A DNA stretch of 64,000 nt, from the NCBI RefSeq assembly GCF_031624635.1, contig NZ_JAMQOQ010000001.1, forward strand, positions 248,001 to 312,000, in the 5' to 3' direction. The first letter of the stretch is position 1. The number at the start of each line of letters is the position of its first letter. The translations under genes and the position numbers were made by a program. This document shows, piece after piece, positions 1 through 64,000 of the stretch. The stretch comes from Halogeometricum sp. S3BR5-2 (GTDB lineage: Archaea > Halobacteriota > Halobacteria > Halobacteriales > Haloferacaceae). The notes beneath the pieces were generated by a model, which saw only the letters and a list, made by a program, of their open reading frames with translations, ran no database searches and was not told the DNA's origin.

Positions 1-123
1 TCTGTATCGGATATTGACTTACTCGGTGCCATCGAAACGCTTGGTGGCACAGTCGGGGGCGAGAAATTGTTAATAAGGATGGCTGCAGATACGACACCGT
101 GTACAAAAGGCGCCGTCGGTTAG
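1..123 (+). CDS. C-terminal end of a cut-off protein (unidentified)
   Basis: Frame 1 is open from the window edge to a TAG at 121-123, giving a 40-residue tail containing SDIDLLGAIETLGG. The leucine spacing and position beside glycan genes would fit the end of a polysaccharide flippase or glycosyltransferase, but this is only inference. The other two forward frames close early. The start lies outside the window. Confidence 0.4.
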   Translation, partial: SVSDIDLLGAIETLGGTVGGEKLLIRMAADTTPCTKGAVG

Positions 124-183
124 AACACGACCGCACAATCGCAAGTGGGAGAATCTCTGACGTGGGCCTCTGGGATCTCATCG

Positions 184-1179
184 ATGCAGAGTAACGATAG
201 TTCGCTTATCACCAAAGTTCGTACGGGCCTGGATAATCCAAAACTAGCGGTTAAGTATCTGATGCGTCCGTATCTTTCGTCTGCTACGCTCACCGCCTCG
301 TCACGTTTGCCTATAGGTACAAACATATTCGAAAGAAAGTGGGACTTACTCATCGTGCTTGATACCTGCCGTCCCGACGCGCTTCGTGCCGTCGCGGACG
401 ACTACTCGTTTTTAGACATGCACGAAATCGGCGACACTATCTCTGTTGGGTCGTCTACACTTGAGTGGACTGCAGCGACGTTTGTCGACGACTACCTAAG
501 CGAGATTAAGGATACTGCGCTTATCTCTGCAAACGGCTGGCCGGTCCGTATCCTTGATCAGGGATACCGTCCCGAAGACCGTCATGCACGGTATGCTAAG
601 ACTGATTGGGGCACCATATCTGGGGACCAGTTGGGCCTACATCTTCCCGCGTGGCGTTATGGGGGAGGTCGAGCGGGCTACTCGGATCAACCACAGGCAG
701 ACGTTGAAACAGTTGTTGACCTCGCTATCAGCGTCGGACGGGACGAGGACTTCAGCCGCGTGATCGCACACGTTATTGAGCCTCACTTTCCTTTCTCAGC
801 GGCAGCCGCGAGACGGAACGCGTCCGAATTATCCACGGCCGAACAAGACCCATGGGAGTACGTTCACAACGGAGGTGACAAAGCGGTTGTATGGGAAAAG
901 TATATGACTGAACTACGCGCCGGATTGGATGGCGTTGAGCGACTACTGGACAATTTCGATGCTAACCGCGTGCTGATCACGGCAGATCATGGGGAGTGCT
1001 TCGGCGAGTGGGGTCGGTGGGGACACGCCAGCGGTTCGATCAACCCGGCGCTCCGTCGCGTGCCGCTTGCGTATACCACTGCAACAGACAATCAAACGAG
1101 CGACCCAACGATCGAGACTGGAACCAGAGACACTGAGAGGACAGTCGAGGATAATTTGGAATCCTTAGGGTATCTATAG
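184..1179 (+). CDS. Sulfatase-like alkaline-phosphatase-superfamily protein
   Basis: A 331-residue protein of the alkaline phosphatase/sulfatase fold. Metal-site motifs are visible: LIVLDTCRPDAL near the N-terminus, IEPHFPF in the middle and ITADHGECFGEWG near residue 275. It ends in LESLGYL, the usual sulfatase-like tail. It is shorter than classical sulfatases (about 450 residues) and I see no C/S-x-P-x-R maturation motif, so phosphotransfer or hydrolysis on a surface glycan is as likely as sulfate removal. ATG 184 is preferred over a GTG at 145. It is a relative of the protein at 2625-3548, and the GT4 gene lies between them, suggesting one exopolysaccharide or N-glycan decoration locus. 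Confidence 0.75.
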   Translation: MQSNDSSLITKVRTGLDNPKLAVKYLMRPYLSSATLTASSRLPIGTNIFERKWDLLIVLDTCRPDALRAVADDYSFLDMHEIGDTISVGSSTLEWTAATFVDDYLSEIKDTALISANGWPVRILDQGYRPEDRHARYAKTDWGTISGDQLGLHLPAWRYGGGRAGYSDQPQADVETVVDLAISVGRDEDFSRVIAHVIEPHFPFSAAAARRNASELSTAEQDPWEYVHNGGDKAVVWEKYMTELRAGLDGVERLLDNFDANRVLITADHGECFGEWGRWGHASGSINPALRRVPLAYTTATDNQTSDPTIETGTRDTERTVEDNLESLGYL

Positions 1180-1512
1180 TAGACTACCACGACCGAAGCT
1201 ACCATCAATAGCCTTAGAAGAACAGAGTGTTCGTTATCGACCGCCGACTCGTCTCCCTCTGGGCCACGGTATTTCATTACAAATACGATTCGCATCTCGT
1301 GGGTGCGGTAGGCCCAACAGTCGGAACGCACTATCGCTGACATTCTGGGGAGACGATTCGAGGTCCCCGGTCAGGAAGTCATTCAACATCTCAAGAAGAA
1401 AATATGCGTCCACTCACAGGACGCTTTTACTTCGGTCCGTGCAGAACAACCCCGACTGATCTCGCTCTGAGAGCGAAGAAGTTAGTATCAATCAAAAGTC
1501 TGTTGTACTGGT
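1180..1512. promoter_or_regulatory. 333-bp intergenic region with promoter of the GT4 gene
   Basis: No convincing gene is present. A TATA-like element TTAGTATC at 1482-1489 is centred about 27 bp before the ATG at 1513, which predicts a leaderless message for the glycosyltransferase. The region is less GC-rich than the bulk of the window, like the genes on both sides. Confidence 0.5.
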
Positions 1513-2604
1513 ATGGCACACCAGCGTGTGGCTATCTTCGCGAACAGTCTCAGACTGGGCGGTGCGGAGCGAGTCGCAGTCAATCTCGTCGCTGGCTTCG
1601 CGCGATTTGGCCACGAGGTGGACCTCGTCCTCGTTTCTGAACACGGGGAACTGCTGCGGCACGTTCACGAAAACGTCCACGTAATCGATCTTGATTCCGA
1701 CCGCGTTCTCCGGAGTGTACTGCCGCTCAGACGCTATCTCTCTCGTCATCACCCAGACGCGCTCATCTCGATCGGGGCACACGTGAACCTGGTCGCAACG
1801 TGGGCTTGTTCTTCGGTCCGGCCGTCACCGACGCTGCTCCTTACCGAACACAGTATCATCAAGCGAATGTCGAACAACCGCAAAGCTACTGTGATGCAAC
1901 TCCTCGCTCATCTCTGCTATCGCGTTTCGGACTCCGTCGTCGCGGTCAGCGAAGGAGTTCTGGACGACCTTCGTTCCGATATTGGATATCACGGCGATGC
2001 GCGTGTCATCTACAATCCTATCCTTTCCGAGCAGCTGCTTTCCGAGGCCGCTGAACCTCTCGACCATCCCTGGTTCAGCGACGATATTCCCGTTATTCTC
2101 GGTGCTGGACGGTTGGCACCCGAAAAAGACTTTTCAACGTTGATACAGGCATTCGCCGAACTTAGGGAGCGGCGCGAGGCACGGTTGGTTATCACTGGGT
2201 CCGGCCCACAGAGAGAGCACCTCGAGTCGCTCATCAGTTCACTCGGACTCAACCGCTGGGTCGATCTTGCTGGATACGTCGAAAACGTCTACCAGTACAT
2301 GTCAAACGCGGATGTTTTTGTGCTCTCGTCGCTCAACGAAGGATTCGGTATGGTCGTCGCAGAAGCACTTGCGTGTGGCACGCCTGTCGTTTCAACCGAC
2401 TGCCCGAGTGGTCCAGCCGAGATTCTTGCCGATGGACGATACGGCTCGTTGGTTCCAGTCGCTTCACCGTCGGCCATGGCGGATGCGGTTGCGGACATGC
2501 TGAACGACCCGACAGACCCGACATTGATCGCTCAGCGCGCACAGGAATTCTCGGTCGACCGCGTAACCGAGCAGTATAACGCGTTGATAGCTGAGTTCGA
2601 GTGA
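1513..2604 (+). CDS. GT4-family glycosyltransferase
   Basis: A 363-residue GT-B glycosyltransferase. The N-terminal acceptor domain starts RVAIFANSLRLGGAERV, the typical 'GGAE' opening. The C-terminal nucleotide-sugar domain carries GAGRLAPEKDFSTLI near residue 195 and the signature SSLNEGFGMVVAEALACG near residue 275, followed by GTPVVSTDCPSGPAEIL. It should transfer a sugar from an NDP-sugar in the cytoplasm; the substrate cannot be read from sequence. The gene has its own leaderless-type promoter and lies convergent with the sulfatase-like gene at 2625. Its GC content is lower than that of aglJ, in keeping with a variable glycan locus. Confidence 0.9.
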   Translation: MAHQRVAIFANSLRLGGAERVAVNLVAGFARFGHEVDLVLVSEHGELLRHVHENVHVIDLDSDRVLRSVLPLRRYLSRHHPDALISIGAHVNLVATWACSSVRPSPTLLLTEHSIIKRMSNNRKATVMQLLAHLCYRVSDSVVAVSEGVLDDLRSDIGYHGDARVIYNPILSEQLLSEAAEPLDHPWFSDDIPVILGAGRLAPEKDFSTLIQAFAELRERREARLVITGSGPQREHLESLISSLGLNRWVDLAGYVENVYQYMSNADVFVLSSLNEGFGMVVAEALACGTPVVSTDCPSGPAEILADGRYGSLVPVASPSAMADAVADMLNDPTDPTLIAQRAQEFSVDRVTEQYNALIAEFE

Positions 2605-2624
2605 GTGCGACCCGCGCGCGTATC

Positions 2625-3548
2625 TCAAACGTATCCCAATGCTCTGAGCTTCTCTCTTCTGTCGCCTTGTTCAGTACTGGGCTGCAGTGTGGGAACTAGC
2701 GAGCGACTGTCGGTCGCAGAGGTGACGTACCACGGAACTGTTCGGAGCATATCGAACGGCATCCCGAACGGGTGCTCGTAAACGCCGTACTCACCAAATG
2801 CCTCACCGTGATCTGCGGTGATGACTACCTTCTCTCCGTCAACATTGTTCAGCAGCAGTTCAACTTCGTCAAGTACGTATCGCAGGTTCTCCCGATACGA
2901 GCCCATGACTCTCTCTTTGGAGGCTTCGCCGTCGCGGATTAGATACGGTGCAGCACGCCACTTTCCCCCCATCTCAGGTCTGTTCATGCCCTCCCCGATG
3001 GGGTCCGGAACGGAGGGTGCGTGGGGTTGCATGTAGTGTACGAGCAGTCGTTCAGGTTCTGCTTCACGGGCGACCGAGACAGCCCGCTCGGTTATCGACC
3101 GAGGAAGGACTGTTCCGTTCTGCTCGTCCCACGCGTATCGCCAGACCTCATCTAAGGCTGCGAGACCGTTCGGGTCCACGTACTCGTCTGTCCAGATATT
3201 GCCCGTTACGTACGCTAATTCCGAAAGCACGTTTCTGTACTCCGGAACGAAGTTTCGCCGCATCCACTCTTTCGAGTGCGTCCCCCGGGAACGAAATCGC
3301 CCATTCCCCGTGAGGAATCCGTACTCCGACTCGACTGATTCGATCAAATCACAGCGGCAGGCGTCAAGTACGACCATGACATCCCACTCGCGGTCGAAGA
3401 TCGACTCTTCATTCCCTCGGAAACGAGCGTTGTAGTACCGTCTGTAGAAACCCAACTGAAGCTGGTAGAACGCTTCACTGCCCCCGCCTCGGATTCCCCG
3501 TCGCCGAATATCGGACGCGGTGCTCTCTGCCCAGTCGCGCAGCGTCAT
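2625..3548 (-). CDS. Sulfatase-like alkaline-phosphatase-superfamily protein
   Basis: A 307-residue protein with the same architecture as the gene at 184-1179: WDVMVVLDACRCDLIESV near residue 55, LLVHYMQPHAPSVPDP near residue 165, VITADHGEAFGEYGVYEHP near residue 245, and the end LRALGYV. The Asp and His residues fit the two-metal site of the alkaline phosphatase superfamily. No signal peptide is seen, so it may act in the cytoplasm or by an unknown export route. A TATA-like element on the minus strand near 3578-3583 places transcription start a few bases before the ATG. It converges on the GT4 gene and diverges from aglJ. The reaction is unknown. Confidence 0.75.
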   Translation of the reverse strand: MTLRDWAESTASDIRRRGIRGGGSEAFYQLQLGFYRRYYNARFRGNEESIFDREWDVMVVLDACRCDLIESVESEYGFLTGNGRFRSRGTHSKEWMRRNFVPEYRNVLSELAYVTGNIWTDEYVDPNGLAALDEVWRYAWDEQNGTVLPRSITERAVSVAREAEPERLLVHYMQPHAPSVPDPIGEGMNRPEMGGKWRAAPYLIRDGEASKERVMGSYRENLRYVLDEVELLLNNVDGEKVVITADHGEAFGEYGVYEHPFGMPFDMLRTVPWYVTSATDSRSLVPTLQPSTEQGDRREKLRALGYV

Positions 3549-3649
3549 CTCTCTTTCAGTCGGTTCGTAGAGTCAAGTATATTCCGTTCAATGAGTACAC
3601 AGACGACAAGAGACAACGCTTTTGAAATCCCGAGAGAGACGGCTTACTG

Positions 3650-4564
3650 ATGCCCCCCCTCTCGTCCGTCTGCGTCCTCGTCCCCACCTACAACGAGGCC
3701 GAGACCGTCGGCGACGTCATCAACGACTTCCACAGGGAGGGCTTCGAGAACATCCTCGTCATCGACGGCGGGTCCGAGGACGGCACCCCCGACATCGCCC
3801 GAGAACACGGTGCGAACGTCGTCATGCAGTCGGGGTCGGGGAAGGGACAGGCCATCAGGGAGGCGATGGAGTACCACGTCGACGCAGAGTACGTCCTGAT
3901 GCTCGACGGCGACGCGACGTACCGCGCCGCGGACGCCGAGAACATGCTCGCGCCGTTGGACGAGGGGTACGAACACGTCATCGGCGACCGCTTCGCCGAC
4001 ATGAAGAACGGCGCGATGACGCGGTTCAACAGACTGGGAAACCGCGTCGTCAACGGCGGGTTCGCCACCATCCACGGGCACGACTACCGGGACATCCTCT
4101 CGGGGTACCGCGCGTTCACGCGGGCGTCGTTCGGCCGGATGACGCTCACCGCCGATGGGTTCGGCGTCGAGACGGAGATGGCCGTCGAGTGCGTCAAGCG
4201 GAACATCCGGACGACGGTGGTCCCCGTCACCTACCTGCCGCGGCCCAACGGGTCGGACACGAACCTCAGACCGATTCGCGACGGAGGCATCATCTTCCTC
4301 GAACTCTACCGGCGGGCGAAGACGAACAACCCCCTGTTCTACTTCGGGAGCGTCGGCGGCGTCTCGACGGTCACGGGCTTTCTCATCGCCGCCTACGTCG
4401 CCGTCGAGTGGATAACGATTCGCGTCTCCCACGAGGTGCTCGCCGTCGTCGCCGCCTTCGCCATCATCGTCGGCGTCCAGTTGCTCATGTTCGGCGTCCT
4501 CTCGGACCTCATCCTGACGCTACACAGGGACACGCTCCGGAAGATAGACGAGGAGTCCGACTGA
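3650..4564 (+). CDS. aglJ: AglJ-like dolichol-phosphate hexosyltransferase
   Basis: A 304-residue GT2 enzyme. The N-terminal GT-A domain begins CVLVPTYNEAETVGDVI, has VIDGGSEDGT near residue 40 and the metal-binding LMLDGDATY near residue 85. Two hydrophobic segments near residues 230-290 anchor it to the membrane. Length and motif order match AglJ, which in Haloferax volcanii loads the first hexose on dolichol phosphate for S-layer N-glycosylation (established for the family). The ATG follows a TTTTGAAA element by about 27 bp, so the message is probably leaderless. GC content jumps to the chromosomal norm at this gene, marking the edge of the lower-GC glycan region. Confidence 0.88.
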   Translation: MPPLSSVCVLVPTYNEAETVGDVINDFHREGFENILVIDGGSEDGTPDIAREHGANVVMQSGSGKGQAIREAMEYHVDAEYVLMLDGDATYRAADAENMLAPLDEGYEHVIGDRFADMKNGAMTRFNRLGNRVVNGGFATIHGHDYRDILSGYRAFTRASFGRMTLTADGFGVETEMAVECVKRNIRTTVVPVTYLPRPNGSDTNLRPIRDGGIIFLELYRRAKTNNPLFYFGSVGGVSTVTGFLIAAYVAVEWITIRVSHEVLAVVAAFAIIVGVQLLMFGVLSDLILTLHRDTLRKIDEESD

Positions 4565-4665
4565 CTGACGGCGTCTGCGTCGGTCCGCGGTGACGGCGAC
4601 GCGCGGCGCTCCGGCGTTCGGTCCGGCCACTCTCGGAGGGACGACGCGGCGGCGGGGAGGACGAC

Positions 4666-4992
4666 TCAGAAGGGAAGCATGGCGCGGAGTTGGCCGAGGA
4701 TGCCGCCCGATGCGGACCGTCGGTACTCCTCGAAGACGGGGTGGAGTTGGTCGAGCAGTTCAGCCTTGCTGGCGAAGCGGGACTGCGGCACAGATTCGAG
4801 CGCCTCGCTCAGCCGAACCGTCCCGCCGGCGGCGTTGTAGGGGACGGCGACGTCGTCGAGTCGGCGGACGAGTTCGTCGTCCGTCACCGGGTACGACACG
4901 TCCGCCTTCGAGAGGTCTTCGGCGAGTGCGGCGATGCCGAACTCGAGCGTGTCCGGTTCGTCCCCGCCCTGCGGTGGTGGTCGTGCGGCCAT
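4666..4992 (-). CDS. DUF5789-like haloarchaeal protein
   Basis: A 108-residue acidic protein. The core LEFGIAALAEDLSKADVSYP followed by 'DELVRRLDDVAVPYN' resembles the small haloarchaeal DUF5789 family as I remember it. The family function is unknown. The start at MAARPPPQ is chosen because residues before it, in the same frame, are Arg/Pro-rich and unlike the family. It diverges from the ribbon-helix-helix gene at 5125. Confidence 0.65.
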   Translation of the reverse strand: MAARPPPQGGDEPDTLEFGIAALAEDLSKADVSYPVTDDELVRRLDDVAVPYNAAGGTVRLSEALESVPQSRFASKAELLDQLHPVFEEYRRSASGGILGQLRAMLPF

Positions 4993-5124
4993 CACCCCTC
5001 GGTAGTACGTCGCACGTTGAAAAACCCCCGACTGCGGACGCCGCGGTCCGGGCGTTCGAGAGCGACGCGCGGGCGGCGACGTCCGCATCTGTTATCCTTC
5101 CGGAGTGCCTCGGACGGGACGACG

Positions 5125-5337
5125 ATGACGGAGTACACCACGGTGTCGATTCCGAAAGACCTCGCCGAACGCGTCGAAACCACCATCGAAGGCACGAGTT
5201 TCTCCAGCACGAGCGACCTCGTCCGGTTCCTCCTGCGGAGCATCGTCATCCAGCACCAGCGGGAGGGCAAACTCACGGAGGCGCAGTTCGAGGACATCGC
5301 CGAACAGCTCGCCGATTTGGGGTATCTCGACCGCTGA
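5125..5337 (+). CDS. Ribbon-helix-helix (CopG-like) small regulator
   Basis: A 70-residue protein beginning MTEYTTVSIPKDLAERVE, a beta strand followed by two helices containing SSTSDLVRFLLRSI, the ribbon-helix-helix DNA-binding layout. It probably dimerises and binds DNA. No toxin-like partner lies beside it, so it looks like an orphan regulator and not half of a toxin-antitoxin pair. Confidence 0.75.
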   Translation: MTEYTTVSIPKDLAERVETTIEGTSFSSTSDLVRFLLRSIVIQHQREGKLTEAQFEDIAEQLADLGYLDR

Positions 5338-5409
5338 AGAACCGAAACCGAACTTCGCCGCGCCGCGTCCGCCCGACCGTTCCCGCTCCGTTCCCGTCCT
5401 TCGGCGAAC

Positions 5410-5829
5410 TCACTCGCTCGCCAGCGACTCGTTCGGCGGGTCGGCGTCGACGACGTCGAGAGAGAGTCGCTTGTGCGAGCGGTCGAACGCGGCCACGGAC
5501 GACGGCTCCCACGGCGGGACGGCGACGATGACGGCCGCCGCGAAGTCGTCCTCGCGCGTCGGTTCGGCCGGCCCCTGCGGGTGCGAGACGAACCGGGCGC
5601 GCCCGCGGCCCGCGGGCGTCCCGAGGTCCATACCGAACACCGCGCGGACCGACCCGCCGGTCTCCGGGAGGTAGAAGTGCGTCAGCACGGGCGTCTCCGG
5701 GTCGAGAGCCAGCGCCGGCTCGAACTCCTCGGCGGGCGTCGAGGCGAGGACGACCGAGACCCGTTCGGGTTCGGACTCGGACGCCATCTCCAACAGCGCG
5801 TCGCGCAACCCGCGCGTGATGTGGACCAC
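5410..5829 (-). CDS. Conserved-looking haloarchaeal protein of unknown function
   Basis: A 139-residue acidic protein starting at a GTG (VVHITRGLRDALLEM). An AT-rich TTTTACAA element on the minus strand lies about 25 bp upstream, supporting this GTG as a leaderless start. The middle part (TPVLTHFYLPETGG, then VFGMDLGTPAGRGRARFVSHP) has a buried-strand pattern that loosely recalls JAB/MPN-like folds, but no complete metal motif is present, so I assign no function. Confidence 0.6.
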   Translation of the reverse strand: MVHITRGLRDALLEMASESEPERVSVVLASTPAEEFEPALALDPETPVLTHFYLPETGGSVRAVFGMDLGTPAGRGRARFVSHPQGPAEPTREDDFAAAVIVAVPPWEPSSVAAFDRSHKRLSLDVVDADPPNESLASE

Positions 5830-5900
5830 GGGCCGTCTACGACGTCAGATTGTAAAAAGTGACCGAGAGGGAAACGTACCGGGAGGCGACTTCCGACCGG

Positions 5901-6587
5901 TCAGGACAGCATCCCTCTGAGGACCTTCCCGTACGCCGCGGGGAGGTTCTTCCGCGCCCCGGACAGCGCCGTTCGGAGGGCGGCGCCGGCGTCGTCCTGT
6001 ACGCCCTCACCGTGGCCGACGAGGACGCGTTCGGGGTCGTAGCGGCGGAGGGGGCGGCGCGGCGGCAGGGGGCGGAGCATCGGGTGGACGCCGAGGCGTT
6101 CGCCCGGCGCGCGGAAGTACGGCGCCGTCCCGACGGCCTCGGGGACGAAGAGGGTGCCCGACTCCCCGTGGTAGAACCCGACCTCCTGCCACGGCGGGAG
6201 CGAGGAGTCCTTGATTGTGAACGCGTCGAAGCCGGAGTCGCCCAGACGGCGACCGAACCGCTCGACGGGGGCGTTTATCTCGTCGGCGACGCCGGTCATC
6301 CAGTCGGCGACGTAGACGGGGACGTCGTGGCGGTTCGCCACGCGGGCGGCGTCGCGCTTGTGGCGGTCCAGTCCGACGACGACGCCCGACACCTCGCCGT
6401 ACTCCGCGAACAGGTCGTCGAGGTCCGGCGCGTCCACCGGGTCGAACACCCAGACGCCGCCGTCGTCGCCGACGACTGCGTGGCTCGCCCGCTGCATCTG
6501 CTCGTCGGGGTACGCGAGCCAGCCGACGCCGCCGTCCCACCGGTCTATCGTTCGGTACTCGGCCGTCCCGCGTCCCTTCATGGGCAT
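5901..6587 (-). CDS. Degenerate metallo-beta-lactamase-like protein
   Basis: A 228-residue protein with the strand pattern of the metallo-beta-lactamase fold: HAVVGDDGGVWVFDPVDAPD, then VVVGLDRHKRDAA at the place where HxHxDH would sit, and RVLVGHGEGV near the end. The canonical metal ligands are mostly missing (LDRHKRD), so it may have lost hydrolase activity. A TATA-like TTTATG lies 27 bp upstream of the ATG at 6587, favouring that start. It diverges from the VOC gene. Confidence 0.65.
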   Translation of the reverse strand: MPMKGRGTAEYRTIDRWDGGVGWLAYPDEQMQRASHAVVGDDGGVWVFDPVDAPDLDDLFAEYGEVSGVVVGLDRHKRDAARVANRHDVPVYVADWMTGVADEINAPVERFGRRLGDSGFDAFTIKDSSLPPWQEVGFYHGESGTLFVPEAVGTAPYFRAPGERLGVHPMLRPLPPRRPLRRYDPERVLVGHGEGVQDDAGAALRTALSGARKNLPAAYGKVLRGMLS

Positions 6588-6682
6588 GGCCGAAACGTGG
6601 GACGGAGGGCGCATAAATCCAGCCGCCGGCGGCGAGACGCTCCGGGGAGGACGGTTTTGACCCCTCCCTCCGTAGGGACGCC

Positions 6683-7426
6683 ATGCTCACCCGTCTCTGC
6701 CGTCTCGGACTGGAAGCCAAGTACCTCGGCGCGGCCCGGGAGTTCTACGAGACGCGACTCGGTCTCGTCCCCGCCGACGAGTCCGACACGGCCGTCGCCT
6801 ACGGCGTCGGGGAGACGATGGTCGTCCTCCGGCGGCCGGTGGGTCCCCCCCGCGGCGGCGTCCACACCCACTACGCCTTCGTCACCGCCCGGGACGACTA
6901 CGACGACTGGCTGTCGTCGCTGTCGGACCTCGACCCCGTCGAGTTCTCCTTCGGGTCCTCCCGGTCGCTGTACGTGTACGACCCCGACGGCAACTGCGTC
7001 GAGATAGGCGGTATCGACGAGGGCGCGGACGACGGATCCGCGGACGGAGCGGTGGACGACGACGGAGACTCGCCGCTCTCGTCCGGCCGCCCGCTGACCG
7101 GCGTCTTCGAGGTGGTGCTGGAGGTGACGGACCTCGACCGGTCCGAGGCGCAGTTCCGCGCCCTCGGGTTCGAGGTGGTCGACAGGGGCGAGGACCGACC
7201 GCGGGTGCGACTCGGGGGGCCGGTCGACCTGGAACTGTGGGAACCGCAGTTGGGCATCGCCGACGCCCGCGGCGGACTGCACGTCGACCTCGCGTTCGAG
7301 ACGGCCGACCCGGCGGCGGCCGTCGAGGCCGGGGGGCCGTGGGTCGACGGTCCGGAGGCGGTCGAAGGGGGACTCCGCGTCCGGGACGTGGACGGTCACG
7401 TCCTGACGTTCCTCTCGGACTGCTGA
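6683..7426 (+). CDS. Two-domain VOC (glyoxalase/dioxygenase-like) protein
   Basis: A 247-residue protein made of two vicinal-oxygen-chelate domains joined by an acidic linker around residues 115-130. The first contains LGAAREFYETRLGLV and YVYDPDGNCVEIGG; the second contains VTDLDRSEAQFRALGFEVV and VRDVDGHVLTF. Family members include glyoxalases, dioxygenases and resistance proteins; the substrate is not evident. An ATG directly after a GGTTTTGA element (about 27 bp) suggests leaderless transcription. Confidence 0.8.
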   Translation: MLTRLCRLGLEAKYLGAAREFYETRLGLVPADESDTAVAYGVGETMVVLRRPVGPPRGGVHTHYAFVTARDDYDDWLSSLSDLDPVEFSFGSSRSLYVYDPDGNCVEIGGIDEGADDGSADGAVDDDGDSPLSSGRPLTGVFEVVLEVTDLDRSEAQFRALGFEVVDRGEDRPRVRLGGPVDLELWEPQLGIADARGGLHVDLAFETADPAAAVEAGGPWVDGPEAVEGGLRVRDVDGHVLTFLSDC

Positions 7427-7476
7427 GTTCCGCTATTCATGCGCCGGCGGCGGGCACGTCGACGGCGCGTCCGCCG

Positions 7477-7770
7477 TCAGGAGGAGAGCCGACTCGTGTC
7501 GATGTCGACGCCCGGCGGCGTCACGACGAGGAACTGTCGGAAGTGCATCAGCTGTCCCTCCATGTCCTTTATCTCGCGTGCGAACCCGGTCGCCAGTTCG
7601 TTCAGGTCGCCCTCAACGGCGAGAAAGAGGGCGTTGCCGTTCTCGACGGCTCGGACCCACTCCTCGGGGTCCGTCTCCCCGTCGAGGACGCCGAGTATCA
7701 CGTCGCCGGTCAACTCCTCCTCGTCGAGGTGTTCCTCCGCCGAGGAGAGGTCGAGGTTGAAGTCGCTCAT
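7477..7770 (-). CDS. DUF5779-like haloarchaeal protein
   Basis: A 97-residue acidic protein beginning MSDFNLDLSSAEEHLDEEE and ending with LVVTPPGVDIDTSRL. It matches my memory of the haloarchaeal DUF5779 family, whose role is unknown. The start at MSDFNLD is chosen because upstream in-frame codons are Arg/Gly/Ala-rich and do not resemble coding sequence. It converges on the VOC gene. Confidence 0.65.
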   Translation of the reverse strand: MSDFNLDLSSAEEHLDEEELTGDVILGVLDGETDPEEWVRAVENGNALFLAVEGDLNELATGFAREIKDMEGQLMHFRQFLVVTPPGVDIDTSRLSS

Positions 7771-7972
7771 ACCCGCCGACAACGCGGAGGGTGACGAAAA
7801 GGGTTCGGTGCGTCCCGACGCCGCGCCGCCCCGCACCGTCCGCCCCGAGTCGGCGCTCCACGTTCGTCCAGTCGGCGGCGCGCGCGAGCCGCCGAACCCA
7901 TCAATTCAAAACTTAGACGATGAAAATAACGTTCGGACGGGGTCGCCGACCCGTCTTCTCCCGCGACGATAT

Positions 7973-7991
7973 AAGGTGATATACACACCTT
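7973..7991. promoter_or_regulatory. Inverted repeat upstream of leuA
   Basis: AAGGTG at 7973-7978 and CACCTT at 7986-7991 form a perfect 6-bp inverted repeat with a 7-nt AT-rich spacer. It lies in the 353-bp non-coding region between the DUF5779-like gene and leuA. It could be an operator; the regulator is unknown. Confidence 0.4.
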
Positions 7992-8042
7992 CCACCGTAC
8001 TGAACCCGTTTACGTCGTGCGGTTTCGGCCTCTCGCCGGACA

Positions 8043-8097
8043 TGATATTGATTATCACCCAGCGTTCGCGACACGGTCACAGGGAAACGGTTTTATA
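8043..8097 (+). promoter_or_regulatory. leuA promoter with operator-like inverted repeat
   Basis: TGATA (8043-8047) and TATCA (8053-8057) form an inverted repeat with a 5-nt spacer. A clear TATA box TTTATA lies at 8092-8097. Transcription should begin about 25-27 bp later, that is at the ATG of 8124. Lrp/AsnC-type or other amino-acid-responsive control is possible but not shown. Confidence 0.6.
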
Positions 8098-8123
8098 CCC
8101 TTCCGGGTCTCAATCGGGATACG

Positions 8124-9369
8124 ATGTCTCAACGACACACGGAGGACACTTCGTCGGGCTCCCCGGCGGGTCGAGTTCTTCCAGGGCACGTTAGCCCACA
8201 TTACTGAATCAGAGATAGACGGTGTACGGATTTTCGACACGACGCTGCGCGACGGCGAGCAGTCGCCACGCACCTCGTTCAGCTACGAGGAGAAGCGCGA
8301 CATCGCGGCGACGCTGGACGAGATGGGGACGCACGTCATCGAGGCGGGCTTCCCGGTCAACTCGGACGCGGAGTTCGAGGCCGTCAGCGACATCGCCGCC
8401 GCCACGGACACGGACGTCTGTGGACTGGCCCGCGTCGTCGACAAGGACGTGGAGGCCGCCCTCGACGCGGGGGTGGAGTTGGTCCACGTCTTCGTCAGCA
8501 CCAGCGACGTGCAGTTGGCCGACTCGATGCACGCCTCCAAGGAGGAGGCCGTCGAGCGCGCCGTCGCGAGCGTCGAGCGCGTGAAAGAGGCGGGCGTCGA
8601 CGTCATGTTCTCGCCGATGGACGCCACCCGGACGGACGTGGAGTTCCTCGGGGAGATACTGTCGGCCGTCGACGACGCCGGCGTCGACTGGGTGAACATC
8701 CCGGACACCTGCGGCGTCGCGACGCCGACGCGCTTCGCGAGCCTCATCCGCGAGGTGCGAGAGCACACCGACGCGCACATCGACGTGCACGCCCACGACG
8801 ACTTCGGACTGGCCACCGCGAACGCCATGGCGGGCTTCGAGGCGGGCGCCGCGCAGGCGCAGGTGTCGGTCAACGGCATCGGCGAACGCGCGGGCAACGC
8901 CGCCTACGAAGAGGTCGTCATGTCCGCGGAGTCGCTGTACGACGTGGACACCGGAATCGACACGCAGCGCATCACCGAGCTCTCCCGTCTGGTCGAGGAG
9001 GCCAGCGACATCCCGACGCCGGCGAACAAGCCGGTGGTCGGGCGCAACGCCTTCAGCCACGAGAGCGGCATCCACGCCGCAGGCGTCATCGAGAACTCGG
9101 ACACGTTCGAGCCGGGGGTTATGACCCCCGAGATGGTCGGCGCCCAGCGGGAGTTCGTCCTCGGCAAGCACACCGGCGCTCACTCCGTCCGCAAGCGGTT
9201 GGAGGAGGCCGGGTTCACGCCGGACGATGACGAGGTCCGCGCGGTGACCCGCAAGGTCAAGGACTTCGGCGCGGAGAAAGAGCGCGTCACCGACGACGTG
9301 CTCACCCGGTTCGCCGGCGAAATCGGCGTCGACCACGAGGACGACGAGAACGAGGAGGTACGGGCCTGA
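8124..9369 (+). CDS. leuA: 2-isopropylmalate synthase (N-terminus apparently frameshifted)
   Basis: Catalyses condensation of acetyl-CoA with 2-oxoisovalerate, the first committed step to leucine; the homologous citramalate synthase is the alternative. The DRE-TIM barrel is clear: FDTTLRDGEQSPRTSF, VSVNGIGERAGNAAYEE, and FSHESGIHAAGV. The family N-terminus RRVEFFQGTLA is in the enzyme frame, but the only ATG placed correctly after the TATA box (8124) is in another frame and runs to TGA at 8205. Removing one base, for example from CCCC at 8161-8164, joins the ATG to RRVEFFQG. The enzyme frame itself is open back to a GTG at 8017, which lies upstream of the TATA box and encodes unlikely protein. 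The given coordinates therefore span a one-base discontinuity. ilvB follows after a long leader. Confidence 0.85.
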
Positions 9370-9401
9370 TGCCCCGCGCCCCGTTCGCTCACGACGGTGA
9401 G

Positions 9402-9422
9402 CCGCGGGTGCGCACCCCGCGG
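9402..9422. terminator. GC-rich hairpin after leuA
   Basis: CCGCGGG at 9402-9408 and CCCGCGG at 9416-9422 form a perfect 7-bp stem with a 7-nt loop about 35 bp after the leuA stop. No T-run follows, so it may be an mRNA-stabilising hairpin rather than a terminator. Confidence 0.35.
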
Positions 9423-9431
9423 CGCCGTCGC

Positions 9432-9465
9432 CGCAATCGTTGCGCGCCGCGAAACGTTCATTACG
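9432..9465 (+). promoter_or_regulatory. Putative promoter of the ilvB leader with inverted repeat
   Basis: CGCAA-TCG-TTGCG at 9432-9444 is an inverted repeat just before AACGTTCATTACG at 9453-9465. The same 13-mer occurs at 33550-33562 before the HemAT gene at a similar distance from an ATG, which supports it being a core promoter. Transcription would begin near the ATG of 9490. Confidence 0.5.
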
Positions 9466-9489
9466 TTCCGAGGAAATCGACCGAACAGG

Positions 9490-9600
9490 ATGCGACGACA
9501 GACGCGCGAACGGCCGCCCGCCTCCCCGGACGCGGAGTCGGGACGCCGCGCGGACGACGTGGTCGCGATTCGGTCGCTCGGTATCGTAGGGGCCGCCTAG
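9490..9600 (+). CDS. Putative ilvB leader peptide (36 codons)
   Basis: An ATG about 25 bp after the promoter-like element opens a 36-codon frame whose last 13 residues are VVAIRSLGIVGAA: six of them are valine, isoleucine or leucine. It precedes the branched-chain acetolactate synthase gene. Its stop codon lies inside a GC-rich hairpin. This is the layout of an attenuation-type leader peptide as known in bacterial ilv operons; archaeal use is inference. The peptide has no recognisable protein domain, and chance coding is not excluded. Confidence 0.45.
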   Translation: MRRQTRERPPASPDAESGRRADDVVAIRSLGIVGAA

Positions 9601-9605
9601 CCCCT
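9588..9605 (+). promoter_or_regulatory. Hairpin over the leader-peptide stop codon
   Basis: AGGGGC at 9588-9593 and GCCCCT at 9600-9605 form a perfect six-pair stem with a 6-nt loop. The TAG of the leader ORF (9598-9600) falls at the loop/stem border, so a terminating ribosome would open it. No U-run follows. Confidence 0.4.
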
Positions 9606-9695
9606 CACACCCCTCTCCTCACGACTGTCGATTCGCCCGGCGGGCGACCGCCGAGACCGAGAGATTCCACCACCCAGACGGCGAGCACACTCACG

Positions 9696-9776
9696 ATGGA
9701 GTTCCACGACCACGACCGCACACGCGACCGACGACCGCATCGAGCGACGACCAGACCGCACGGAGGCGACCGATGA
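9696..9776 (+). CDS. Mini-ORF overlapping the ilvB start
   Basis: ATG 9696 opens 26 codons rich in His, Asp and Arg (begins MEFHDHDRTR). Its TGA at 9774-9776 overlaps the ilvB ATG as ATGA, so ribosomes finishing it could restart on ilvB. No promoter is evident directly upstream. It may be a translational-coupling device; it may also be chance. Confidence 0.35.
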   Translation: MEFHDHDRTRDRRPHRATTRPHGGDR

Positions 9777-11560
9777 GCGAACCAGCGCCGCCGACGCGCG
9801 ACGACGAGGCCGACGGGGCGACCGACGCCGCCGAAGAGAGCGAACCGGAGTCGGAGTCGACCGACGCGACGCCGGTGACGACGGGCGCCTCCTCGGTCAT
9901 CCGCGCCCTGGAGAACGCCGGCGTCGAAGCCGCCTTCGGCGTGCAGGGCGGGGCCATCATGCCCATCTACGACGCGCTGTACGACTCCGATATCAGACAC
10001 GTTACGATGGCGCACGAGCAGGGCGCCGCGCACGCCGCGGACGCCTTCGGCGTCGTCCGGAGCGAACCGGGCGTCTGCCTCGCCACCTCGGGCCCCGGCG
10101 CGACGAACCTCGTCACGGGCATCGCGGACGCCAACATGGACTCCGACGGCGTCCTCGCCCTGACGGGACAGGTGCCCTCGGGGATGGTCGGCTCCGACGC
10201 GTTCCAGGAGACGGACACCATCGGCGTCACGACGCCCATCACGAAGCACAACTACTTCGCCGACGACGCCGACGCCGTCGGCGACACCGTCGGGGAGGCG
10301 TTCGCCCTCGCCGGCGAGGGCCGCCCCGGTCCGACGCTCGTCGACCTACCGAAGGACGTCACGCAGGGCGAGACGGACCGCGAACCCGGCCCGGCGGAGA
10401 CGCCGAAGACCACGACGCCGCAGACGGTTCCGGACGACGACGCCGTCGCCGCGGCGGCCCGCGCTATCGAGGACGCGGAGCGACCGCTCCTGCTCCTCGG
10501 CGGCGGGGTCATCAAGGCCGACGCCACCGAGGAGGCCCGCGAGTTCGCGCGCGACCTCGGTATCCCGGTCGTCACCACGATGCCGGGCATCGGCTCGTTC
10601 CCCGAGGACGAGGAACTCTGCCTCTCGTGGGCGGGGATGCACGGCACCGGCTACGCCAACATGGCCATCACGCACACCGACGTGCTGATAGCCGTCGGCA
10701 CGCGGTTCGACGACCGCCTGACCGGCGGCGTCGACACGTTCGCACCCGAGGCCGAAGTCGTCCACGTCGACATCGACCCCGCGGAGATATCGAAGAACGT
10801 CCACGCCGACTACCCGGTCGTCGGCGACGCGGGGACGGCGCTCGACGCGCTGTCGAGCGAAATCGCGGCCGACCCCGACGCCGAGGAGTGGCGCGAGCAG
10901 TGTCTGACGTGGAAGGAGGAGTACCCGATGGACTACGCGACGCCCGAGGACGAACCGCTGAAGCCGCAGTTCGTCGTCGAGTGTCTGGACGAGGCCACCT
11001 CCGACCGCGCCATCGTCACCTCCGGCGTCGGCCAGCACCAGATGTGGGCCGCGCAGTACTGGACGTTCACCGAACCGCGGACGTGGGTGTCCTCGCACGG
11101 CCTCGGCACGATGGGGTACGGGCTCCCCTCGGCCATCGGCGCGCGCCTCGCCGCCGAGGACGACCAGGAGGTCGTCTGCGTCGACGGCGACGGCTCGTTC
11201 CTGATGACGATTCAGGAGCTCTCCGTCGCGGTTCGGGAGGAGTTGGACATCACCGTCGCGGTGCTGAACAACGAGTACATCGGCATGGTGCGCCAGTGGC
11301 AGGACGCCTTCTTCGAGGGCCGACACATGGCCGCGGAGTACAACTGGTGTCCCGAGTTCGACAAACTGGCCGAAGCGTTCGGCGCGCGCGGCTGGCGCGT
11401 CGACGACTACGACGAAGTCGCCGACGCCGTCGAGGAGGCCATCGCGTACGACGGTCCCTCGGTCATCGACTTCCACATCGACCCGCGGGAGAACGTCTAC
11501 CCGATGGTCGCCTCGGGCGGCGCGAACGGCAAGTTCGCCCTCTCGGAGGACCAGCTATGA
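9773..11560 (+). CDS. ilvB: Acetolactate synthase large (catalytic) subunit
   Basis: A 595-residue ThDP enzyme that makes acetolactate or acetohydroxybutyrate for valine, leucine and isoleucine. After an acidic, disordered extension of about 38 residues come the Pyr domain (GGAIMPIYDAL, then HEQGAAHAADAFG with the catalytic Glu), the central domain (LLLLGGGVIKADA) and the ThDP-binding domain with GDGSFLMTIQEL and LNNEYIGMVRQWQ. The stop overlaps the ilvN start (ATGA), giving tight coupling of catalytic and regulatory subunits. It is preceded by the 400-bp leader containing two short ORFs. Confidence 0.95.
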   Translation: MSEPAPPTRDDEADGATDAAEESEPESESTDATPVTTGASSVIRALENAGVEAAFGVQGGAIMPIYDALYDSDIRHVTMAHEQGAAHAADAFGVVRSEPGVCLATSGPGATNLVTGIADANMDSDGVLALTGQVPSGMVGSDAFQETDTIGVTTPITKHNYFADDADAVGDTVGEAFALAGEGRPGPTLVDLPKDVTQGETDREPGPAETPKTTTPQTVPDDDAVAAAARAIEDAERPLLLLGGGVIKADATEEAREFARDLGIPVVTTMPGIGSFPEDEELCLSWAGMHGTGYANMAITHTDVLIAVGTRFDDRLTGGVDTFAPEAEVVHVDIDPAEISKNVHADYPVVGDAGTALDALSSEIAADPDAEEWREQCLTWKEEYPMDYATPEDEPLKPQFVVECLDEATSDRAIVTSGVGQHQMWAAQYWTFTEPRTWVSSHGLGTMGYGLPSAIGARLAAEDDQEVVCVDGDGSFLMTIQELSVAVREELDITVAVLNNEYIGMVRQWQDAFFEGRHMAAEYNWCPEFDKLAEAFGARGWRVDDYDEVADAVEEAIAYDGPSVIDFHIDPRENVYPMVASGGANGKFALSEDQL

Positions 11561-12246
11561 GCTCGGAGGACGACGACGCGAACGCGGACGAGGAGATTCC
11601 CAAGCACGGACTGCAGGGGCCGCACCCCGACGAACGGCCGCACCCGACGGGGCGGCGCAACTCGCAGGGCATCCGCATCGACCCGGAAGTCGAGGCGGAA
11701 CACCACCCCCGGCGGGCGGTCATCTCCGCCCTGGTCGAGGACGAACCCGGCGTGCTCTCGCGCGTCTCGGGGCTCGTCTCCCGGCGGCAGTTCAACATCG
11801 AGAGCCTCACCGTCGGTCCCACGACGGTCGACGGCCACTCGCGGCTCACGATGGTCGTCGAGGAACCCGACCCCGGCATCGACCAGATAGAGAAGCAACT
11901 CGCGAAGCTCAAGCCCGTCATCGCCGTCGGCGAACTCGACGACGACATGGTCCGGACCGAACTCGTCCTCCTGAAGGTGGAGGGCGAGGAACCCGACAAG
12001 GTCCACGCGGTCACGGACATGTACGAGGGCAAGACGCTCGACGCCGGCCCGCGGACCATCACGGTCCAACTCACCGGCGACGAACAGAAGATAGACGACG
12101 CCGTCGACGCGTTCCGGCAGTTCGGCATCATCGAGATAGCTCGGACGGGCCAGACCGCGCTGGCGCGCGGCGACAAGGCGACAGTGCCCGGAGAGGAACC
12201 CGGAACCTCCGGCGAACCGACCACACCGGCAAACTACGATGACTGA
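11557..12246 (+). CDS. ilvN: Acetolactate synthase small (regulatory) subunit
   Basis: A 229-residue protein with an N-terminal ACT domain ([20 protein letters not shown], then [14 protein letters not shown]) that should bind branched-chain amino acids for feedback control, followed by the second domain typical of the family ([18 protein letters not shown], then [17 protein letters not shown]). A roughly 45-residue acidic N-terminal extension is an addition relative to bacterial IlvN/IlvH. Its ATG overlaps the ilvB stop by 4 nt and its end overlaps ilvC by 8 nt, so the three genes are one transcription unit. Confidence 0.95.
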
Positions 12247-13288
12247 CGACGAACTCAACACCGAGGTATACTACGACGACGACGCGGACCGCTCGAAGAT
12301 AGACGACAAGACGGTAGCCGTCATCGGCTACGGCAGTCAGGGCCACGCCCACGCGCAGAACCTCGCCGACAGCGGGGTCGACGTGGTCGTCGGCCTGCGC
12401 GAGAGTTCTTCCTCGCGCGCCGCCGCCGAGGAGGACGGCCTCCGCGTGGAGACGCCCGTCGACGCCGCCTCCGAGGCTGACATCGTCTCCGTGCTCGTCC
12501 CCGACACCGTCCAACCGGCGGTGTTCGAGGACATCAAAGGGGAACTCGACGAGGGCGACACGCTCCAGTTCGCCCACGGGTTCAACATCCACTACAACCA
12601 GATTCGTCCGCCGGAGGACGTCGACGTGACGATGGTCGCGCCGAAGTCGCCCGGTCACCTCGTCCGCCGCAACTACGAGGCCGACCAGGGGACGCCCGGC
12701 CTCATCGCCGTCTACCAGGACGTGAGCGGCGAGGCGAAGGAGGAGTCGCTGGCGTACTCGCACGCCATCGGCTGCACCCGCGCGGGCGTCATCGAGACGA
12801 CGTTCCAGGAAGAAGTCGAGACCGACCTGTTCGGCGAACAGGTCGTCCTCTGCGGCGGCGTCACCTCCCTCGTGAAGCAGGGCTTCGAGACGCTCGTCGA
12901 CGCGGGCTACTCCCCGGAGATGGCCTACTTCGAGTGTCTGAACGAACTGAAGCTCATCGTCGACCTGATGTACGAGGACGGCCTCGGCGGGATGTGGGAC
13001 TCCGTCTCCGACACCGCCGAGTACGGCGGGCTGACGCGCGGCGACCGCGTGGTCGACGACCACGCCCGCGAGAACATGGAGGAGATACTGGAGGAGGTCC
13101 AGAACGGCACGTTCGCCCGCGAGTGGATCGCGGAGAACCAGGCCGGCCGGCCGTCCTACACCCAGTTGAAGGACCGCGAGGAGAACCACCACGTCGAGCA
13201 GGTCGGCGCCCCCCTGCGGGACCTGTTCGCGTGGGGCGACGAGGAAGGCGAAGAGGAGGAGGCCGCCGAGGCGCCGGCGGACGACTGA
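12239..13288 (+). CDS. ilvC: Ketol-acid reductoisomerase (class I)
   Basis: A 349-residue NADPH/Mg-dependent enzyme that rearranges and reduces acetolactate. The Rossmann motif [19 protein letters not shown] is followed by the cofactor-selecting [11 protein letters not shown] loop, and the C-terminal helical domain carries the metal ligands around [19 protein letters not shown] and '[19 protein letters not shown]'. The end is extended by an acidic tail of about 20 residues. The start overlaps ilvN by 8 nt. Confidence 0.96.
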
Positions 13289-13304
13289 GCGCGAGGGAGA
13301 TACC

Positions 13305-13565
13305 ATGACAGACACAGACGAGACCGAATCCGAGAACGAAAGCACGATGGCGACCGTCAGCCACACCCATCCGCACACCGACGAGACGTTCGGCGGCGTC
13401 TACCGACGCGGCCCGGCCGTCGCGGACGGGGGCGAGGCGGCGGCGCGGACGCGAGCGGAGGAGACGGGGATGGAGAGCGTCGACCACACCCCGCGCGAGG
13501 GCGACGACGTCGAGGAGGTATGGACGCGCGGTCCCGACGACGGCGACGGTGATGTAGATGAGTGA
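13305..13565 (+). CDS. Small acidic protein between ilvC and leuC
   Basis: An 86-residue acidic protein with the conserved-looking motif [16 protein letters not shown] and a later '[19 protein letters not shown]'. It begins 16 bp after ilvC and overlaps the leuC start by 8 nt, so it is co-translated within the operon. I recall similar small proteins at this site in other haloarchaea, without known function. A role as an assembly or stability factor for the neighbouring iron-sulfur isomerase is a guess only. Confidence 0.7.
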
Positions 13566-14979
13566 GGGAACGCTGTACGACAAGGTGTGGGACGAGCACG
13601 CGGTGACGACGCTACCGACGGGGCAGACCCAACTGTTCGTCGGCCTGCACCTCATCCACGAGGTGACGAGTCCGCAGGCGTTCGGGATGCTGCGCGAACG
13701 CGACATGGAGGTCGCGTTCCCCGAACGGACGCACGCGACGGTCGACCACATCGTCCCGACGGCGGACCAGTCGCGGCCCTACGCCGACGACGCCGCCGAG
13801 GAGATGATGAGCGAACTGGAGGAGAACGTCCGCGCGGCGGGCATCAACTTCTCCGACCCGACGACGGGCGACCAGGGTATCGTCCACGTCATCGGGCCCG
13901 AGCAGGGACTCACCCAACCCGGAATGACCATCGTCTGCGGCGACAGCCACACCTCGACGCACGGCGCGTTCGGCGCGCTGGCGTTCGGCATCGGCACCTC
14001 GCAGATACGCGACGTGCTGGCCACCGGCTGCATCGCCATGGAGAAACAGAAGGTCCGAAAGATAGAGGTCACGGGCGAACTCGGCGACGGCGTCGAGGCG
14101 AAGGACGTCATCCTCGAAATCATCCGCAGGCTCGGCACCGACGGCGGCGTCGGCTACGTCTACGAGTACGCGGGCGAGGCCATCGAGAGCCTCGGGATGG
14201 AGGGGCGGATGTCCATCTGTAACATGTCCATCGAGGGCGGCGCCCGCGCGGGCTACGTCAACCCCGACGAGACCACCTACGAGTGGCTCGCGGAGACGGA
14301 CGCGTTCCGCGACGACCCCGAGAAGTTCGAGCGACTGAAACCGTACTGGGAGTCCATCCGCTCCGAGGCGGACGCCGAGTACGACGACGTGGTCACCATC
14401 GACGGCGACGAACTCGAACCCGTCGTCACGTGGGGGACCACGCCGGGACAGGGCGTCGGCATCACGCAACCGATTCCGGCGCCGGAGGACCTCCCGGAGG
14501 ACAAACGCGACACCGCGCGGCGCGCGCAGGAGCACATGCGCGTGACGCCCGGCGAGACGATGCAGGGCTACCCCATCGACGTGGCGTTCCTCGGGTCGTG
14601 CACGAACGCGCGCCTCGCGGACCTGCGCCGCGCGGCCCGTCTCGTGAAGGGCCGGCAGGTGCACGAGGACGTCCGCGCGATGGTCGTCCCCGGCAGCCAA
14701 CGCGTGCAGGAGGCCGCCGAGGAAGAGGGGCTGAAGGACATCTTCGAGGCGGCCGGCTTCGAGTGGCGCAACGCCGGATGTTCGATGTGCCTCGGGATGA
14801 ACGAGGACCAACTGGAGGGCGACGAGGCCTGCGCCTCCTCCTCCAATCGGAACTTCGTCGGCCGGCAGGGCTCGAAGGACGGTCGGACCGTCCTGATGAA
14901 CCCGCGGATGGTCGCCGCCGCGGCCATCAACGGCGAAGTGACGGACGTGCGCGAGATGAAGGAGGTGAACGTCGCATGA
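13558..14979 (+). CDS. leuC: 3-isopropylmalate dehydratase large subunit
   Basis: A 473-residue aconitase-family subunit that interconverts 2- and 3-isopropylmalate. The [4Fe-4S] ligands are visible in [17 protein letters not shown] and [15 protein letters not shown]. Other family signatures are [20 protein letters not shown] and [12 protein letters not shown]. It overlaps the small upstream gene by 8 nt and leuD by 4 nt. Partner: LeuD. Confidence 0.96.
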
Positions 14980-15596
14980 GTTCGGGAACCGACCAAATCC
15001 CGGAGGTCGACTACGTGTCGGGGACGGGCATCCCCATCCCCGGCAACGACATCGACACCGACCAGATCATCCCGGCGCGGTTCATGAAGGTGGTCACGTT
15101 CGACGGCCTCGGCCAGTTCGCCTTCTTCGACCTGCGGTTCGACGACGACGACGAGCCCAAAGAACATCCGATGAACGAGGACCGCTTCAAGGAGTCCTCG
15201 GTGATGGTCGTCAACGCCAACTTCGGCTGCGGGTCCTCGCGCGAACACGCCCCGCAGGCGCTGATGCGCTGGGGTATCGACGCCATCGTCGGCGAGTCGT
15301 TCGCGGAAATCTTCGCGGGCAACTGCCTCGCCCTCGGGATTCCGACGGTCACCGCCGACCACGAGACCATCTCCGACTTACAGGAGTGGGTCGAGGAGAA
15401 CCCCCACGGCGAGATAGACGTGGACATCGAGGCCGAAACCGTCACCTACGGCGGGACGACGGTCGACGTGACCGTCGACGACGCCCAGCGGAAGGCGCTC
15501 GTCGACGGCGTCTGGGACACCACGGCGCTGATGAAATCGAACGCGGGCGCCGTCCGCGAGAAAGCAGACTCCCTGCCGTACATCGCCGATGACTGA
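14976..15596 (+). CDS. leuD: 3-isopropylmalate dehydratase small subunit
   Basis: A 206-residue swivel-domain subunit. Signature sequences are [30 protein letters not shown] and [17 protein letters not shown]. It pairs with LeuC. The ATG overlaps the leuC stop as ATGA, and the gene overlaps leuB by 8 nt. Confidence 0.96.
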
Positions 15597-16557
15597 GGAG
15601 ATAGTCGTCGTCGAGGGCGACGGCATCGGAAAAGAGGTCGTCCCCGCGGCCGTGTCGGTCTTGGAGGCCGTCGGCGACTTCGAGTTCGTCCGCCACGACG
15701 CGGGCGACGCCGTGAAGGAGGAGACGGGCGAGGCGCTCCCCCGAGAGACGTACGACGCCGTCGCCGCGGCGGACGCGACGCTGTTCGGCGCCGCGGGCGA
15801 GACGGCCGCGGACGTCATCCTCCCCCTCCGGACGGCGGTGGAGTCGTTCGTGAACGTGCGCCCCGCGCGGGCGTACCCCGGCGTGGACGCCCTCCGGCCG
15901 GAGACGGACATCGTCTTCCTGCGGGAGAACACCGAGGGCGTCTACTCGGGCCACGAGGACCGACTCTCCGACGACCTCTCGACGCTGACGCGCGTCGTCA
16001 CCACCTCCGCCTCCGAGCGACTCGCGGAGTTCGCCTGCGACTACGCGCCCGAGGGCTTCCACGTCGCGCACAAGGCGAACGTGATGCGCGAGACCGACGG
16101 AAGATTCCGCGACGCCGTCACCGGCGTCGCCGACGAGAAGGGCGTCGAGACGGAGGAGGTGCTGATGGACGCGTTCGCCACGCACGTCTGTCTGGACCCC
16201 GAGCAGTTCGACGTGGTCGTCTGCCCGAACCTCGCGGGCGACGTCCTCTCGGACCTCGCCGCCGGCCTCGTCGGCGGCCTCGGTCTGCTTCCGTCCGCCA
16301 ACATCGGGTCGGACAACGCCCTCTTCGAACCGGTTCACGGGACCGCCCCGGACATCGCGGGCGAGGGCGTCGCCAACCCCTCGGCGACGATTCTCTCGGC
16401 GGCGATGCTGTTGGAGCACCTCGGCTACGACGAGGAGGGGACGGCCGTGCGCGAGGCCGTCGAGTCGACGCTGTCCGACGGACCGCGCACGCCGGACCTC
16501 GGCGGCGACGCGTCCACCGAGGACGTGACCGAAGCGATCATCGACGAACTCGACTGA
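15589..16557 (+). CDS. leuB: 3-isopropylmalate dehydrogenase
   Basis: A 322-residue decarboxylating dehydrogenase that oxidises 3-isopropylmalate to 2-oxoisocaproate. Visible signatures: [16 protein letters not shown] at the start, [13 protein letters not shown] near residue 105, and [17 protein letters not shown] with the metal-binding Asp residues near residue 220, then [18 protein letters not shown]. It closes the leucine operon. Isocitrate- or homoisocitrate-dehydrogenase relatives are excluded by context. Confidence 0.94.
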
Positions 16558-16731
16558 ACGCGGCCCCCACGGCCGCGGCTTCTTCCGATATCCGACCGCG
16601 CGGAGCGACGCGTCCGGCGGACGCCTGCGCGTTCCTACTCGGATACTCGGGAAAGCGTGCAGGACCGAACGATTCTCGAACACAAACAATTAACAACGGA
16701 CAGGGACTACTCCCGAATACGACTGACGCCT

Positions 16732-17496
16732 ATGTTACCCGCAGAGCGAAAAAGACGAATCGTGGAACTCGTCTCGGCGGACGACGGGCGGTCCGTGGAG
16801 GGTCTCGCCGAGGAACTCGGTTACTCGAAGGCCACCATCCGTCGTGACCTCCGGGAACTGGAGGACCGCGGACTCGTCGAACGATCACACGGCGGCGCGG
16901 TGCCGGTCACCACCGTCGGGGAGGAGCAGACGTACGGACAGAAGGAGGTGCAGAACCTCGACGGAAAGCGGGCCATCGCGGCCCGTGCCGTCGAGGAGAT
17001 AACCGACGGACAGGTCGTCTTCTTCGACGCCGGTACGACCACGATGGAGGTGGCGACGCAGGCGCCGAAGGACGGGTCGATGCTGGCCGTGACGAACTCC
17101 CCGCGCCTCGCCGTCGAACTCGGCAAGGAGGACAACGACGTGAAACTCACCGGCGGGACGCTCCGCAGTCGGACGCGGGCGCTCGTCGGACCGACCGCGG
17201 AGTCGTTCATGGAGCGGACGAACTTCGACCTCCTCTTCCTCGGGACGAACGCCATCGACGCCGAGGGGGGGCTGACGACGCCGAACGAGGACGAGGCGCG
17301 GATGAAACAGCTGATGACCGAGAAGGCGACGCGCGTCGTCCTCGTCGCCGACACGACGAAAGTGGGCAAGCGCTCGTTCGTGAAGTTCGCGGACGTAGCG
17401 GACGTGGACGTGTTCATCACCGACGGCGAACTCCCCGCGCGGGAGCGGCGGGCGTTCGAGAACGAGGGCGTCACCGTCGTGGAGGTGGGGGCGTGA
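16732..17496 (+). CDS. glpR: DeoR/GlpR-type sugar-metabolism repressor
   Basis: A 254-residue DeoR-family regulator. The N-terminal winged helix contains MLPAERKRRIVELVS and the recognition region YSKATIRRDLRELEDRGLV; the C-terminal sugar-phosphate sensor contains FFDAGTTTMEVATQ and LTGGTLRSRTRALVGP. In Haloferax volcanii GlpR represses fructose and glucose kinase genes (established). It overlaps pfkB by 4 nt (GTGA), so it probably controls its own operon. ATG 16732 is chosen because upstream in-frame codons do not match the family. Confidence 0.92.
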   Translation: MLPAERKRRIVELVSADDGRSVEGLAEELGYSKATIRRDLRELEDRGLVERSHGGAVPVTTVGEEQTYGQKEVQNLDGKRAIAARAVEEITDGQVVFFDAGTTTMEVATQAPKDGSMLAVTNSPRLAVELGKEDNDVKLTGGTLRSRTRALVGPTAESFMERTNFDLLFLGTNAIDAEGGLTTPNEDEARMKQLMTEKATRVVLVADTTKVGKRSFVKFADVADVDVFITDGELPARERRAFENEGVTVVEVGA

Positions 17497-18416
17497 CTGA
17501 CGACGTGCTGACGGTGACGATGAACCCCGCCGTCGACCACACGGTGACGGTGGACGAACCGCTCCGGACGGGCGCCGTCGCGCGGACGGACGACGCGAAG
17601 TTCGACGCCGGCGGGAAGGGAATCAACGTCTCGAAGTACCTCACGGCGCTGGACGTCGACGCCCCCGCGACGGGCTTTCTCGGCGGCCCGTTCGGCCGGA
17701 TGATCCGCGAGCGACTGGACGCCGACGGCGTCCCGAACGACTTCGTCGCTATCGGTGACCGAACGCGACTGAACACGACCGTTCTCGGTCCCGAAGGGGA
17801 GTACAAGATAAACCACAACGGGCCGACCGTCGACGGGGGAGAGATATCGGACCTCGTCGGCCGCGTCCGCGAACGCGACCCGGACAGACTCGTCGTCGCC
17901 GGGAGCCTCCCGAAGGGCGTCGGCACCGACGCCGTGGACGAACTCGCCGCGGCGGGCGACTGGGAGACGGCCGTCGACACGGGCGGCGCATCGCTGACCG
18001 AACTCGACGCCGAGTACCTCGTCTGCAAGCCGAACCGCGAGGAACTCGCCGTCGCCACCGACATGCCCGTCGAGACGACGGCCGACTGCGCCGCGGCGGC
18101 GCAGTCGCTCCGGGAGCGCGGATTCCGGTTCGTCGTCGCCTCGCTCGGACCCGACGGAGCGCTTCTGGCCGCGGAGTCGGGCACCTACCACGCGGCGGCG
18201 GTGCCCGTCGACGTCGTCGACACCGTGGGCGCGGGCGACGCCCTCCTCTCGGGCTTCCTCGCGGGCCTCGCGCGCGGCGAGGACGAAAGGACGGCCCTGC
18301 GGACGGGCGTCACCGTCGCCGCCCGCGTCGTCGGCGCCTCGGGGACGAGCGTCCCCGACTTCGACGCCGTCTTCGACGACCGGAGGGACGTGACCGTCTC
18401 GGCGCTCGGTTCCTAA
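17493..18416 (+). CDS. pfkB: 1-phosphofructokinase
   Basis: A 307-residue PfkB-family kinase that phosphorylates the fructose 1-phosphate delivered by the PTS. Signatures: MNPAVDHTVTV at the start, FDAGGKGINVSKYL near residue 45, and the ATP/anion-hole motif DTVGAGDALLSGFLAGLA near residue 240. It begins with GTG overlapping the glpR stop. The operon context (GlpR before, EIIC after) favours fructose 1-phosphate over tagatose 6-phosphate. Confidence 0.93.
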   Translation: MTDDVLTVTMNPAVDHTVTVDEPLRTGAVARTDDAKFDAGGKGINVSKYLTALDVDAPATGFLGGPFGRMIRERLDADGVPNDFVAIGDRTRLNTTVLGPEGEYKINHNGPTVDGGEISDLVGRVRERDPDRLVVAGSLPKGVGTDAVDELAAAGDWETAVDTGGASLTELDAEYLVCKPNREELAVATDMPVETTADCAAAAQSLRERGFRFVVASLGPDGALLAAESGTYHAAAVPVDVVDTVGAGDALLSGFLAGLARGEDERTALRTGVTVAARVVGASGTSVPDFDAVFDDRRDVTVSALGS

Positions 18417-18420
18417 TGTT

Positions 18421-18513
18421 CGTTATCGCGGGTTGCGCGTCGATAACGCGCAGAGTCAGTCAAATCCGAAAGGGTTTTTGAAGACATTTAGTAACTATCG
18501 TTAGGGAGCAAAC
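18421..18513 (+). promoter_or_regulatory. ptf operon control region with 8-bp inverted repeat
   Basis: CGTTATCG (18421-18428) and CGATAACG (18441-18448) are perfect inverted arms with a 12-nt spacer, just after the pfkB stop. A T5 run at 18475-18479, a TATA-like ATTTAGTAA near 18487, a further TATCGTTA at 18497-18504 and the purine-rich AGGGAG just before the ATG follow. This looks like an operator plus promoter for the PTS genes. Confidence 0.55.
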
Positions 18514-19668
18514 ATGGCAAACACAGAGTCAGCGGAGAGCAGATATCGGGCCTACCTGACGAAAGTCAAGGAGGACGTGATGACCGGCGTATCGTACATG
18601 ATACCGTTCGTGACCATCGGCGGTATCTTCCTGGCGCTCGGGTACGCGGTGGCGAGTTTCTCGGGCACCGGCGTCCAGCAGGTGTTCGAGGCGACTGGCA
18701 CCCCGGGATGGTTCCTCGCGCAGATAGGCAACGCGGGATTGACCATCATGATCCCCATCCTGGGGGCGTACATCGCGTACGCCATCGCGGACCGCCCGGG
18801 ACTGGCGCCGGGGTTCCTGCTGTCGTACATCATCCAGGACGGGGCGCTCCTGCAGGCCGCGGGCGACGTCATCGGCCTTCAGGGCGGGCAGGCCGGGGCT
18901 GGCTACCTCGGCGCCCTCGTGGCGGGCCTCATCGCCGGATACGTCGCGCGCTGGATCAAGAACTGGAGCGTCCCGAGTTTCGTTCAGCCGATGATGCCGG
19001 TGCTCATCGTGCCGGTGGTGACGATGGCGATTCTCTCGCCCGTCATGATATTCGTGCTGGGCGTTCCGGTCGCCATCGCGAACGGCGCGCTGACCGCGGC
19101 CCTCGAAGGGCTTCAGGGCGGACAGGCGGTCGTCGTCGGCGCCATCCTCGGCGGGATGATGGCCGTCGACATGGGCGGTCCGGTGAACAAGGTGTCGTAC
19201 GTGTTCGCGACCGGTCTCATCGCCGAGGGCATCACCGCCCCGATGGCCGCGGTCATGATCGGCGGGATGGTCCCGCCCATCGGCCTCGCCGTCTCGAACT
19301 TCATCGCGCCGCACAAGTACGCCGCGGAGATGTACGAGAACGCGAAGTCGGGCATCATTCTCGGCCTCTCGTTCATCACGGAAGGAGCGATTCCGTACGC
19401 CTCCGCGGACCCCGTCCGCGTCGTCCCGTCGGCCGTCGTCGGGAGTGCGGTCGGCGGCGCGATAGCGATGATGATGAACGTCACGATGCCCGCCCCGCAC
19501 GGCGGCATCTTCGTCATCCCCCTGTCGAACAGGCCGCTGATGTTCCTCGCGGCGCTGCTCATCGGGTCGCTGGCGACGGCCGTCATCGCGACGGTCATCA
19601 AACCCGACTTCGACGAACGCGTCGGCAACACCGCCGAGGGCGAGGCGACGACCACGACGTCGGACTGA
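18514..19668 (+). CDS. ptfC: Fructose PTS EIIC membrane permease
   Basis: A 384-residue integral membrane protein with about ten hydrophobic segments. It transports fructose while EIIB phosphorylates it. Family sequences include MTGVSYMIPFVTIGGIFLAL, MAVDMGGPVNKVSYVFATG and the conserved MPAPHGGIFVIPLS near the end. It lacks fused EIIA or EIIB domains, as in haloarchaea, where each component is a separate protein. First gene of ptfC-ptfA-ptsH-ptsI-ptfB. Confidence 0.94.
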   Translation: MANTESAESRYRAYLTKVKEDVMTGVSYMIPFVTIGGIFLALGYAVASFSGTGVQQVFEATGTPGWFLAQIGNAGLTIMIPILGAYIAYAIADRPGLAPGFLLSYIIQDGALLQAAGDVIGLQGGQAGAGYLGALVAGLIAGYVARWIKNWSVPSFVQPMMPVLIVPVVTMAILSPVMIFVLGVPVAIANGALTAALEGLQGGQAVVVGAILGGMMAVDMGGPVNKVSYVFATGLIAEGITAPMAAVMIGGMVPPIGLAVSNFIAPHKYAAEMYENAKSGIILGLSFITEGAIPYASADPVRVVPSAVVGSAVGGAIAMMMNVTMPAPHGGIFVIPLSNRPLMFLAALLIGSLATAVIATVIKPDFDERVGNTAEGEATTTTSD

Positions 19669-19734
19669 ACTGACCACCCCGCACGGCCCACAACGCAACT
19701 ACCTTACTCCCTCCGTTCCCATATTCGCACGAAA

Positions 19735-20199
19735 ATGCTCGAAGATGACATCGACCGGCTGATGCCGACGGCGCACATCTCGCTAGACGAACCGCCCGCG
19801 GAGAAGAAACTCGCAATCGAGTTTCTCCTCGACCTCATCGTGGAGAACGGCCGCGTGACGGAGCGCGAAACGGCGCTCGCGGCCCTCCGGGAGCGAGAGA
19901 AGGAGGCGACGACGGGCGTCGGCATGGGCATCGGTATCCCCCACGCCAAGACGACGGCCGTCGAGGCCCCCTCCGTCGCGTTCGCGCGCTCCTCGGAGGG
20001 TATCGACTTCGACGCGATGGACGACAAGCCCGCGAAACTCCTGTTCATGATTCTCGTCCCCGAGGAGGGCGGCGAGGAGCACCTGCAGATACTCAGTTCG
20101 CTCTCGCGCGCCCTCATGCACGAGGACGTCCGCGAGAAACTGCTGGAGGCCGAGGACGAGGAGACGGTACAGGAGACGGTCCGGGAGGCGGTGAACTGA
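19735..20199 (+). CDS. ptfA: Fructose PTS EIIA
   Basis: A 154-residue cytosolic phosphocarrier of the fructose/mannitol type. The phospho-accepting His is His70 in GVGMGIGIPHAKTTAV. It receives phosphate from HPr and passes it to EIIB. The stop overlaps the ptsH start by one base, and the gene follows ptfC by 66 bp. Confidence 0.94.
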   Translation: MLEDDIDRLMPTAHISLDEPPAEKKLAIEFLLDLIVENGRVTERETALAALREREKEATTGVGMGIGIPHAKTTAVEAPSVAFARSSEGIDFDAMDDKPAKLLFMILVPEEGGEEHLQILSSLSRALMHEDVREKLLEAEDEETVQETVREAVN

Positions 20200-20468
20200 T
20201 GCCCGAACGCGTCGTCACCGTCGTCCCCGAGGACGGCCTGCACGCCCGCCCCGCCTCCGTCTTCGTCGAGACGGCCAACGAGTACGACTCGGAGGTCAAA
20301 GTCGGCCCCGAGGACGGCGACCTGGTGAACGCCGCGAGCATGCTCTCCGTCACCGGCCTCGGCGTCTCCGGCGGCGAGAAGGTTCGCATCTCCGCCGAGG
20401 GCGAGGACGCCGAGGAGGCGCTCGACGCCCTCGAAGAAGTGCTCTCGACCCCGGAGGACGAACTGTAG
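20199..20468 (+). CDS. ptsH: HPr phosphocarrier protein
   Basis: An 89-residue HPr. His15 in EDGLHARPASVFVE is the phospho-site receiving phosphate from enzyme I. The region NAASMLSVTGLGVSGGEKV matches the second conserved block; a Ser near residue 47 corresponds roughly to the regulatory serine of Gram-positive HPr, but no HPr kinase is seen here. Confidence 0.95.
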   Translation: MPERVVTVVPEDGLHARPASVFVETANEYDSEVKVGPEDGDLVNAASMLSVTGLGVSGGEKVRISAEGEDAEEALDALEEVLSTPEDEL

Positions 20469-20472
20469 CGCG

Positions 20473-22176
20473 ATGACCGAACGACGATTCGAGGGCATCG
20501 GCGTCACGCCCCTCTCGGGGGTCGGCAACGTGGTCTGGTACGCGCCCGACGCGGACCTCGACGACCCGCCGGACCCGAGCGAGGTGGACGCCGACGCGGA
20601 GACGGCGCGGTTCGAGGAGGCGCGCGACGCGGCGCGCGAGGAACTGGAACGGGAGCGAGAGCGGACGGCCGAACGCGTCGGCGAGGACGAGGCCGCGGTG
20701 TTCGACGCTCACGTCCAGTTCCTCGACGACCCGCAGATAACCGACGGCGTCGAAGAGCAGATAGCCGAGGGACTGCCGGCCGAGCACGCCGTCCAGCGGA
20801 CGTTCGACCGCTTCGTCGAGCAGTTCGAGGGCATGGAGGGTCGGATGGCCGAACGCGCCGACGACCTGCGCGACGTGCGCGACAGACTCGTGCGCGTCCT
20901 CTCGGGCGGCGAGCGCGTGAACCTCGCCGAATTAGAGAAGGGAAGCGTCGTCTTCGCCGAGCGGTTGACGCCGAGCGACACGGCGCAGTTGGACCCCGAG
21001 CGGGTCGCCGGATTCGTCACCGTCACGGGCGGCCGGACGTCGCACGCGGCCATCTTCGCCCGCTCGTTGGCGCTCCCGGCCGTCGTCGGCGTCGGCGAGG
21101 AACTGAACGAGGTCGAGGACGGCGCCGAAGTCGTCGTCGACGGCACCGACGGCGAGGTCATCGTCGACCCCGCCGAGGAGACGCGGAAGGCCGCCGCCGA
21201 GGAGGAGGAGGCCGAAATCCGTTCGGAACCCGTCGCCACCGCCGACGGCGTGGAGATAGAGGTTGCGGGCAACGTCGGCACGGCGGCGGACCTCGGTCCC
21301 GCCGCCGACCGCGGCGCCGACGGCATCGGTCTCTTCCGGACCGAGTTCCTCTTTCTCGACCGGCAGTCGCCGCCGGACGAGGAGGAGCAGTACGAGACGT
21401 ACGTCGACGCCTTGGAGACGTTCTCCGACGGGCGCGTCGTCGTCCGGACGCTCGACGTGGGCGGCGACAAGCCCATCGACTACCTCGACCTACCGGACGA
21501 GGAGAACCCGTTCCTCGGCGAACGCGGAATCAGGCGGTCGCTCGGTCCCGACTCGGACCTCTTCGAGACGCAACTCCGGGCGCTGCTCCGCGCGGCGGCG
21601 AGCGACGCCGGCGGCGACCTCGCCGTGATGCTCCCCCTCGTCTCCACCGTCGAGGAGGTGACGGCGGCCCGCGAGCGACTCGAACTGTTCGCCGACGACC
21701 TGGAACGAGAGGGTATCGACTACGCCCTCCCCGAGTTCGGCGTGATGGTCGAGACGCCCGCGGCGGCGTTCATGGCCGAGGACCTGACCTCCCAAGTGGA
21801 CTTCTTCAGCATCGGGACGAACGACCTCGCGCAGTACGTCATGGCCGCCGAACGCGGCAACGAACGGGTCGCCGAACTCGGCGACTACACCCAACCCGCG
21901 GTGCTCCGCGCCATCCGCGCGACGGTCGAGGCCGCCGAGGGGACGGACGTCTGGGTCGGCATGTGCGGCGAGATGGCCGGCGACCCCGACCTGACCGAAC
22001 TGCTCCTCGGCCTCGGTCTGGACGAACTCAGCATGAGCGCCGTCACGGTGCCGCAGGTGAAACAGGCCGTGACCGAGACGGACACCGGAGACGCCCGCAA
22101 ACTGGCCGAGAAGGCGCTCTCGGCCGGCACGAAGGATGAAGTACGACGAGTGCTAACGGAGAACACAAAATCATGA
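20473..22176 (+). CDS. ptsI: PTS enzyme I (phosphoenolpyruvate-protein phosphotransferase)
   Basis: A 567-residue enzyme that takes phosphate from PEP to HPr. The helical HPr-binding domain is followed by the swivel domain with active-site His191 in GGRTSHAAIFARSLALPAV, then the PEP-binding barrel with GLFRTEFLFL, FSIGTNDLAQYVMAAERGN and the catalytic Cys in VGMCGEMAGDP. Length matches bacterial enzyme I. It lies 4 bp after ptsH and overlaps ptfB by 4 nt. Confidence 0.95.
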   Translation: MTERRFEGIGVTPLSGVGNVVWYAPDADLDDPPDPSEVDADAETARFEEARDAAREELERERERTAERVGEDEAAVFDAHVQFLDDPQITDGVEEQIAEGLPAEHAVQRTFDRFVEQFEGMEGRMAERADDLRDVRDRLVRVLSGGERVNLAELEKGSVVFAERLTPSDTAQLDPERVAGFVTVTGGRTSHAAIFARSLALPAVVGVGEELNEVEDGAEVVVDGTDGEVIVDPAEETRKAAAEEEEAEIRSEPVATADGVEIEVAGNVGTAADLGPAADRGADGIGLFRTEFLFLDRQSPPDEEEQYETYVDALETFSDGRVVVRTLDVGGDKPIDYLDLPDEENPFLGERGIRRSLGPDSDLFETQLRALLRAAASDAGGDLAVMLPLVSTVEEVTAARERLELFADDLEREGIDYALPEFGVMVETPAAAFMAEDLTSQVDFFSIGTNDLAQYVMAAERGNERVAELGDYTQPAVLRAIRATVEAAEGTDVWVGMCGEMAGDPDLTELLLGLGLDELSMSAVTVPQVKQAVTETDTGDARKLAEKALSAGTKDEVRRVLTENTKS

Positions 22177-22661
22177 AGCTAGTCGCAGTCACGGCGTGCC
22201 CGACAGGCATCGCACACAGTCAGATGGCCGCAGAGAACCTCGAACAGACCGCCGAGGAACTCGGCCACGACATCAAGGTCGAAGTACAGGGCGCGATGGG
22301 CGCGCAGAACGAACTCACCGCCGACGACATCGCCGAGGCGGACGTCGTCATCATCGCCGCCGACACGGCGGTCAGTCGGGACCGCTTCGAGGGGAAGAAC
22401 CTCGTGAAGGGGACGGTCAAGGACGGCGTCAACGACGCCGAGGGCCTCATCGAGAAGGCCGAGGACCTCGCCGAGAGCGAGGGCGCAGAGCAGATAGACC
22501 TCTCGGCCGGCGAGTCGGCGTCCGGGTCGGAGACGACCGACTCCGACACCGCGGAGGCGACGGAGTCGCCGACGGCCGGCGCCGACGCGCAGGGCCAACA
22601 GCGCCGCGGCGGCGACCGGGAGAAGGGTCTCTTCCAGCGACTGAAGCGACTGTTCTCCTGA
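22173..22661 (+). CDS. ptfB: Fructose PTS EIIB
   Basis: A 162-residue EIIB. The phospho-Cys is Cys9 in LVAVTACPTGIAHSQMAAE. The globular domain ends near residue 105; a Ser/Thr/Glu/Gly-rich tail of about 55 residues follows and ends in a basic RLKRLFS. The tail is longer than in bacterial single-domain EIIB proteins. It overlaps ptsI and ends the operon; a T5 run at 22687-22691 may be the terminator. Confidence 0.92.
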   Translation: MKLVAVTACPTGIAHSQMAAENLEQTAEELGHDIKVEVQGAMGAQNELTADDIAEADVVIIAADTAVSRDRFEGKNLVKGTVKDGVNDAEGLIEKAEDLAESEGAEQIDLSAGESASGSETTDSDTAEATESPTAGADAQGQQRRGGDREKGLFQRLKRLFS

Positions 22662-22874
22662 GGCCGCGAGCCGCGTTCGACCCGTCTTTTTCGCAGCGAC
22701 GGACCAATCCGTGCACGGGTAGCCACGATATCCCGGAACTTCGATCAGAAACGAACACCACCTCGGTCGCATCGCAGCGACGAGGATTGGGATTAACGCG
22801 GATTCGAGTAGCTATCTCTCGCGTTTCGCGGTCCGCGCAGCGAATCGCGCACGAACGAAAGCGCTCCGCATACG

Positions 22875-22909
22875 TTATAATCCCCGCACGTGAACGCCGA
22901 AACAGGTGA
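22875..22909 (+). promoter_or_regulatory. fba promoter and ribosome binding site
   Basis: TATA box TTATAA at 22875-22880 and AGGTGA at 22904-22909, about 7 nt before the GTG start at 22916. Transcription should start near 22904, so aldolase has its own promoter with a very short leader, separate from the pts genes. Confidence 0.55.
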
Positions 22910-22915
22910 CCAACA

Positions 22916-23908
22916 GTGCCTTTCTACGGCGGTAGCGAACTCGACAAGGTGTACGACGACGCGCTGGACGAGGGATTCGGTCTCATCGCCTCGAACATCG
23001 CCGAACCGAACATCATGATGGGGTTGATAGAGGGGGCGGCCCGCGAGAACTCGGACCTCCTGATGCAGTTGTCGGGCGGCGCCGCGACCTTCGCCGGGCA
23101 CGAGGACGACGTCTCGGGCCTGAAGGCGATGGGCAACTACATCGAGACCATCGCCGACCAGTACGACATCGGCGTGTTCCTCAACATGGACCACCAGTCC
23201 GACATGGAGTTCATCGAGGCGCAGATGGACCTCGGAATCCCCTCTTCGATCATGATCGACGCCTCCCACGAACCGTTCGAGGAGAACGTCGCCACGAGCA
23301 AGGAAGTCGTCGAGATGAAAGAGGAGAAGGGCGCCGACGTGCTCATCGAGGCCGAACTCGGCCAGATAAAGGGCGTCGAAGACGAGGTCGAATCGGAAGA
23401 GGCGTTCTACACCGACCCCGAACAGGCCGTCGAGTTCGTCGACCGGACGGGCTGTGACCTGCTGGCCATCTCCGTCGGCACCCAACACGGCGTGGCGAAG
23501 GGCAAGGACCTCGAACTCCGTCCGGACCTCGCGGGCGACATCCGGCAGGCCCTGCGCGACCACGGCCTCGACACGCCCCTCGTCCTGCACGGCTCCTCGG
23601 GCGTCCAACCCGACCAACTGCAGGAGATGCTCCAGCACGGCATCTGCAAAGTGAACAAGGACACGCGCTACCAGTACGAGTACACGCGGACCGCGTTCGA
23701 CCACTACCGCGAGGACCCCGAGGCCATCGTCCCGCCGGAGAGCGTCGACGACGACCGGGACACCTTCTTCAACGAGACGGAGTGGTCGCCGAACAAGGAC
23801 GTGTTCGACCCCCGCGTCGTCGGCCGGAAGATACGCGACCGAATCGCCGACGTGCACGCGGACCTGACGCACGTCTCCGGCAGCGCCGGCAACAGTCGGT
23901 ACGTCTGA
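22916..23908 (+). CDS. fba: Class II fructose-bisphosphate aldolase
   Basis: A 330-residue zinc aldolase that splits fructose 1,6-bisphosphate. Class II signatures include [46 protein letters not shown] and [15 protein letters not shown], with [18 protein letters not shown] near the phosphate site. The GTG start is supported by a Shine-Dalgarno-like AGGTGA. It completes fructose breakdown begun by the adjacent PTS and 1-phosphofructokinase. Haloarchaea are known to use such a bacterial-type enzyme for fructose. Confidence 0.93.
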
Positions 23909-24008
23909 CGGGTTGACCGCCGCCGAGAGCCCCTCTCTCGCCCGGCGCGGACGCCTCCGACGCTCCGTCGCCCCGGCGTTTAAGTCGCTCCGCGTCCATT
24001 CGGCGTAC

Positions 24009-24158
24009 ATGCCCCAGATTCACCTCGACGAGGAGACGGTCGAGCGACTCGACTCCCTGCGCGTCGAAGACGAGGACTACGACGAGATAGTCACCGAACT
24101 CATCAACATCTACGAGGCACAGGAGATGACGCTGTTCCACGGCGGCGACGAGGTCTGA
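24009..24158 (+). CDS. Small DUF7557-like (RHH/antitoxin-like) protein
   Basis: A 49-residue protein, MPQIHLDEETVERLDSLRVEDEDYDEIV in outline: a strand followed by helices, as in ribbon-helix-helix proteins and VapB-like antitoxins. I recall haloarchaeal DUF7557 with this pattern. A GTTTAAG element about 27 bp upstream supports a leaderless ATG. No toxin gene adjoins it. Confidence 0.65.
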   Translation: MPQIHLDEETVERLDSLRVEDEDYDEIVTELINIYEAQEMTLFHGGDEV

Positions 24159-24194
24159 GTTTCCTGAGTTTCCACCCACCGACGCGGACGCTTC

Positions 24195-24638
24195 CTACTC
24201 CTGATACGCGACTCTGACCTGCTCCCACTTCCCCTTCGATTCGAGGTGACGCTGTAACTCCTCGGCGTACTCCTGTACGAGTCGCTCGGCCGCCTCCTGT
24301 CGTTCGGCGTCGGCGCCGCCGCCGCCGAGGCCGAGTGCGCCCTTGATGGAGTCGAACAGACCGCCGGAGGACCCCGTCCCCGAGTCGGCCGGCGCGCCGC
24401 CCATCTGGGCCATCTGCGACCGGACGTTCTTCAGTTCCGGCATGATCTGCGGGAGTTTCTCCGTGTCGGCGACGACGCGGGCGCGTTCGGGGTCGTCGGC
24501 GTGCTCGATTTCGAACTCCGTCGCCGTCATGATGAGCCCCCACTCCTGACTGGAGAACTCCGAGGCGGCGACGCGTTCGTTGAACTCCCGGTCGACCGTC
24601 ATCCGGTCTCCGACGATGCTGTCGGTCCAGTTAGCCAT
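24195..24638 (-). CDS. DUF5799-like haloarchaeal protein
   Basis: A 147-residue protein beginning MANWTDSIVGDRMTVDREF. The first half resembles the haloarchaeal DUF5799 family as remembered (VAASEFSSQEWGLIMTATEF, then 'PQIMPELKNVRSQM'); a Gly-rich linker near residues 95-108 leads to a C-terminal helix. Function unknown. It diverges from the HAD gene at 24732. Confidence 0.65.
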   Translation of the reverse strand: MANWTDSIVGDRMTVDREFNERVAASEFSSQEWGLIMTATEFEIEHADDPERARVVADTEKLPQIMPELKNVRSQMAQMGGAPADSGTGSSGGLFDSIKGALGLGGGGADAERQEAAERLVQEYAEELQRHLESKGKWEQVRVAYQE

Positions 24639-24731
24639 GAGTTGGCGTATGTCCAGGAGGCGTTTCAGCGTTTCCCCCGCAGGAATCGCCGTACGGGCAC
24701 TCTTTTTGGCCCCGTGGGTCCCGGTAGTCGT

Positions 24732-25976
24732 ATGGAACAGTACGACCTCCTCTATCGGCTGTACGAGGACTCGGAGGCGGAGACGCTCAGGGAGTTGCAG
24801 AACTTCGTCGACCTGTTCCCGCCGGTCGACTCGCGCATCGCCCTCGACTACTGGCAGGACGCCAGCGACGAACTGGAGGAGCGAAAAGACGAGATACGCT
24901 CCTCGTTCGCCGCGGGGGAGACGTTCGCCGAGGTGGCCGCGCGGGCGACGCGCGACCAGACGTTCGCCGCCCTCGACCTCCACTCGAAGTACGGGCGCGC
25001 GGTGAACGCCCTCGTCCTCGACGTGGACGAGACGCTCCGCTCGGCGGGGCGGACGGACAACGAGATTCCGCGCGACACGCTGCACCTCCTCACCGAGTTC
25101 CACGAGTCCGGCGTGCCCATCGTCATCTGCACCGGACAGACCTTGGAGAACGTGAAGGGGTTCACCATCCAGGGACTCGGCAACGAACTCGTCCACTCCG
25201 GAACCGTGAGCATCGTCTACGAGGCGGGCACCGGCGTGTTCACGCCGGGGCACGGGTCGACGACCAAGCAGTTGCTGTACGAGGAGTTGGACGAGGCGGT
25301 CCGCGAGGTGTTCTCGGAGGTCCGCTCGCGCGTCCTCCCGCAGGCGCCCGACGACCTCCGCGAGTCGGTCCACCTCCAGGGTAACGAGTTCAACATCACC
25401 CTCAAGCCCAACTTCGACATCGGGAGCGACCCCGCCGCCGAGGTCATCGACCGGGGACTCCGCTACCTCGTCGACCTCCTCGGCCGCGCGGTCGCGGCCG
25501 CCGTCGGGGGCGTCGACGCCGACAGCGGCGAGGAGTGGTCGCGGGCGTACTACGCCGCCGCCGACCCCGAAGTCGCGGACGTTCTCGCCGCCGAGGGCGC
25601 CGCGCCCGAGGCCGAGGCCGACGACGTCCCGGAGGCAGTGACGGCCCTGTTCGACCGCATCGACGTGGCGTACTACCACGCCGACGCCGCCGAAATCGGT
25701 TCTCTGGAGTTGAACAAGCCGAACGGCGTCCGGGCCGCCCTCGACGTCCTCGACGTCGAGGACCCGTTCGTGCTCGTGATGGGCGACAGCAAGTCCGACC
25801 TGCGCGTGATGGAGTGGGCCGAGGAGGCCGACGCCGGCATCGCCGCCGCGCCCGAACACGCCTCGGAGGACGTGTTGGCGCACGTCCGCGACACGGACGA
25901 ACTGGTGTACGACCGCGGCGACGCGGCGTCGATGCTCCGCATCGCCTACGTGCTGAACCTCCTCGACGGAATCTAA
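24732..25976 (+). CDS. HAD-superfamily hydrolase (phosphatase-like)
   Basis: A 414-residue protein with an N-terminal helical region of about 85 residues before the HAD core. The nucleophile loop is LVLDVDETLRS (DVDET at 97-101), motif II is IVICTGQT near residue 138, and motif IV is LVMGDSKSDLRVMEWA near residue 350. An inserted cap domain fills residues 170-320. Sugar-phosphate phosphatases such as trehalose- or sucrose-phosphate phosphatase are relatives; the substrate is not evident. The start at MEQYDLLYRLYED is chosen for its coding character. Confidence 0.78.
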   Translation: MEQYDLLYRLYEDSEAETLRELQNFVDLFPPVDSRIALDYWQDASDELEERKDEIRSSFAAGETFAEVAARATRDQTFAALDLHSKYGRAVNALVLDVDETLRSAGRTDNEIPRDTLHLLTEFHESGVPIVICTGQTLENVKGFTIQGLGNELVHSGTVSIVYEAGTGVFTPGHGSTTKQLLYEELDEAVREVFSEVRSRVLPQAPDDLRESVHLQGNEFNITLKPNFDIGSDPAAEVIDRGLRYLVDLLGRAVAAAVGGVDADSGEEWSRAYYAAADPEVADVLAAEGAAPEAEADDVPEAVTALFDRIDVAYYHADAAEIGSLELNKPNGVRAALDVLDVEDPFVLVMGDSKSDLRVMEWAEEADAGIAAAPEHASEDVLAHVRDTDELVYDRGDAASMLRIAYVLNLLDGI

Positions 25977-26034
25977 TACACTCTGGTATTCGGACTGGTA
26001 TAGATTCTTGTACTTCCGGAACGACGGGAGAGAT

Positions 26035-26391
26035 ATGTACGGCCGCTCGCTGTTGACGCTGGAGGGGACGCCCTTCGCGGAGGGTGAGTTCTCGCGGTTG
26101 TGGCTCCTCGCCGCCGCGACGTACGGCGTCGGCGACGTCGTGACCACCATCGCGCTCATCTACTTCAGCGCGTCCGTCGACGAGGCGAACGTCTTGGTCC
26201 GTTTCGCCGTCGAGTCGTCCGGACAGGTCGGACTCGTCGGCCTCAAACTCGCCGTCCTCCTCGCCTGCATCGGCATCAGTCTCGCCGCGGCGAACGACGA
26301 GGACGCCTTCTCCTACTACCTGCCGCCGGTCGTGCTCTCCGTCGTCGGCGCGTTCGTGACGGCGTACAACGTCCGTCTGCTCCTCGGCTGA
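26035..26391 (+). CDS. Small multi-pass membrane protein
   Basis: A 118-residue protein with three hydrophobic stretches: LWLLAAATYGVGDVVTTIAL, VGLKLAVLLACIGISLAAA and LPPVVLSVVGAFVTAYNVRL. It resembles haloarchaeal small membrane proteins of the DUF5658-like type, function unknown. ATG 26035 is preferred over a TTG 27 nt upstream. Confidence 0.65.
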   Translation: MYGRSLLTLEGTPFAEGEFSRLWLLAAATYGVGDVVTTIALIYFSASVDEANVLVRFAVESSGQVGLVGLKLAVLLACIGISLAAANDEDAFSYYLPPVVLSVVGAFVTAYNVRLLLG

Positions 26392-26473
26392 GCGCCCCCA
26401 CCCGTCTCCGCGTCGGCCGCCGTGCCGCGGGAGCCCCGACGGTCCGCTCGCACCGTCCGACGCCCGGAGATAA

Positions 26474-27337
26474 TCAGCGCTGCGAGAGGACGACCCGGAC
26501 GTTCACCGTCGTGGTATCGCTCTGTATCTCGTTTCCGGCGACCGGGTCGACGCGCCACTCGATGTCGAGCGCTCGCGTCTCTCCCGGCCGGAGCGTCGCC
26601 GTGCCGACGTCGGCGGCTTCGAGCGCCGACAGGGGAACCCACGTGTCGTCGTCGCCGACGAGGTAGTCGTCGCCGACGGAGATGCGGACGGCGACGGCCG
26701 ACGACAGTTCGCCCTCGGCGCCGTCGTCGCCGGCGTCGCGTTCGGGTTCCAGCAGTCCGTTCTCCCGGTCGACGACGTCCGCGACGCGCACCGAGAGGTC
26801 GCCGGTCTCCCTCCCTTCGTTGTGAGCGGATAGTCGGACGGCTCCGTCCGAACCCGGAACGACGCCGTCGAACCGGAGCGACTCGGCGGCCGCGCGGCCG
26901 ACCGCGAGGTCGACCGGAGCGCGCTCCCCGCCCGAGTCGTCGTTGTCGTCCGCGCCGCGGTCGCTCCTCCCGGCCGTGCGTTCCGTACCGGCGACGGAGT
27001 TCCCCGTCGACCCCTCGTCCCTCGAGGCCGACGGCGTCGACGGGGCGTTCCGGTCGACGGCGTCTCCGCCGCCCCCGTCGCCCTCCGTCGCGGTCGATGC
27101 GTCGCCGAGCGAGTTCGACCCCGCGGCGGGCGTCGAGGTCTCCCGTCCGCTCGCGTCGACGCCGCTGGCACCGGACGGCGTCACCGTCGCGGCGACGTCC
27201 GAGGCGACGTTCGCCCCCGAGTCCCCGCTCTGCAGCACTCCGACGCCCGCGCCGCAGAACACCGACAGAACGACGAGAACGGCGAGGCTCCGCCGCCCGA
27301 AGGGCCAGGTGAGTCTCCCTTCGACTCCCCCGCTCAT
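26474..27337 (-). CDS. TasA/CalY-like secreted protein (distal gene of SipW locus)
   Basis: A 287-residue exported protein. An N-terminal hydrophobic segment (SLAVLVVLSVFCGAGVGVL) is followed by a long Ser/Thr/Asp/Gly-rich linker to about residue 145, then a beta-sandwich-like domain. That domain shares with the 28346-29431 protein the run D-x-ENG-x-x-E-x-E and the C-terminal PVAGNEIQSDTTTVNVRVVL pattern, both typical of haloarchaeal CalY/TasA-type proteins. Its ATG overlaps the stop of the upstream gene (ATGA). It may be an anchor or minor subunit of a surface fibre; this is inference. Confidence 0.65.
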   Translation of the reverse strand: MSGGVEGRLTWPFGRRSLAVLVVLSVFCGAGVGVLQSGDSGANVASDVAATVTPSGASGVDASGRETSTPAAGSNSLGDASTATEGDGGGGDAVDRNAPSTPSASRDEGSTGNSVAGTERTAGRSDRGADDNDDSGGERAPVDLAVGRAAAESLRFDGVVPGSDGAVRLSAHNEGRETGDLSVRVADVVDRENGLLEPERDAGDDGAEGELSSAVAVRISVGDDYLVGDDDTWVPLSALEAADVGTATLRPGETRALDIEWRVDPVAGNEIQSDTTTVNVRVVLSQR

Positions 27338-27756
27338 TCTCCGCCCTCCGTCGGTACGGTTCCGGTCGGTTCGGCGCCCGTCGGCTCCGGGGTCGCGGTC
27401 GCGTCGGTCGCAGTCGTCGGCTCCGGCGTCGGAGTTGCCGACGCTTCCTCCGCGGGCGCGTCCGTCGCCGTCTTCCGTTCGGTCGCCGTCTCCGTTCCGG
27501 TCTCGGTCGACCGCTCGCTGGTCGCCGAAGCACCCGAGGCGTTCGTGCCGTTCCTCGCGGACTCCGACTCGGTCTCTCCGCCGTCGCCGGCGACTGCGGT
27601 CGGCTCGAACGTGCCGACGCCGACGGAGACGACGGCGCGCTCTTCGTCCGCGAGCGCGCCGTACGTGACTCCCCCGCCGACCACCGAGAACACGACGGTG
27701 GCGACGACGAGCAGCGATAGCCGGGTTCGGAACCGGTCGCACGACTGGTCGCTCAC
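27334..27756 (-). CDS. Short secreted protein with SipW-type signal segment
   Basis: A 140-residue protein. After RFRTRLSLLVVATVVFSVVG comes GGVTYGALADEERAVVSVGVG, which resembles the cleavage region of SipW substrates (TxAYFSDxE). The remaining 80 residues are Thr/Ser/Glu/Ala/Pro-rich and probably disordered or glycosylated; no beta domain is visible. It overlaps sipW by 4 nt at its start and the TasA-like gene by 4 nt at its end. It could be an assembly or stalk protein of the same system. Confidence 0.6.
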   Translation of the reverse strand: MSDQSCDRFRTRLSLLVVATVVFSVVGGGVTYGALADEERAVVSVGVGTFEPTAVAGDGGETESESARNGTNASGASATSERSTETGTETATERKTATDAPAEEASATPTPEPTTATDATATPEPTGAEPTGTVPTEGGE

Positions 27757-28283
27757 GCGCTCTCCTCGGTTTCCGCGGCCCTGTAGAGGTCGTACAGTTC
27801 GCTCCCGCCGAGGAGGACCGCCGGCACGACGAGGAACAGCAGCGAACCGAGCCTCGTTCCGGCGAACGCGACGACGTACCCGACGTACGGGAGGTGGAAC
27901 GAGACCGCGCCCACGACGTCGTCGGCGGGGACTAGTTCGGGGTCCGCCTCCTCGTTGGCGTCGCCCTTCGTCCGGAAGGCGCGTTCGCCCCCGTCTTCGA
28001 CGACGGCGGCGACGCGGTGCGTCACGAGCGACGAACCGCTCCCGGCGGCGAGGTCCACGCTCTCGAACGTTATCACGTCTCCTTCGCCGATTTCGGCGAC
28101 CGGACGGTCGGCCACGAACACGACGTCCCCCGCGTCGATGGCGGGAGACATGCTGTCCGAGAGGACGACGTAACTGTGACTCGCGCCGGCCAGTTGCGGC
28201 ACGGCGTAGAGGACGAACGGGAGGACGGCGAGTGCGAACAGCACCAGGGCGGCCGTCTTGGCGGTATCGGTATGAGGTGTCAT
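27753..28283 (-). CDS. sipW: SipW-type signal peptidase I
   Basis: A 176-residue membrane serine protease. A transmembrane helix (about residues 11-33) leads to the catalytic Ser44 in VLSDSMSPAIDAGDVV. The general base is His89 in LVTHRV, so it has the Ser-His dyad of archaeal/ER-type signal peptidases (and of SipW) and not the Ser-Lys of bacterial type. TKGDANEEAD is the family's third box. A second helix lies near residues 145-160. Flanked on both sides by SipW-type substrates, it is probably dedicated to them. An AT-rich promoter-like stretch lies at 28284-28310. Confidence 0.85.
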   Translation of the reverse strand: MTPHTDTAKTAALVLFALAVLPFVLYAVPQLAGASHSYVVLSDSMSPAIDAGDVVFVADRPVAEIGEGDVITFESVDLAAGSGSSLVTHRVAAVVEDGGERAFRTKGDANEEADPELVPADDVVGAVSFHLPYVGYVVAFAGTRLGSLLFLVVPAVLLGGSELYDLYRAAETEESA

Positions 28284-28345
28284 CGTTTGAATATGAAAAG
28301 TGTCCTATGAAACGTTCTGATGGATGAGAACCGCGCCGAATCGAC

Positions 28346-29431
28346 TTATTCCGCGGCGTCGATGAGTAGTTCCACCGGTCCGTTGTTGCCGTCGCCGGTG
28401 TACTCGAACGTCACCGTACCGGTGAGCGTCAATCCGTCGGAGCCGTCGAGGTCGCTGAACTCAACGTACTCGCGACCGCTGTCGCTCTCCAGCGTGTTCG
28501 GCAGTGCCGCCGCCCCGTCGATGGAGAGGTCTTCCACCGTCACCGTCGCACCGTTCTCCCGCGAGGAAGCGATGAGCGCGAGTCGGGTGAAACTCCCCGA
28601 GTACGTGTTGGTGACCGAGTAACCGTTCGACGAGAGCGTGGTCTCTCCGTCGTCGGCTATCTCCAACTCGAAATCGTAGCTCTCGCCCGACTGGTACGTC
28701 GAGGCGTAGCCGCCGGCGGAGAACGAGGCGTCGGCGGTGGACTGGCCGCCGTCCTTCAGGCGCAGGTCGTAGTTGCCCTTCGACACCTTTAGCTCGGAGC
28801 CGAAGACCTTCTCGTAGGACGTCTGCGGGAACCCGGTCCCCGTCTCGCCCTGCGGGTTGTCCGTCTCCTGCGTGAGCGACAGCGTCATATCCGCCGTCAC
28901 GCGGTCGCTCTGAACGGCGTTCCCCGCCGTCACGGGGAGGTGCCACTTGATGGGGATGGTCAGCTTCTCCCCGCCGTTCAGCGTGTACGACGGGTACGAC
29001 TGACCCTCAAGGTCGCTGAGCGTCTTCCACCCGTTGCCGGGAATGTGCACTTCGAGGTACTCCGAGAGCTCCCCTTCGCTGTCGCCGTCTTTCTCGCTCT
29101 CGACCTCGCTCCGGCCGTTCTCGTAGTCCTGAACGGAATCGATGCTGCCCGTGAGCAACCCGGCGACGGTGCCTGCGTTCTTCACCGTGATCTTTTCTTG
29201 CCCGTCGTCCCCGGGCGCGATACCCTCTTCGTCGAGAATCGTTACGACGCCGTTCTGGCCGTTGACCGTCAGGTCGAGAGTGCCCGCCTGCACGTCCGCC
29301 TGTACGCTCTCGCTGTCGGAGAACAGTGCCATCGTTCCCGCCCCTGCCCCCGCGGACGCGAGGCCGATGGTGCCGAGTCCAGCCAGAATCTTGCGCCGCG
29401 ACAGTTTGATGTTGGTGTTGTTGTCTGCCAT
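28346..29431 (-). CDS. TasA/CalY-like secreted protein (main candidate fibre subunit)
   Basis: A 361-residue secreted protein. The signal region SRRKILAGLGTIGLASAGAG followed by MALFSDSESVQADVQAGTLDL is a textbook SipW-dependent signal with a twin-Arg-like start. The first beta-rich domain (residues about 45-190) carries the CalY hallmarks QDYENGRSEVE, GELSEYLEVHI and HLPVTAGNAVQSDRVTADM. A second, Gly/Ser/Tyr-rich beta domain (about 205-361) is an addition compared with the minimal TasA/CalY of about 200 residues and might be a carbohydrate- or cell-binding module. It is the promoter-proximal gene of the leftward locus, 62 bp before sipW. Start MADNNTN is chosen over an in-frame codon 12 bp upstream. 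Confidence 0.78.
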   Translation of the reverse strand: MADNNTNIKLSRRKILAGLGTIGLASAGAGAGTMALFSDSESVQADVQAGTLDLTVNGQNGVVTILDEEGIAPGDDGQEKITVKNAGTVAGLLTGSIDSVQDYENGRSEVESEKDGDSEGELSEYLEVHIPGNGWKTLSDLEGQSYPSYTLNGGEKLTIPIKWHLPVTAGNAVQSDRVTADMTLSLTQETDNPQGETGTGFPQTSYEKVFGSELKVSKGNYDLRLKDGGQSTADASFSAGGYASTYQSGESYDFELEIADDGETTLSSNGYSVTNTYSGSFTRLALIASSRENGATVTVEDLSIDGAAALPNTLESDSGREYVEFSDLDGSDGLTLTGTVTFEYTGDGNNGPVELLIDAAE

Positions 29432-29743
29432 TGGGTTTTCCACGTCTTTCGACGATTCGAGCCACGGCCGGACCCCCCTTATCTATGGTCTAAATTCGAG
29501 ACTGTAACTAAAAGTTATAGGACACGAACGAACACGCTTAGAACGCTAATTCGTTCGTTTCAACCCCGATAACGACCGGTTAAGGCAGGGTACCGTCGGC
29601 GACCGTTGCGTCCGACGGCCCGACCGACCGCGCCGTGGACGGAACCACTTTTGCCGCGGGGGGTCGAAGCCCCGAATCAGAGACTTCGGCGGCGGACGCC
29701 CCGGAGTGTAAAGGTTTACAATTTATCGAGTGAACACCAATCC
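29432..29743. promoter_or_regulatory. Divergent promoter region, TasA-like locus / gad
   Basis: This 312-bp region between divergent genes has no ORF. An AT-rich CTAAAAGTTATAG at 29508-29520 can serve the leftward genes. On the right, TTTACAATTTATC at 29715-29727 lies about 25 bp before the gad ATG and fits a leaderless start. Confidence 0.5.
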
Positions 29744-30979
29744 ATGAAAGACTACTCACAGCTACACGACCCGAACGCGGAGTATACGATGCGGGAGCTC
29801 TCGGCCGACACGATGCAGGTCACGGCCAAGCGCGGGGGCGGCCGCGACGTGGAGATCACGGACGTACAGACGACGATGATAGACGGGAACTTCCCGTGGA
29901 CGCTGGTCCGCATCTACACCGACGCCGGCATCGTCGGCACCGGCGAGGCCTACTGGGGCGCGGGCGTTCCGGAACTCATCCAGCGGATGAAGCCGTTCCT
30001 CATCGGCGAGAATCCCCTCGACATCGACCGCCTGTTCGAGCACCTCGTCCAGAAGATGTCCGGCGAGGGCTCCGTCGAGGGCGTCACCGTCACGGCCATC
30101 TCCGGTATCGACGTGGCGCTGCACGACCTCGCGGGCAAGATTCTGGAGGTTCCGGCCTACCAGTTGCTCGGCGGGAAGTACCGCGACAAGGTGCGCGTCT
30201 ACTGCGACTGCCACACCGCCGACGAGGCGGACCCGCAGGCCTGCGCGGACGAGGCCGAACGCGTCGTCGACGAACTCGGCTACGACGCGCTGAAGTTCGA
30301 CCTCGACGTCCCCTCCGGTCTGGAGAAGGACCGCGCGAACCGCCACCTCCGACCCGGCGAGATTCGACACAAAGTCGACATCGTCGAGGCGGTCACGGAG
30401 CGCGTGAAGGACCGCGCGGACGTCGCGTTCGACTGCCACTGGACGTTCTCGGGCGGGTCGGCCAAGCGCCTCGCGAACGCGCTCGAAGGACTCGACATCT
30501 GGTGGCTCGAAGACCCCGTCCCGCCGGAGAACCTCGACGTGCAGGAGGAGGTCACGAAGTCCACCTCCGTGCCCATCACGGTGGGCGAGAACCGCTACCG
30601 AGTCAGCGAGGAGCGACGCCTCATCGAGAACCAGGCGGTCGACATCATCGCGCCCGACCTGCCGAAGGTCGGCGGCATGCGCGAGACGCGGAAGATAGCC
30701 GACGTGGCGAACCAGTACTACGTCCCCGTGGCGATGCACAACGTCTCCTCGCCCGTGGCGACGATGGCCTCGGCGCACGTCGGCACCTCCATCCCGAACG
30801 TCCTGGCCGTCGAGTACCACTCCTACGAACTCGGCTGGTGGGAGGACCTCGTCGAGGAGACGGTCATCGAGGACGGTCACATCGAGATTCCCGAAGAACC
30901 GGGTCTCGGCGTGACGCTCGACATGGACGTCGTCGAAGAGCACATGGTCGACAACGAAGAGCTGTTCGACGAGGCCTGA
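29744..30979 (+). CDS. gad: Enolase-superfamily sugar-acid dehydratase (gluconate/galactonate type)
   Basis: A 411-residue mandelate-racemase-group enzyme. The metal ligands are Asp230 (VAFDCHW), Glu256 (WWLEDPVPP) and Glu282 (TVGENRYR); His332 in AMHNVSSPV is the probable catalytic base/acid, the pattern of gluconate dehydratases. In Haloferax volcanii the gene at the corresponding place, a few genes from fba, is the D-gluconate/galactonate dehydratase of the semi-phosphorylative Entner-Doudoroff pathway (recalled). Xylonate dehydratase is the main alternative. It therefore adds glucose breakdown beside the fructose genes. Confidence 0.8.
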   Translation: MKDYSQLHDPNAEYTMRELSADTMQVTAKRGGGRDVEITDVQTTMIDGNFPWTLVRIYTDAGIVGTGEAYWGAGVPELIQRMKPFLIGENPLDIDRLFEHLVQKMSGEGSVEGVTVTAISGIDVALHDLAGKILEVPAYQLLGGKYRDKVRVYCDCHTADEADPQACADEAERVVDELGYDALKFDLDVPSGLEKDRANRHLRPGEIRHKVDIVEAVTERVKDRADVAFDCHWTFSGGSAKRLANALEGLDIWWLEDPVPPENLDVQEEVTKSTSVPITVGENRYRVSEERRLIENQAVDIIAPDLPKVGGMRETRKIADVANQYYVPVAMHNVSSPVATMASAHVGTSIPNVLAVEYHSYELGWWEDLVEETVIEDGHIEIPEEPGLGVTLDMDVVEEHMVDNEELFDEA

Positions 30980-31301
30980 ACGGTCTCGTCGAGCCAGCGA
31001 GTCGCAGCGCGAACGAAGTGAGCGACCGTCTCGCGCGGTTCGACGAAGCGTAGCTTCGTCAAGCCAGCAAATCTCCGATTTGTGCTGTTCGACGAGGCGT
31101 AGAGCGGACGACGAACCACCGACTCGACGCTCTGTTGCGAACAGGCGGCGCCCCTACTTCTCCGAGACGACTGCGCCGCGCATCCGCGAACCGTCCCGGG
31201 TTCCCGCTCAGGTCACGCCGCGGAGTGGCCCCGGCTTCGTATTTGAACCCTCGTCTGCCGGGACGCCGAGATTTATCGGCCGCCCAGGCCATCGGTACCT
31301 C
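30980..31301. repeat. Intergenic region with short hairpin repeats
   Basis: After gad there is a patchwork of small palindromes: GACGAAGC-GTA-GCTTCGTC at 31042-31060, then CAAATC-TCC-GATTTG shortly after, and the haloarchaeal-style GAACGAAGTGAGCGA. No gene is evident. A TATA-like ATTTATC near 31271-31277 lies about 27 bp before the next ATG. Similar palindromes flank menB. Confidence 0.5.
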
Positions 31302-32258
31302 ATGTCATACGAGGTCGACTACGACCTGTCCGACGACGACGAGAACGTCCACCACGTCTGGGACAACAGCCTCGACCCCCTGGTGACCGTCGAACCGGGA
31401 GAGGTGGTCCGCTTCGAGTGCCGCGACGCCCTCGACGGGCAGGTGGGGCCGGACTCCGGGGTGGAAGACTTAGCGAACGCGACGTTCGACCCCGTTCACC
31501 CGTTGACCGGCCCCGTCGCCGTCGAGGGAGCGGAACCGGGCGACGTGCTCGCCGTCGAACTCCTCGACTTCGAGCACAAGGGCTGGGGCTTCACCGGCTA
31601 CATGCCCGGCGAGATGGGGCTCGGCCTCCTCCCGGAGGAGTTCGAGGAGGCGGGCCTGCACATCTGGGAGTTAGAGGAGGAGGTCGGCCACTTTGTAAAC
31701 GGCATCGAGGTCCCCCTCGACATGTTCCCCGGCATCATCGGCGTGGCGCCCGGCGAGGACGGCGAGCACGACACCCTGCCGCCGTACGACACCGGCGGCA
31801 ACGTGGACGTCAAGCACATGACGAAGGGGTCGACGGTGTACCTCCCCGTCGAAGTCGAGGGGGGCCTGTTCTCGACGGCGGACTGCCACGCGGCGCAGGG
31901 CGACGGCGAGGTGTGCGTGACGGGCATCGAGGCCCCGATGTACGTCACCGCCCGGTTCGACGTGCTGAAGGACAAATCCATCGAGCAACCCCAACTGAAG
32001 ACGACGGGACCGTTCACGCCCACGGGGTCGGACGAACCGATGTACGCGACGACGGGTATCGCTCCCGACCTGATGGAGGCGACGAAGAAGGCGGTCAGGC
32101 ACATGATAGACCACCTCGAAGCCGAACGCGACCTGACGCGCGGCGAGGCGTACATCCTCTGCTCGGCGGCCGCCGACCTGAAGATAAGCGAAGTCGTCGA
32201 CGCGCCGAACTGGACCGTGACGGCGTACGTCCCGGACAGCATCTTCCCCGACGAGTGA
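31302..32258 (+). CDS. Acetamidase/formamidase family protein
   Basis: A 318-residue protein of the FmdA_AmdA fold. Motifs typical of the family: PVTGPVAVEGAEPGDVL-like near residue 65 (here PLTGPVAVEGAEPGD), FPGIIGVAPG near residue 145, GGNVDVKHMTKGSTVYLPV near residue 165 and FSTADCHAAQGDGEVC near residue 190. It should hydrolyse a short-chain amide such as formamide or acetamide, releasing ammonia. It is monocistronic with a leaderless-type promoter; no amide transporter adjoins it. Confidence 0.85.
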   Translation: MSYEVDYDLSDDDENVHHVWDNSLDPLVTVEPGEVVRFECRDALDGQVGPDSGVEDLANATFDPVHPLTGPVAVEGAEPGDVLAVELLDFEHKGWGFTGYMPGEMGLGLLPEEFEEAGLHIWELEEEVGHFVNGIEVPLDMFPGIIGVAPGEDGEHDTLPPYDTGGNVDVKHMTKGSTVYLPVEVEGGLFSTADCHAAQGDGEVCVTGIEAPMYVTARFDVLKDKSIEQPQLKTTGPFTPTGSDEPMYATTGIAPDLMEATKKAVRHMIDHLEAERDLTRGEAYILCSAAADLKISEVVDAPNWTVTAYVPDSIFPDE

Positions 32259-32265
32259 TTCGGGG

Positions 32266-32844
32266 TCAGTCCCCGCCGAACGCGTCCTTGAGTCGGTCCG
32301 CGATGGACTGCCCGACGGTCCGCGGGTCGGCTTCTATCAGTTCGAGTTCGTCGCCGACGCTCACGGTTCCGGCCTCCACGACGTTCGCGCAGATGCCCCC
32401 GCGCTTCTGCTTGAGTGCGCGCGCGACGCCCTCCTCGCCGGCGACCCGTTCGACGTGCGCGCAGGGCGGGCGGGGGCGCGTCCCGCGGAACGTCGCGTCG
32501 CCGACGCGGAACGTCGTCTTCAACAGGTCGTGGAGTTCCTCGCCGCCGACGCCGCGGACGACGATGTTGCGTCGGTGCCGGCCGTCGGTCAGGTCGATGC
32601 CCGTCTCGTCGAGAATCTCCTCTAAGGCCTCCCACGCGACGAACGTCACCTCGCAGACGTCGTACGGGGAGTAGTAGCCCGTGCCGAGCAGGTAGCGGTC
32701 GCCGCGCAGGCCGCCCTCGACGGCCTCGACTGACTCGTGCGACTCCATCGGCGCGCCGTCCTCGGGGCTGGTCCACAGTTGCTCGACGCGGCCGCGAATC
32801 TCGCTTTCGTTCTCTCTTTCGTCTCCGCCCTCGGTGTCGCTCAT
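32266..32844 (-). CDS. MOSC-domain protein
   Basis: A 192-residue protein. The MOSC fold is shown by the LRGDRYLLGTGYYSP region, GRHRRNIVVRGVGGEEL, and the conserved Cys in RPRPPCAHVERVAG that binds Mo-cofactor sulfur in relatives. It may transfer or reduce via the molybdenum cofactor (YiiM-like). Its start overlaps the stop of the upstream gene by 3 nt within ATGA, so the two are co-translated. Confidence 0.8.
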   Translation of the reverse strand: MSDTEGGDERENESEIRGRVEQLWTSPEDGAPMESHESVEAVEGGLRGDRYLLGTGYYSPYDVCEVTFVAWEALEEILDETGIDLTDGRHRRNIVVRGVGGEELHDLLKTTFRVGDATFRGTRPRPPCAHVERVAGEEGVARALKQKRGGICANVVEAGTVSVGDELELIEADPRTVGQSIADRLKDAFGGD

Positions 32845-33479
32845 CAGCACACCGACCTCGGGTCGAAGCCCAGTCCCTGAAGGGCGTCCGCGTAGTCGTC
32901 GTACGCCACCTGAACCGTGTAGCCGGCGACCATCTCGGCGGCCTCCCACTCCTCGTCGCTCCCGCACAGCGATTCGAGCAGCGAGAGGCCCTCGGTCAGC
33001 GTCTCCGCCGTCTCCGCCTTCAACTCCCGCAGGACGTCCGCCGTCCGCTCGTCCGCCTCGTTGACGAAGAAGCCGACGAGTTGGTTGTACGTCCGCAGGC
33101 TGACGAGGGGCCGGCCGACCATCCCGCCGGCGACGCGTTCGACGGCCGACTCGCGCCCCCGGAGGTAGCCGTGCATCGGGCCCGGTTCGTCGTCCGGTTC
33201 CCACGCGCCGTCGAGTTCGTCGGTCACGCGCCGGAGGTGGTCGTCCTCCTGGTCGGCGACGGCGGCGAACGCCGCGCGCGCGGCCTCCTCGTCCTCGTCG
33301 TCGGCCCACCCGCGGAACGTCTCGCGGGCGGCGTGCTCGCTCGCCGCCGCCACGTCGAGGACGCGTTCGCGCGTCAGGTCGGCGTCCGTCAGCGCGACGA
33401 GCAGTTGCTGGGAGCCGAGTCGGTCCAACTGCGTCCGTTTTTCGGTCTCCACGGCCGACCGAAAGCTCTCGCCGTCCAT
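32844..33479 (-). CDS. Ferritin-like four-helix protein of unknown function
   Basis: A 211-residue, mostly helical, acidic protein. Its pattern (AAASEHAARETFRGWADDE, then AVADQEDDHLRRV) suggests a ferritin/rubrerythrin-like bundle with several Glu and His, although a complete ExxH pair set is not clear. It is co-transcribed with the MOSC gene and diverges from the HemAT gene across a shared palindrome, so an oxygen-related role is possible but only by association. Confidence 0.6.
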   Translation of the reverse strand: MDGESFRSAVETEKRTQLDRLGSQQLLVALTDADLTRERVLDVAAASEHAARETFRGWADDEDEEAARAAFAAVADQEDDHLRRVTDELDGAWEPDDEPGPMHGYLRGRESAVERVAGGMVGRPLVSLRTYNQLVGFFVNEADERTADVLRELKAETAETLTEGLSLLESLCGSDEEWEAAEMVAGYTVQVAYDDYADALQGLGFDPRSVC

Positions 33480-33525
33480 ATCCCCCTCACGCGCGGTGCG
33501 ACCCTGAATGTTGGCCTGCTGGTGC

Positions 33526-33562
33526 TATCACCCGTGATACTGAGCCGGGAACGTTCATTACG
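33526..33562. promoter_or_regulatory. Palindrome and core promoter in the HemAT intergenic region
   Basis: TATCAC-CC-GTGATA at 33526-33539 is a perfect 6-bp-arm inverted repeat. It is followed by AACGTTCATTACG at 33550-33562, identical to the element before the ilvB leader and placed 22 bp before the HemAT ATG. The palindrome lies between divergent genes and could control both. Confidence 0.5.
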
Positions 33563-33583
33563 CGGAATAGTCTCTGAACTGGT

Positions 33584-35248
33584 ATGACCGACCAGGCGTT
33601 CGCCGTGAACGATACCAACAGACGCGGGGTGGACGGGGAGAACCTCGCGGCGAAACTCGGCATCGACGACGAGGAAATCGCGTGGCGGAAGTCGTTCAAC
33701 CGCTTCGACGGCGAGGACGTCGAGCGACTGCGGGACCTCTCCGACGCGTTCGACCGCTCGGCCGACGACATCGTCGAGGAGTTCTACGAGCACCTGACGG
33801 GCGACCCGGCGGCGAACGAGATTCTCGGCCGGTCGAACAAGGGGTTCGACGCGCTCAAGGCCGACCAGGCCGCGTACCTCCGGTCGCTCGGCGCCGGCGA
33901 GTACGACCGCCGGTACTTCGAGCGACGCGCGCGCATCGGGAAGATACACGACATGCTCGACCTCGGACCGAAGTTCTACCTCGGCGCCTACTCGGTGTAC
34001 TACGAGGGCCTCTTCGAGGCCGTCGCCGAGGACGTGAAGGCCGAGTACGGGGGCTCGGACGGGCGACTCGCCCGACTCGGTCTCGGGGGCGGCGTCGAGG
34101 CCGGAGGCGTCGACGGGGCGGTCGACGCGCTGACCGAGCGGATGCTCTCGGTGTTGAAACTGCTCCTCCTCGACCAGGGCGTCGCCATGGAGACGTACAT
34201 CGACTCCTACAGCGAACAGGCCAGAGAGCAGGCGCGGCGCCGGCGCGAACTCGCCGTGCAGGTCGGCTCCGAACTCCGCGGCCCCATCGACGACGTCCAC
34301 CGCTCGTCGCTCGTCGTCTCCGAACACGCCGAGGACATCCGCGACATCGCCGCCGAGCAGGTCCGGGACATGGAGTCGGTCGCCGACGAGGTGTCGCAGA
34401 TGAGCGCGACCGTCGAGGAGATAGCCGCCACCTCCGAGGAGGTCCATCGCACGAGCACCGAGGCGGCCGAGCGCGCCTCCGAGGGGGAGACGGCCGCCGA
34501 CGAGGCCATCGAGGTGATGGAGGCGGTCAGCGAGGCCGCCGCCGGCGCCTCCGAGGACGTCCGGAGCCTGCAGGAGCGCATCGACGAGGTCGACGGCGTC
34601 ATCGAGACGATAAACGAAATCGCCGAGCGGACGAACCTCCTCGCGCTGAACGCCTCCATCGAGGCCGCCCGCGCGGGCGACGCGGGCGAGGGGTTCGCCG
34701 TCGTCGCCGCGGAGGTGAAGTCGCTCGCCGAGCAGTCCCAGACGCAGGCCGCCGAGGTCGAACGGACCGTCGAGCGCGTGCAGTCGGAGGCCGACGAGAC
34801 GGTCGCCAGCCTCTCGCGGACCACCGGAAAGCTCCACGACGGCATCGAACTCGGCGAGGAGGCGATGCGGAGCCTCGGCGAAATCGTCGACTCCGTCGAG
34901 CGGACCACCGAGGGCATCGCGGAGGTGGCCGACGCGACGGACGAGCAGGCGCTGAGCGCCGAGCAGGTCACCGGACTCGTGGACAACACGCGCGAACAGG
35001 CGAAGACGGTCGCCTCGCGGGTCGACGACGTGGCCGAGGCGAGCCGCGAACAGGCCGGGCGGGTCGAGTCGCTCCGAGCGTCGAGCGAGCGACTCGCCGG
35101 CGACGCCGACGACGGCGCGACGGCCTCCCTCGACGACGGGGAGGAGTCGGCGTCGGCGCCGCGAGGTCCCCCCGAGTCGGTGCCGACCGGCGACCGGGAC
35201 GCGCGGCCGTCCGCCGCCGTCGAGACCGACGGCGGGTCGACGGAGTAG
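33584..35248 (+). CDS. hemAT: HemAT-type globin-coupled aerotaxis transducer
   Basis: A 554-residue soluble chemotaxis transducer. The N-terminal globin domain (residues about 15-190) has the proximal-His region [19 protein letters not shown] and an [10 protein letters not shown] helix; no transmembrane helix is present. The C-terminal methyl-accepting domain carries the signalling tip [21 protein letters not shown] and long coiled coils. It senses oxygen through heme and signals to CheA. The last 50 residues are acidic and disordered. Confidence 0.92.
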
Positions 35249-35358
35249 CCGACCGACCCGAAAACTGCCCGACGGCGCGACCTTCGAGCCGAAATCGAGT
35301 CGGCGAACTGACCGCTCGAACGGCAACTATATTCTGTAGGAGAGTCGTATCGAGACTG

Positions 35359-36507
35359 ATGACTCCCGAGGGACTGCACGAGCGAATCGAACGGGGTGGG
35401 TCGGTCTCTCTGCTCGACGTTCGGAACCGAGACGAACACGACGCGTGGCACATCGGGGGCGACGGCGTCGAGACGACGCTCGTCCCGTATTCGAAGTTCA
35501 TGGCGGCCGCGGCGCGCGGCGACGTCGCCGCGACCGCCAGGGAGGCGGGTCTCGACCCCGACGAGCCGGTCGTCGTCGTCTGCGGTCGCGGCGAGGCCAG
35601 CGCGTACGTCGCGGACCTCCTCCGGGAGGAGGGCTTCGAGGCGGAGAACCTCGACGGCGGCATGCGCGGGTGGGCGCGCGTCTACGTCTCCGTCGTCGTC
35701 CCGGCGAACGTCGACGCGGTGATCCACCAGTACCGCCGTCCCGCCAGCGGATGTCTCGCCTACTTCGTCGTCTCGGACGGCGAGGCCGCGGTGATAGACC
35801 CACTCAGGCAGTTCACGGAGCGGTACGTCGCCGACGCCCGCGAGTACGACGCCGACCTCGTCTACGCCCTCGACACGCACGTCCACGCCGACCACGTCAG
35901 CGGCGTCCGGACGCTGGCCGACGAGACGGGGGCGACCGCCGTCTATCCCGAAGGCGCCCGCGACAGGGGTCTCGACGCCGGCACCGGCGCGGAGTTCGTC
36001 TCCGACGGCGACGAGATTCGCGTCGGGAACGCGACGCTCACCGCCGTCGACGCCCCCGGACACACGAGCGAGATGACCGCCTACCGCCTCGGCGACGTGG
36101 TGTTCTCGGGGGACAGCCTGTTCGTCGAGAGCGTCGCCCGCCCGGACCTGGAGGTGGGCGACGAGGGGGCGACCGACGCGGCCCGACAGTTGTACGGGAC
36201 GCTCCGGTCGGTTTTCGGGGAGTTCCACGACGACGTCCGCGTCGCGCCGGCGCACTACAGCGACGCCGCCGACCGGCGGAGCGACGGCACCTACTCCGCG
36301 TACCTCGGCGACCTGCGGGACCGCCTCCCGCTTCTCATGCTCTCTGAAGAGCGGTTCGTGGAGGCGGTGCTCGCGGACATGCCGCCGCGGCCGGCGAACT
36401 ACGAGGAGATAATCCGGACGAACCTCGGCCGCGAGTCGCCCGACGACGAGACGGCCTTCGAACTCGAACTCGGGCCGAACAACTGCGCGGTGTCGCAGGC
36501 GGACTGA
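35359..36507 (+). CDS. Rhodanese-metallo-beta-lactamase fusion (persulfide dioxygenase-like)
   Basis: A 382-residue protein. Residues 1-110 are a rhodanese domain with active Cys75 in VVVVCGRGEASAYVADLL. Residues 115-370 are a metallo-beta-lactamase domain with LDTHVHADHVSG (HxHxDH at 174-179), DAPGHTSEMTAY and VFSGDSLF, the pattern of ETHE1-type persulfide dioxygenases. It probably acts in sulfide/persulfide detoxification. The domain order (rhodanese first) is the reverse of the more usual bacterial fusion. A TATA-like CTATATT lies about 27 bp upstream. Confidence 0.85.
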   Translation: MTPEGLHERIERGGSVSLLDVRNRDEHDAWHIGGDGVETTLVPYSKFMAAAARGDVAATAREAGLDPDEPVVVVCGRGEASAYVADLLREEGFEAENLDGGMRGWARVYVSVVVPANVDAVIHQYRRPASGCLAYFVVSDGEAAVIDPLRQFTERYVADAREYDADLVYALDTHVHADHVSGVRTLADETGATAVYPEGARDRGLDAGTGAEFVSDGDEIRVGNATLTAVDAPGHTSEMTAYRLGDVVFSGDSLFVESVARPDLEVGDEGATDAARQLYGTLRSVFGEFHDDVRVAPAHYSDAADRRSDGTYSAYLGDLRDRLPLLMLSEERFVEAVLADMPPRPANYEEIIRTNLGRESPDDETAFELELGPNNCAVSQAD

Positions 36508-36559
36508 GTTCGGCGGCCGACGCCGACTTCTTCGACTCGGACGGCCGCGCGCTCAGTCC

Positions 36560-36886
36560 TCAGTCGTCGTCCGCGGCGGGCGCGGCGGCCGAGGCGTCGT
36601 TCTCGATGCTCGGCGGGTAGACGCCGCGCTCCAGTTTGAGGTCGCTCTGCGGGCGCGCCATGCACGTCAGCGCGTAGTGCTCTCGCTCCTCGTCGGTGAG
36701 GCCGCGGGCGGCGGGTTGGACCACGTCGCCTTCGAGAATCTCCGCGGAACAGGCCAGACACATCCCGACCCGGCAGGAGTACTCCTGCGCGATTCCCTCC
36801 TCGATGCAGGCCTTGAGGATGGTCTGCTTGTCGGAAACCTGAATCGACTCGCCCGTCCCGACGAACTCGACGGTGTACTCGGTCAT
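36560..36886 (-). CDS. 2Fe-2S ferredoxin
   Basis: A 108-residue plant-type ferredoxin. Cys38, Cys43, Cys46 and Cys75 give the C-x4-C-x2-C-x28-C cluster motif (SCRVGMCLACSAEI, then LTCMARP). It lacks the long acidic N-terminal insertion seen in the main halophilic ferredoxins, so it is a second, shorter type. Start MTEYTVEF is chosen over an upstream in-frame codon; the alternative adds nine residues. Electron partners are not evident nearby. Confidence 0.88.
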   Translation of the reverse strand: MTEYTVEFVGTGESIQVSDKQTILKACIEEGIAQEYSCRVGMCLACSAEILEGDVVQPAARGLTDEEREHYALTCMARPQSDLKLERGVYPPSIENDASAAAPAADDD

Positions 36887-36979
36887 GACCCTCGATTTGC
36901 GTGACCGCGCCAAAACTCTTTATGGAGCGATTCGGTCGGCGAAGAGAGGTCGAATAGGGAGACGCGCCGGCGTCCGCCC

Positions 36980-37402
36980 TCAGGTCATTCCCTGTTCGGC
37001 GGCGCCCTCGCGTATCTTCTTCGCCCGCTTGCGGACGCACTCGACGTATCGCTGGATTCGGTCGGGTTTCTCGCCGTAGTAGGAGGCGACCCACTCGACG
37101 TCGACGTACGGTTGCGTCAGGAAGTAGGCGATGAGCGTGTCCCGCCCCGCCTGAATCATCTCCGGCGGGACGCCTCGCTCTCCCGTCCCCGCCTCCTGAA
37201 AGCCGTTGACGTCGAAGTAGACGTCGGCGTACAGCGTCGCCGTGTCGGCGTCGTCGAACTCGATTCCCTCGTGGTGCGGCGCCTCGAACCGGTAGACGGG
37301 TTCGGTCCCGGTCGTTCGCTCGACGATGCGGACGCCGAGGATGTACTCCCGGTAGACGGATTCGGTCTGTTCCTCGCGGGGTGCGTCGTTTGATTTTGAC
37401 AT
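36980..37402 (-). CDS. Haloarchaeal protein of unknown function
   Basis: A 140-residue protein beginning MSKSNDAPREEQTESVYREY. The core EFDDADTATLYADVYFDVNGF and a basic C-terminal segment (DRIQRYVECVRKRAKKIREG) look like genuine coding sequence. I do not recognise a domain. The basic tail could contact nucleic acid. It lies downstream of the PhoX-like gene in the opposite reading neighbourhood and has no clear operon partner. Confidence 0.6.
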   Translation of the reverse strand: MSKSNDAPREEQTESVYREYILGVRIVERTTGTEPVYRFEAPHHEGIEFDDADTATLYADVYFDVNGFQEAGTGERGVPPEMIQAGRDTLIAYFLTQPYVDVEWVASYYGEKPDRIQRYVECVRKRAKKIREGAAEQGMT

Positions 37403-37503
37403 TTTCGGTAGATGTATCGAAAGGGGGAAACGGAGCGCCCGGGGCGGCGGTCGGCGACTCGCCGGTCGCGGTCTCCGACCGACGACCGCAGCGACGAGTC
37501 CGT

Positions 37504-39825
37504 TTAGCTGCTGGACTCGGTTCCGGTTCCGGTCGCGGTCTCGGTCTCGGTTTCCGAGTGTTCGGTCTCGGTCTCGGTCTCGGTCTCCGCCTCCGTCTCC
37601 GAGTGTTCGGTTTCGGTCTCGCTCTCGCTCTCGGTTTCGGAGTCTTCCTCCTCGGTCTCCGTCTCGCTTTCCGTCTCGGTCTCCGCGTCCTCTTCGTACT
37701 CGCTCACGTTCTCCGCGGCCGTCCCGCCGAGGCTCTCCGGTTCGTAGACGTAGAGGCAGTCGTTGGGGTACGACCGGGCGGGACCGCCGAAGCCGTCCTC
37801 ACAGCAGAGCACGCGGCCGTCGCGCATCGCGTAGACGTTGTCGATGTTGCGGAGCGAGTGGTTCGCCTCCTCCGGCGGGTCCGTGAAGTCCGGACCGACG
37901 ATGACCGGTTCGAGCGTCGAGACGTCGTAGTCGTCTTCGAGTTCCGCGCGGTAGACGACGCCCCCGTCGACGCGGTCCATCCGAACGTCGCCCGTGTCGT
38001 CCGCGAGGTCGTCGTTGAACTCGGAGATGCCGAAGTAGACGTAGTCGCCCGGCCCGGCCTCGTCGACGCTGTCGACGCCCTCGGCCTTGTTGAACTCGAT
38101 GGACGCGCCGATCTCCTTGGCGGCCGCGCGCGTCTCGAGGAACGGCACCTTCCGCAGTTCCTCGTCGACGCCGCCGGGGCCGTCCTCCTCGTACTGCTCG
38201 GCCCACTCGACGATCTCCTCGTTCGTGATGTAGTTCTGGTTGCCGTTGTGGATGACTTCGAGGTCCGCCTCGCGCAGCGCCGCCGCCGGGTCGTCGGCCC
38301 AACTCGTGTTGGCGTGCGACTCGAGGTAGTCCACTTGGGTGACGTCGTCGTACTCGGCGACCCACGACTCGACCTCGGCGTTCGTCGCCTCGCCGAGTTC
38401 CAGCCACTCCACTTCGAGGTCGACGTTCGCCGGCGACTTCCGCTCGCCGATCTCCTCGGCGTTCGCGGAGTCGTTCGTGATCTTCGGCGCGTACAGCGTG
38501 CCCGCCACGTCCATCGGGTCGGCGTACTCCGGGATGGGCGAGTTGGCCACGAACTTGTAGATGCCCTTGCTGTCGCCGTCCGAACAGCCGTAGACGGTCT
38601 TCTCGTCGCCCAGGATGTCCGGCGACTCCCAGGCGGCCCGGCCCATCACGTAGTACTTGACCGCTTCGGGCTCCTCGGCGGTCGGTTCGCGGAAGTCGAC
38701 GAAGTAGCCGTACCGGTACGGGTTCGGGTAGACGTCGTCGATGGGCGAGGTCCGGAGGTTCCGCCCGTCGACCTGGTCGTTCTGGTCGGAGCCCAGGTAG
38801 TACGCGAGGAACTCGACGCCGGTCAGCGCCCAGTAGCCCTGCGGGCTGAAGTCCTCTTCGAGGTGACCGTTCTGCGCGTACGTCGATATCGCGTTTCCGA
38901 TCTCGCTCGGGTTCGGGCGGTTCCAGAAGTGGTTGGCGCCGACGAGCGCCTCGCCGGAGCCCGCCTCGACGGTGTCGCTCACCGTGTGCGTCAGGTTGAC
39001 GCGGGGATGCGCGTAGTTCTCCTCGGCGGAGATCATCGTGCCCCACGGGCTGAGGTCGCCGTAACAGTTGATTCGCGTTCCGCCGTGGGCGCGCAGCGAT
39101 TCCGTGTTCGACAGGTTCATCGCGTTCTCCAGGTCGGCGCTCCACTCGCCGTCGTCGTCCTGGCTGATCGGAACGCGCGAGACGTTTCCGGGGCTGTTCT
39201 CCCAGTTGGTGAACAGGTAGCCCTCGGTCTCCTCCTCGTTCGAAGGGACGAACTGGTTGCAGTCGGGGTTGCTCCCGGCGAGTCCGTACTGCGTACCCGC
39301 GAAGTACGGCCGCTCCTCGCGGTCCGGTTCGAGGGCGTCCTCGCGGTAGATGTTCCGTCCCTCGGGCGTCTGCGAGACGCCGAGCAGTTCCTCGCCGTCG
39401 TTGATCTCGTCGCGCCCGTAGAACAGTATCTCGTAGTCCCCCTCCCCGGACTGAACGTCGCGCTGTTCCTCGTCCGTCTCCGGGATGCCGACCTCCTCGA
39501 AGTCGTCGTTGCTCCCGTCGAACTCGAAGTTGAAGCCGCTGAAGTAGCCCACTCCCGCCCGCCCGAACGGTTCGGGGTTCTCCTCGGAGGGGTGCTGGAG
39601 ACTGTACAGCAGTCCCCCGTCGCGGAAGACGAACGGACCCGTCACTTCCGCCCCGAACGCCGTCGTCGAGAACCGCTTGAGGCTGCCTTTGACGCTCGGT
39701 GCCCCCGGCGTGTCAGTCTCTTCGACCTCTTCCGCGTCTTGCGCGCTCGCTACCCCTGCCACGCTTGCCCCGAGCGTAGCAGCCACGGATGTCGCCATCA
39801 GTTTGCGTCGAGTAAAGTCGACCAT
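37504..39825 (-). CDS. PhoX-like (DUF839) secreted phosphatase
   Basis: A 773-residue exported protein. A twin-Arg signal (FTRRKLMATSVAATLGASVAGVASA) starts it. The DUF839/PhoX signature INCYGDLSPWGTMISAEENY lies near residue 235 and NHFWNRP soon after. PhoX enzymes are calcium/iron alkaline phosphatases acting outside the cell. The last 60 residues are almost entirely Glu, Thr and Ser in short repeats, probably a solvent-exposed or glycosylated tail. An AT-rich promoter region lies upstream. Confidence 0.8.
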   Translation of the reverse strand: MVDFTRRKLMATSVAATLGASVAGVASAQDAEEVEETDTPGAPSVKGSLKRFSTTAFGAEVTGPFVFRDGGLLYSLQHPSEENPEPFGRAGVGYFSGFNFEFDGSNDDFEEVGIPETDEEQRDVQSGEGDYEILFYGRDEINDGEELLGVSQTPEGRNIYREDALEPDREERPYFAGTQYGLAGSNPDCNQFVPSNEEETEGYLFTNWENSPGNVSRVPISQDDDGEWSADLENAMNLSNTESLRAHGGTRINCYGDLSPWGTMISAEENYAHPRVNLTHTVSDTVEAGSGEALVGANHFWNRPNPSEIGNAISTYAQNGHLEEDFSPQGYWALTGVEFLAYYLGSDQNDQVDGRNLRTSPIDDVYPNPYRYGYFVDFREPTAEEPEAVKYYVMGRAAWESPDILGDEKTVYGCSDGDSKGIYKFVANSPIPEYADPMDVAGTLYAPKITNDSANAEEIGERKSPANVDLEVEWLELGEATNAEVESWVAEYDDVTQVDYLESHANTSWADDPAAALREADLEVIHNGNQNYITNEEIVEWAEQYEEDGPGGVDEELRKVPFLETRAAAKEIGASIEFNKAEGVDSVDEAGPGDYVYFGISEFNDDLADDTGDVRMDRVDGGVVYRAELEDDYDVSTLEPVIVGPDFTDPPEEANHSLRNIDNVYAMRDGRVLCCEDGFGGPARSYPNDCLYVYEPESLGGTAAENVSEYEEDAETETESETETEEEDSETESESETETEHSETEAETETETETEHSETETETATGTGTESSS

Positions 39826-40076
39826 GCAAATCGATAGATATGACGACACGTTAAATAAATTTGTAATGGTTATACATACATATACCGAGAGTAATGAATC
39901 ACACCTTGGACAATATATCCGTACGGGACAAAATTTGGAAGCAAAAGCGAATATTCAAAAATAAATACAGTGTATCGATACCTATCGGCCGGACGTCGCT
40001 CGCGGCCCCCGTTCGGCGTCCGGTGGCCGATTCCCGCGCGTCGGAGTCGCGGACCCCGCCCGGACCGCCGCGCCGC
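39826..40076. promoter_or_regulatory. AT-rich control region upstream of the PhoX-like gene
   Basis: This 251-bp region is unusually AT-rich over its first 150 bp. ATTTATTTAACG on the minus strand lies about 30 bp before the ATG, a fit for a TATA box. GGTTATACATACATATACC at 39868-39886 is an imperfect palindrome with a one-base offset. Phosphate-dependent control is plausible for a PhoX gene but cannot be shown. Confidence 0.45.
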
Positions 40077-40511
40077 TTACTCCTCCTCGTCGGCCCGGAC
40101 CGTCAGCACCGGCACGTCGGACCGCCGGACCACCTTCTCCGTGACGCTGCCGAGGAGGTAGCGGTCGAGGCCGCTCCGGCCGTGCGTCCCCATCACGATG
40201 AGGTCGCAGTCGTTCGCCTCCGCGTAGTCGAGGATGGTCTCGTAGGCCGACCCCGACTCCACGCTCGTCGTCGTCTCCACGCCGGCCCGTTCGGCCGTCT
40301 GGACCACGTGTTCGACGGCCTCCTTCCCTTCGGTCTCGAGGGACTCGACGACGATGTCCGTTCCCGCCTCCAGCGAGGCGTACGTCCCGGAGTCGACGAC
40401 GTAGAGGGCGTGGATGGTGGCGCCGTACTGCTTCGCGAGGTCGACCGCGTTCTCGACGGCGCGTTCGGTGGCGTGACTCCCGTCGGTCGGCACGAGGATT
40501 CGGTCGTACAT
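40077..40511 (-). CDS. UspA-family universal stress protein
   Basis: A 144-residue Usp-domain protein starting MYDRILVPTDGSHATERAV. The ATP-binding motif is GTHGRSGLDRYLLGSVTEKVV. Such proteins bind ATP and dimerise; the role here is unspecified. ATG 40511 is chosen since six more in-frame codons upstream do not fit the family. Confidence 0.9.
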   Translation of the reverse strand: MYDRILVPTDGSHATERAVENAVDLAKQYGATIHALYVVDSGTYASLEAGTDIVVESLETEGKEAVEHVVQTAERAGVETTTSVESGSAYETILDYAEANDCDLIVMGTHGRSGLDRYLLGSVTEKVVRRSDVPVLTVRADEEE

Positions 40512-40561
40512 CGTTCGTAGTACGGCCACCCCCGTTTAGAAACTGTCCGCCGAACGGCGCG

Positions 40562-40954
40562 TCACTCGGCGCCGGCGTCCGCCTCGGTGCGGGCGTCGGC
40601 GTCCCCGCCGTCGCTCTCGTCGTCGGGGACGTTCCTCCCGACACCGTCCGGCGACTCGCCGCGGAACGCTAAAATCGCGTCTTCGCAGGCCCGAAGGCCG
40701 TCTATCCGCTCCCGCTCGGCCAACGACACCGTCTCCACGACGGTCCAGCCGTTGTCCTCCCCCCCGCCGTCGCCGTCTCCCTGCTCCCCGTCGAAAACGA
40801 GCCCTTTCACCCACGACTCGGTGGCGAGGATGACGGCGCCGGCGTCGCCCTCCTCCTCGATGGGGCTCGCGAGTTCCAGTGCGTCCGAGCGGTTGAGGTC
40901 CAGCAGTTCCTTGGCCGACAGCGGTCGCGGCGGCAGCGACTCCACGAGTGCCAT
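40562..40954 (-). CDS. Haloarchaeal protein of unknown function
   Basis: A 130-residue acidic protein with a compact beginning (MALVESLPPRPLSAKELLDL) and a globular part containing VILATESWVKGLVFDGEQ and ERERIDGLRACEDAILAFRG. The C-terminal third is Asp/Glu/Gly-rich. I do not recognise the family. It diverges from the Agl23-like gene. Confidence 0.6.
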   Translation of the reverse strand: MALVESLPPRPLSAKELLDLNRSDALELASPIEEEGDAGAVILATESWVKGLVFDGEQGDGDGGGEDNGWTVVETVSLAERERIDGLRACEDAILAFRGESPDGVGRNVPDDESDGGDADARTEADAGAE

Positions 40955-41086
40955 GCTCGATACTCCCCCGCCGCCGTGCTTGTGCCTTCCGAACCGTCGG
41001 GACCGTCCGGACCGTCGGCCGGAGCGTGGGTCGGACCGAAAACTCGGACCAAAAAGCTTCTACCCGCGACCGCGGGAGTCTCCCCT

Positions 41087-42781
41087 ATGTCTCTCGGAGA
41101 CGCGCCGGACGACGCCGCGAGTCGTCGCCGCGGCGTCCGACTCGACGGGGTCGCCGCCGCCGTCGCCGTCCTCGCCGCGTTCGGCCTCCTCGCGCGCCTC
41201 GTCGACCTCGGCGCCCGCCCGTTCCACTGGGACGAGGCGCGCGTCGGCTACTGGTCGCTCCGCTATCTGGAGATGGGCTCCTTCGAGTACCGCCCCGTCG
41301 CCGGCGGCCCCCTCCTCTATCACCTCGACCGACTCGTCTTCGCCCTCGTCGGCGCGACGGACGCGACGGCCCGCCTGCCCGTCGCCGTCCTCGGCGCGGC
41401 GCTCCCGCTCTGTGCGCTCCTGTTCCGCGACCGACTCGACGGCGCCGAGACGCTGCTGTTCGCCGCGCTCCTCGCCTTCAGCCCGCTGTTCGTCTACTAC
41501 TCGCGCTTCCTCCGCGGCGACGTCCCCCTCGCGCTGTTCGCGCTGGCGTTCGTCGGGTTCGCCGTGCGCGCCTACGACCGCCGGAGCCGACGCGACGCCT
41601 ATCTGGGTGCCGTCGCCCTCGCCCTCGCGTTCGCCTCCTCCGGATTCGCCGCCGCCTACCTCCTGTGTTGGCTGGCGGCCGGCGTCCTCCTCCTCGACCA
41701 ACCGAGCGCCGTCGTCGACGCCGGGTCGTCGACGCGCCGACAGCTCGCCGCGCTCCGCTCGCGCGTGGCCGGTCGGACCGGCGCCGCGGCGCGCGCGTCG
41801 CTCCTCTTCCTCGGAACGACCGTACTCTGCTTCGCCCCGCGCGCCGGCCCGCACGTCGACGCCGGCCTCTGGAAGCCGACGACGTGGCACCTCGTGCTGT
41901 ACGAGTCCACCGTCGGGGCGCTCTGGTCGTTCCTCGGCGTCCGCGTGCTCAACCGCTGGCCGTACTGGACGCACTCGCTGTTCCCGTACGTCGAGGCGTT
42001 CGTCGACACCCTCCTCGGCGCCGCGCTTCCGGTGGTCGTCGCCGCCGTCGCCGTCTTCCTCTGGAACCGCTACGCCGGCGCGGCGCGCCGCCCCCTGCTC
42101 GACGGCTTCGCCTACTGGAGCGCGGCCGCGTTCGCCGTCCTCCCCGTCGTGACCGAGGTGTCTGCGCCGTGGGTCGCCGTCCACCTTCTCCTCCCGATGT
42201 CGCTCCTCGCCGCCGTCGGCGGCGCCGCCCTCCTGCGGCGCACCGTCGCCCTCGCCGACGGGACGGAGAGTGACCGAGAGCGCGACGCCGCGAGCGTCGC
42301 CGCCGTCTGCCTCCTCCTCCTCGCCGTCCTCGCGCAGACCGGCGCGGTGACCGCTGCGGGCGTGTACGGCCCCTCCGACCGCTCGAACGACCTCGCGCAG
42401 TTCGCCCAACCGAGCGACGACCTCGAACCGCTGTACGAGAACGCGACGGCCGTCGCCGACGGCGACCCCTCCACCCCCGAGGTGCTGTACGTCGGCGAGG
42501 AGTACTACACCGGTTGGGACCCCGGCAACGAGTTCCCGCCGACCGTCGAGTCGTGGGGCAACCGCCTCCCCCTCCCGTGGTACTTCGAACGCGCCGGCGC
42601 CGACGAGGTGAGCGCGGAGAACGCGACGGCCGTCGCCGACCGGGAGTCCGTCCCACCCATCGTCGTCACGGAACCGGAACTCGCGAACGCCGTCGAGGGC
42701 GCCCTCGGCGACGGCTACGAGCGGTCGACCTATCGGTTAGGACTGTGGGACCGCGAGACGGTCGTGTTCGTGCGGCGGTAG
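41087..42781 (+). CDS. Agl23-like multi-pass membrane protein (TIGR03663 type)
   Basis: A 564-residue membrane protein with about ten transmembrane segments and the early motif FHWDEARVGYWSLRYLE, which resembles the GT-C first-loop DE motif. It matches the haloarchaeal 'flippase activity-associated protein Agl23' family (TIGR03663) as I recall it. It may be a GT-C glycosyltransferase or aid dolichol-linked glycan flipping. The start at MSLGDAPDD is chosen over a GTG/TTG-type upstream start. Confidence 0.75.
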   Translation: MSLGDAPDDAASRRRGVRLDGVAAAVAVLAAFGLLARLVDLGARPFHWDEARVGYWSLRYLEMGSFEYRPVAGGPLLYHLDRLVFALVGATDATARLPVAVLGAALPLCALLFRDRLDGAETLLFAALLAFSPLFVYYSRFLRGDVPLALFALAFVGFAVRAYDRRSRRDAYLGAVALALAFASSGFAAAYLLCWLAAGVLLLDQPSAVVDAGSSTRRQLAALRSRVAGRTGAAARASLLFLGTTVLCFAPRAGPHVDAGLWKPTTWHLVLYESTVGALWSFLGVRVLNRWPYWTHSLFPYVEAFVDTLLGAALPVVVAAVAVFLWNRYAGAARRPLLDGFAYWSAAAFAVLPVVTEVSAPWVAVHLLLPMSLLAAVGGAALLRRTVALADGTESDRERDAASVAAVCLLLLAVLAQTGAVTAAGVYGPSDRSNDLAQFAQPSDDLEPLYENATAVADGDPSTPEVLYVGEEYYTGWDPGNEFPPTVESWGNRLPLPWYFERAGADEVSAENATAVADRESVPPIVVTEPELANAVEGALGDGYERSTYRLGLWDRETVVFVRR

Positions 42782-42874
42782 GGGACGGGGAGAAGCGCGA
42801 GGAGGGAAAAGCGGGATAGAACGCCGCCACTCGGCGGGTCGAAAGAGGAAGAACGTCTGTGTTTACCGACCGAC

Positions 42875-43828
42875 TCAGCGGAAGCCCATCGCTTCGATCT
42901 GCTCTTGGTACCGGTTTCGGATGGTGACTTCCGTCACCTGCGCGACGTCGGCGACCTCGCGCTGGGTCTTCTTCTCGTTGCAGAGCAGCGAGGCGGCGTA
43001 GATTGCGGCCGCGGCGAACCCCGTCGGCGATTTACCCGAGAGCAGGCCCTGTTCGGCGGAGACGTCGATTATCTCGGTCGCCTTCGCCTGTACCTCCTCG
43101 CTCAGACCGAGGGCGGAGGCGAAGCGCGGGACGAACTGCTTGGGGTCGACGGGCTTCAGTTCGAGACCGAGTTCCTGGGAGATGTAGCGGTACGTCCGTC
43201 CGATCTCCTTCTGGGGGACGCGGGACACCTCCGCGACTTCGTCGAGCGAGCGCGGGATGCCCTCCTGTCGGCAGGCGGCGTACAGCGCGGAGGTGGCGAC
43301 GCCCTCGATGGAGCGCCCGCGAATCAGGTCCTCGTTGAGCGCGCGGCGGTAGATGACCGACGCGACCTCTCGCACCGAACGCGGCACGCCGAGCGCCGAG
43401 GCCATGCGGTCGATTTCGGAGAGGGCGAACTGGAGGTTGCGCTCGCCCGCGTCCTTCGTTCGGATGCGCTCCTGCCACTTGCGGAGGCGGTGCATCTGCG
43501 AGCGCTTCTCCGAGGAGAGCGACCGCCCGTAGGCGTCTTTGTCCTTCCAGTCTATCGTCGTCGTCAGGCCGCGGTCGTGCATCGTCTCGGTGATGGGCGC
43601 GCCGACGCGGGACTTCGACTGCCGTTCGGAGTGGTTGAACGCCCGCCACTCCGGGCCGCGGTCGATCTGACGCTCGTCGAGAACCAAGCCGCAGTCGTCG
43701 CACACCAACTCCCCCTGGTCGGCGTCCGTGATGATATCCGTGGATTCACACTCCGGGCACGCGATGTGCTCCTCGGAACCCTTCTCCGCTTCCTGCTCCT
43801 GCTGACGCTGGCGGCTCGGACGTTCCAT
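42875..43828 (-). CDS. tfb: Transcription initiation factor IIB (TFB)
   Basis: A 317-residue TFB. The zinc ribbon has Cys24, Cys27, Cys43 and Cys46 (HIACPECEST, then LVCDDCGLVL). The B-reader/linker follows (FNHSERQSKSRVGAPITET), then two cyclin-like repeats, with a helix-turn-helix at the C-terminal end (REVADVAQVTEVTIRNRYQE) that reads the BRE. A TTTAAATA box about 27 bp upstream indicates a leaderless message. Haloarchaea carry several TFBs; this is one paralogue. Confidence 0.95.
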   Translation of the reverse strand: MERPSRQRQQEQEAEKGSEEHIACPECESTDIITDADQGELVCDDCGLVLDERQIDRGPEWRAFNHSERQSKSRVGAPITETMHDRGLTTTIDWKDKDAYGRSLSSEKRSQMHRLRKWQERIRTKDAGERNLQFALSEIDRMASALGVPRSVREVASVIYRRALNEDLIRGRSIEGVATSALYAACRQEGIPRSLDEVAEVSRVPQKEIGRTYRYISQELGLELKPVDPKQFVPRFASALGLSEEVQAKATEIIDVSAEQGLLSGKSPTGFAAAAIYAASLLCNEKKTQREVADVAQVTEVTIRNRYQEQIEAMGFR

Positions 43829-44010
43829 TATAAGGTTTGTGGTGAACGACGTATTTAAATCTTCGTATAAGAATGCCGATACACTGACGCGGGCTAACAA
43901 CTAGTATCTATCGATTTTGTGGTTCAAGCGGGGGCGATTCTCAAATGATGCGATGTCTCTATCGGGCGAGTCCCGCCCTCGTTATACCGGCACCGACCCA
44001 ACGGGTTCGC

Positions 44011-44970
44011 ATGCGACCGCGCCTCCTCGCGTTCGTCGCCGTTCTCCTCGTCCTCGGCGGGTGTCTCGGCGTCGCGCCGTCCGCCCCGGAAGCGCCCCGA
44101 GAGACGCCGTCTCCGGCATCGGAGGCGGCGACGCCCGCCGAACAGAGCGTCCGCGTCACCGTCACGGAAGTAGTCGACGGCGACACCGTGAAAGTGAGGT
44201 ACGCCGACGGGTCGCGCGACACGGTCCGTCTGCTGGGCGTCGACACTCCTGAAGTATATGGGTCGAACGCGCCCGACGAGTACGAGGGCGTCCCCGACAC
44301 CGCGGCGGGGGCCGCCTGCCTCGACGCCGCCGGGGAGAACGCCTCGGCGTACGCGAAGGCGCGTCTCTCGGGCGAACGGGTGCGCCTCGTGTTCGACGAG
44401 ACGTCGGACCGGCGGGGCTACTACGACCGCCTCCTCGCGTACGTCCACGTCGACGGCGAGTCGTTCAACTACGCGCTGGTCGAGTCCGGCCACGCGCGAC
44501 TGTACGAGAGCACCTTTACCGAACGTGAACGTTACCGCGCCGCCGAGGCCGACGCCCGTGCGGCCCGACGCGGCCTCTGGTCGTGCGTCGACCCCTCGAC
44601 GTCGGAACCGTCCGAGACGCCGTCGGGGAGCGTCACCGACGCCGAGATAGAGGTCGCCGAGATTCACGCGGACGCGACCGGCAACGACAACGAGAACCCG
44701 AACGACGAGTACGTCGTCTTCCGGAACGAGGGCGAGGAGACGGTCGACCTCTCGGGGTGGTCCGTCGTCGACGCCGCGGGCAACGACTACGCCTTCCCGC
44801 CGGGGACGAGACTCGAACCGGGCGCGGAACTCACGCTCAGGACCGGGAGCGGAACCGACGGCGCGGGGACGGTGTACTGGGGGCGGGGGTCGGCGGTGTG
44901 GAACAACGGCGGCGACACGATACGACTGCGGGACGGCGACGGCGCCGTGGTGCTGGAGCGTCGGTATTAG
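44011..44970 (+). CDS. Secreted lipoprotein nuclease with lamin-tail domain
   Basis: A 319-residue protein. A lipobox (LVLGGCLG, Cys18) indicates lipid anchoring outside the cell. Residues about 48-185 form a thermonuclease (SNase) domain: VTEVVDGDTVKVRYADG, VRLLGVDTPEVY and YDRLLAYVHVDG contain the catalytic Asp/Arg/Glu residues. Residues about 205-319 are a lamin-tail domain (NPNDEYVVFRNEGEETVDLSGW). It may degrade extracellular DNA for phosphate or prevent aggregation. A TTATA element lies about 27 bp before the ATG. Confidence 0.88.
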   Translation: MRPRLLAFVAVLLVLGGCLGVAPSAPEAPRETPSPASEAATPAEQSVRVTVTEVVDGDTVKVRYADGSRDTVRLLGVDTPEVYGSNAPDEYEGVPDTAAGAACLDAAGENASAYAKARLSGERVRLVFDETSDRRGYYDRLLAYVHVDGESFNYALVESGHARLYESTFTERERYRAAEADARAARRGLWSCVDPSTSEPSETPSGSVTDAEIEVAEIHADATGNDNENPNDEYVVFRNEGEETVDLSGWSVVDAAGNDYAFPPGTRLEPGAELTLRTGSGTDGAGTVYWGRGSAVWNNGGDTIRLRDGDGAVVLERRY

Positions 44971-45217
44971 ACGGAAGAAAACCCGAAGCGGCGGCACCGC
45001 TCGGCGCGATGAGTGCGGGAGTACGAACGTGAATGTGGGGGAATGGGGGCGCGGAGCGTGCGACCCCGTGCGAACGTCTCGAACGAGGCGGCTTCAGTCC
45101 CCGGGGCCGTTTCTCGCGGCGTCGAAACCCGCCGCCGTCCGGCGATAACCACGATATAATATTACTACTGGACATTCAGCAAGGCTTTTGTATGAACATC
45201 GGGTATGTAGCGACGAC

Positions 45218-45619
45218 ATGAGCACGACGCCCGCCCAGCAGTCGTCCGTGGTGAGAGACGTGGACGCGGCCGCCGTCCCCGAAGTGACGCCGGTATCGCT
45301 CTCGGCGTCTAGCCTCGATTCGACCGCTCCCGACTACCTGCGCGACCTGAAGGCCGGACTCGCCGCCGACGGCTACCACCCGGCGGTGCTGACCGTCGAG
45401 GCCGGCTTCGAGGAGGACTGCCCGTACGCGACGCAGACCGTCGCGGAGGACCTCCGCGCGCACGTCCGCGCCGCCGCCTTCCTCGGCGTCTCCCGCCTCG
45501 AACTCACCGTCACGGCGGCGGCCGACGAGGAGGCCGTCCGCTCGGCGCTCCGCGCCCTCGAGGAACGCGCCCGCCGCGAAGGCGTCGCGCTCTCGGTGTC
45601 CGGCGCCGTCTCCGCCTGA
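45218..45619 (+). CDS. Haloarchaeal protein of unknown function upstream of methyltransferase
   Basis: A 133-residue protein with alternating helices and strands (YLRDLKAGLAADGYHPAVLTV, then ETDCPYATQ-like stretch EEDCPYATQTVAEDLRAHV). I recognise no named domain. Its stop overlaps the start of the next gene by one base (TGATGG), so it is probably co-translated with the METTL5-like enzyme and might be its partner. Confidence 0.65.
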   Translation: MSTTPAQQSSVVRDVDAAAVPEVTPVSLSASSLDSTAPDYLRDLKAGLAADGYHPAVLTVEAGFEEDCPYATQTVAEDLRAHVRAAAFLGVSRLELTVTAAADEEAVRSALRALEERARREGVALSVSGAVSA

Positions 45620-46242
45620 TGGCGACGAAGGCAGCGCTGGAGACGCAACTCTCCGTCGTCGCCGGCTTCGAGAACCCGCGGGTCGAACTCGAACAGTACC
45701 CGACGCCGCCGACGCTCGCCGCCCACGTCGTCCACGTCGCGGACCTCAACGGCGACGTCGAGGGGAAGACGGTGGTGGACCTCGGAACCGGAACGGGGAT
45801 GCTCGCCCTCGGCGCCGCCCTCCGCGGCCCCGCCCGCGTCGTCGGCGTCGACGTGGACGCGGAGGCCCTCGACACCGCCCGCGAGAACCGCGTCCGCGTC
45901 GGCACGACGACGCCCATCCACTGGGTCCGCGGCGACGCCACGCGCGCGCCCCTGTGCGTCGACGAACCCGCGACGGTGCTGATGAACCCGCCGTTCGGAG
46001 CTCAGCGCGGCCGCGAGCACGTCGACCGGGCGTTTCTGGAGACGGCGTCGAGCCTCGCGGACGTCTCCTACTCCGTCCACAACGAGGGGTCGCAGGAGTT
46101 CGTCGAGGCGTTCGCCGCCGACGAGGGCGGCGAGGTGACCCACGCCTTCCGCGCGACGTTCAGCCTCGACCGGCAGTTCGACTTCCACGACGCGGAGACG
46201 AAGGAAATCGACACCGAGGTGTACCGCATCGAGTGGCGCTGA
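45619..46242 (+). CDS. METTL5-like N6-adenine RNA methyltransferase
   Basis: A 207-residue SAM-dependent methyltransferase. The SAM site is VVDLGTGTGMLALGAAL (residues 54-60 core) and the target-amine motif NPPF lies at 123-126 in LMNPPFGAQRGREHVD. METTL5 proteins methylate a specific adenine of small-subunit rRNA in eukaryotes with a partner; archaeal homologues are thought to act on rRNA. The N-terminal LEQYPTPPTLAAHVVH is typical of the family. Confidence 0.85.
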   Translation: MATKAALETQLSVVAGFENPRVELEQYPTPPTLAAHVVHVADLNGDVEGKTVVDLGTGTGMLALGAALRGPARVVGVDVDAEALDTARENRVRVGTTTPIHWVRGDATRAPLCVDEPATVLMNPPFGAQRGREHVDRAFLETASSLADVSYSVHNEGSQEFVEAFAADEGGEVTHAFRATFSLDRQFDFHDAETKEIDTEVYRIEWR

Positions 46243-47904
46243 TCACTTGTACGTCTCCCGCTTGGCTATCTGTAACCGCGTCTCCCCGTTCTCCCCGTAC
46301 TCGACGAACAGCTTTCGCTTCTCTCTGGTGAACGTCAAACCGTCGAGCGTCACCGACCGGTTGTCCGCCGGCAGGCGCGCCGCCACGGTTTCGTTCTCTC
46401 TCGTCACCCGCAGGTAGTACCCCTGCGGGGCCGCCGCGACGCTGACGTTCCGCCCGCCGACGACCGGTCCGGCCCGCACGGGGTCGGCGGTGTAGACGAC
46501 GCGTGCGCTTCCCTCGTGGCTCAGGAGGACGCGGTAGGTGGTGTTGCCGCCGGTGACCGTCCACCCGTCGCGCAGGGCGTAGACCGTCTCCCGCCAGCCG
46601 ACGCCGCCGAGGACGACGGCGGCCCGGCCGCCGAACGCGAGTCGCCCTTTCGTCACCGCCGTGGTCCAGATGCCGCGCTCCTCGCTCCTGACGACGACGC
46701 CGGAGGTGTTCACCGCCGTCGTCTCGCCGAACGCGCTCACGTCGACGGCGGCGGTCATCCCGTTCGTCACGCCCTCGGCGTACGTCACCTCGTAGTCGCG
46801 GACGGTCACCGTCTCGCCCGGCAGTCCGCCGTCGTCGGCGGTGTAGAGGTTGGCGACGACGGCCGGTCCGGTCATTGCCCCCGTGACGAGGATGAGACAG
46901 GCGGCGCCCGCCTGCCAGCGGCGGTGCGCGAACGCCCCGTCGAAGGCGCCTTCGAGGACGGACCGGTCCGACCCGACGACGGTGTAGGTGACGACGACGG
47001 CCGCCACCGCGACGAGGCCGACGCCGACGGCGCGGTAGAGCACGTAGGTGTCGCCGCCGCGGTACCAGTACACCGCCCACAGCGACTGCTGGACGCCGAA
47101 GATGACCGTCGCGGTCCACAGTCTGAGCGCCGACGGGCGGGCGTCTCTCGGTCGGCTTCTGACGACGGCGGCTCCGAGGAGAACGCCGACGAAGAGGCCG
47201 AACGCGTGCCCCTGAATCGCGATGTCCGCCCACCACGGCGTGATGTAGGCGGGGCGACCGCCGGCGGTGAGTTGCGGCGTCTGCACCGCCGTGTAGACGG
47301 TGCGGACGACGCTGCCACCGGCGAGGGCGACGACGGTGCCGAACGGGTAGTTGACGAGCGCGAACCCCGCGAAGGCGAAGACGACGCCGGAGAAGCCGAT
47401 GATGGGGCCGATGGCGAACGCGGCGCTGAGCACGCCGACGACGAAGACGACGGCGGGGAAGACGACGAACGCGCGGACGTACGGGTTCGTCCGCCACGAC
47501 CCGAACGACGTCGCCCCCCGTTCGCGCGGGAAGTGGCCCCACGCGTACTCGGCGAGGGGGGCGAACGCCGCCGCCCCGACGAGGTTGCCGACGAGGTGGC
47601 CGGGACCGTTGTGCGCGAACGCGGCGGTGAGCACGCCGAGCGGGTAGAAGTAGGACCACGCCCGGAACGGCAGCGTCAGCGGGTTGTACCAGTGGCCGAG
47701 GCCGCCCTGCACGAACAGGTAGACGGCGAGGACGCCGAGGAGGGTGAGGAGGCTGCCCCACGGCACCCCGAGGACGAACCTGCGCCGGAGCGCCGCCCCC
47801 CACCGCCCCGACGGTCGGTCGGCCGCGACGACGGCGGCCGCGGCGAGCACGAACGCGACGACGACCCCCGCGCGCTGAACGACTACCCATCCCGAAACGT
47901 CCAT
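46243..47904 (-). CDS. Rhomboid intramembrane protease with large C-terminal domain
   Basis: A 553-residue membrane protein. The rhomboid core has AHNGPGHLVGNLVG (HxxxN region), the catalytic Ser172 in IIGFSGVVFAFAGFA and the catalytic His233 in IQGHAFGLFVGV. After the core come two or more further helices and a soluble, probably external domain of about 230 residues that I do not recognise. It cleaves transmembrane substrates. The start MDVSGWVV is preferred because TTCTTAAC lies 27 bp before it; an ATG four codons upstream is possible. Confidence 0.82.
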   Translation of the reverse strand: MDVSGWVVVQRAGVVVAFVLAAAAVVAADRPSGRWGAALRRRFVLGVPWGSLLTLLGVLAVYLFVQGGLGHWYNPLTLPFRAWSYFYPLGVLTAAFAHNGPGHLVGNLVGAAAFAPLAEYAWGHFPRERGATSFGSWRTNPYVRAFVVFPAVVFVVGVLSAAFAIGPIIGFSGVVFAFAGFALVNYPFGTVVALAGGSVVRTVYTAVQTPQLTAGGRPAYITPWWADIAIQGHAFGLFVGVLLGAAVVRSRPRDARPSALRLWTATVIFGVQQSLWAVYWYRGGDTYVLYRAVGVGLVAVAAVVVTYTVVGSDRSVLEGAFDGAFAHRRWQAGAACLILVTGAMTGPAVVANLYTADDGGLPGETVTVRDYEVTYAEGVTNGMTAAVDVSAFGETTAVNTSGVVVRSEERGIWTTAVTKGRLAFGGRAAVVLGGVGWRETVYALRDGWTVTGGNTTYRVLLSHEGSARVVYTADPVRAGPVVGGRNVSVAAAPQGYYLRVTRENETVAARLPADNRSVTLDGLTFTREKRKLFVEYGENGETRLQIAKRETYK

Positions 47905-48031
47905 CGTTCGGGTCATTCGTCGGCGCGGTTAAGAATCTCTCGCAGGCGCGGACGCCCGTCTGGACGGCGCGACGGCTACGCGGCGCTCTCGGGGACGACG
48001 GGGCGACCGCGACGCGTCGAAAAATCCCGGC

Positions 48032-48310
48032 TCAGAGCTTCGATTCGGCGTCCTCGGCGAGTTCCTCCATCCGCTTGCCGACCCGGCCGGCGTTGGAGAA
48101 CTCGTCTTCGCTCATCGCCGCCGCGAGGGCGTTACCGAGGACGAAGACGGCGTGTTTGTGCTCGCTCTTGGATTTGTGGACGTGCGAGGGCTCCACCGCG
48201 AGCTGATCGTACGGGTCGAACAACCCGTCGTCCACGTTCTCGCGAGCGGCGAAGTGGTCTTTGATGATAACCATCTGCTCGTGAAGTTCGAGGAGTTCGT
48301 CCTTGTGCAT
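48032..48310 (-). CDS. UPF0058-family protein
   Basis: A 92-residue protein beginning MHKDELLELHEQMVIIKDHF with EPSHVHKSKSEHKHAVFVLG in the middle, matching UPF0058 as found throughout methanogens and haloarchaea. It is mostly helical. Function unknown. Confidence 0.85.
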   Translation of the reverse strand: MHKDELLELHEQMVIIKDHFAARENVDDGLFDPYDQLAVEPSHVHKSKSEHKHAVFVLGNALAAAMSEDEFSNAGRVGKRMEELAEDAESKL

Positions 48311-48368
48311 GGTCTCGGGTACGTGAGAGGTCGATTTAAGGGTTATTGGGTTTCGCTGACACGCCGGG

Positions 48369-48578
48369 TCAGAAGACGTACTCGTCCTCGTGTCCCATCA
48401 TCCCGTCGTCTTCGAGGTGGTCGTCCTCGTCCATCGGACCGCTCGTCTTGAACGCCCGGATGCCCGTCGAGAGGAGTTCCTCGATGGCCTCTTCGCGGCT
48501 CATGAACTCACCCTGTTCGACGAGCTGTGCGATCTGCATCTCGAGGTGTTCGGGTACGCTGATGTTGACTTTCGGCAT
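48369..48578 (-). CDS. Ribbon-helix-helix (CopG-like) small protein
   Basis: A 69-residue protein: PKVNISVPEHLEMQIAQLV is the beta-strand and first helix, MSREEAIEELLSTGI the second. The acidic tail ends in MGHEDEYVF. It is probably a DNA-binding dimer. A TTAAATA box about 30 bp upstream suggests leaderless transcription. It lies near the UPF0058 gene, 58 bp apart. Confidence 0.8.
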   Translation of the reverse strand: MPKVNISVPEHLEMQIAQLVEQGEFMSREEAIEELLSTGIRAFKTSGPMDEDDHLEDDGMMGHEDEYVF

Positions 48579-48777
48579 CTGAACGCCCGGGGGTTTGGAG
48601 TCGGCTTATTTAAGTCCTGCGCCCGACTTTTCCTCGAACGCCAACATCTGTGCCCGCTTTCGTGGGAATACGTTCTTTCGGTCCCAAGCGAAGTTTGCGA
48701 CTCGAAACGGCCGTCAGACTTCGTTCCTCCCCCGCCGGAGTCGTCACCGTTAGGTGCGCCGCGGCGAACGGTCGGGT

Positions 48778-49416
48778 ATGAGTCAGGACGTGACGGGCCT
48801 CTACGAGGAGTTCGGAGACGACAGGCTCCCGCCGGGTCAGCGCGAGACGTCCCGGTTTCCGGTGCTGTCGAAGAGCGGCACGCCGTCGTGGGACCGCGAG
48901 GACTGGACGTTCGAGGCGTGGGGCGCCGTCGAGGAGGAACTCGCCCTCTCCTACGAGGAGTTCCGCGACCTCCCTTCGGAGACGCAGATACAGGACTTCC
49001 ACTGCGTCACCGGGTGGTCGAAGTTCGACTGCGAGTTCACGGGCGTCACGTTCCCGACGCTGGCGGAGGCGGCGGGCGTCCGCGACGGTGTCGACGGGCG
49101 GAGCTCGTCGGGCGACCGGACTACGTCCGGTAACGCCGAGCACGTCATGTTCCACGCGCTGGACGGCTACACGACGAACCTTCCCCTCGAAGACTGCATG
49201 CGCGAGGAGGTCATGTTCGTCTACGACTACGACGGCGAACCGCTCCCCGCCGACCACGGCGGCCCCCTCCGCGTCGTCACTCCGCACAAGTACGCCTACA
49301 AGGGCGCCAAGTGGGTCTCCGGCGTCGAGTTCCTCACCGAGGCCGAACGCGGCTACTGGGAGAAGCGCGGCTACTCGAACACGGCGAACCCGTGGAACGA
49401 GGAGCGGTACAGCTAA
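48778..49416 (+). CDS. Sulfite-oxidase-like Mo-cofactor oxidoreductase
   Basis: A 212-residue protein of the sulfite oxidase/YedY catalytic fold. The molybdenum-ligating Cys76 lies in IQDFHCVTGWSKFDCEF; later LPLEDCMREEVMFVYDYDGEPLPADHGGPLRV is the conserved cofactor-binding region. No signal peptide, heme or dimerisation domain is seen, so it is a minimal, probably cytoplasmic member. The start MSQDVTGLY is chosen over a position eight codons upstream. Confidence 0.85.
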   Translation: MSQDVTGLYEEFGDDRLPPGQRETSRFPVLSKSGTPSWDREDWTFEAWGAVEEELALSYEEFRDLPSETQIQDFHCVTGWSKFDCEFTGVTFPTLAEAAGVRDGVDGRSSSGDRTTSGNAEHVMFHALDGYTTNLPLEDCMREEVMFVYDYDGEPLPADHGGPLRVVTPHKYAYKGAKWVSGVEFLTEAERGYWEKRGYSNTANPWNEERYS

Positions 49417-49485
49417 CCGCGGCGAAAACAGCGCGCCGCGCCGGGATAGTCAGGTAAAAGGCTGTGGCCTCCTCAGGTTCAGCAA

Positions 49486-50868
49486 ATGGCATCGCTGCGG
49501 ACCGACGAGGCGGAGACGCACCTCGTCAGTAGGTCGGTCCCCGTGTCGGCACCGTCGTTTCGCGCCGTCCTCGACGCCGCCGAGGCGCCGCGGACCGTCT
49601 GGTCGGCCCCGGACGAGGCGACAGTGGTCGGAGAGGGCGCCGCCGCGACGGTGACCGCCGACGGCCCGAACCGGTTCGACCGGGTGCGCGAGGCCGCGGA
49701 GGAACTGTTCTCCTCGGGCGACGTCCACGCCGGCACCGAGGCCGCCCGGCCCCGCCTGTTCGGCGGGTTCGCGTTCCACGCCGACAGCGCGCACGGGCCG
49801 CCGTGGGAGGGGTTCCCCGGCGCCCGCTTCGTCTTCCCGCGCGTGCAGGTGACGTACACCGACGACGGCGCGTGGCTCACGGTCAACGCCGTCGGTCCGG
49901 ACGCGGATTCGGAGGCCGTCGAGGAGCGCCTCGACCGCGAACGCGAGCGAATCGCGTCGCTCCCGGACGCCGGCCCCGTCGCGGACCCGCCGGGTGTCGT
50001 CGACAGGCGGCGGACCACGGCCAGAGACGACTGGAACGCGAGCGTCGACGCCGCCGTCGACCGCATCCGCGCGGGCGACCTACTGAAAGTAGTGCTCGCG
50101 CAGGCGCTCGAAGTGGACCTGGAGGCCCCGCTCTCGGTTCCGGACGTGCTGGAACGCCTCGGCGACGCCTACCCCGAGTGCTACCGCTTCCTCGTCGAAC
50201 CGGAACCGGAACCGGACCCCGAATCCGGACCGGAGTCCGACGCCGCGGCCGACCGTCCGCAGGCGTCGTTCTTCGGCGCGACGCCGGAGCGACTCGTCAG
50301 CCTCCGCGGCCGGACCGTCGAGACGGACGCGCTGGCCGGAACGACCGGTCGCGGCGAGACGCCCGCCGAGGACGAGTGGCTGGCGCAGGAGCTGTTGAAC
50401 GACGAGAAGAACGTCCACGAGCACGAACTCGTCGCCGAGACGGTCCGCGAACAACTCGCCCCGTTCGCCTCGTCGGTGAACGCCCCCGAACGCCGCGTCA
50501 AGCGCCTCGCCACCGTCCAGCACCTCTGGACGCCCGTGACGGCGACGCTCTCGGAGAACGAGCACGTCCTCTCGCTCGTGGAGGCGCTCCACCCGACGCC
50601 CGCCGTCGGCGGCCTGCCGCCGGAGACGGCCTTGGAGACCATCCGCGACACCGAACCGTTCGACCGGGGCTGGTACGCCGCGCCCGTCGGTTGGATAGAC
50701 GCCGCGGGCTACGGCACGTTCGCCGTCGCCCTGCGCTCGGCCGTCGCCCGCGGCGACGTGGCGACGCTGTTCGCCGGCGTCGGCGTCGTCGAGGACTCCG
50801 ACCCCGACCGCGAGTGGGACGAGGTCCAACTGAAGTACCGCGCCCTCCTCGACGAACTGGAACGCTGA
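49486..50868 (+). CDS. menF: Isochorismate synthase
   Basis: A 460-residue chorismate-binding enzyme that converts chorismate to isochorismate, the entry to menaquinone. The conserved C-terminal core includes SFFGATPERLVSLRGRTVETDALAGT, ERRVKRLATVQHLWTPVTA, LHPTPAVGGLP and WYAAPVGWIDAAGYGTFAVALRSA. MenF is favoured over EntC or anthranilate synthase because menD follows after 25 bp. Confidence 0.92.
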   Translation: MASLRTDEAETHLVSRSVPVSAPSFRAVLDAAEAPRTVWSAPDEATVVGEGAAATVTADGPNRFDRVREAAEELFSSGDVHAGTEAARPRLFGGFAFHADSAHGPPWEGFPGARFVFPRVQVTYTDDGAWLTVNAVGPDADSEAVEERLDRERERIASLPDAGPVADPPGVVDRRRTTARDDWNASVDAAVDRIRAGDLLKVVLAQALEVDLEAPLSVPDVLERLGDAYPECYRFLVEPEPEPDPESGPESDAAADRPQASFFGATPERLVSLRGRTVETDALAGTTGRGETPAEDEWLAQELLNDEKNVHEHELVAETVREQLAPFASSVNAPERRVKRLATVQHLWTPVTATLSENEHVLSLVEALHPTPAVGGLPPETALETIRDTEPFDRGWYAAPVGWIDAAGYGTFAVALRSAVARGDVATLFAGVGVVEDSDPDREWDEVQLKYRALLDELER

Positions 50869-50893
50869 TTCTCGACTCTCGATACCACAAACC

Positions 50894-52660
50894 ATGACCG
50901 CACCAAACCGAAACGTCCTCTGGGCGCACGCCTTGGTCGACGAACTCGCCGCCGCCGGCGTCGACGCCGTCTGCATCACGCCCGGAAGCCGTTCGACGCC
51001 CCTGACCGAAGCGTTCGCCGACCACGACGACGTCCACGTCTTCTCGCACCTCGACGAGCGTTCGTCCGCCTTCTTCGCCCTCGGGCGCGCGCGCCGCACG
51101 GGCGAGGTGACGCCGCTCGTCTGCACGTCCGGCACCGCCGCGGCGAACTTCCACCCCGCGGTAATCGAGGCGTCGCAGTCGCGCGTGCCGCTGCTCGTCC
51201 TCACGGCCGACCGCCCCCCGGAACTCCGCGACTCCGGGGCGAACCAGACCATCGACCAGGAGAAGCTCTACGGCGACGCCGTCCGCTGGTACAAGGACGT
51301 CGCCGAACCCGAGGCGACGCCCCGGAAACTCCGCTCGCTCCGGACGACGGCGGCCCGCGCGCTGGCGAAGGCGACGGGGACGCCCGCCGGACCGGTCCAC
51401 CTCAATTTGCCATTCAAGAAGCCGCTAGAACCCGTCGAGGTGGAGGGCGACGTGCCCGCGGACCTGCCCGAACTCGCCGCCTCGGGGCGCGAGGAGGCGT
51501 TCGTGTCGACGACGGAGGGCGTCCCCGAACTCGACGACGACACGCTCCGCGACCTCGCCGACCGACTCTCCGAACCCCGCGGCCTCGTCGTCGCCGGCCC
51601 CGCGGACGCGCCGGGCGTCGAACGCGAGGCGCTGGCGGCGTTCGCCCACGCCACCGGCTTTCCGATACTCGCGGACCCCCTCTCGGGCGCCCGATTCGGC
51701 GGACACGTCCGCGTCGCGCCCGTAATCGGCGGGTACGACGGCTTCCTCGACCCCTCGGTGACCGAGCCGTGGCCCGACCCGGACGTGGTGTTCCGCGTCG
51801 GCGCCTCGCCAACCTCGAAACCGCTGCGGAAGTACCTCGCCCGCGTCGACGCCGAGCAACTCGTGGTCGACCCGGCCGCGGGGTGGCGCGAGGCGGAGTT
51901 CACCGCCACGGACCTCGTCGTCGCCGACCCCTCGCGCCTGATGGGTCGGCTCTCCCGTCTGCTCGCCGGTCCCGGCTCTCCGGAGTGGCGCCGCCGCTGG
52001 GAGGACGCCGACGCGACCCACGAGTCGGCCGTCGCCGACGCCGTCGACGCCGCCGAGTCCGAGGCGTTCGAGGGCCGCGTTCTCGCGGACATCTTCGAAC
52101 TCGCACCGGACCCTGCCACAGTATTCGTCTCGAACTCCATGCCCGTCCGCGACGCCGACCGCTTCGCCGCGCCCTCGACGAAGAGCCTCACCGTCCTCGG
52201 CAACCGCGGCGCCTCCGGCATCGACGGAATCGTGTCGACGGCGCTCGGCGCCGGGTCGGCGACGACGGACGACCTGACGCTCGTCACCGGCGACATCGCC
52301 TACTACCACGACATGAACGGCCTCCTGGCTATCGGCCGCGCGGACGTCGACGCCACCGTCGTCGTCCTCAACAACGACGGCGGCGGCATCTTCCACATGC
52401 TTCCGATAGAGAAGTTCGACCCGCCCTTTACCTCGCAGTTCAAGACGCCGCACGGTCTCGACTTCGAACCGAGCGCCGACCTCTACGGCCTCTCGTTCGC
52501 CCGCGTCGATGCCGAGGACAGAGATGGGTTCCGCGAGGCGTACGAGGCGGCGACGGCGAGCGAGGGGTCGCACGTCATCGAGGTCACCTCCGACGCCGAG
52601 GCGAGCCACGGGGTCCGCGAGGAGATACGAGAGCGGGTCGTCGGCGAACTGCGCGAGTAA
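50894..52660 (+). CDS. menD: SEPHCHC synthase (MenD)
   Basis: A 588-residue ThDP enzyme that joins isochorismate with 2-oxoglutarate. Signatures: ITPGSRSTPLTEAFADHD at the N-terminus, HLDERSSAFFALGRARR with the catalytic Glu, CTSGTAAANFHPAVIEA, and the ThDP motif LVTGDIAYYHDMNGLLA to VVLNNDGGGIFHMLPI. It follows menF directly and is probably co-transcribed. Confidence 0.95.
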   Translation: MTAPNRNVLWAHALVDELAAAGVDAVCITPGSRSTPLTEAFADHDDVHVFSHLDERSSAFFALGRARRTGEVTPLVCTSGTAAANFHPAVIEASQSRVPLLVLTADRPPELRDSGANQTIDQEKLYGDAVRWYKDVAEPEATPRKLRSLRTTAARALAKATGTPAGPVHLNLPFKKPLEPVEVEGDVPADLPELAASGREEAFVSTTEGVPELDDDTLRDLADRLSEPRGLVVAGPADAPGVEREALAAFAHATGFPILADPLSGARFGGHVRVAPVIGGYDGFLDPSVTEPWPDPDVVFRVGASPTSKPLRKYLARVDAEQLVVDPAAGWREAEFTATDLVVADPSRLMGRLSRLLAGPGSPEWRRRWEDADATHESAVADAVDAAESEAFEGRVLADIFELAPDPATVFVSNSMPVRDADRFAAPSTKSLTVLGNRGASGIDGIVSTALGAGSATTDDLTLVTGDIAYYHDMNGLLAIGRADVDATVVVLNNDGGGIFHMLPIEKFDPPFTSQFKTPHGLDFEPSADLYGLSFARVDAEDRDGFREAYEAATASEGSHVIEVTSDAEASHGVREEIRERVVGELRE

Positions 52661-52719
52661 GAGCCCTCGACGCCGACCGCGACGGTGCGTTTTTCACCCC
52701 CGACGTCCACCTACGTGAT

Positions 52720-53190
52720 ATGTCACGAGGCGTCACCGACCCCGAGACGGAGGCGAGGCAGGTCCGCGCGCGCGAGGAGAACGACGAACTCGGCCGGTGG
52801 CTGGAGAACCTGTTCGACGGCACGGCCGAGGCGACGGTGCTCGGACTGCCTGCCCTCGTCGCCGCAACCTTCTCCGGGAGCCTCCTCGCCTCGTCGGCGG
52901 CGCTGGGCGCGGCCGTCGCCCTGTCGTTCGGCGTCGCCGCCTACCGGAACGGGAGCCTCACCTTCGGACCCGGGTGGCCGCCGTTCTCGCTGTTCTACGT
53001 CGGCGTCCGGACCGTCTGGTACAACCTCGTCTACTTCGCCGCCATCTACGCCGTCATCGGCACGGGCCTGTTCGAGTCGACGCCGTCCGGTCTCGCCCTC
53101 GCCATCGTCGCCGGCGCCGCCGTCGCCGCCGCCGCCGTCCTGACGTTCCCGTTCGTGGCGAACGGCGTCGAATCGGCGCGTCGGCTCTGA
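52720..53190 (+). CDS. Four-helix membrane protein within the menaquinone cluster
   Basis: A 156-residue protein with a polar N-terminal 30 residues and four hydrophobic segments (for example ATVLGLPALVAATFSGSLLA, SFGVAAYRNG near the middle, FYVGVRTVWYNLVYFAAIYA and LALAIVAGAAVAAAAVLTFP). I do not recognise a family. It lies between menD and menB, 59 bp after menD, so a link to quinone metabolism is possible but unproved. Confidence 0.65.
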   Translation: MSRGVTDPETEARQVRAREENDELGRWLENLFDGTAEATVLGLPALVAATFSGSLLASSAALGAAVALSFGVAAYRNGSLTFGPGWPPFSLFYVGVRTVWYNLVYFAAIYAVIGTGLFESTPSGLALAIVAGAAVAAAAVLTFPFVANGVESARRL

Positions 53191-53378
53191 GCGCGGAGAA
53201 GCGCCCTCACCGCGAGCGAACGCAGTGAGCGAGCGGGCCGACGACCGAACGGAGGGCGGCGAAGCCGCCCAAAGTGAGGGAGGAGCGCTTTTGGTCCAGC
53301 TTTTGCCGAGGGCTGCCGAAGGCAGCCCACAGCGTGAAAGGTGGGAATCTTTTTGCGCGCACCGTCCGCCTCGTCGGT
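53191..53378. repeat. Palindromic repeat cluster and promoter before menB
   Basis: GAGCGAACGCAGTGAGCGAGC, GGGCGGC-GAA-GCCGCCC (53254-53270) and GGGCTGCC-GAA-GGCAGCCC (53310-53328) stand in a row. TTTTGGTCCAGCTTTTGC at 53289-53306 recurs inverted after menB at 54343-54362. A TATA-like ATCTTTTT near 53348 lies about 28 bp before the menB ATG. Confidence 0.6.
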
Positions 53379-54296
53379 ATGGTCTCGGACATCTTCGACG
53401 CCGACCGCTGGGAACCGGTCGACGGCTCCGCCGACTTCGACGATATCACGTACCACGAGGCGGTGGACGTCCCCGCCGTCCGCATCGCCTTCGACCGCCC
53501 GGAGAAGCGCAACGCGTTCCGCCCGGGCACGGTCGACGAACTGTACGCCGCCCTCGACCACGCCCGCAAGCGGGCCGATATCGGCTGCGTCCTCCTCACG
53601 GGCAACGGCCCCTCCGAGAAGGACGGCGGGTGGGCGTTCTGCGCCGGCGGCGACCAGTCGGTCCGCGGCGGGTCGGGCTACGAGTACCGCGACGACGACG
53701 AGGCCGACGAGGGGGAGGACGAACTCGTCCGCGAGGCGAAGGCCGGCCGCCTGCACGTCCTCGAAGTCCAGCGTCTCATCCGCTTCATGCCGAAACCCGT
53801 CGTCGCCGTCGTGCCGGGGTGGGCCGTCGGCGGCGGCCACTCCCTCCACGTCGTCTGCGACCTGACGCTCGCCTCCGAGGAGCACGCGAAGTTCCTCCAG
53901 ACGGACCCCGACGTGGCCTCCTTCGACGCCGGGTTCGGCTCCGTCTACCTCGCAAAGCAGGTGGGACAGAAGAAGGCGAGAGAGGTGTTCTTCCGCGGGA
54001 AGACCTACTCCGCCGAGGAGGCCGTCGACATGGGGATGGCGAACGAGGCCATCCCGCACGAGGAACTGGAGGACGTCGCTCTGGAGTGGGCCGAAGAGAT
54101 GACGAACAAGTCGCCGATGGCGATGCGGATGCTGAAGTACGCGTTCAACATGACCGACGACGGCCTCGTCGGCCAGCAGGTGTTCGCCGGAGAGGCGACT
54201 CGGCTGGGGTACATGACCGACGAGGCCCAAGAGGGCCGGGACGCCTTCCTGGAGAAGCGTGACCCCGACTTCTCCGACTATCCCTGGTTTTACTAA
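53379..54296 (+). CDS. menB: 1,4-Dihydroxy-2-naphthoyl-CoA synthase
   Basis: A 305-residue crotonase that cyclises O-succinylbenzoyl-CoA. Family features: RIAFDRPEKRNAFRPGTVDEL, the oxyanion loop WAFCAGGDQSVRGGSGY, PGWAVGGGHSLHVVCDL, and SFDAGFGSVYLAKQVGQKKAREVFF, which distinguishes MenB from general enoyl-CoA hydratases. The end YPWFY is also MenB-like. An acidic insertion lies near residues 105-118. Start ATG 53379 follows a TATA-like element. Confidence 0.92.
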   Translation: MVSDIFDADRWEPVDGSADFDDITYHEAVDVPAVRIAFDRPEKRNAFRPGTVDELYAALDHARKRADIGCVLLTGNGPSEKDGGWAFCAGGDQSVRGGSGYEYRDDDEADEGEDELVREAKAGRLHVLEVQRLIRFMPKPVVAVVPGWAVGGGHSLHVVCDLTLASEEHAKFLQTDPDVASFDAGFGSVYLAKQVGQKKAREVFFRGKTYSAEEAVDMGMANEAIPHEELEDVALEWAEEMTNKSPMAMRMLKYAFNMTDDGLVGQQVFAGEATRLGYMTDEAQEGRDAFLEKRDPDFSDYPWFY

Positions 54297-54779
54297 CCCA
54301 CCTTTTTACTTCGTCGGGTGCGCCTGCGGCGCACCGCTCCTCGCAAAAATCTGGACCAAAAAGACGCCGCGACGAGCGGAGCGAGTCGCGGTACGACCGC
54401 TCGTCTTACCGCACCGCCGGCCGGACTCCATTTTGCAGTCGTCGGTAGAATCCCGTGGTCAACCCCCTGCCGTCGCTCCGCGTTCGATTTCGGAACTCGA
54501 CGCCGCAGAACCGTCGCTCCCGGTCGTTACGTCGTGGAAGGGTGTGTCGTCGCGGAGAGTGAAGCCGCGAGACTCACCTGGCGAACCACAGTCGGAGTAA
54601 CGGGTTCGATGAATAAGTAGTTTCTGGAGAATATCATCTCTCGAAGTAACCCCGCTGAATAAAGAATGTTGTTCGGTTTGACAGTGTGCGCTGCTCGCTT
54701 TCGGCCCCGGTCGTCTCCCGTCACCGGCGTTCGCCGGGAAACCGAACTTTGACGCCCGCGCCGTCCTCAACTGCACTAA
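54297..54779. repeat. 483-bp gene-free region with terminator-like run and palindromes
   Basis: T5 at 54303-54307 just after the menB stop may end its transcript. GGTGCGCC-TGC-GGCGCACC at 54317-54335, the inverted copy GCAAAAATCTGGACCAAAAA at 54343-54362, and CCGCGAC with GTCGCGG arms around 54367-54391 follow. The rest (54400-54779) is less GC-rich and shows no convincing gene; it may be eroded DNA. Confidence 0.55.
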
Positions 54780-55730
54780 ATGAGTACGCAGGACATCTCG
54801 CGGACGAAGGCGTGGGTGATGGCCGCGCGCCCGCAGACGCTCCCCGCGGCCGCGGCGCCCATCCTCGTCGGCGCCGGTCTGGCGTTTCACGACGGCGTGT
54901 TCGCCGCCCTCCCGGCGCTCGCCGCCTTCCTCGGGTCGGCGCTCATCCAGGTCGGAACGAACTTCGCCAACGACTACTACGACGCCGCGCAGGGCGCCGA
55001 CACCGCGGACAGGGAGGGGTTCACCCGCGTCACCGCGGGCGGCCTCATCGAACCCGCGGAGGTCAAGCGCGCGATGTACCTCACTTTCGCCGCCGCCGTC
55101 GCCCTCGGCACCTACCTCGTCTACGTCGGCGGCCTCCCCATCCTCGTCGTCGGCCTCGTCTCCGTCGCCTCCGGCATCGCCTACACCGGCGGGCCGTACC
55201 CCCTCGGCTACCACGGCCTCGGCGACGTGTTCGTCTTCGTCTTCTTCGGCGTCGTCGCCGTCACCGGCACGTACTACGTGCAGGCCGCGGCCGTCCTCGC
55301 GGACCCCCTGAGCGTCGGCCTCCCGGCGAACACCGTCACCGTCGAGGCGTTCGTCGCCTCCCTCGCCGTCGCCGCCGTCTGCACGAACATCCTCGTCGTG
55401 AACAACGTGCGCGACAAGGAGGAGGACGCTACGACCGGAAAACGGACGCTCGCCGTCCGCTTCGGCTACGGCTTCTCCCGGGCGGAGTACGCCGCCATGC
55501 TCGTCCTCGCCTACGCCGTCCCGCTCTGGTTCCTCGGCCGCGAGGGGTTCGGCGTCGCCGTCCTCCTCCCCCTGCTCACGCTCCCGTACGCCATCTCCGT
55601 CGCGCGGACGGTGTTCACCGAGACGTCGGGTGCGGCGCTGAACCCGGCGCTCGAACGGACGGGGAAGCTCCTGTTCGCGCACTCGCTGCTGTTCGGAATC
55701 GGCCTCTCGGTCGCGGAGTTCCCGTTCTGA
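54780..55730 (+). CDS. menA: 1,4-Dihydroxy-2-naphthoate polyprenyltransferase
   Basis: A 316-residue UbiA-family membrane enzyme attaching the isoprenoid tail to dihydroxynaphthoate. The first Asp-rich motif is FANDYYDAAQGADTADREG near residue 62, and the second is VNNVRDKEEDATTGKRTLAVRFG near residue 215. Eight or nine hydrophobic segments are visible. The stop codon shares one base with the menC ATG, so both are co-translated. Confidence 0.94.
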   Translation: MSTQDISRTKAWVMAARPQTLPAAAAPILVGAGLAFHDGVFAALPALAAFLGSALIQVGTNFANDYYDAAQGADTADREGFTRVTAGGLIEPAEVKRAMYLTFAAAVALGTYLVYVGGLPILVVGLVSVASGIAYTGGPYPLGYHGLGDVFVFVFFGVVAVTGTYYVQAAAVLADPLSVGLPANTVTVEAFVASLAVAAVCTNILVVNNVRDKEEDATTGKRTLAVRFGYGFSRAEYAAMLVLAYAVPLWFLGREGFGVAVLLPLLTLPYAISVARTVFTETSGAALNPALERTGKLLFAHSLLFGIGLSVAEFPF

Positions 55731-56794
55731 TGCGTCTCGAACGGTTTTCGCTGCGACTGGCCGACCCGCTCGAAACCGCCAACGGCCCCATCGAGGCGCG
55801 GGAGGGGTTCCTCGTCCGCGTCGGTGGGCCCGGCGGCGACGGCGGCAGAGCGGAGGACGGCGACGAAGACGGAAACGGCGACGGACCCGCGTCGGGACTG
55901 GGCGAGGCGACGCCGCTGCCGGGGTGGACCGAGTCGCTCGACGACTGCCGGGCGGCGCTCGACGGGGGAAATCCAGACGCGACGACCCCCGCCGCGAGGC
56001 ACGGCGTCTCGCTCGCTCGCGCGGACGCCGACGCCCGCCGCGCGGGCGAACGACTCTGCGACCGCCTCGCGGCCGAGGGCCCGTTCGACTCCGACGGGGT
56101 GACCGACGCCGTCCCCGTGAACGCCACCGTCGGCGACGGAACTTCCGAGGAAACGGCCGACGCGGTTCGCGACGCCGTCGACGAGGGGTTCGACGCGGTG
56201 AAGGTGAAAGTCGGCGCGCGGGAGGCGGCGGCGGACCGGGAGCGACTCCGCGCGGCCCGCGACGCCGCGCCGGACGCCGAACTCCGCGCGGACGCCAACG
56301 GCGCGTGGGACCGAGAGACGGCCGAGGAGATGCTCGACGCGGCGGCCGACCTCGGGTTCGCGTACGTCGAACAACCGCTCTCCGCCGAGAATCTGTCGGG
56401 TCTCGCGTCCCTCCGCGGGCGCGGTGTCGGCGTCGGCGTCGACGAGTCGCTGGCGTCGCACTCGGCGCGCGAGGTGCTCGCGGCCGACGCCGCCGACGTT
56501 CTCGTCCTCAAACCGATGGCGCTGGGCGGTCCGGATCGGACGCTGGACGCGGCGCGGGCGGCCCGCGACGCCGGCGCGGACGCGGTGGTCACGACGACTA
56601 TCGACGGCGTCGTCGCCCGCCTCGGCGCCCTCCACGTCGCCGCCGCCGTCCCCGACGTCCGGGCGTGCGGTCTCGCCACCGGGTCGCTCTTAGCGGAGGA
56701 CCTCGGCCCCGACCCGGCGCCCGTCCGCGACGGCGAGATGACGGTGCCCGAGGGTCCGGGACTGGCGGGCGGCGCTTTGGACTCGCTGTACTGA
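55730..56794 (+). CDS. menC: O-succinylbenzoate synthase
   Basis: A 354-residue enolase-superfamily enzyme. Catalytic Lys in VKVKVGAREA, metal ligands in LRADANGAWD, FAYVEQPLSAENL and GVDESLASHS, and the second Lys in LVLKPMALGGP fit MenC. An acidic insertion of about 25 residues occurs near residue 35. It dehydrates SHCHC to O-succinylbenzoate. It directly overlaps menA. Confidence 0.9.
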   Translation: MRLERFSLRLADPLETANGPIEAREGFLVRVGGPGGDGGRAEDGDEDGNGDGPASGLGEATPLPGWTESLDDCRAALDGGNPDATTPAARHGVSLARADADARRAGERLCDRLAAEGPFDSDGVTDAVPVNATVGDGTSEETADAVRDAVDEGFDAVKVKVGAREAAADRERLRAARDAAPDAELRADANGAWDRETAEEMLDAAADLGFAYVEQPLSAENLSGLASLRGRGVGVGVDESLASHSAREVLAADAADVLVLKPMALGGPDRTLDAARAARDAGADAVVTTTIDGVVARLGALHVAAAVPDVRACGLATGSLLAEDLGPDPAPVRDGEMTVPEGPGLAGGALDSLY

Positions 56795-56861
56795 CCCGAC
56801 TCGTCTCCCGAACCCGAGCGGTCGACCGTGTTCTTTTGTGCGCCGCGCGCGTCCACGTCGC

Positions 56862-57707
56862 ATGGCCGAAGAAACTGACAACTCGGTGTCCGTGGTTCGG
56901 GAGGCGGGCGTGGTGACGGTGACGCTCGACCGACCGGACGTGCGGAACGCGCTGACGGAGGACGTGACCGCCGGCCTCCGCGACGCCTTCGACTCGCTCG
57001 ACGACGACACGCGCTGCGTCGTCCTCGAAGGCGCCGGCGGAGCGTTCTGCGCCGGCGGCGACATCAACGCCATGATGGAGGTTCGCGGGGGCGAGAAGTC
57101 GATGGAGGAGGCGGTGCGGCACGTCATCGACGACACGGCCGGCGCGGTGAAACGCGTCCACGACTGTCGGTTCCCGACGGTGGCGAAGATAGACGGCCCG
57201 GCCGTCGGCGCGGGCGGCGCACTCGCCCTCGCCTGCGACCTCCGGGTGTTCTCGCCCGAGGGGAGAATCGGCTTCAACTTCGAGCAACTCGGCCTCGCCG
57301 TCGATTCGGGCGTCTCCTACCTCCTGCCCCGCGAAGTCGGCGCGGGCGTCGCCAAGGAACTCGTCTACACGGGCGAGGTGCTCGACGCCGAACGCGCCGC
57401 GGACCTCGGGTTGGCGAACCGCGTGTTCGGGACGGCGGGCGACGGGGAGGGGAGCAGGCGAGGAGACGGAGACGAAGACGAGTCGTTCGAGGACGCCTTC
57501 GACTCGTTCGTCGGCGAACTCGCTGCCGGTCCGACGGCGGCGCTACGGACCTCGAAGCGCCTCCTCCGCCGGGGATTCGAGACGTCGCTCGACGCCGCCA
57601 TCGAACACGAGGCGGCGGCCCAGGCGTCGCTGTTCGGCACCGACGACCACGCGGAGGGCGTCGACGCCTTCCTCGAACGCCGGGACCCCGAGTTCGGGGG
57701 GCGATAA
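56862..57707 (+). CDS. Enoyl-CoA hydratase/isomerase (crotonase) family protein
   Basis: A 281-residue crotonase: VTVTLDRPDVRNALTEDV, the oxyanion loop GAFCAGGDINAMME, and KIDGPAVGAGGALALACDLRV. It lies 67 bp after menC. It differs from MenB in the active-site region (LGLAVDSGVSYLLPREVG) and is more like a general enoyl-CoA hydratase. An acidic, Gly-rich insertion near residue 200 is unusual. Function in menaquinone formation is possible by position but not supported by its motifs. Confidence 0.82.
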   Translation: MAEETDNSVSVVREAGVVTVTLDRPDVRNALTEDVTAGLRDAFDSLDDDTRCVVLEGAGGAFCAGGDINAMMEVRGGEKSMEEAVRHVIDDTAGAVKRVHDCRFPTVAKIDGPAVGAGGALALACDLRVFSPEGRIGFNFEQLGLAVDSGVSYLLPREVGAGVAKELVYTGEVLDAERAADLGLANRVFGTAGDGEGSRRGDGDEDESFEDAFDSFVGELAAGPTAALRTSKRLLRRGFETSLDAAIEHEAAAQASLFGTDDHAEGVDAFLERRDPEFGGR

Positions 57708-57745
57708 TTAGAATCAATTTTGATAATTTACGGAGTGGGTTTTTA
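57703..57745 (+). promoter_or_regulatory. AT-rich promoter of a 56-residue protein with inverted repeat
   Basis: ATCAA-TT-TTGAT at 57713-57724 is a perfect inverted repeat between two GATAATT-type direct repeats (57703 and 57722). TTTTTATC near 57740 lies about 27 bp before the ATG of 57769, predicting leaderless transcription. Confidence 0.55.
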
Positions 57746-57768
57746 TCCCCGCTCGGGATGTATTCGGT

Positions 57769-57939
57769 ATGAGCATCCGAGAATGGGCCGCGTTCGGCAT
57801 CGACCTCGCACACATACTCCTCCTCAGCGTCGTCTACGTCGTCGGTCTGACGGCGATGACCGCGAATGCGCGCGTCCGACGGGCGTGTCTCGACATCCGG
57901 ACGTCCGCGGACTGGCGGTCGAACGGGCGTCCGAACTGA
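57769..57939 (+). CDS. 56-residue single-pass membrane protein
   Basis: A short gene starting MSIREWAAFGIDLAHILLL. One transmembrane helix (about residues 11-30) is followed by a basic then mixed tail ending SNGRPN. The strong TATA box at the right distance makes it a likely real gene although short. No family is recognised. Confidence 0.6.
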   Translation: MSIREWAAFGIDLAHILLLSVVYVVGLTAMTANARVRRACLDIRTSADWRSNGRPN

Positions 57940-57958
57940 GGGCGTCGGCGATATCGAA

Positions 57959-57977
57959 ATCAGTACTGATATTTTGG
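57959..57977 (+). promoter_or_regulatory. Perfect palindrome and TATA-like element before the ThuA gene
   Basis: ATCAGTACTGAT at 57959-57970 is a perfect 12-bp palindrome immediately before and overlapping GATATTTTGG, a TATA-like element. Transcription would begin near 58000, leaving a leader of about 40 nt to GTG 58042. A repressor bound here would block promoter access. Confidence 0.5.
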
Positions 57978-58041
57978 CTCGGCGGTGACGGAGTCGGCGC
58001 GGAGCGGTGACTACTTGTCCGGTCCGCGTGTCGGAGGCGCC

Positions 58042-58764
58042 GTGAGCGAGAATCTCTCCGTCACGGTCTGGAACGAGTACCGACACGAACGCGACAGCGA
58101 CGAGGTGGCCGAGGTGTACCCCGACGGCATCCACGCGGCCGTCGCCGAGGGCTTCGACGAACGCGGCTTCGAGACACGGACGGCGACGCTCGACGACCCG
58201 GAACACGGTCTCTCCGAGGGCGTCCTCGCGGATACGGATGTGCTGACGTGGTGGGGACACCGCGCCCACGACGAGGTGTCCGACCACGTCGTCGACCGGG
58301 TGGTCGAACGCGTCCGCGAGGGGATGGGCCTCCTCGTCCTCCACTCGGGACACTACTCGAAGCCGTTCAAGCGCCTGATGGGCACCTCCTGCTCGCTGAA
58401 GTGGCGGGAGGCGGACGAGAAAGAGCGCATCTGGGTCGTCGAACCCGGTCACCCCATCGCCTCCGGAATGTCCGAGTACCTCGAGGTTCCCGAGGCCGAG
58501 ATGTACGGGGAGCGCTTCGACGTGCCCGCGCCGGACGAACTCGTCTTCACGAGTTGGTTCGAGGGCGGCGAGGTGTTCCGGTCGGGGTGCTGTTACACCC
58601 GCGGGTCGGGCAAGGTGTTCTACTTCCGCCCGGGCCACGAGACGTACCCCATCTACCACCGCGACGACATCCGCGACGTCCTCGCCAACGCCGCCGAGTG
58701 GGCTGCACCCTCCGACGGCCCGGAACCGTTCTTCGGCAACGCGGACCCGCTCGAAGACGTCTGA
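58042..58764 (+). CDS. ThuA-domain protein
   Basis: A 240-residue protein of the ThuA (trehalose utilisation) glutamine-amidotransferase-like fold. It starts with GTG at [20 protein letters not shown], the family's opening, and has [30 protein letters not shown] and [18 protein letters not shown]. Relatives act on sugars in an undefined step. A longer version from GTG 57985 is possible but adds residues unlike the family and leaves no space for the TATA box. Confidence 0.85.
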
Positions 58765-58780
58765 ACGGTCGACGCCGGTC

Positions 58781-59278
58781 TCAGTTCCCCTCTTCGCCTC
58801 CGCCTCCGTCTCCGTCTCGAAACTCGCGGTGGAGAGCGAGCGCCTCGGCTTCCAGGACGGGGCCGACCACGTCGACGTCGCGGCCGCGTCGCTCGAACAC
58901 CTCGCCGCAGGGGACGCCCTCGCTCCCGCCGAACTCCTCGGCGAGGCGGGCCCCCGAGACGCCGTAGACGACGGCGCCGACGTTCGATATCGAGAGCCCG
59001 CCCGAACACATCGGGCAGGGCTCGGTGCTCGTGTACAGCACCGCGCGTTCGCGCTCTCCGGGGGTGAGTTCGCGCGCCATCCGCCGCGCGACGGTGAGTT
59101 CGGGGTGGAGCGCCACGTCGTCCTCCGTCCGTTCGCGGTTCGTCTCCTCCATGACGACGGCGCCGTCGACGACGAGCAGCGACCCGTACGGGCCGTCGCC
59201 GCGGGCGCCGGCCTCGCGCGCGAGAGCGATGGCCCTCTCGACGTAGCGCTCGTGGTCGAGCGAATCTAAGTCGGGCAT
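58781..59278 (-). CDS. Nucleoside/guanine-deaminase-like zinc deaminase
   Basis: A 165-residue cytidine-deaminase-fold enzyme. The zinc ligand and catalytic acid are His58 and Glu60 in ALHPELTVARRM (HPE in place of the usual HAE), with Cys88 and Cys91 in STEPCPMCSGGL. Guanine deaminase, tRNA adenosine deaminase or a related base deaminase are all possible; the substrate is not evident. The start MPDLDSLDHERY is chosen because upstream in-frame residues are Arg-rich. Confidence 0.85.
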   Translation of the reverse strand: MPDLDSLDHERYVERAIALAREAGARGDGPYGSLLVVDGAVVMEETNRERTEDDVALHPELTVARRMARELTPGERERAVLYTSTEPCPMCSGGLSISNVGAVVYGVSGARLAEEFGGSEGVPCGEVFERRGRDVDVVGPVLEAEALALHREFRDGDGGGGEEGN

Positions 59279-59406
59279 CGTCGGGGGTTCGACGCGTCGA
59301 ACCAAGAAGCCTCCACGTCGACGCCGCCTCGCGGGGACGGGCCGCACTCGCTGCCCGCCCCGCCGGCGCCGGGCAGTATAAACCGACCCCGCCCTACCGG
59401 ACGACT

Positions 59407-59520
59407 ATGGCAGACCCGACATCGGGGCAGCGAAGGCTCATCCTCGGCCTCTTCGTCGTCGCCTTTCTCGTGTTCGTCGCCGGTTTCGTCGTCATCGCGT
59501 TCCTCTCGGGAGCGGTCTGA
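59407..59520 (+). CDS. 37-residue single-pass membrane protein
   Basis: MADPTSGQRRLILGLFVVAF begins a 37-residue protein that is nearly all one hydrophobic helix (residues about 10-35). AGTATAAACC near 59373-59382 is a good TATA box about 27-30 bp before the ATG. No family is recognised. Confidence 0.55.
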   Translation: MADPTSGQRRLILGLFVVAFLVFVAGFVVIAFLSGAV

Positions 59521-59550
59521 CCGGGCGGCCGCGCTCCCGCCGCCCGGCGC

Positions 59551-60435
59551 TCAGTTCTCTCCGTCCCCGTCCCCCGGGCGGTGGGTGACGCCCTCCTGCT
59601 GGTCGGCGCGCTTGCGCCGGAGGGCGGCGGCGGCGTTCGAGGCGTCGTAGCCGAAGTAGACCTCGTCGGCGTAGGCCTCCGCCACCTCCGTCGCGTGGAT
59701 GAGGTCGTCCATCTCCATCTCGGCGTCGACGGCGTACAACTCGATTGCGAACGGGACGTCGAGCGGTTCCAGAAGCGACCGGAAGCCCTTCGCGATGGTC
59801 TCCAGCCAGTAGGTCGTCCCGTAGTGGACGTCGTACAGGGGGACGACGAACTCGTCGACGTGCTCCGCGAGCGCCTCGATGTCGAGGCCGGCCCGTTCGT
59901 AGAGGTGGCCGGGGTACGGGTCGGGGTACAGGGTGAGGTATGTCCGGCCGGGGACTCGCTCGGCCGCCTCGGCGACGAACTCGGTGATGACCTCCGCGCG
60001 CCAGGCGTACCAGTCGGCCTCGTCGCCGTCGGCGCCGTTCTCCGCGACCCACTCGTCGAACAGTCGCTCGCAGCGCTCGCAGTGACAGTAGCCGTCGCGG
60101 GGGAAGCCGACGTCGTCCAAGCGGACGTCCGCGTTCTCGGCGGCGCAGTCCGCGACGATTTCGAGTAAGCCCGCGCGGTAGTCCTCGTTCGTCGGGCAGA
60201 TGTACGCCCAATCGAAGAACCGCTGGTCGCGGGTGGCGAGGTTCCCCTCGTCGTCGACGGGGACGAGTTCGGGGTTGTCCTCCGCGGCGGCCGTGTCGCC
60301 GAAGCACGACACCATGTTCACCGCTTCGGGGAGGGGTTCGGCCGCCCGACCGGTGACGTCTTTGACCTCGTAGAACGCCCGGTCGAAGTCGGGCCACTCC
60401 ACTTCGTCCGGGTTTCGCGTGACGACGCCGTACAT
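59551..60435 (-). CDS. TIM-barrel glycoside-hydrolase-like protein of unknown function
   Basis: A 294-residue protein. The sequence VRLDDVGFPRDGYCHCERCERLFDEW is shown here only in part: DDVGFPRDGYCHC with CxC-x2-C cysteines near residue 115 resembles hydrolase-like TIM barrels that place Asp residues after beta strands. Further strands (RTYLTLYPDPYPGHLYER, VVPLYDVHYGTTYWLE, FAIELYAVDAEMEMD) fit a barrel. Substrate and activity are unknown. Confidence 0.65.
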   Translation of the reverse strand: MYGVVTRNPDEVEWPDFDRAFYEVKDVTGRAAEPLPEAVNMVSCFGDTAAAEDNPELVPVDDEGNLATRDQRFFDWAYICPTNEDYRAGLLEIVADCAAENADVRLDDVGFPRDGYCHCERCERLFDEWVAENGADGDEADWYAWRAEVITEFVAEAAERVPGRTYLTLYPDPYPGHLYERAGLDIEALAEHVDEFVVPLYDVHYGTTYWLETIAKGFRSLLEPLDVPFAIELYAVDAEMEMDDLIHATEVAEAYADEVYFGYDASNAAAALRRKRADQQEGVTHRPGDGDGEN

Positions 60436-60587
60436 GACCCGACGTTACCGAGGGAGGGGCATGAGTCGTTCGCTCCCGGCCTTCCGTCGAGGCCGTCGCT
60501 GGTCGGACGACGCCACGAAGAATCGGAACGAGAACCGAAGCGGCCGCGCGCGACGCCGCGCGGTGCGGCGACGGCCGTTACGGTCTC

Positions 60588-60692
60588 TTACTCCTCGACT
60601 TCGACTTCGATGGGTTCGCTCCCGCCGGAGACGAGGACGTAGACGACGGCCACCAGTGCGAGCACCACGAGCAGTTTTGCTTTTCCGGACAT
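60588..60692 (-). CDS. 34-residue single-pass membrane protein
   Basis: MSGKAKLLVVLALVAVVYVL begins a 34-residue protein with one transmembrane helix and an acidic tail ending EVEVEE. I recall near-identical micro-proteins in other haloarchaea. Function unknown. It is divergent from the histidine kinase gene. Confidence 0.6.
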   Translation of the reverse strand: MSGKAKLLVVLALVAVVYVLVSGGSEPIEVEVEE

Positions 60693-60754
60693 GTTCGACG
60701 ATACGACGGTTCGGTACAAATGCGTTCCCCTCGCTGTCGCGCGGTTCCGCGATA

Positions 60755-60784
60755 GTTCTGTCGCTTCGACAGAACGTTTTTATC
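60755..60784 (+). promoter_or_regulatory. 21-bp palindrome abutting the histidine kinase TATA box
   Basis: GTTCTGTCG (60755-60763) and CGACAGAAC (60767-60775) are perfect 9-bp inverted arms around CTT. The next bases are GTTTTTATC, a TATA box at 60777-60784. The repeat therefore covers the BRE region and looks like an operator; it could also fold as a hairpin if transcribed from upstream. Confidence 0.6.
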
Positions 60785-60819
60785 CTCTCACGTCGCCCTC
60801 TCTGTTGGATACGACCGAA

Positions 60820-62343
60820 ATGAGTGCAGATGGCGAGCGTGTTCGCGTGCTCTACGTCGACGGCGACGCCGGCCGCCGCGACCGCTTCCGGACGCGGTTC
60901 GAGGCCGACGCCGCGGAGCACACGCTCCGGACGGCCGACACCGCCGAGGCCGCCCTCGCCGCGCTAGCGTCGGCCGGGCCGCCGTCCTGTCTCGTCGCGG
61001 TCCCCTCCCTGCCCGACGGCGACGGACTCGACCTCATCCGCGACGCCCGCCGCCGATGGGAGGAGCTTCCGGTCGTTCTCGCCGTCATCGAGGGTTCGGA
61101 CGAACTCGCCCGCGACGCCGTCGACGCCGGCGTCTCCGCCTACCTCCCCGCCCGCTCCGAAGAGGAGGTCGGAGCGCTCGTCTCCCGGACGGTCGCGCTG
61201 GGTCGAACCACCCGTCCTCCGTCGGGGTACGCCAGTCCAGGAGCGTTCCTGCAGGACGCCGTCGACGCCCTCGACGACGTGTTCTACGTCTTCGACGCGG
61301 AGTTTCGCCTCGTCCGCTGGAACCGCCGGCTGAGCGAGCTGTTCGGGCTGACCGACGAGGAACTCCACGGGATGCGCCCGACCGAGTTCTTCCTCGAGGC
61401 CGACCGCTCGGCGGTCGAACGCGCCGCCGCGACGGCCGTCCGGGAGGGGGAGACGACGGTGGACGCGCGCGGAGAGACGACTGAAGGAGTCGTGCTCTTC
61501 GAACTCACCGGACGCCGCCTCACCGCGCCGGACGGCAGCCTCGTCGGCCTCTGCGGCGTCGGCCGCGACGTGACAGACCAGCGGCGCCGGGAGCGACAGC
61601 TCCGCCAGCAGAACGAGCGGTTAGAGGAGTTCGCCAGCGTCGTCACGCACGACCTGCGGAACCCCCTCGCCGTCTCGACGGGCTTTCTCGACCTCGAACG
61701 GGGAGAGAACGACTCGGCGAACCTCGGACGGGTCGCCGACGCCCTCGACCGGATGAGCGCCATCGTCGACGACGTGCTGCGAACGGCCCGAGACGGACTC
61801 GTCGTCGAGGAACCCGAACCCGTCTCCCTCGCCGCCGTCGCCCGGGCGGCGTGGGCGACGGTGGAGACGGACGCGGCGACGCTAACGGTGGAGACGGACC
61901 GGACGGTCCTCGCGGACGAAGACTACCTGCGGCGTCTGTTCGAGAACCTGTTTCGAAACTGTATGGACCACGGCTCCGCGGGCGGTCCGACGCGGTCGGA
62001 CGACGCCGGCACCGAGTCCGTCACCGTCACCGTCGGCGCCCTCCCCGACGGCTTCTTCGTCGCCGACGACGGCCCCGGCGTGGCCGAGGGGGTCCGCGGG
62101 ACGCTGTTCGACTCGGGCGTCTCCACCGCCGCCGGGGGGACGGGGTTCGGCCTCCACATCGTCCGGTCGCTGGCGGCGGCGCACGGGTGGGAGGTGTCGC
62201 TTGCGGACGGCGGCGCTGGAACCGATGTTGATGCCGGCGCCCCGGGCGCGCGATTCGAGTTCCGGAACGTGTCCGTCGCCGTCGGGGACGGCGCCGGCGG
62301 GGAGGCGGAGCGCGGGCGACGGAGCGACGGCGTCGGACGATGA
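60820..62343 (+). CDS. Hybrid sensor histidine kinase with degenerate receiver and PAS domains
   Basis: A 507-residue cytoplasmic kinase with no transmembrane helix. Residues 1-120 are receiver-like (VRVLYVDGDAGRRDRF) but the place of the phospho-accepting Asp reads LVAVPSLPDGDG and the later Lys site reads LPARSEE, so it is probably not phosphorylated. A PAS domain follows (DVFYVFDAEFRLVRWNRRLSEL, residues about 145-270). The kinase core has VVTHDLRNPLAVSTG, NLFRNCMDHGSAGG, DDGPGVAEGV and GTGFGLHIVRSL. It has no partner regulator nearby. Confidence 0.88.
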   Translation: MSADGERVRVLYVDGDAGRRDRFRTRFEADAAEHTLRTADTAEAALAALASAGPPSCLVAVPSLPDGDGLDLIRDARRRWEELPVVLAVIEGSDELARDAVDAGVSAYLPARSEEEVGALVSRTVALGRTTRPPSGYASPGAFLQDAVDALDDVFYVFDAEFRLVRWNRRLSELFGLTDEELHGMRPTEFFLEADRSAVERAAATAVREGETTVDARGETTEGVVLFELTGRRLTAPDGSLVGLCGVGRDVTDQRRRERQLRQQNERLEEFASVVTHDLRNPLAVSTGFLDLERGENDSANLGRVADALDRMSAIVDDVLRTARDGLVVEEPEPVSLAAVARAAWATVETDAATLTVETDRTVLADEDYLRRLFENLFRNCMDHGSAGGPTRSDDAGTESVTVTVGALPDGFFVADDGPGVAEGVRGTLFDSGVSTAAGGTGFGLHIVRSLAAAHGWEVSLADGGAGTDVDAGAPGARFEFRNVSVAVGDGAGGEAERGRRSDGVGR

Positions 62344-62814
62344 CTAGGAGACGTCGAGGTTCTCCGCCACCTCGCCCTCGCGGACGATGTCGCCGCAGTA
62401 GCCGCAGCGGAGGCCGTCGGAGAGCACCTCGAAGCGCGAGACGACCGGTTCGTCGGCGTTCGTGATGCAGTTGCGGTTCGGACAGGAGACGACGCCGGCC
62501 ACCTCCGCGGGTCGCTCGACGCGTTTCTTCTCGACCACCTCGTAGTCGCGGACGATGTTGATGGTCGCCTCCGGGGAGATGACCGAGAGCACGTCCACCT
62601 CCGACTGGCTCAGTTCCCGCCCTTCGACCTTCACGATGTCCTTGCGGGCGAGTCGGTCCGAGGGGACGTTCATCCCGATGGAGACGCCCTCGCCGCCGGA
62701 GCCGTCGATGCCGAGGATGGCGAGGACGTTCAGCGCCTGTCCGGCGGTGAGGTGGTCGATGACGGTGCCGTCGCGTATCTTCGAGACGCGGAGTTCCGTG
62801 TTCTTGTCACTCAT
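62344..62814 (-). CDS. pyrI: Aspartate carbamoyltransferase regulatory subunit
   Basis: A 156-residue PyrI. The N-terminal allosteric domain ([19 protein letters not shown], then VLAILGIDG) binds nucleotides; the C-terminal zinc domain has four Cys in [11 protein letters not shown] and [10 protein letters not shown]. It assembles with PyrB and allows CTP/ATP control of pyrimidine synthesis. Its start overlaps the pyrB end by 8 nt, and its stop adjoins the histidine kinase stop tail to tail. Confidence 0.95.
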
Positions 62815-63727
62815 CTCGGTCGCCCTCCAGCAGCATATCCAGGAGCGCCATCCTGACGGGGACGGCGTTGTGCGCCTGCTCGAAGTACTTCGCGTGCGGC
62901 GTCTCGTCCACCTCGGGGGCGATTTCGTCGACGCGGGGCAGGGGGTGCATCACGGTCAGGGAGTCCTTGGCGTCGGCGAGGTCGTCGGGTCCGATCTGGT
63001 ACTGGCCGGCCACCTTCCGGTACTCGTTCTCGTCGGGGAAGCGCTCGCGCTGGATGCGCGTCACGTACAGCACGTCGAGTTCGGGGAGTATCTCGGCCAA
63101 CTCGGTGTGCTCGCGGACCTGCGCGCCCGAGGCGTGCAGGTCGTAGCGGACGCTGCGGGGCAGGCGCAGGCTCTCGGGGCTGACGAAGTGCTGGCGGCTC
63201 TCGAAGTTGGTCAGCATCTCGGCCAGCGAGTGGACCGTCCGGCCGTACTTCAGGTCGCCCATGACGCCGATGGTGAGGTCGTCGAGGCCGGCGTTCTCGC
63301 GGATGGTGTAGAGGTCCAAGAGGGTCTGCGTGGGGTGTTGGCCCGCGCCGTCGCCCGCGTTGATGACGGGCACGTCGACGAACTCGGCGGCCATCTTCGC
63401 CGCGCCTTCGAGGGGATGTCTGAGGACGATGGCGTCCGCGTACCCCTCGACGACGCGGACGGTGTCGGCCAGGCTCTCGCCCTTCTTGACCGACGTGGAG
63501 TCGACGGGTCCCATGTCGACGGTCCGTCCCCCGAGTCGCTTCATCGCGGTGTCGAAGCTCATCCGCGTGCGGGTGCTGGGTTCGAAGAAACACAGGCCGA
63601 GCACCGACCCGGCGCGCCGTTGGCGCCACGCCCCCGGGTCAGCGTCGATGTCCGCCGCGCGGTCGAGCACCGCCTCGACGTCGTCCCGCGACAGTTGCGC
63701 CGCGGAGATGAGGTGGTCCTGACGCAT
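62807..63727 (-). CDS. pyrB: Aspartate carbamoyltransferase catalytic subunit
   Basis: A 306-residue enzyme forming carbamoyl-aspartate. Carbamoyl-phosphate site [16 protein letters not shown], the [13 protein letters not shown] loop, and [18 protein letters not shown] and HPLPRVDEI are all visible. ATG 63727 ([13 protein letters not shown]) is chosen; 30 in-frame residues upstream are not family-like. First gene of the pyrB-pyrI operon. Confidence 0.96.
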
Positions 63728-63905
63728 CGTCGGATAGCGCGTATGGGACCGACTTGAATTGCTCGGCTTCGAGCGACGCCGGAAAACAGCACGTTCGTGC
63801 ATATCGCGTCGCCTCACCGAGGACGGGATTCGGCCGACGATGAACCGCGCCGGAGCGGCGGTTCGCCCCGGTCACCCGGGCCGGCCGGGTCCCTCGCCGG
63901 CCGAC

Positions 63906-64000
63906 TCAGCACCCGGCGGCGGCGGGCGTGTCGGACCGCCCGCCGAGGTAAGTCTCTCCGAGGTGGTCGAAGACGTAGTCGACCGTCTCCGGGTCGTACG
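63906..64000 (-). CDS. C-terminal end of a cut-off protein (unidentified)
   Basis: A minus-strand frame runs from the window edge to TGA at 63906-63908 and reads DPETVDYVFDHLGETYLGG, ending SDTPAAAGC. It looks like genuine haloarchaeal coding sequence, but the family cannot be named. The gene starts outside the window, upstream of pyrB on the same strand. Confidence 0.5.
   Translation of the reverse strand, partial: YDPETVDYVFDHLGETYLGGRSDTPAAAGC

Follow-up and report, generated by a model that had tools for sequence, protein, structure and literature searches.

Known TasA-type and archaeal fibers

In its fibrous form TasA polymerizes through donor-strand exchange (PMC9674648); the filaments are started by TapA, which donates a TasA-like N-terminus (PMC10151520). 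The tapA-sipW-tasA operon of Bacillus subtilis combines a TasA-like subunit, a dedicated SipW peptidase and an accessory protein whose N-terminus is donor-like and which also has flexible regions (PMC10151520, PMC9674648). A comparable arrangement, sipW-calY-capP(bc1280)-tasA, is found in B. cereus, where the TasA-like subunits are accompanied by an assembly factor that is partly disordered; the accessible part of its description (PMC13082335) regards the camelysin-family protein CalY as a subunit of matrix filaments, gives CapP a DUF4047 domain as well as repeats by which it is kept at the cell wall, and reports no acceptor-only membrane protein. Archaeal homologs of TasA have been mentioned in general terms (accessible part of PMC10151520, citing the bundling-pili paper). 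The bundling pilus AbpA of Pyrobaculum calidifontis (7ueg) is a TasA-related fiber formed by donor-strand exchange, while the Sulfolobus threads pair the subunit Saci_0406 with Saci_0405, a putative cap that has a donor strand and no acceptor site (accessible part of PMC9715654). Archaeal donor-strand fibers are known from few thermophiles only, and there is no settled account of how TasA-type fibers are started, held on the cell and brought to a stop.

Against this background we examined a haloarchaeal locus in a window of 64,000 nucleotides, the whole stretch of DNA analyzed. We give a somewhat better than even chance to the reading that it is a TasA/camelysin-type, SipW-dependent surface-fiber operon with its working parts split over three proteins, and it is against the described systems that its sequences, homologies, domain content, synteny and predicted folds can be set. 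It shares with the B. subtilis operon the three components named above and departs from it in several respects: its main subunits bear Tat-type signals and an extra C-terminal domain, its accessory protein lacks the Ig domain of TapA, and it has a separate membrane-anchored acceptor-only protein. From the B. cereus operon, which it likewise resembles, it differs in that last protein and in lacking the cell-wall-retained design of CapP. AbpA matches the predicted fold of the acceptor-only protein, P0004 (probability 0.99), yet is far more distant in sequence, giving no profile match. The Sulfolobus threads offer the parallel of a subunit with a donor-without-acceptor partner, but they are built from another subunit family, no SipW operon is described for them in the accessible part of PMC9715654, and Saci_0405 has a globular domain, unlike the donor-only protein P0003.

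Organization of the locus

Inspection of the open reading frames found the four leftward genes that the first-pass annotation had placed at 26474-29431, all on the minus strand and coding for products of 361, 176, 140 and 287 aa. Genes 2/3 and 3/4 indeed overlap by 4 nt (GTGA, ATGA), with a gap of 62 nt between genes 1 and 2. The co-occurrence of these parts, as first noted, is more than chance; as a unit, however, the four genes were incomplete, for a conserved fifth gene, M, lies beyond them at 26008-26391 on the plus strand. The features are as follows.

28346..29431, minus strand: main subunit P0001, 361 aa, with a Tat-type (SRRKIL) and SipW-type signal, donor-like segment, TasA-like domain and second beta domain
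29270..29323, minus strand: donor-like/SipW segment of P0001, residues 37-54, aligning with the N-terminus of fibrous TasA (8aur)
28862..29278, minus strand: acceptor (TasA-like) domain of P0001, residues 52-190
28349..28780, minus strand: second beta domain of P0001, residues 218-361, resembling choice-of-anchor W (NF041928, below cut-off)
27753..28283, minus strand: SipW-type/ER-type signal peptidase P0002, 176 aa (Ser44, His89)
27334..27756, minus strand: donor-only protein P0003, 140 aa, GTG start, with a Sec-type signal carrying a SipW-like motif, then a disordered Ser/Thr/Glu/Pro-rich tail
27598..27657, minus strand: donor-like segment of P0003, residues 34-53 (ALADEERAVVSVGVGTFEPT)
26474..27337, minus strand: acceptor-only protein P0004, 287 aa, with an N-terminal membrane helix (about residues 16-36), disordered linker and C-terminal TasA-like domain
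26477..26917, minus strand: acceptor-only TasA-like domain of P0004, residues 141-287, best PDB fold matches TasA 5of2/5of1
26008..26391, plus strand: small polytopic membrane protein M, 127 aa, convergent with the P0004 gene and kept beside the acceptor-only gene in other genera

The main subunit and its signal peptidase

Family models, the sequence profile and the predicted fold together carry the kinship with TasA and camelysin that was proposed for the locus at the outset. P0001 passes the camelysin model PF12389 of Pfam (38.5 bits, gathering cut-off 22.5), which is found in 14 of 15 main subunits, and the textbook SipW signal claimed for this 361-residue protein is real, TIGR04088 being passed at 27.4 bits (cut-off 19). 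Its score with the TasA equivalog NF046066, which covers the Bacillus matrix protein, is 24.4 bits against a threshold of 450; judged by sequence, P0001 is TasA-like and not TasA proper. When the main-subunit profile was run against 177,635 PDB sequences, the top two matches were the TasA fiber 8aur (E=4e-4) and the TasA monomer 5of1 (E=1.3e-3), with alignments spanning the donor segment and the first strands. P0001 as a single sequence gave no match among PDB sequences and no relatives in the named genome collection, where the acceptor-domain alignment did recover relatives.

In the structure model of P0001 (mean pLDDT 67) both domains are folded, in keeping with the two-domain main subunit foreseen by the first reading, while residues 1-48 fall below a pLDDT of 50 and the donor segment is unpaired in the monomer. 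The fold search with this mediocre model returned the TasA fiber with the highest probability (0.99), yet only at rank 35 by E-value (5.5e-3). Matches of the same model to integrins and adhesins were set aside as generic beta-sandwich noise because of their low probability and TM-scores around 0.15. An RR pair is present in the signal of 92 of 94 donor-plus-acceptor subunits, which suggests that these main subunits are exported by Tat; proteins 3 and 4 look Sec-dependent.

P0002 passes the archaeal signal peptidase model TIGR02228 (105.7 bits, cut-off 51.85), and the Ser44 and His89 by which it had been recognized as a SipW-type peptidase are invariant in an alignment of 11; with the bacilli SipW model NF046067 it scores 100 bits, under the threshold of 190. 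The genome contains a single TIGR04088 protein and one SipW match in all, both in this operon.

Acceptor-only and donor-only partners

The C-terminal domain of P0004 is, by sequence comparison, a true paralog of the main-subunit domain: it matches P0001 at 34% identity (BLASTP, E=1e-13), and the two families align with a profile-profile probability of 99.9% (hhalign) from residue 52 onward, just past the donor segment. The motifs noticed earlier in the two proteins (DYENGRSEVE/DRENGLLEPE and VTAGNAVQSD/PVAGNEIQSD) are real and, on these scores, fall within a complete homologous domain, although the pattern xVAGNxxQSD as written was slightly off, P0001 having TAGN. The P0004 domain is predicted at a pLDDT of about 92, and its best fold matches in the PDB are TasA 5of2/5of1 (E=7e-5, probability 1.00, TM 0.50), so that the TasA jelly roll is recovered for the model of this beta domain. 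P0004 matches neither PF12389 nor a SipW-type signal, and its family gave no convincing match to Pfam and NCBIfam models. Lacking that signal, it is probably not a SipW substrate; the linker-rich second subunit envisaged at first thus keeps its export and its linker and loses its SipW processing, being better read, from its non-SipW membrane helix, as a membrane-anchored acceptor-only partner. A single membrane helix, followed by a Pro/Thr-rich linker, is present in nearly all core acceptor-only proteins; one Haloferax member lacks the helix because its frame is broken upstream. Single-sequence PDB matches of P0004 to Alr3790 (E 0.2) were taken as chance, and a longer GTG-started frame of 422 aa was rejected: it runs across the region of gene 3 in a different frame, and in the relatives translation begins at the position corresponding to the ATG.

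P0003 had been described as a short disordered helper, which is accurate as to disorder and incomplete otherwise, for it also bears its own SipW-type signal and donor-like segment, detected by a home-made profile model; it falls short of TIGR04088. Beyond the donor-like N-terminus, 94% of its residues are disorder-prone and no convincing domain match was found, so that the TapA layout of a TasA-like N-terminus plus Ig domain is not reproduced. The tails of protein 3-like proteins consist mostly of about 90% Ser/Thr/Pro/Glu/Asp/Gly-type residues. Since the SipW motif overlaps the donor strand, conservation of this segment in P0003 may reflect cleavage alone. Weak Pfam matches of P0003 and P0004 (Consortin, CapC) were put down to chance.

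These comparisons point to three protein classes that the first-pass annotation overlooked: donor plus acceptor (P0001), donor only (P0003) and acceptor only (P0004). All candidates were scored separately with two parts of the main-subunit profile, one covering the signal and donor segment and the other the acceptor. The donor-plus-acceptor subunits (77 distinct) reached 33.5-94 bits with the donor part, the 20 core acceptor-only proteins, P0004 included, at most 6.9 bits with it and 99-206 bits with the acceptor-family profile, and the protein 3-like proteins showed the donor part alone, then a tail. Another group that scored with the donor part only, marked by an RR motif and ordinary composition, was left out of the protein 3-like class; its members probably carry a SipW signal in front of domains that are different or have diverged strongly.

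Distribution and synteny

Matches to P0001 occur in 86 of 148 genomes of the same family, many covering the signal region only. Clusters of these gene types were likewise found in named genomes, including those of Haloferax gibbonsii, H. sulfurifontis, H. prahovense, Halobaculum litoreum, Halorussus marinus, Halobellus, Halobium salinum, Halosimplex pelagicum and Halorubrum, and a same-genus relative (L045) has the same gene order and the same flanks as the locus examined here, a HAD-type hydrolase with a short unnamed gene on one side and enolase-superfamily and formamidase-like genes on the other. Synteny extends across haloarchaea: in a class-wide sample of 292 genomes, 28 of the 32 strong matches to the P0004 domain have a SipW gene no more than 5 kb away. 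Of the refuting conditions listed in the first-pass annotation, those that concern sequence did not come about. Within its own genus the locus is patchy, SipW being present in 1 of 4 other members searched. As seven Haloferax loci lack the donor-only gene and four Haloferax-type loci lack the acceptor-only gene beside SipW, neither gene is obligatory.

M has no Pfam match. Its relatives adjoin the acceptor-only gene in Haloferax, Halobaculum, Halogranum, Halosimplex and genomes of other families, lying within 1.2 kb of 21 of the 32 strong acceptor-domain matches and within 5.5 kb of 25; M is absent from the Haloferax-type loci without the acceptor-only gene (L033, L041-L043). Relatives of M are also found away from such loci in other genomes. 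At the same chromosomal site in Halogranum amylolyticum (L050 6756-7900 / L087) only the acceptor-only gene and M are present, the main subunit, SipW and donor-only genes being missing.

In another family of the phylum, genomes of ~2 Mb carry clusters of Sec-type donor-plus-acceptor proteins, SipW and short donor-type proteins (L113-L116). Two of these clusters encode a protein that joins a signal peptide to an acceptor-like domain and has no donor motif (L114 6923-7510, L115 6409-7020); as the acceptor matches are weak (E about 1e-4, split model), these possible acceptor-only proteins, hinting at an old division of roles, are a lead only.

A proposed mechanism and its alternatives

What we infer for cleavage, strand exchange, the fiber with its polarity, and the roles of proteins 3, 4 and M is as follows. 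P0001 would leave the cell via Tat, probably already folded, with its donor segment tied to the membrane as long as the signal peptide is attached. Because the signal peptide runs straight into this segment, cleavage by SipW would act as a switch, freeing the donor strand to insert into the acceptor groove of the next subunit and thereby gating polymerization. A chain of such subunits ends in an unused donor strand on one side and an unoccupied groove on the other, the strand suiting the acceptor-only P0004 and the groove the donor-only P0003. P0004, anchored and without a donor strand of its own, would take the donor strand of the terminal subunit and fix the fiber base to the cell, probably working with M, while P0003 would fill the groove at the other end as a cap with a disordered, possibly glycosylated tail; alternatively, it may prime assembly as TapA does. 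The general form of this scheme, a three-role donor-strand fiber with SipW-gated polymerization of Tat-folded subunits and without chaperone or usher, which may be ancient in archaea in view of the similar Sec-exported set in the distant archaeal family, we regard as tentative and put somewhat short of an even chance.

The same layout could be interpreted without a fiber, as a membrane-anchored glycoprotein complex in which the donor strand of P0003 occupies the groove of P0004 and so fixes a mucin-like tail, P0001 being a secreted adhesin or sugar-binding protein. The adjacency and 4-nt overlap of genes 3 and 4, the recurrence of this pair in Halobaculum and in L045, the composition of the protein 3-like tails and the second beta domain of P0001 all fit such a complex; nonetheless, P0001 has the donor-plus-acceptor layout of fiber-forming TasA, and the seven Haloferax loci without protein 3 retain protein 4 and main subunits, which leaves this interpretation unlikely, if worth serious attention. 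More improbable still is an export set for unrelated surface proteins, with the N-terminal motif serving only for peptidase recognition and the shared domain a generic beta-sandwich. The overlap of the SipW motif with the supposed donor strand would suit it, as would the SipW-signal proteins in related loci that have no detectable TasA-like domain, but in P0004 and its relatives the domain persists although the SipW motif is missing, and their genes still lie beside SipW (the 28 of 32 strong matches); moreover, TasA heads the PDB matches by profile and, in the case of P0004, by fold. Finally, PF12389 bears the Pfam name Peptidase_M73, under which P0001 would be a camelysin metalloprotease; it has no HExxH, only two histidines and no cysteine, and with CalY of the same family treated as a filament subunit (accessible part of PMC13082335), this identity was rejected as almost certainly wrong.

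Under the fiber-operon reading, the locus offers a candidate base, subunit, primer or cap and processing enzyme in haloarchaea, and the acceptor-only class gives a reading for a widespread unannotated haloarchaeal gene group. No published description of this haloarchaeal set, of the acceptor-only anchor or of M was found in the literature searched, which was incomplete. Haloferax relatives of genetically tractable strains carry the locus, so the question of anchoring is open to simple deletions and point mutations.

Other clusters

Several Halobellus/Halorubrum-type loci are larger and more varied. In L096, L099-L105 and L107 (Halorubrum and others) the clusters are bigger, with several Tat/SipW-signal proteins of 450-650 aa and SipW genes with long C-terminal extensions (frames of about 330-480 aa). 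Near Haloferax-type loci without the acceptor-only gene, a short membrane-helix protein with a disordered tail was seen twice (L033 10483-11106, L042 5564-6013), the tail ending in MCTV in both. The haloarchaeal acceptor profile also recovered two TasA-like SipW-signal proteins from the actinobacterium Pseudonocardia nigra (L097 143-1437).
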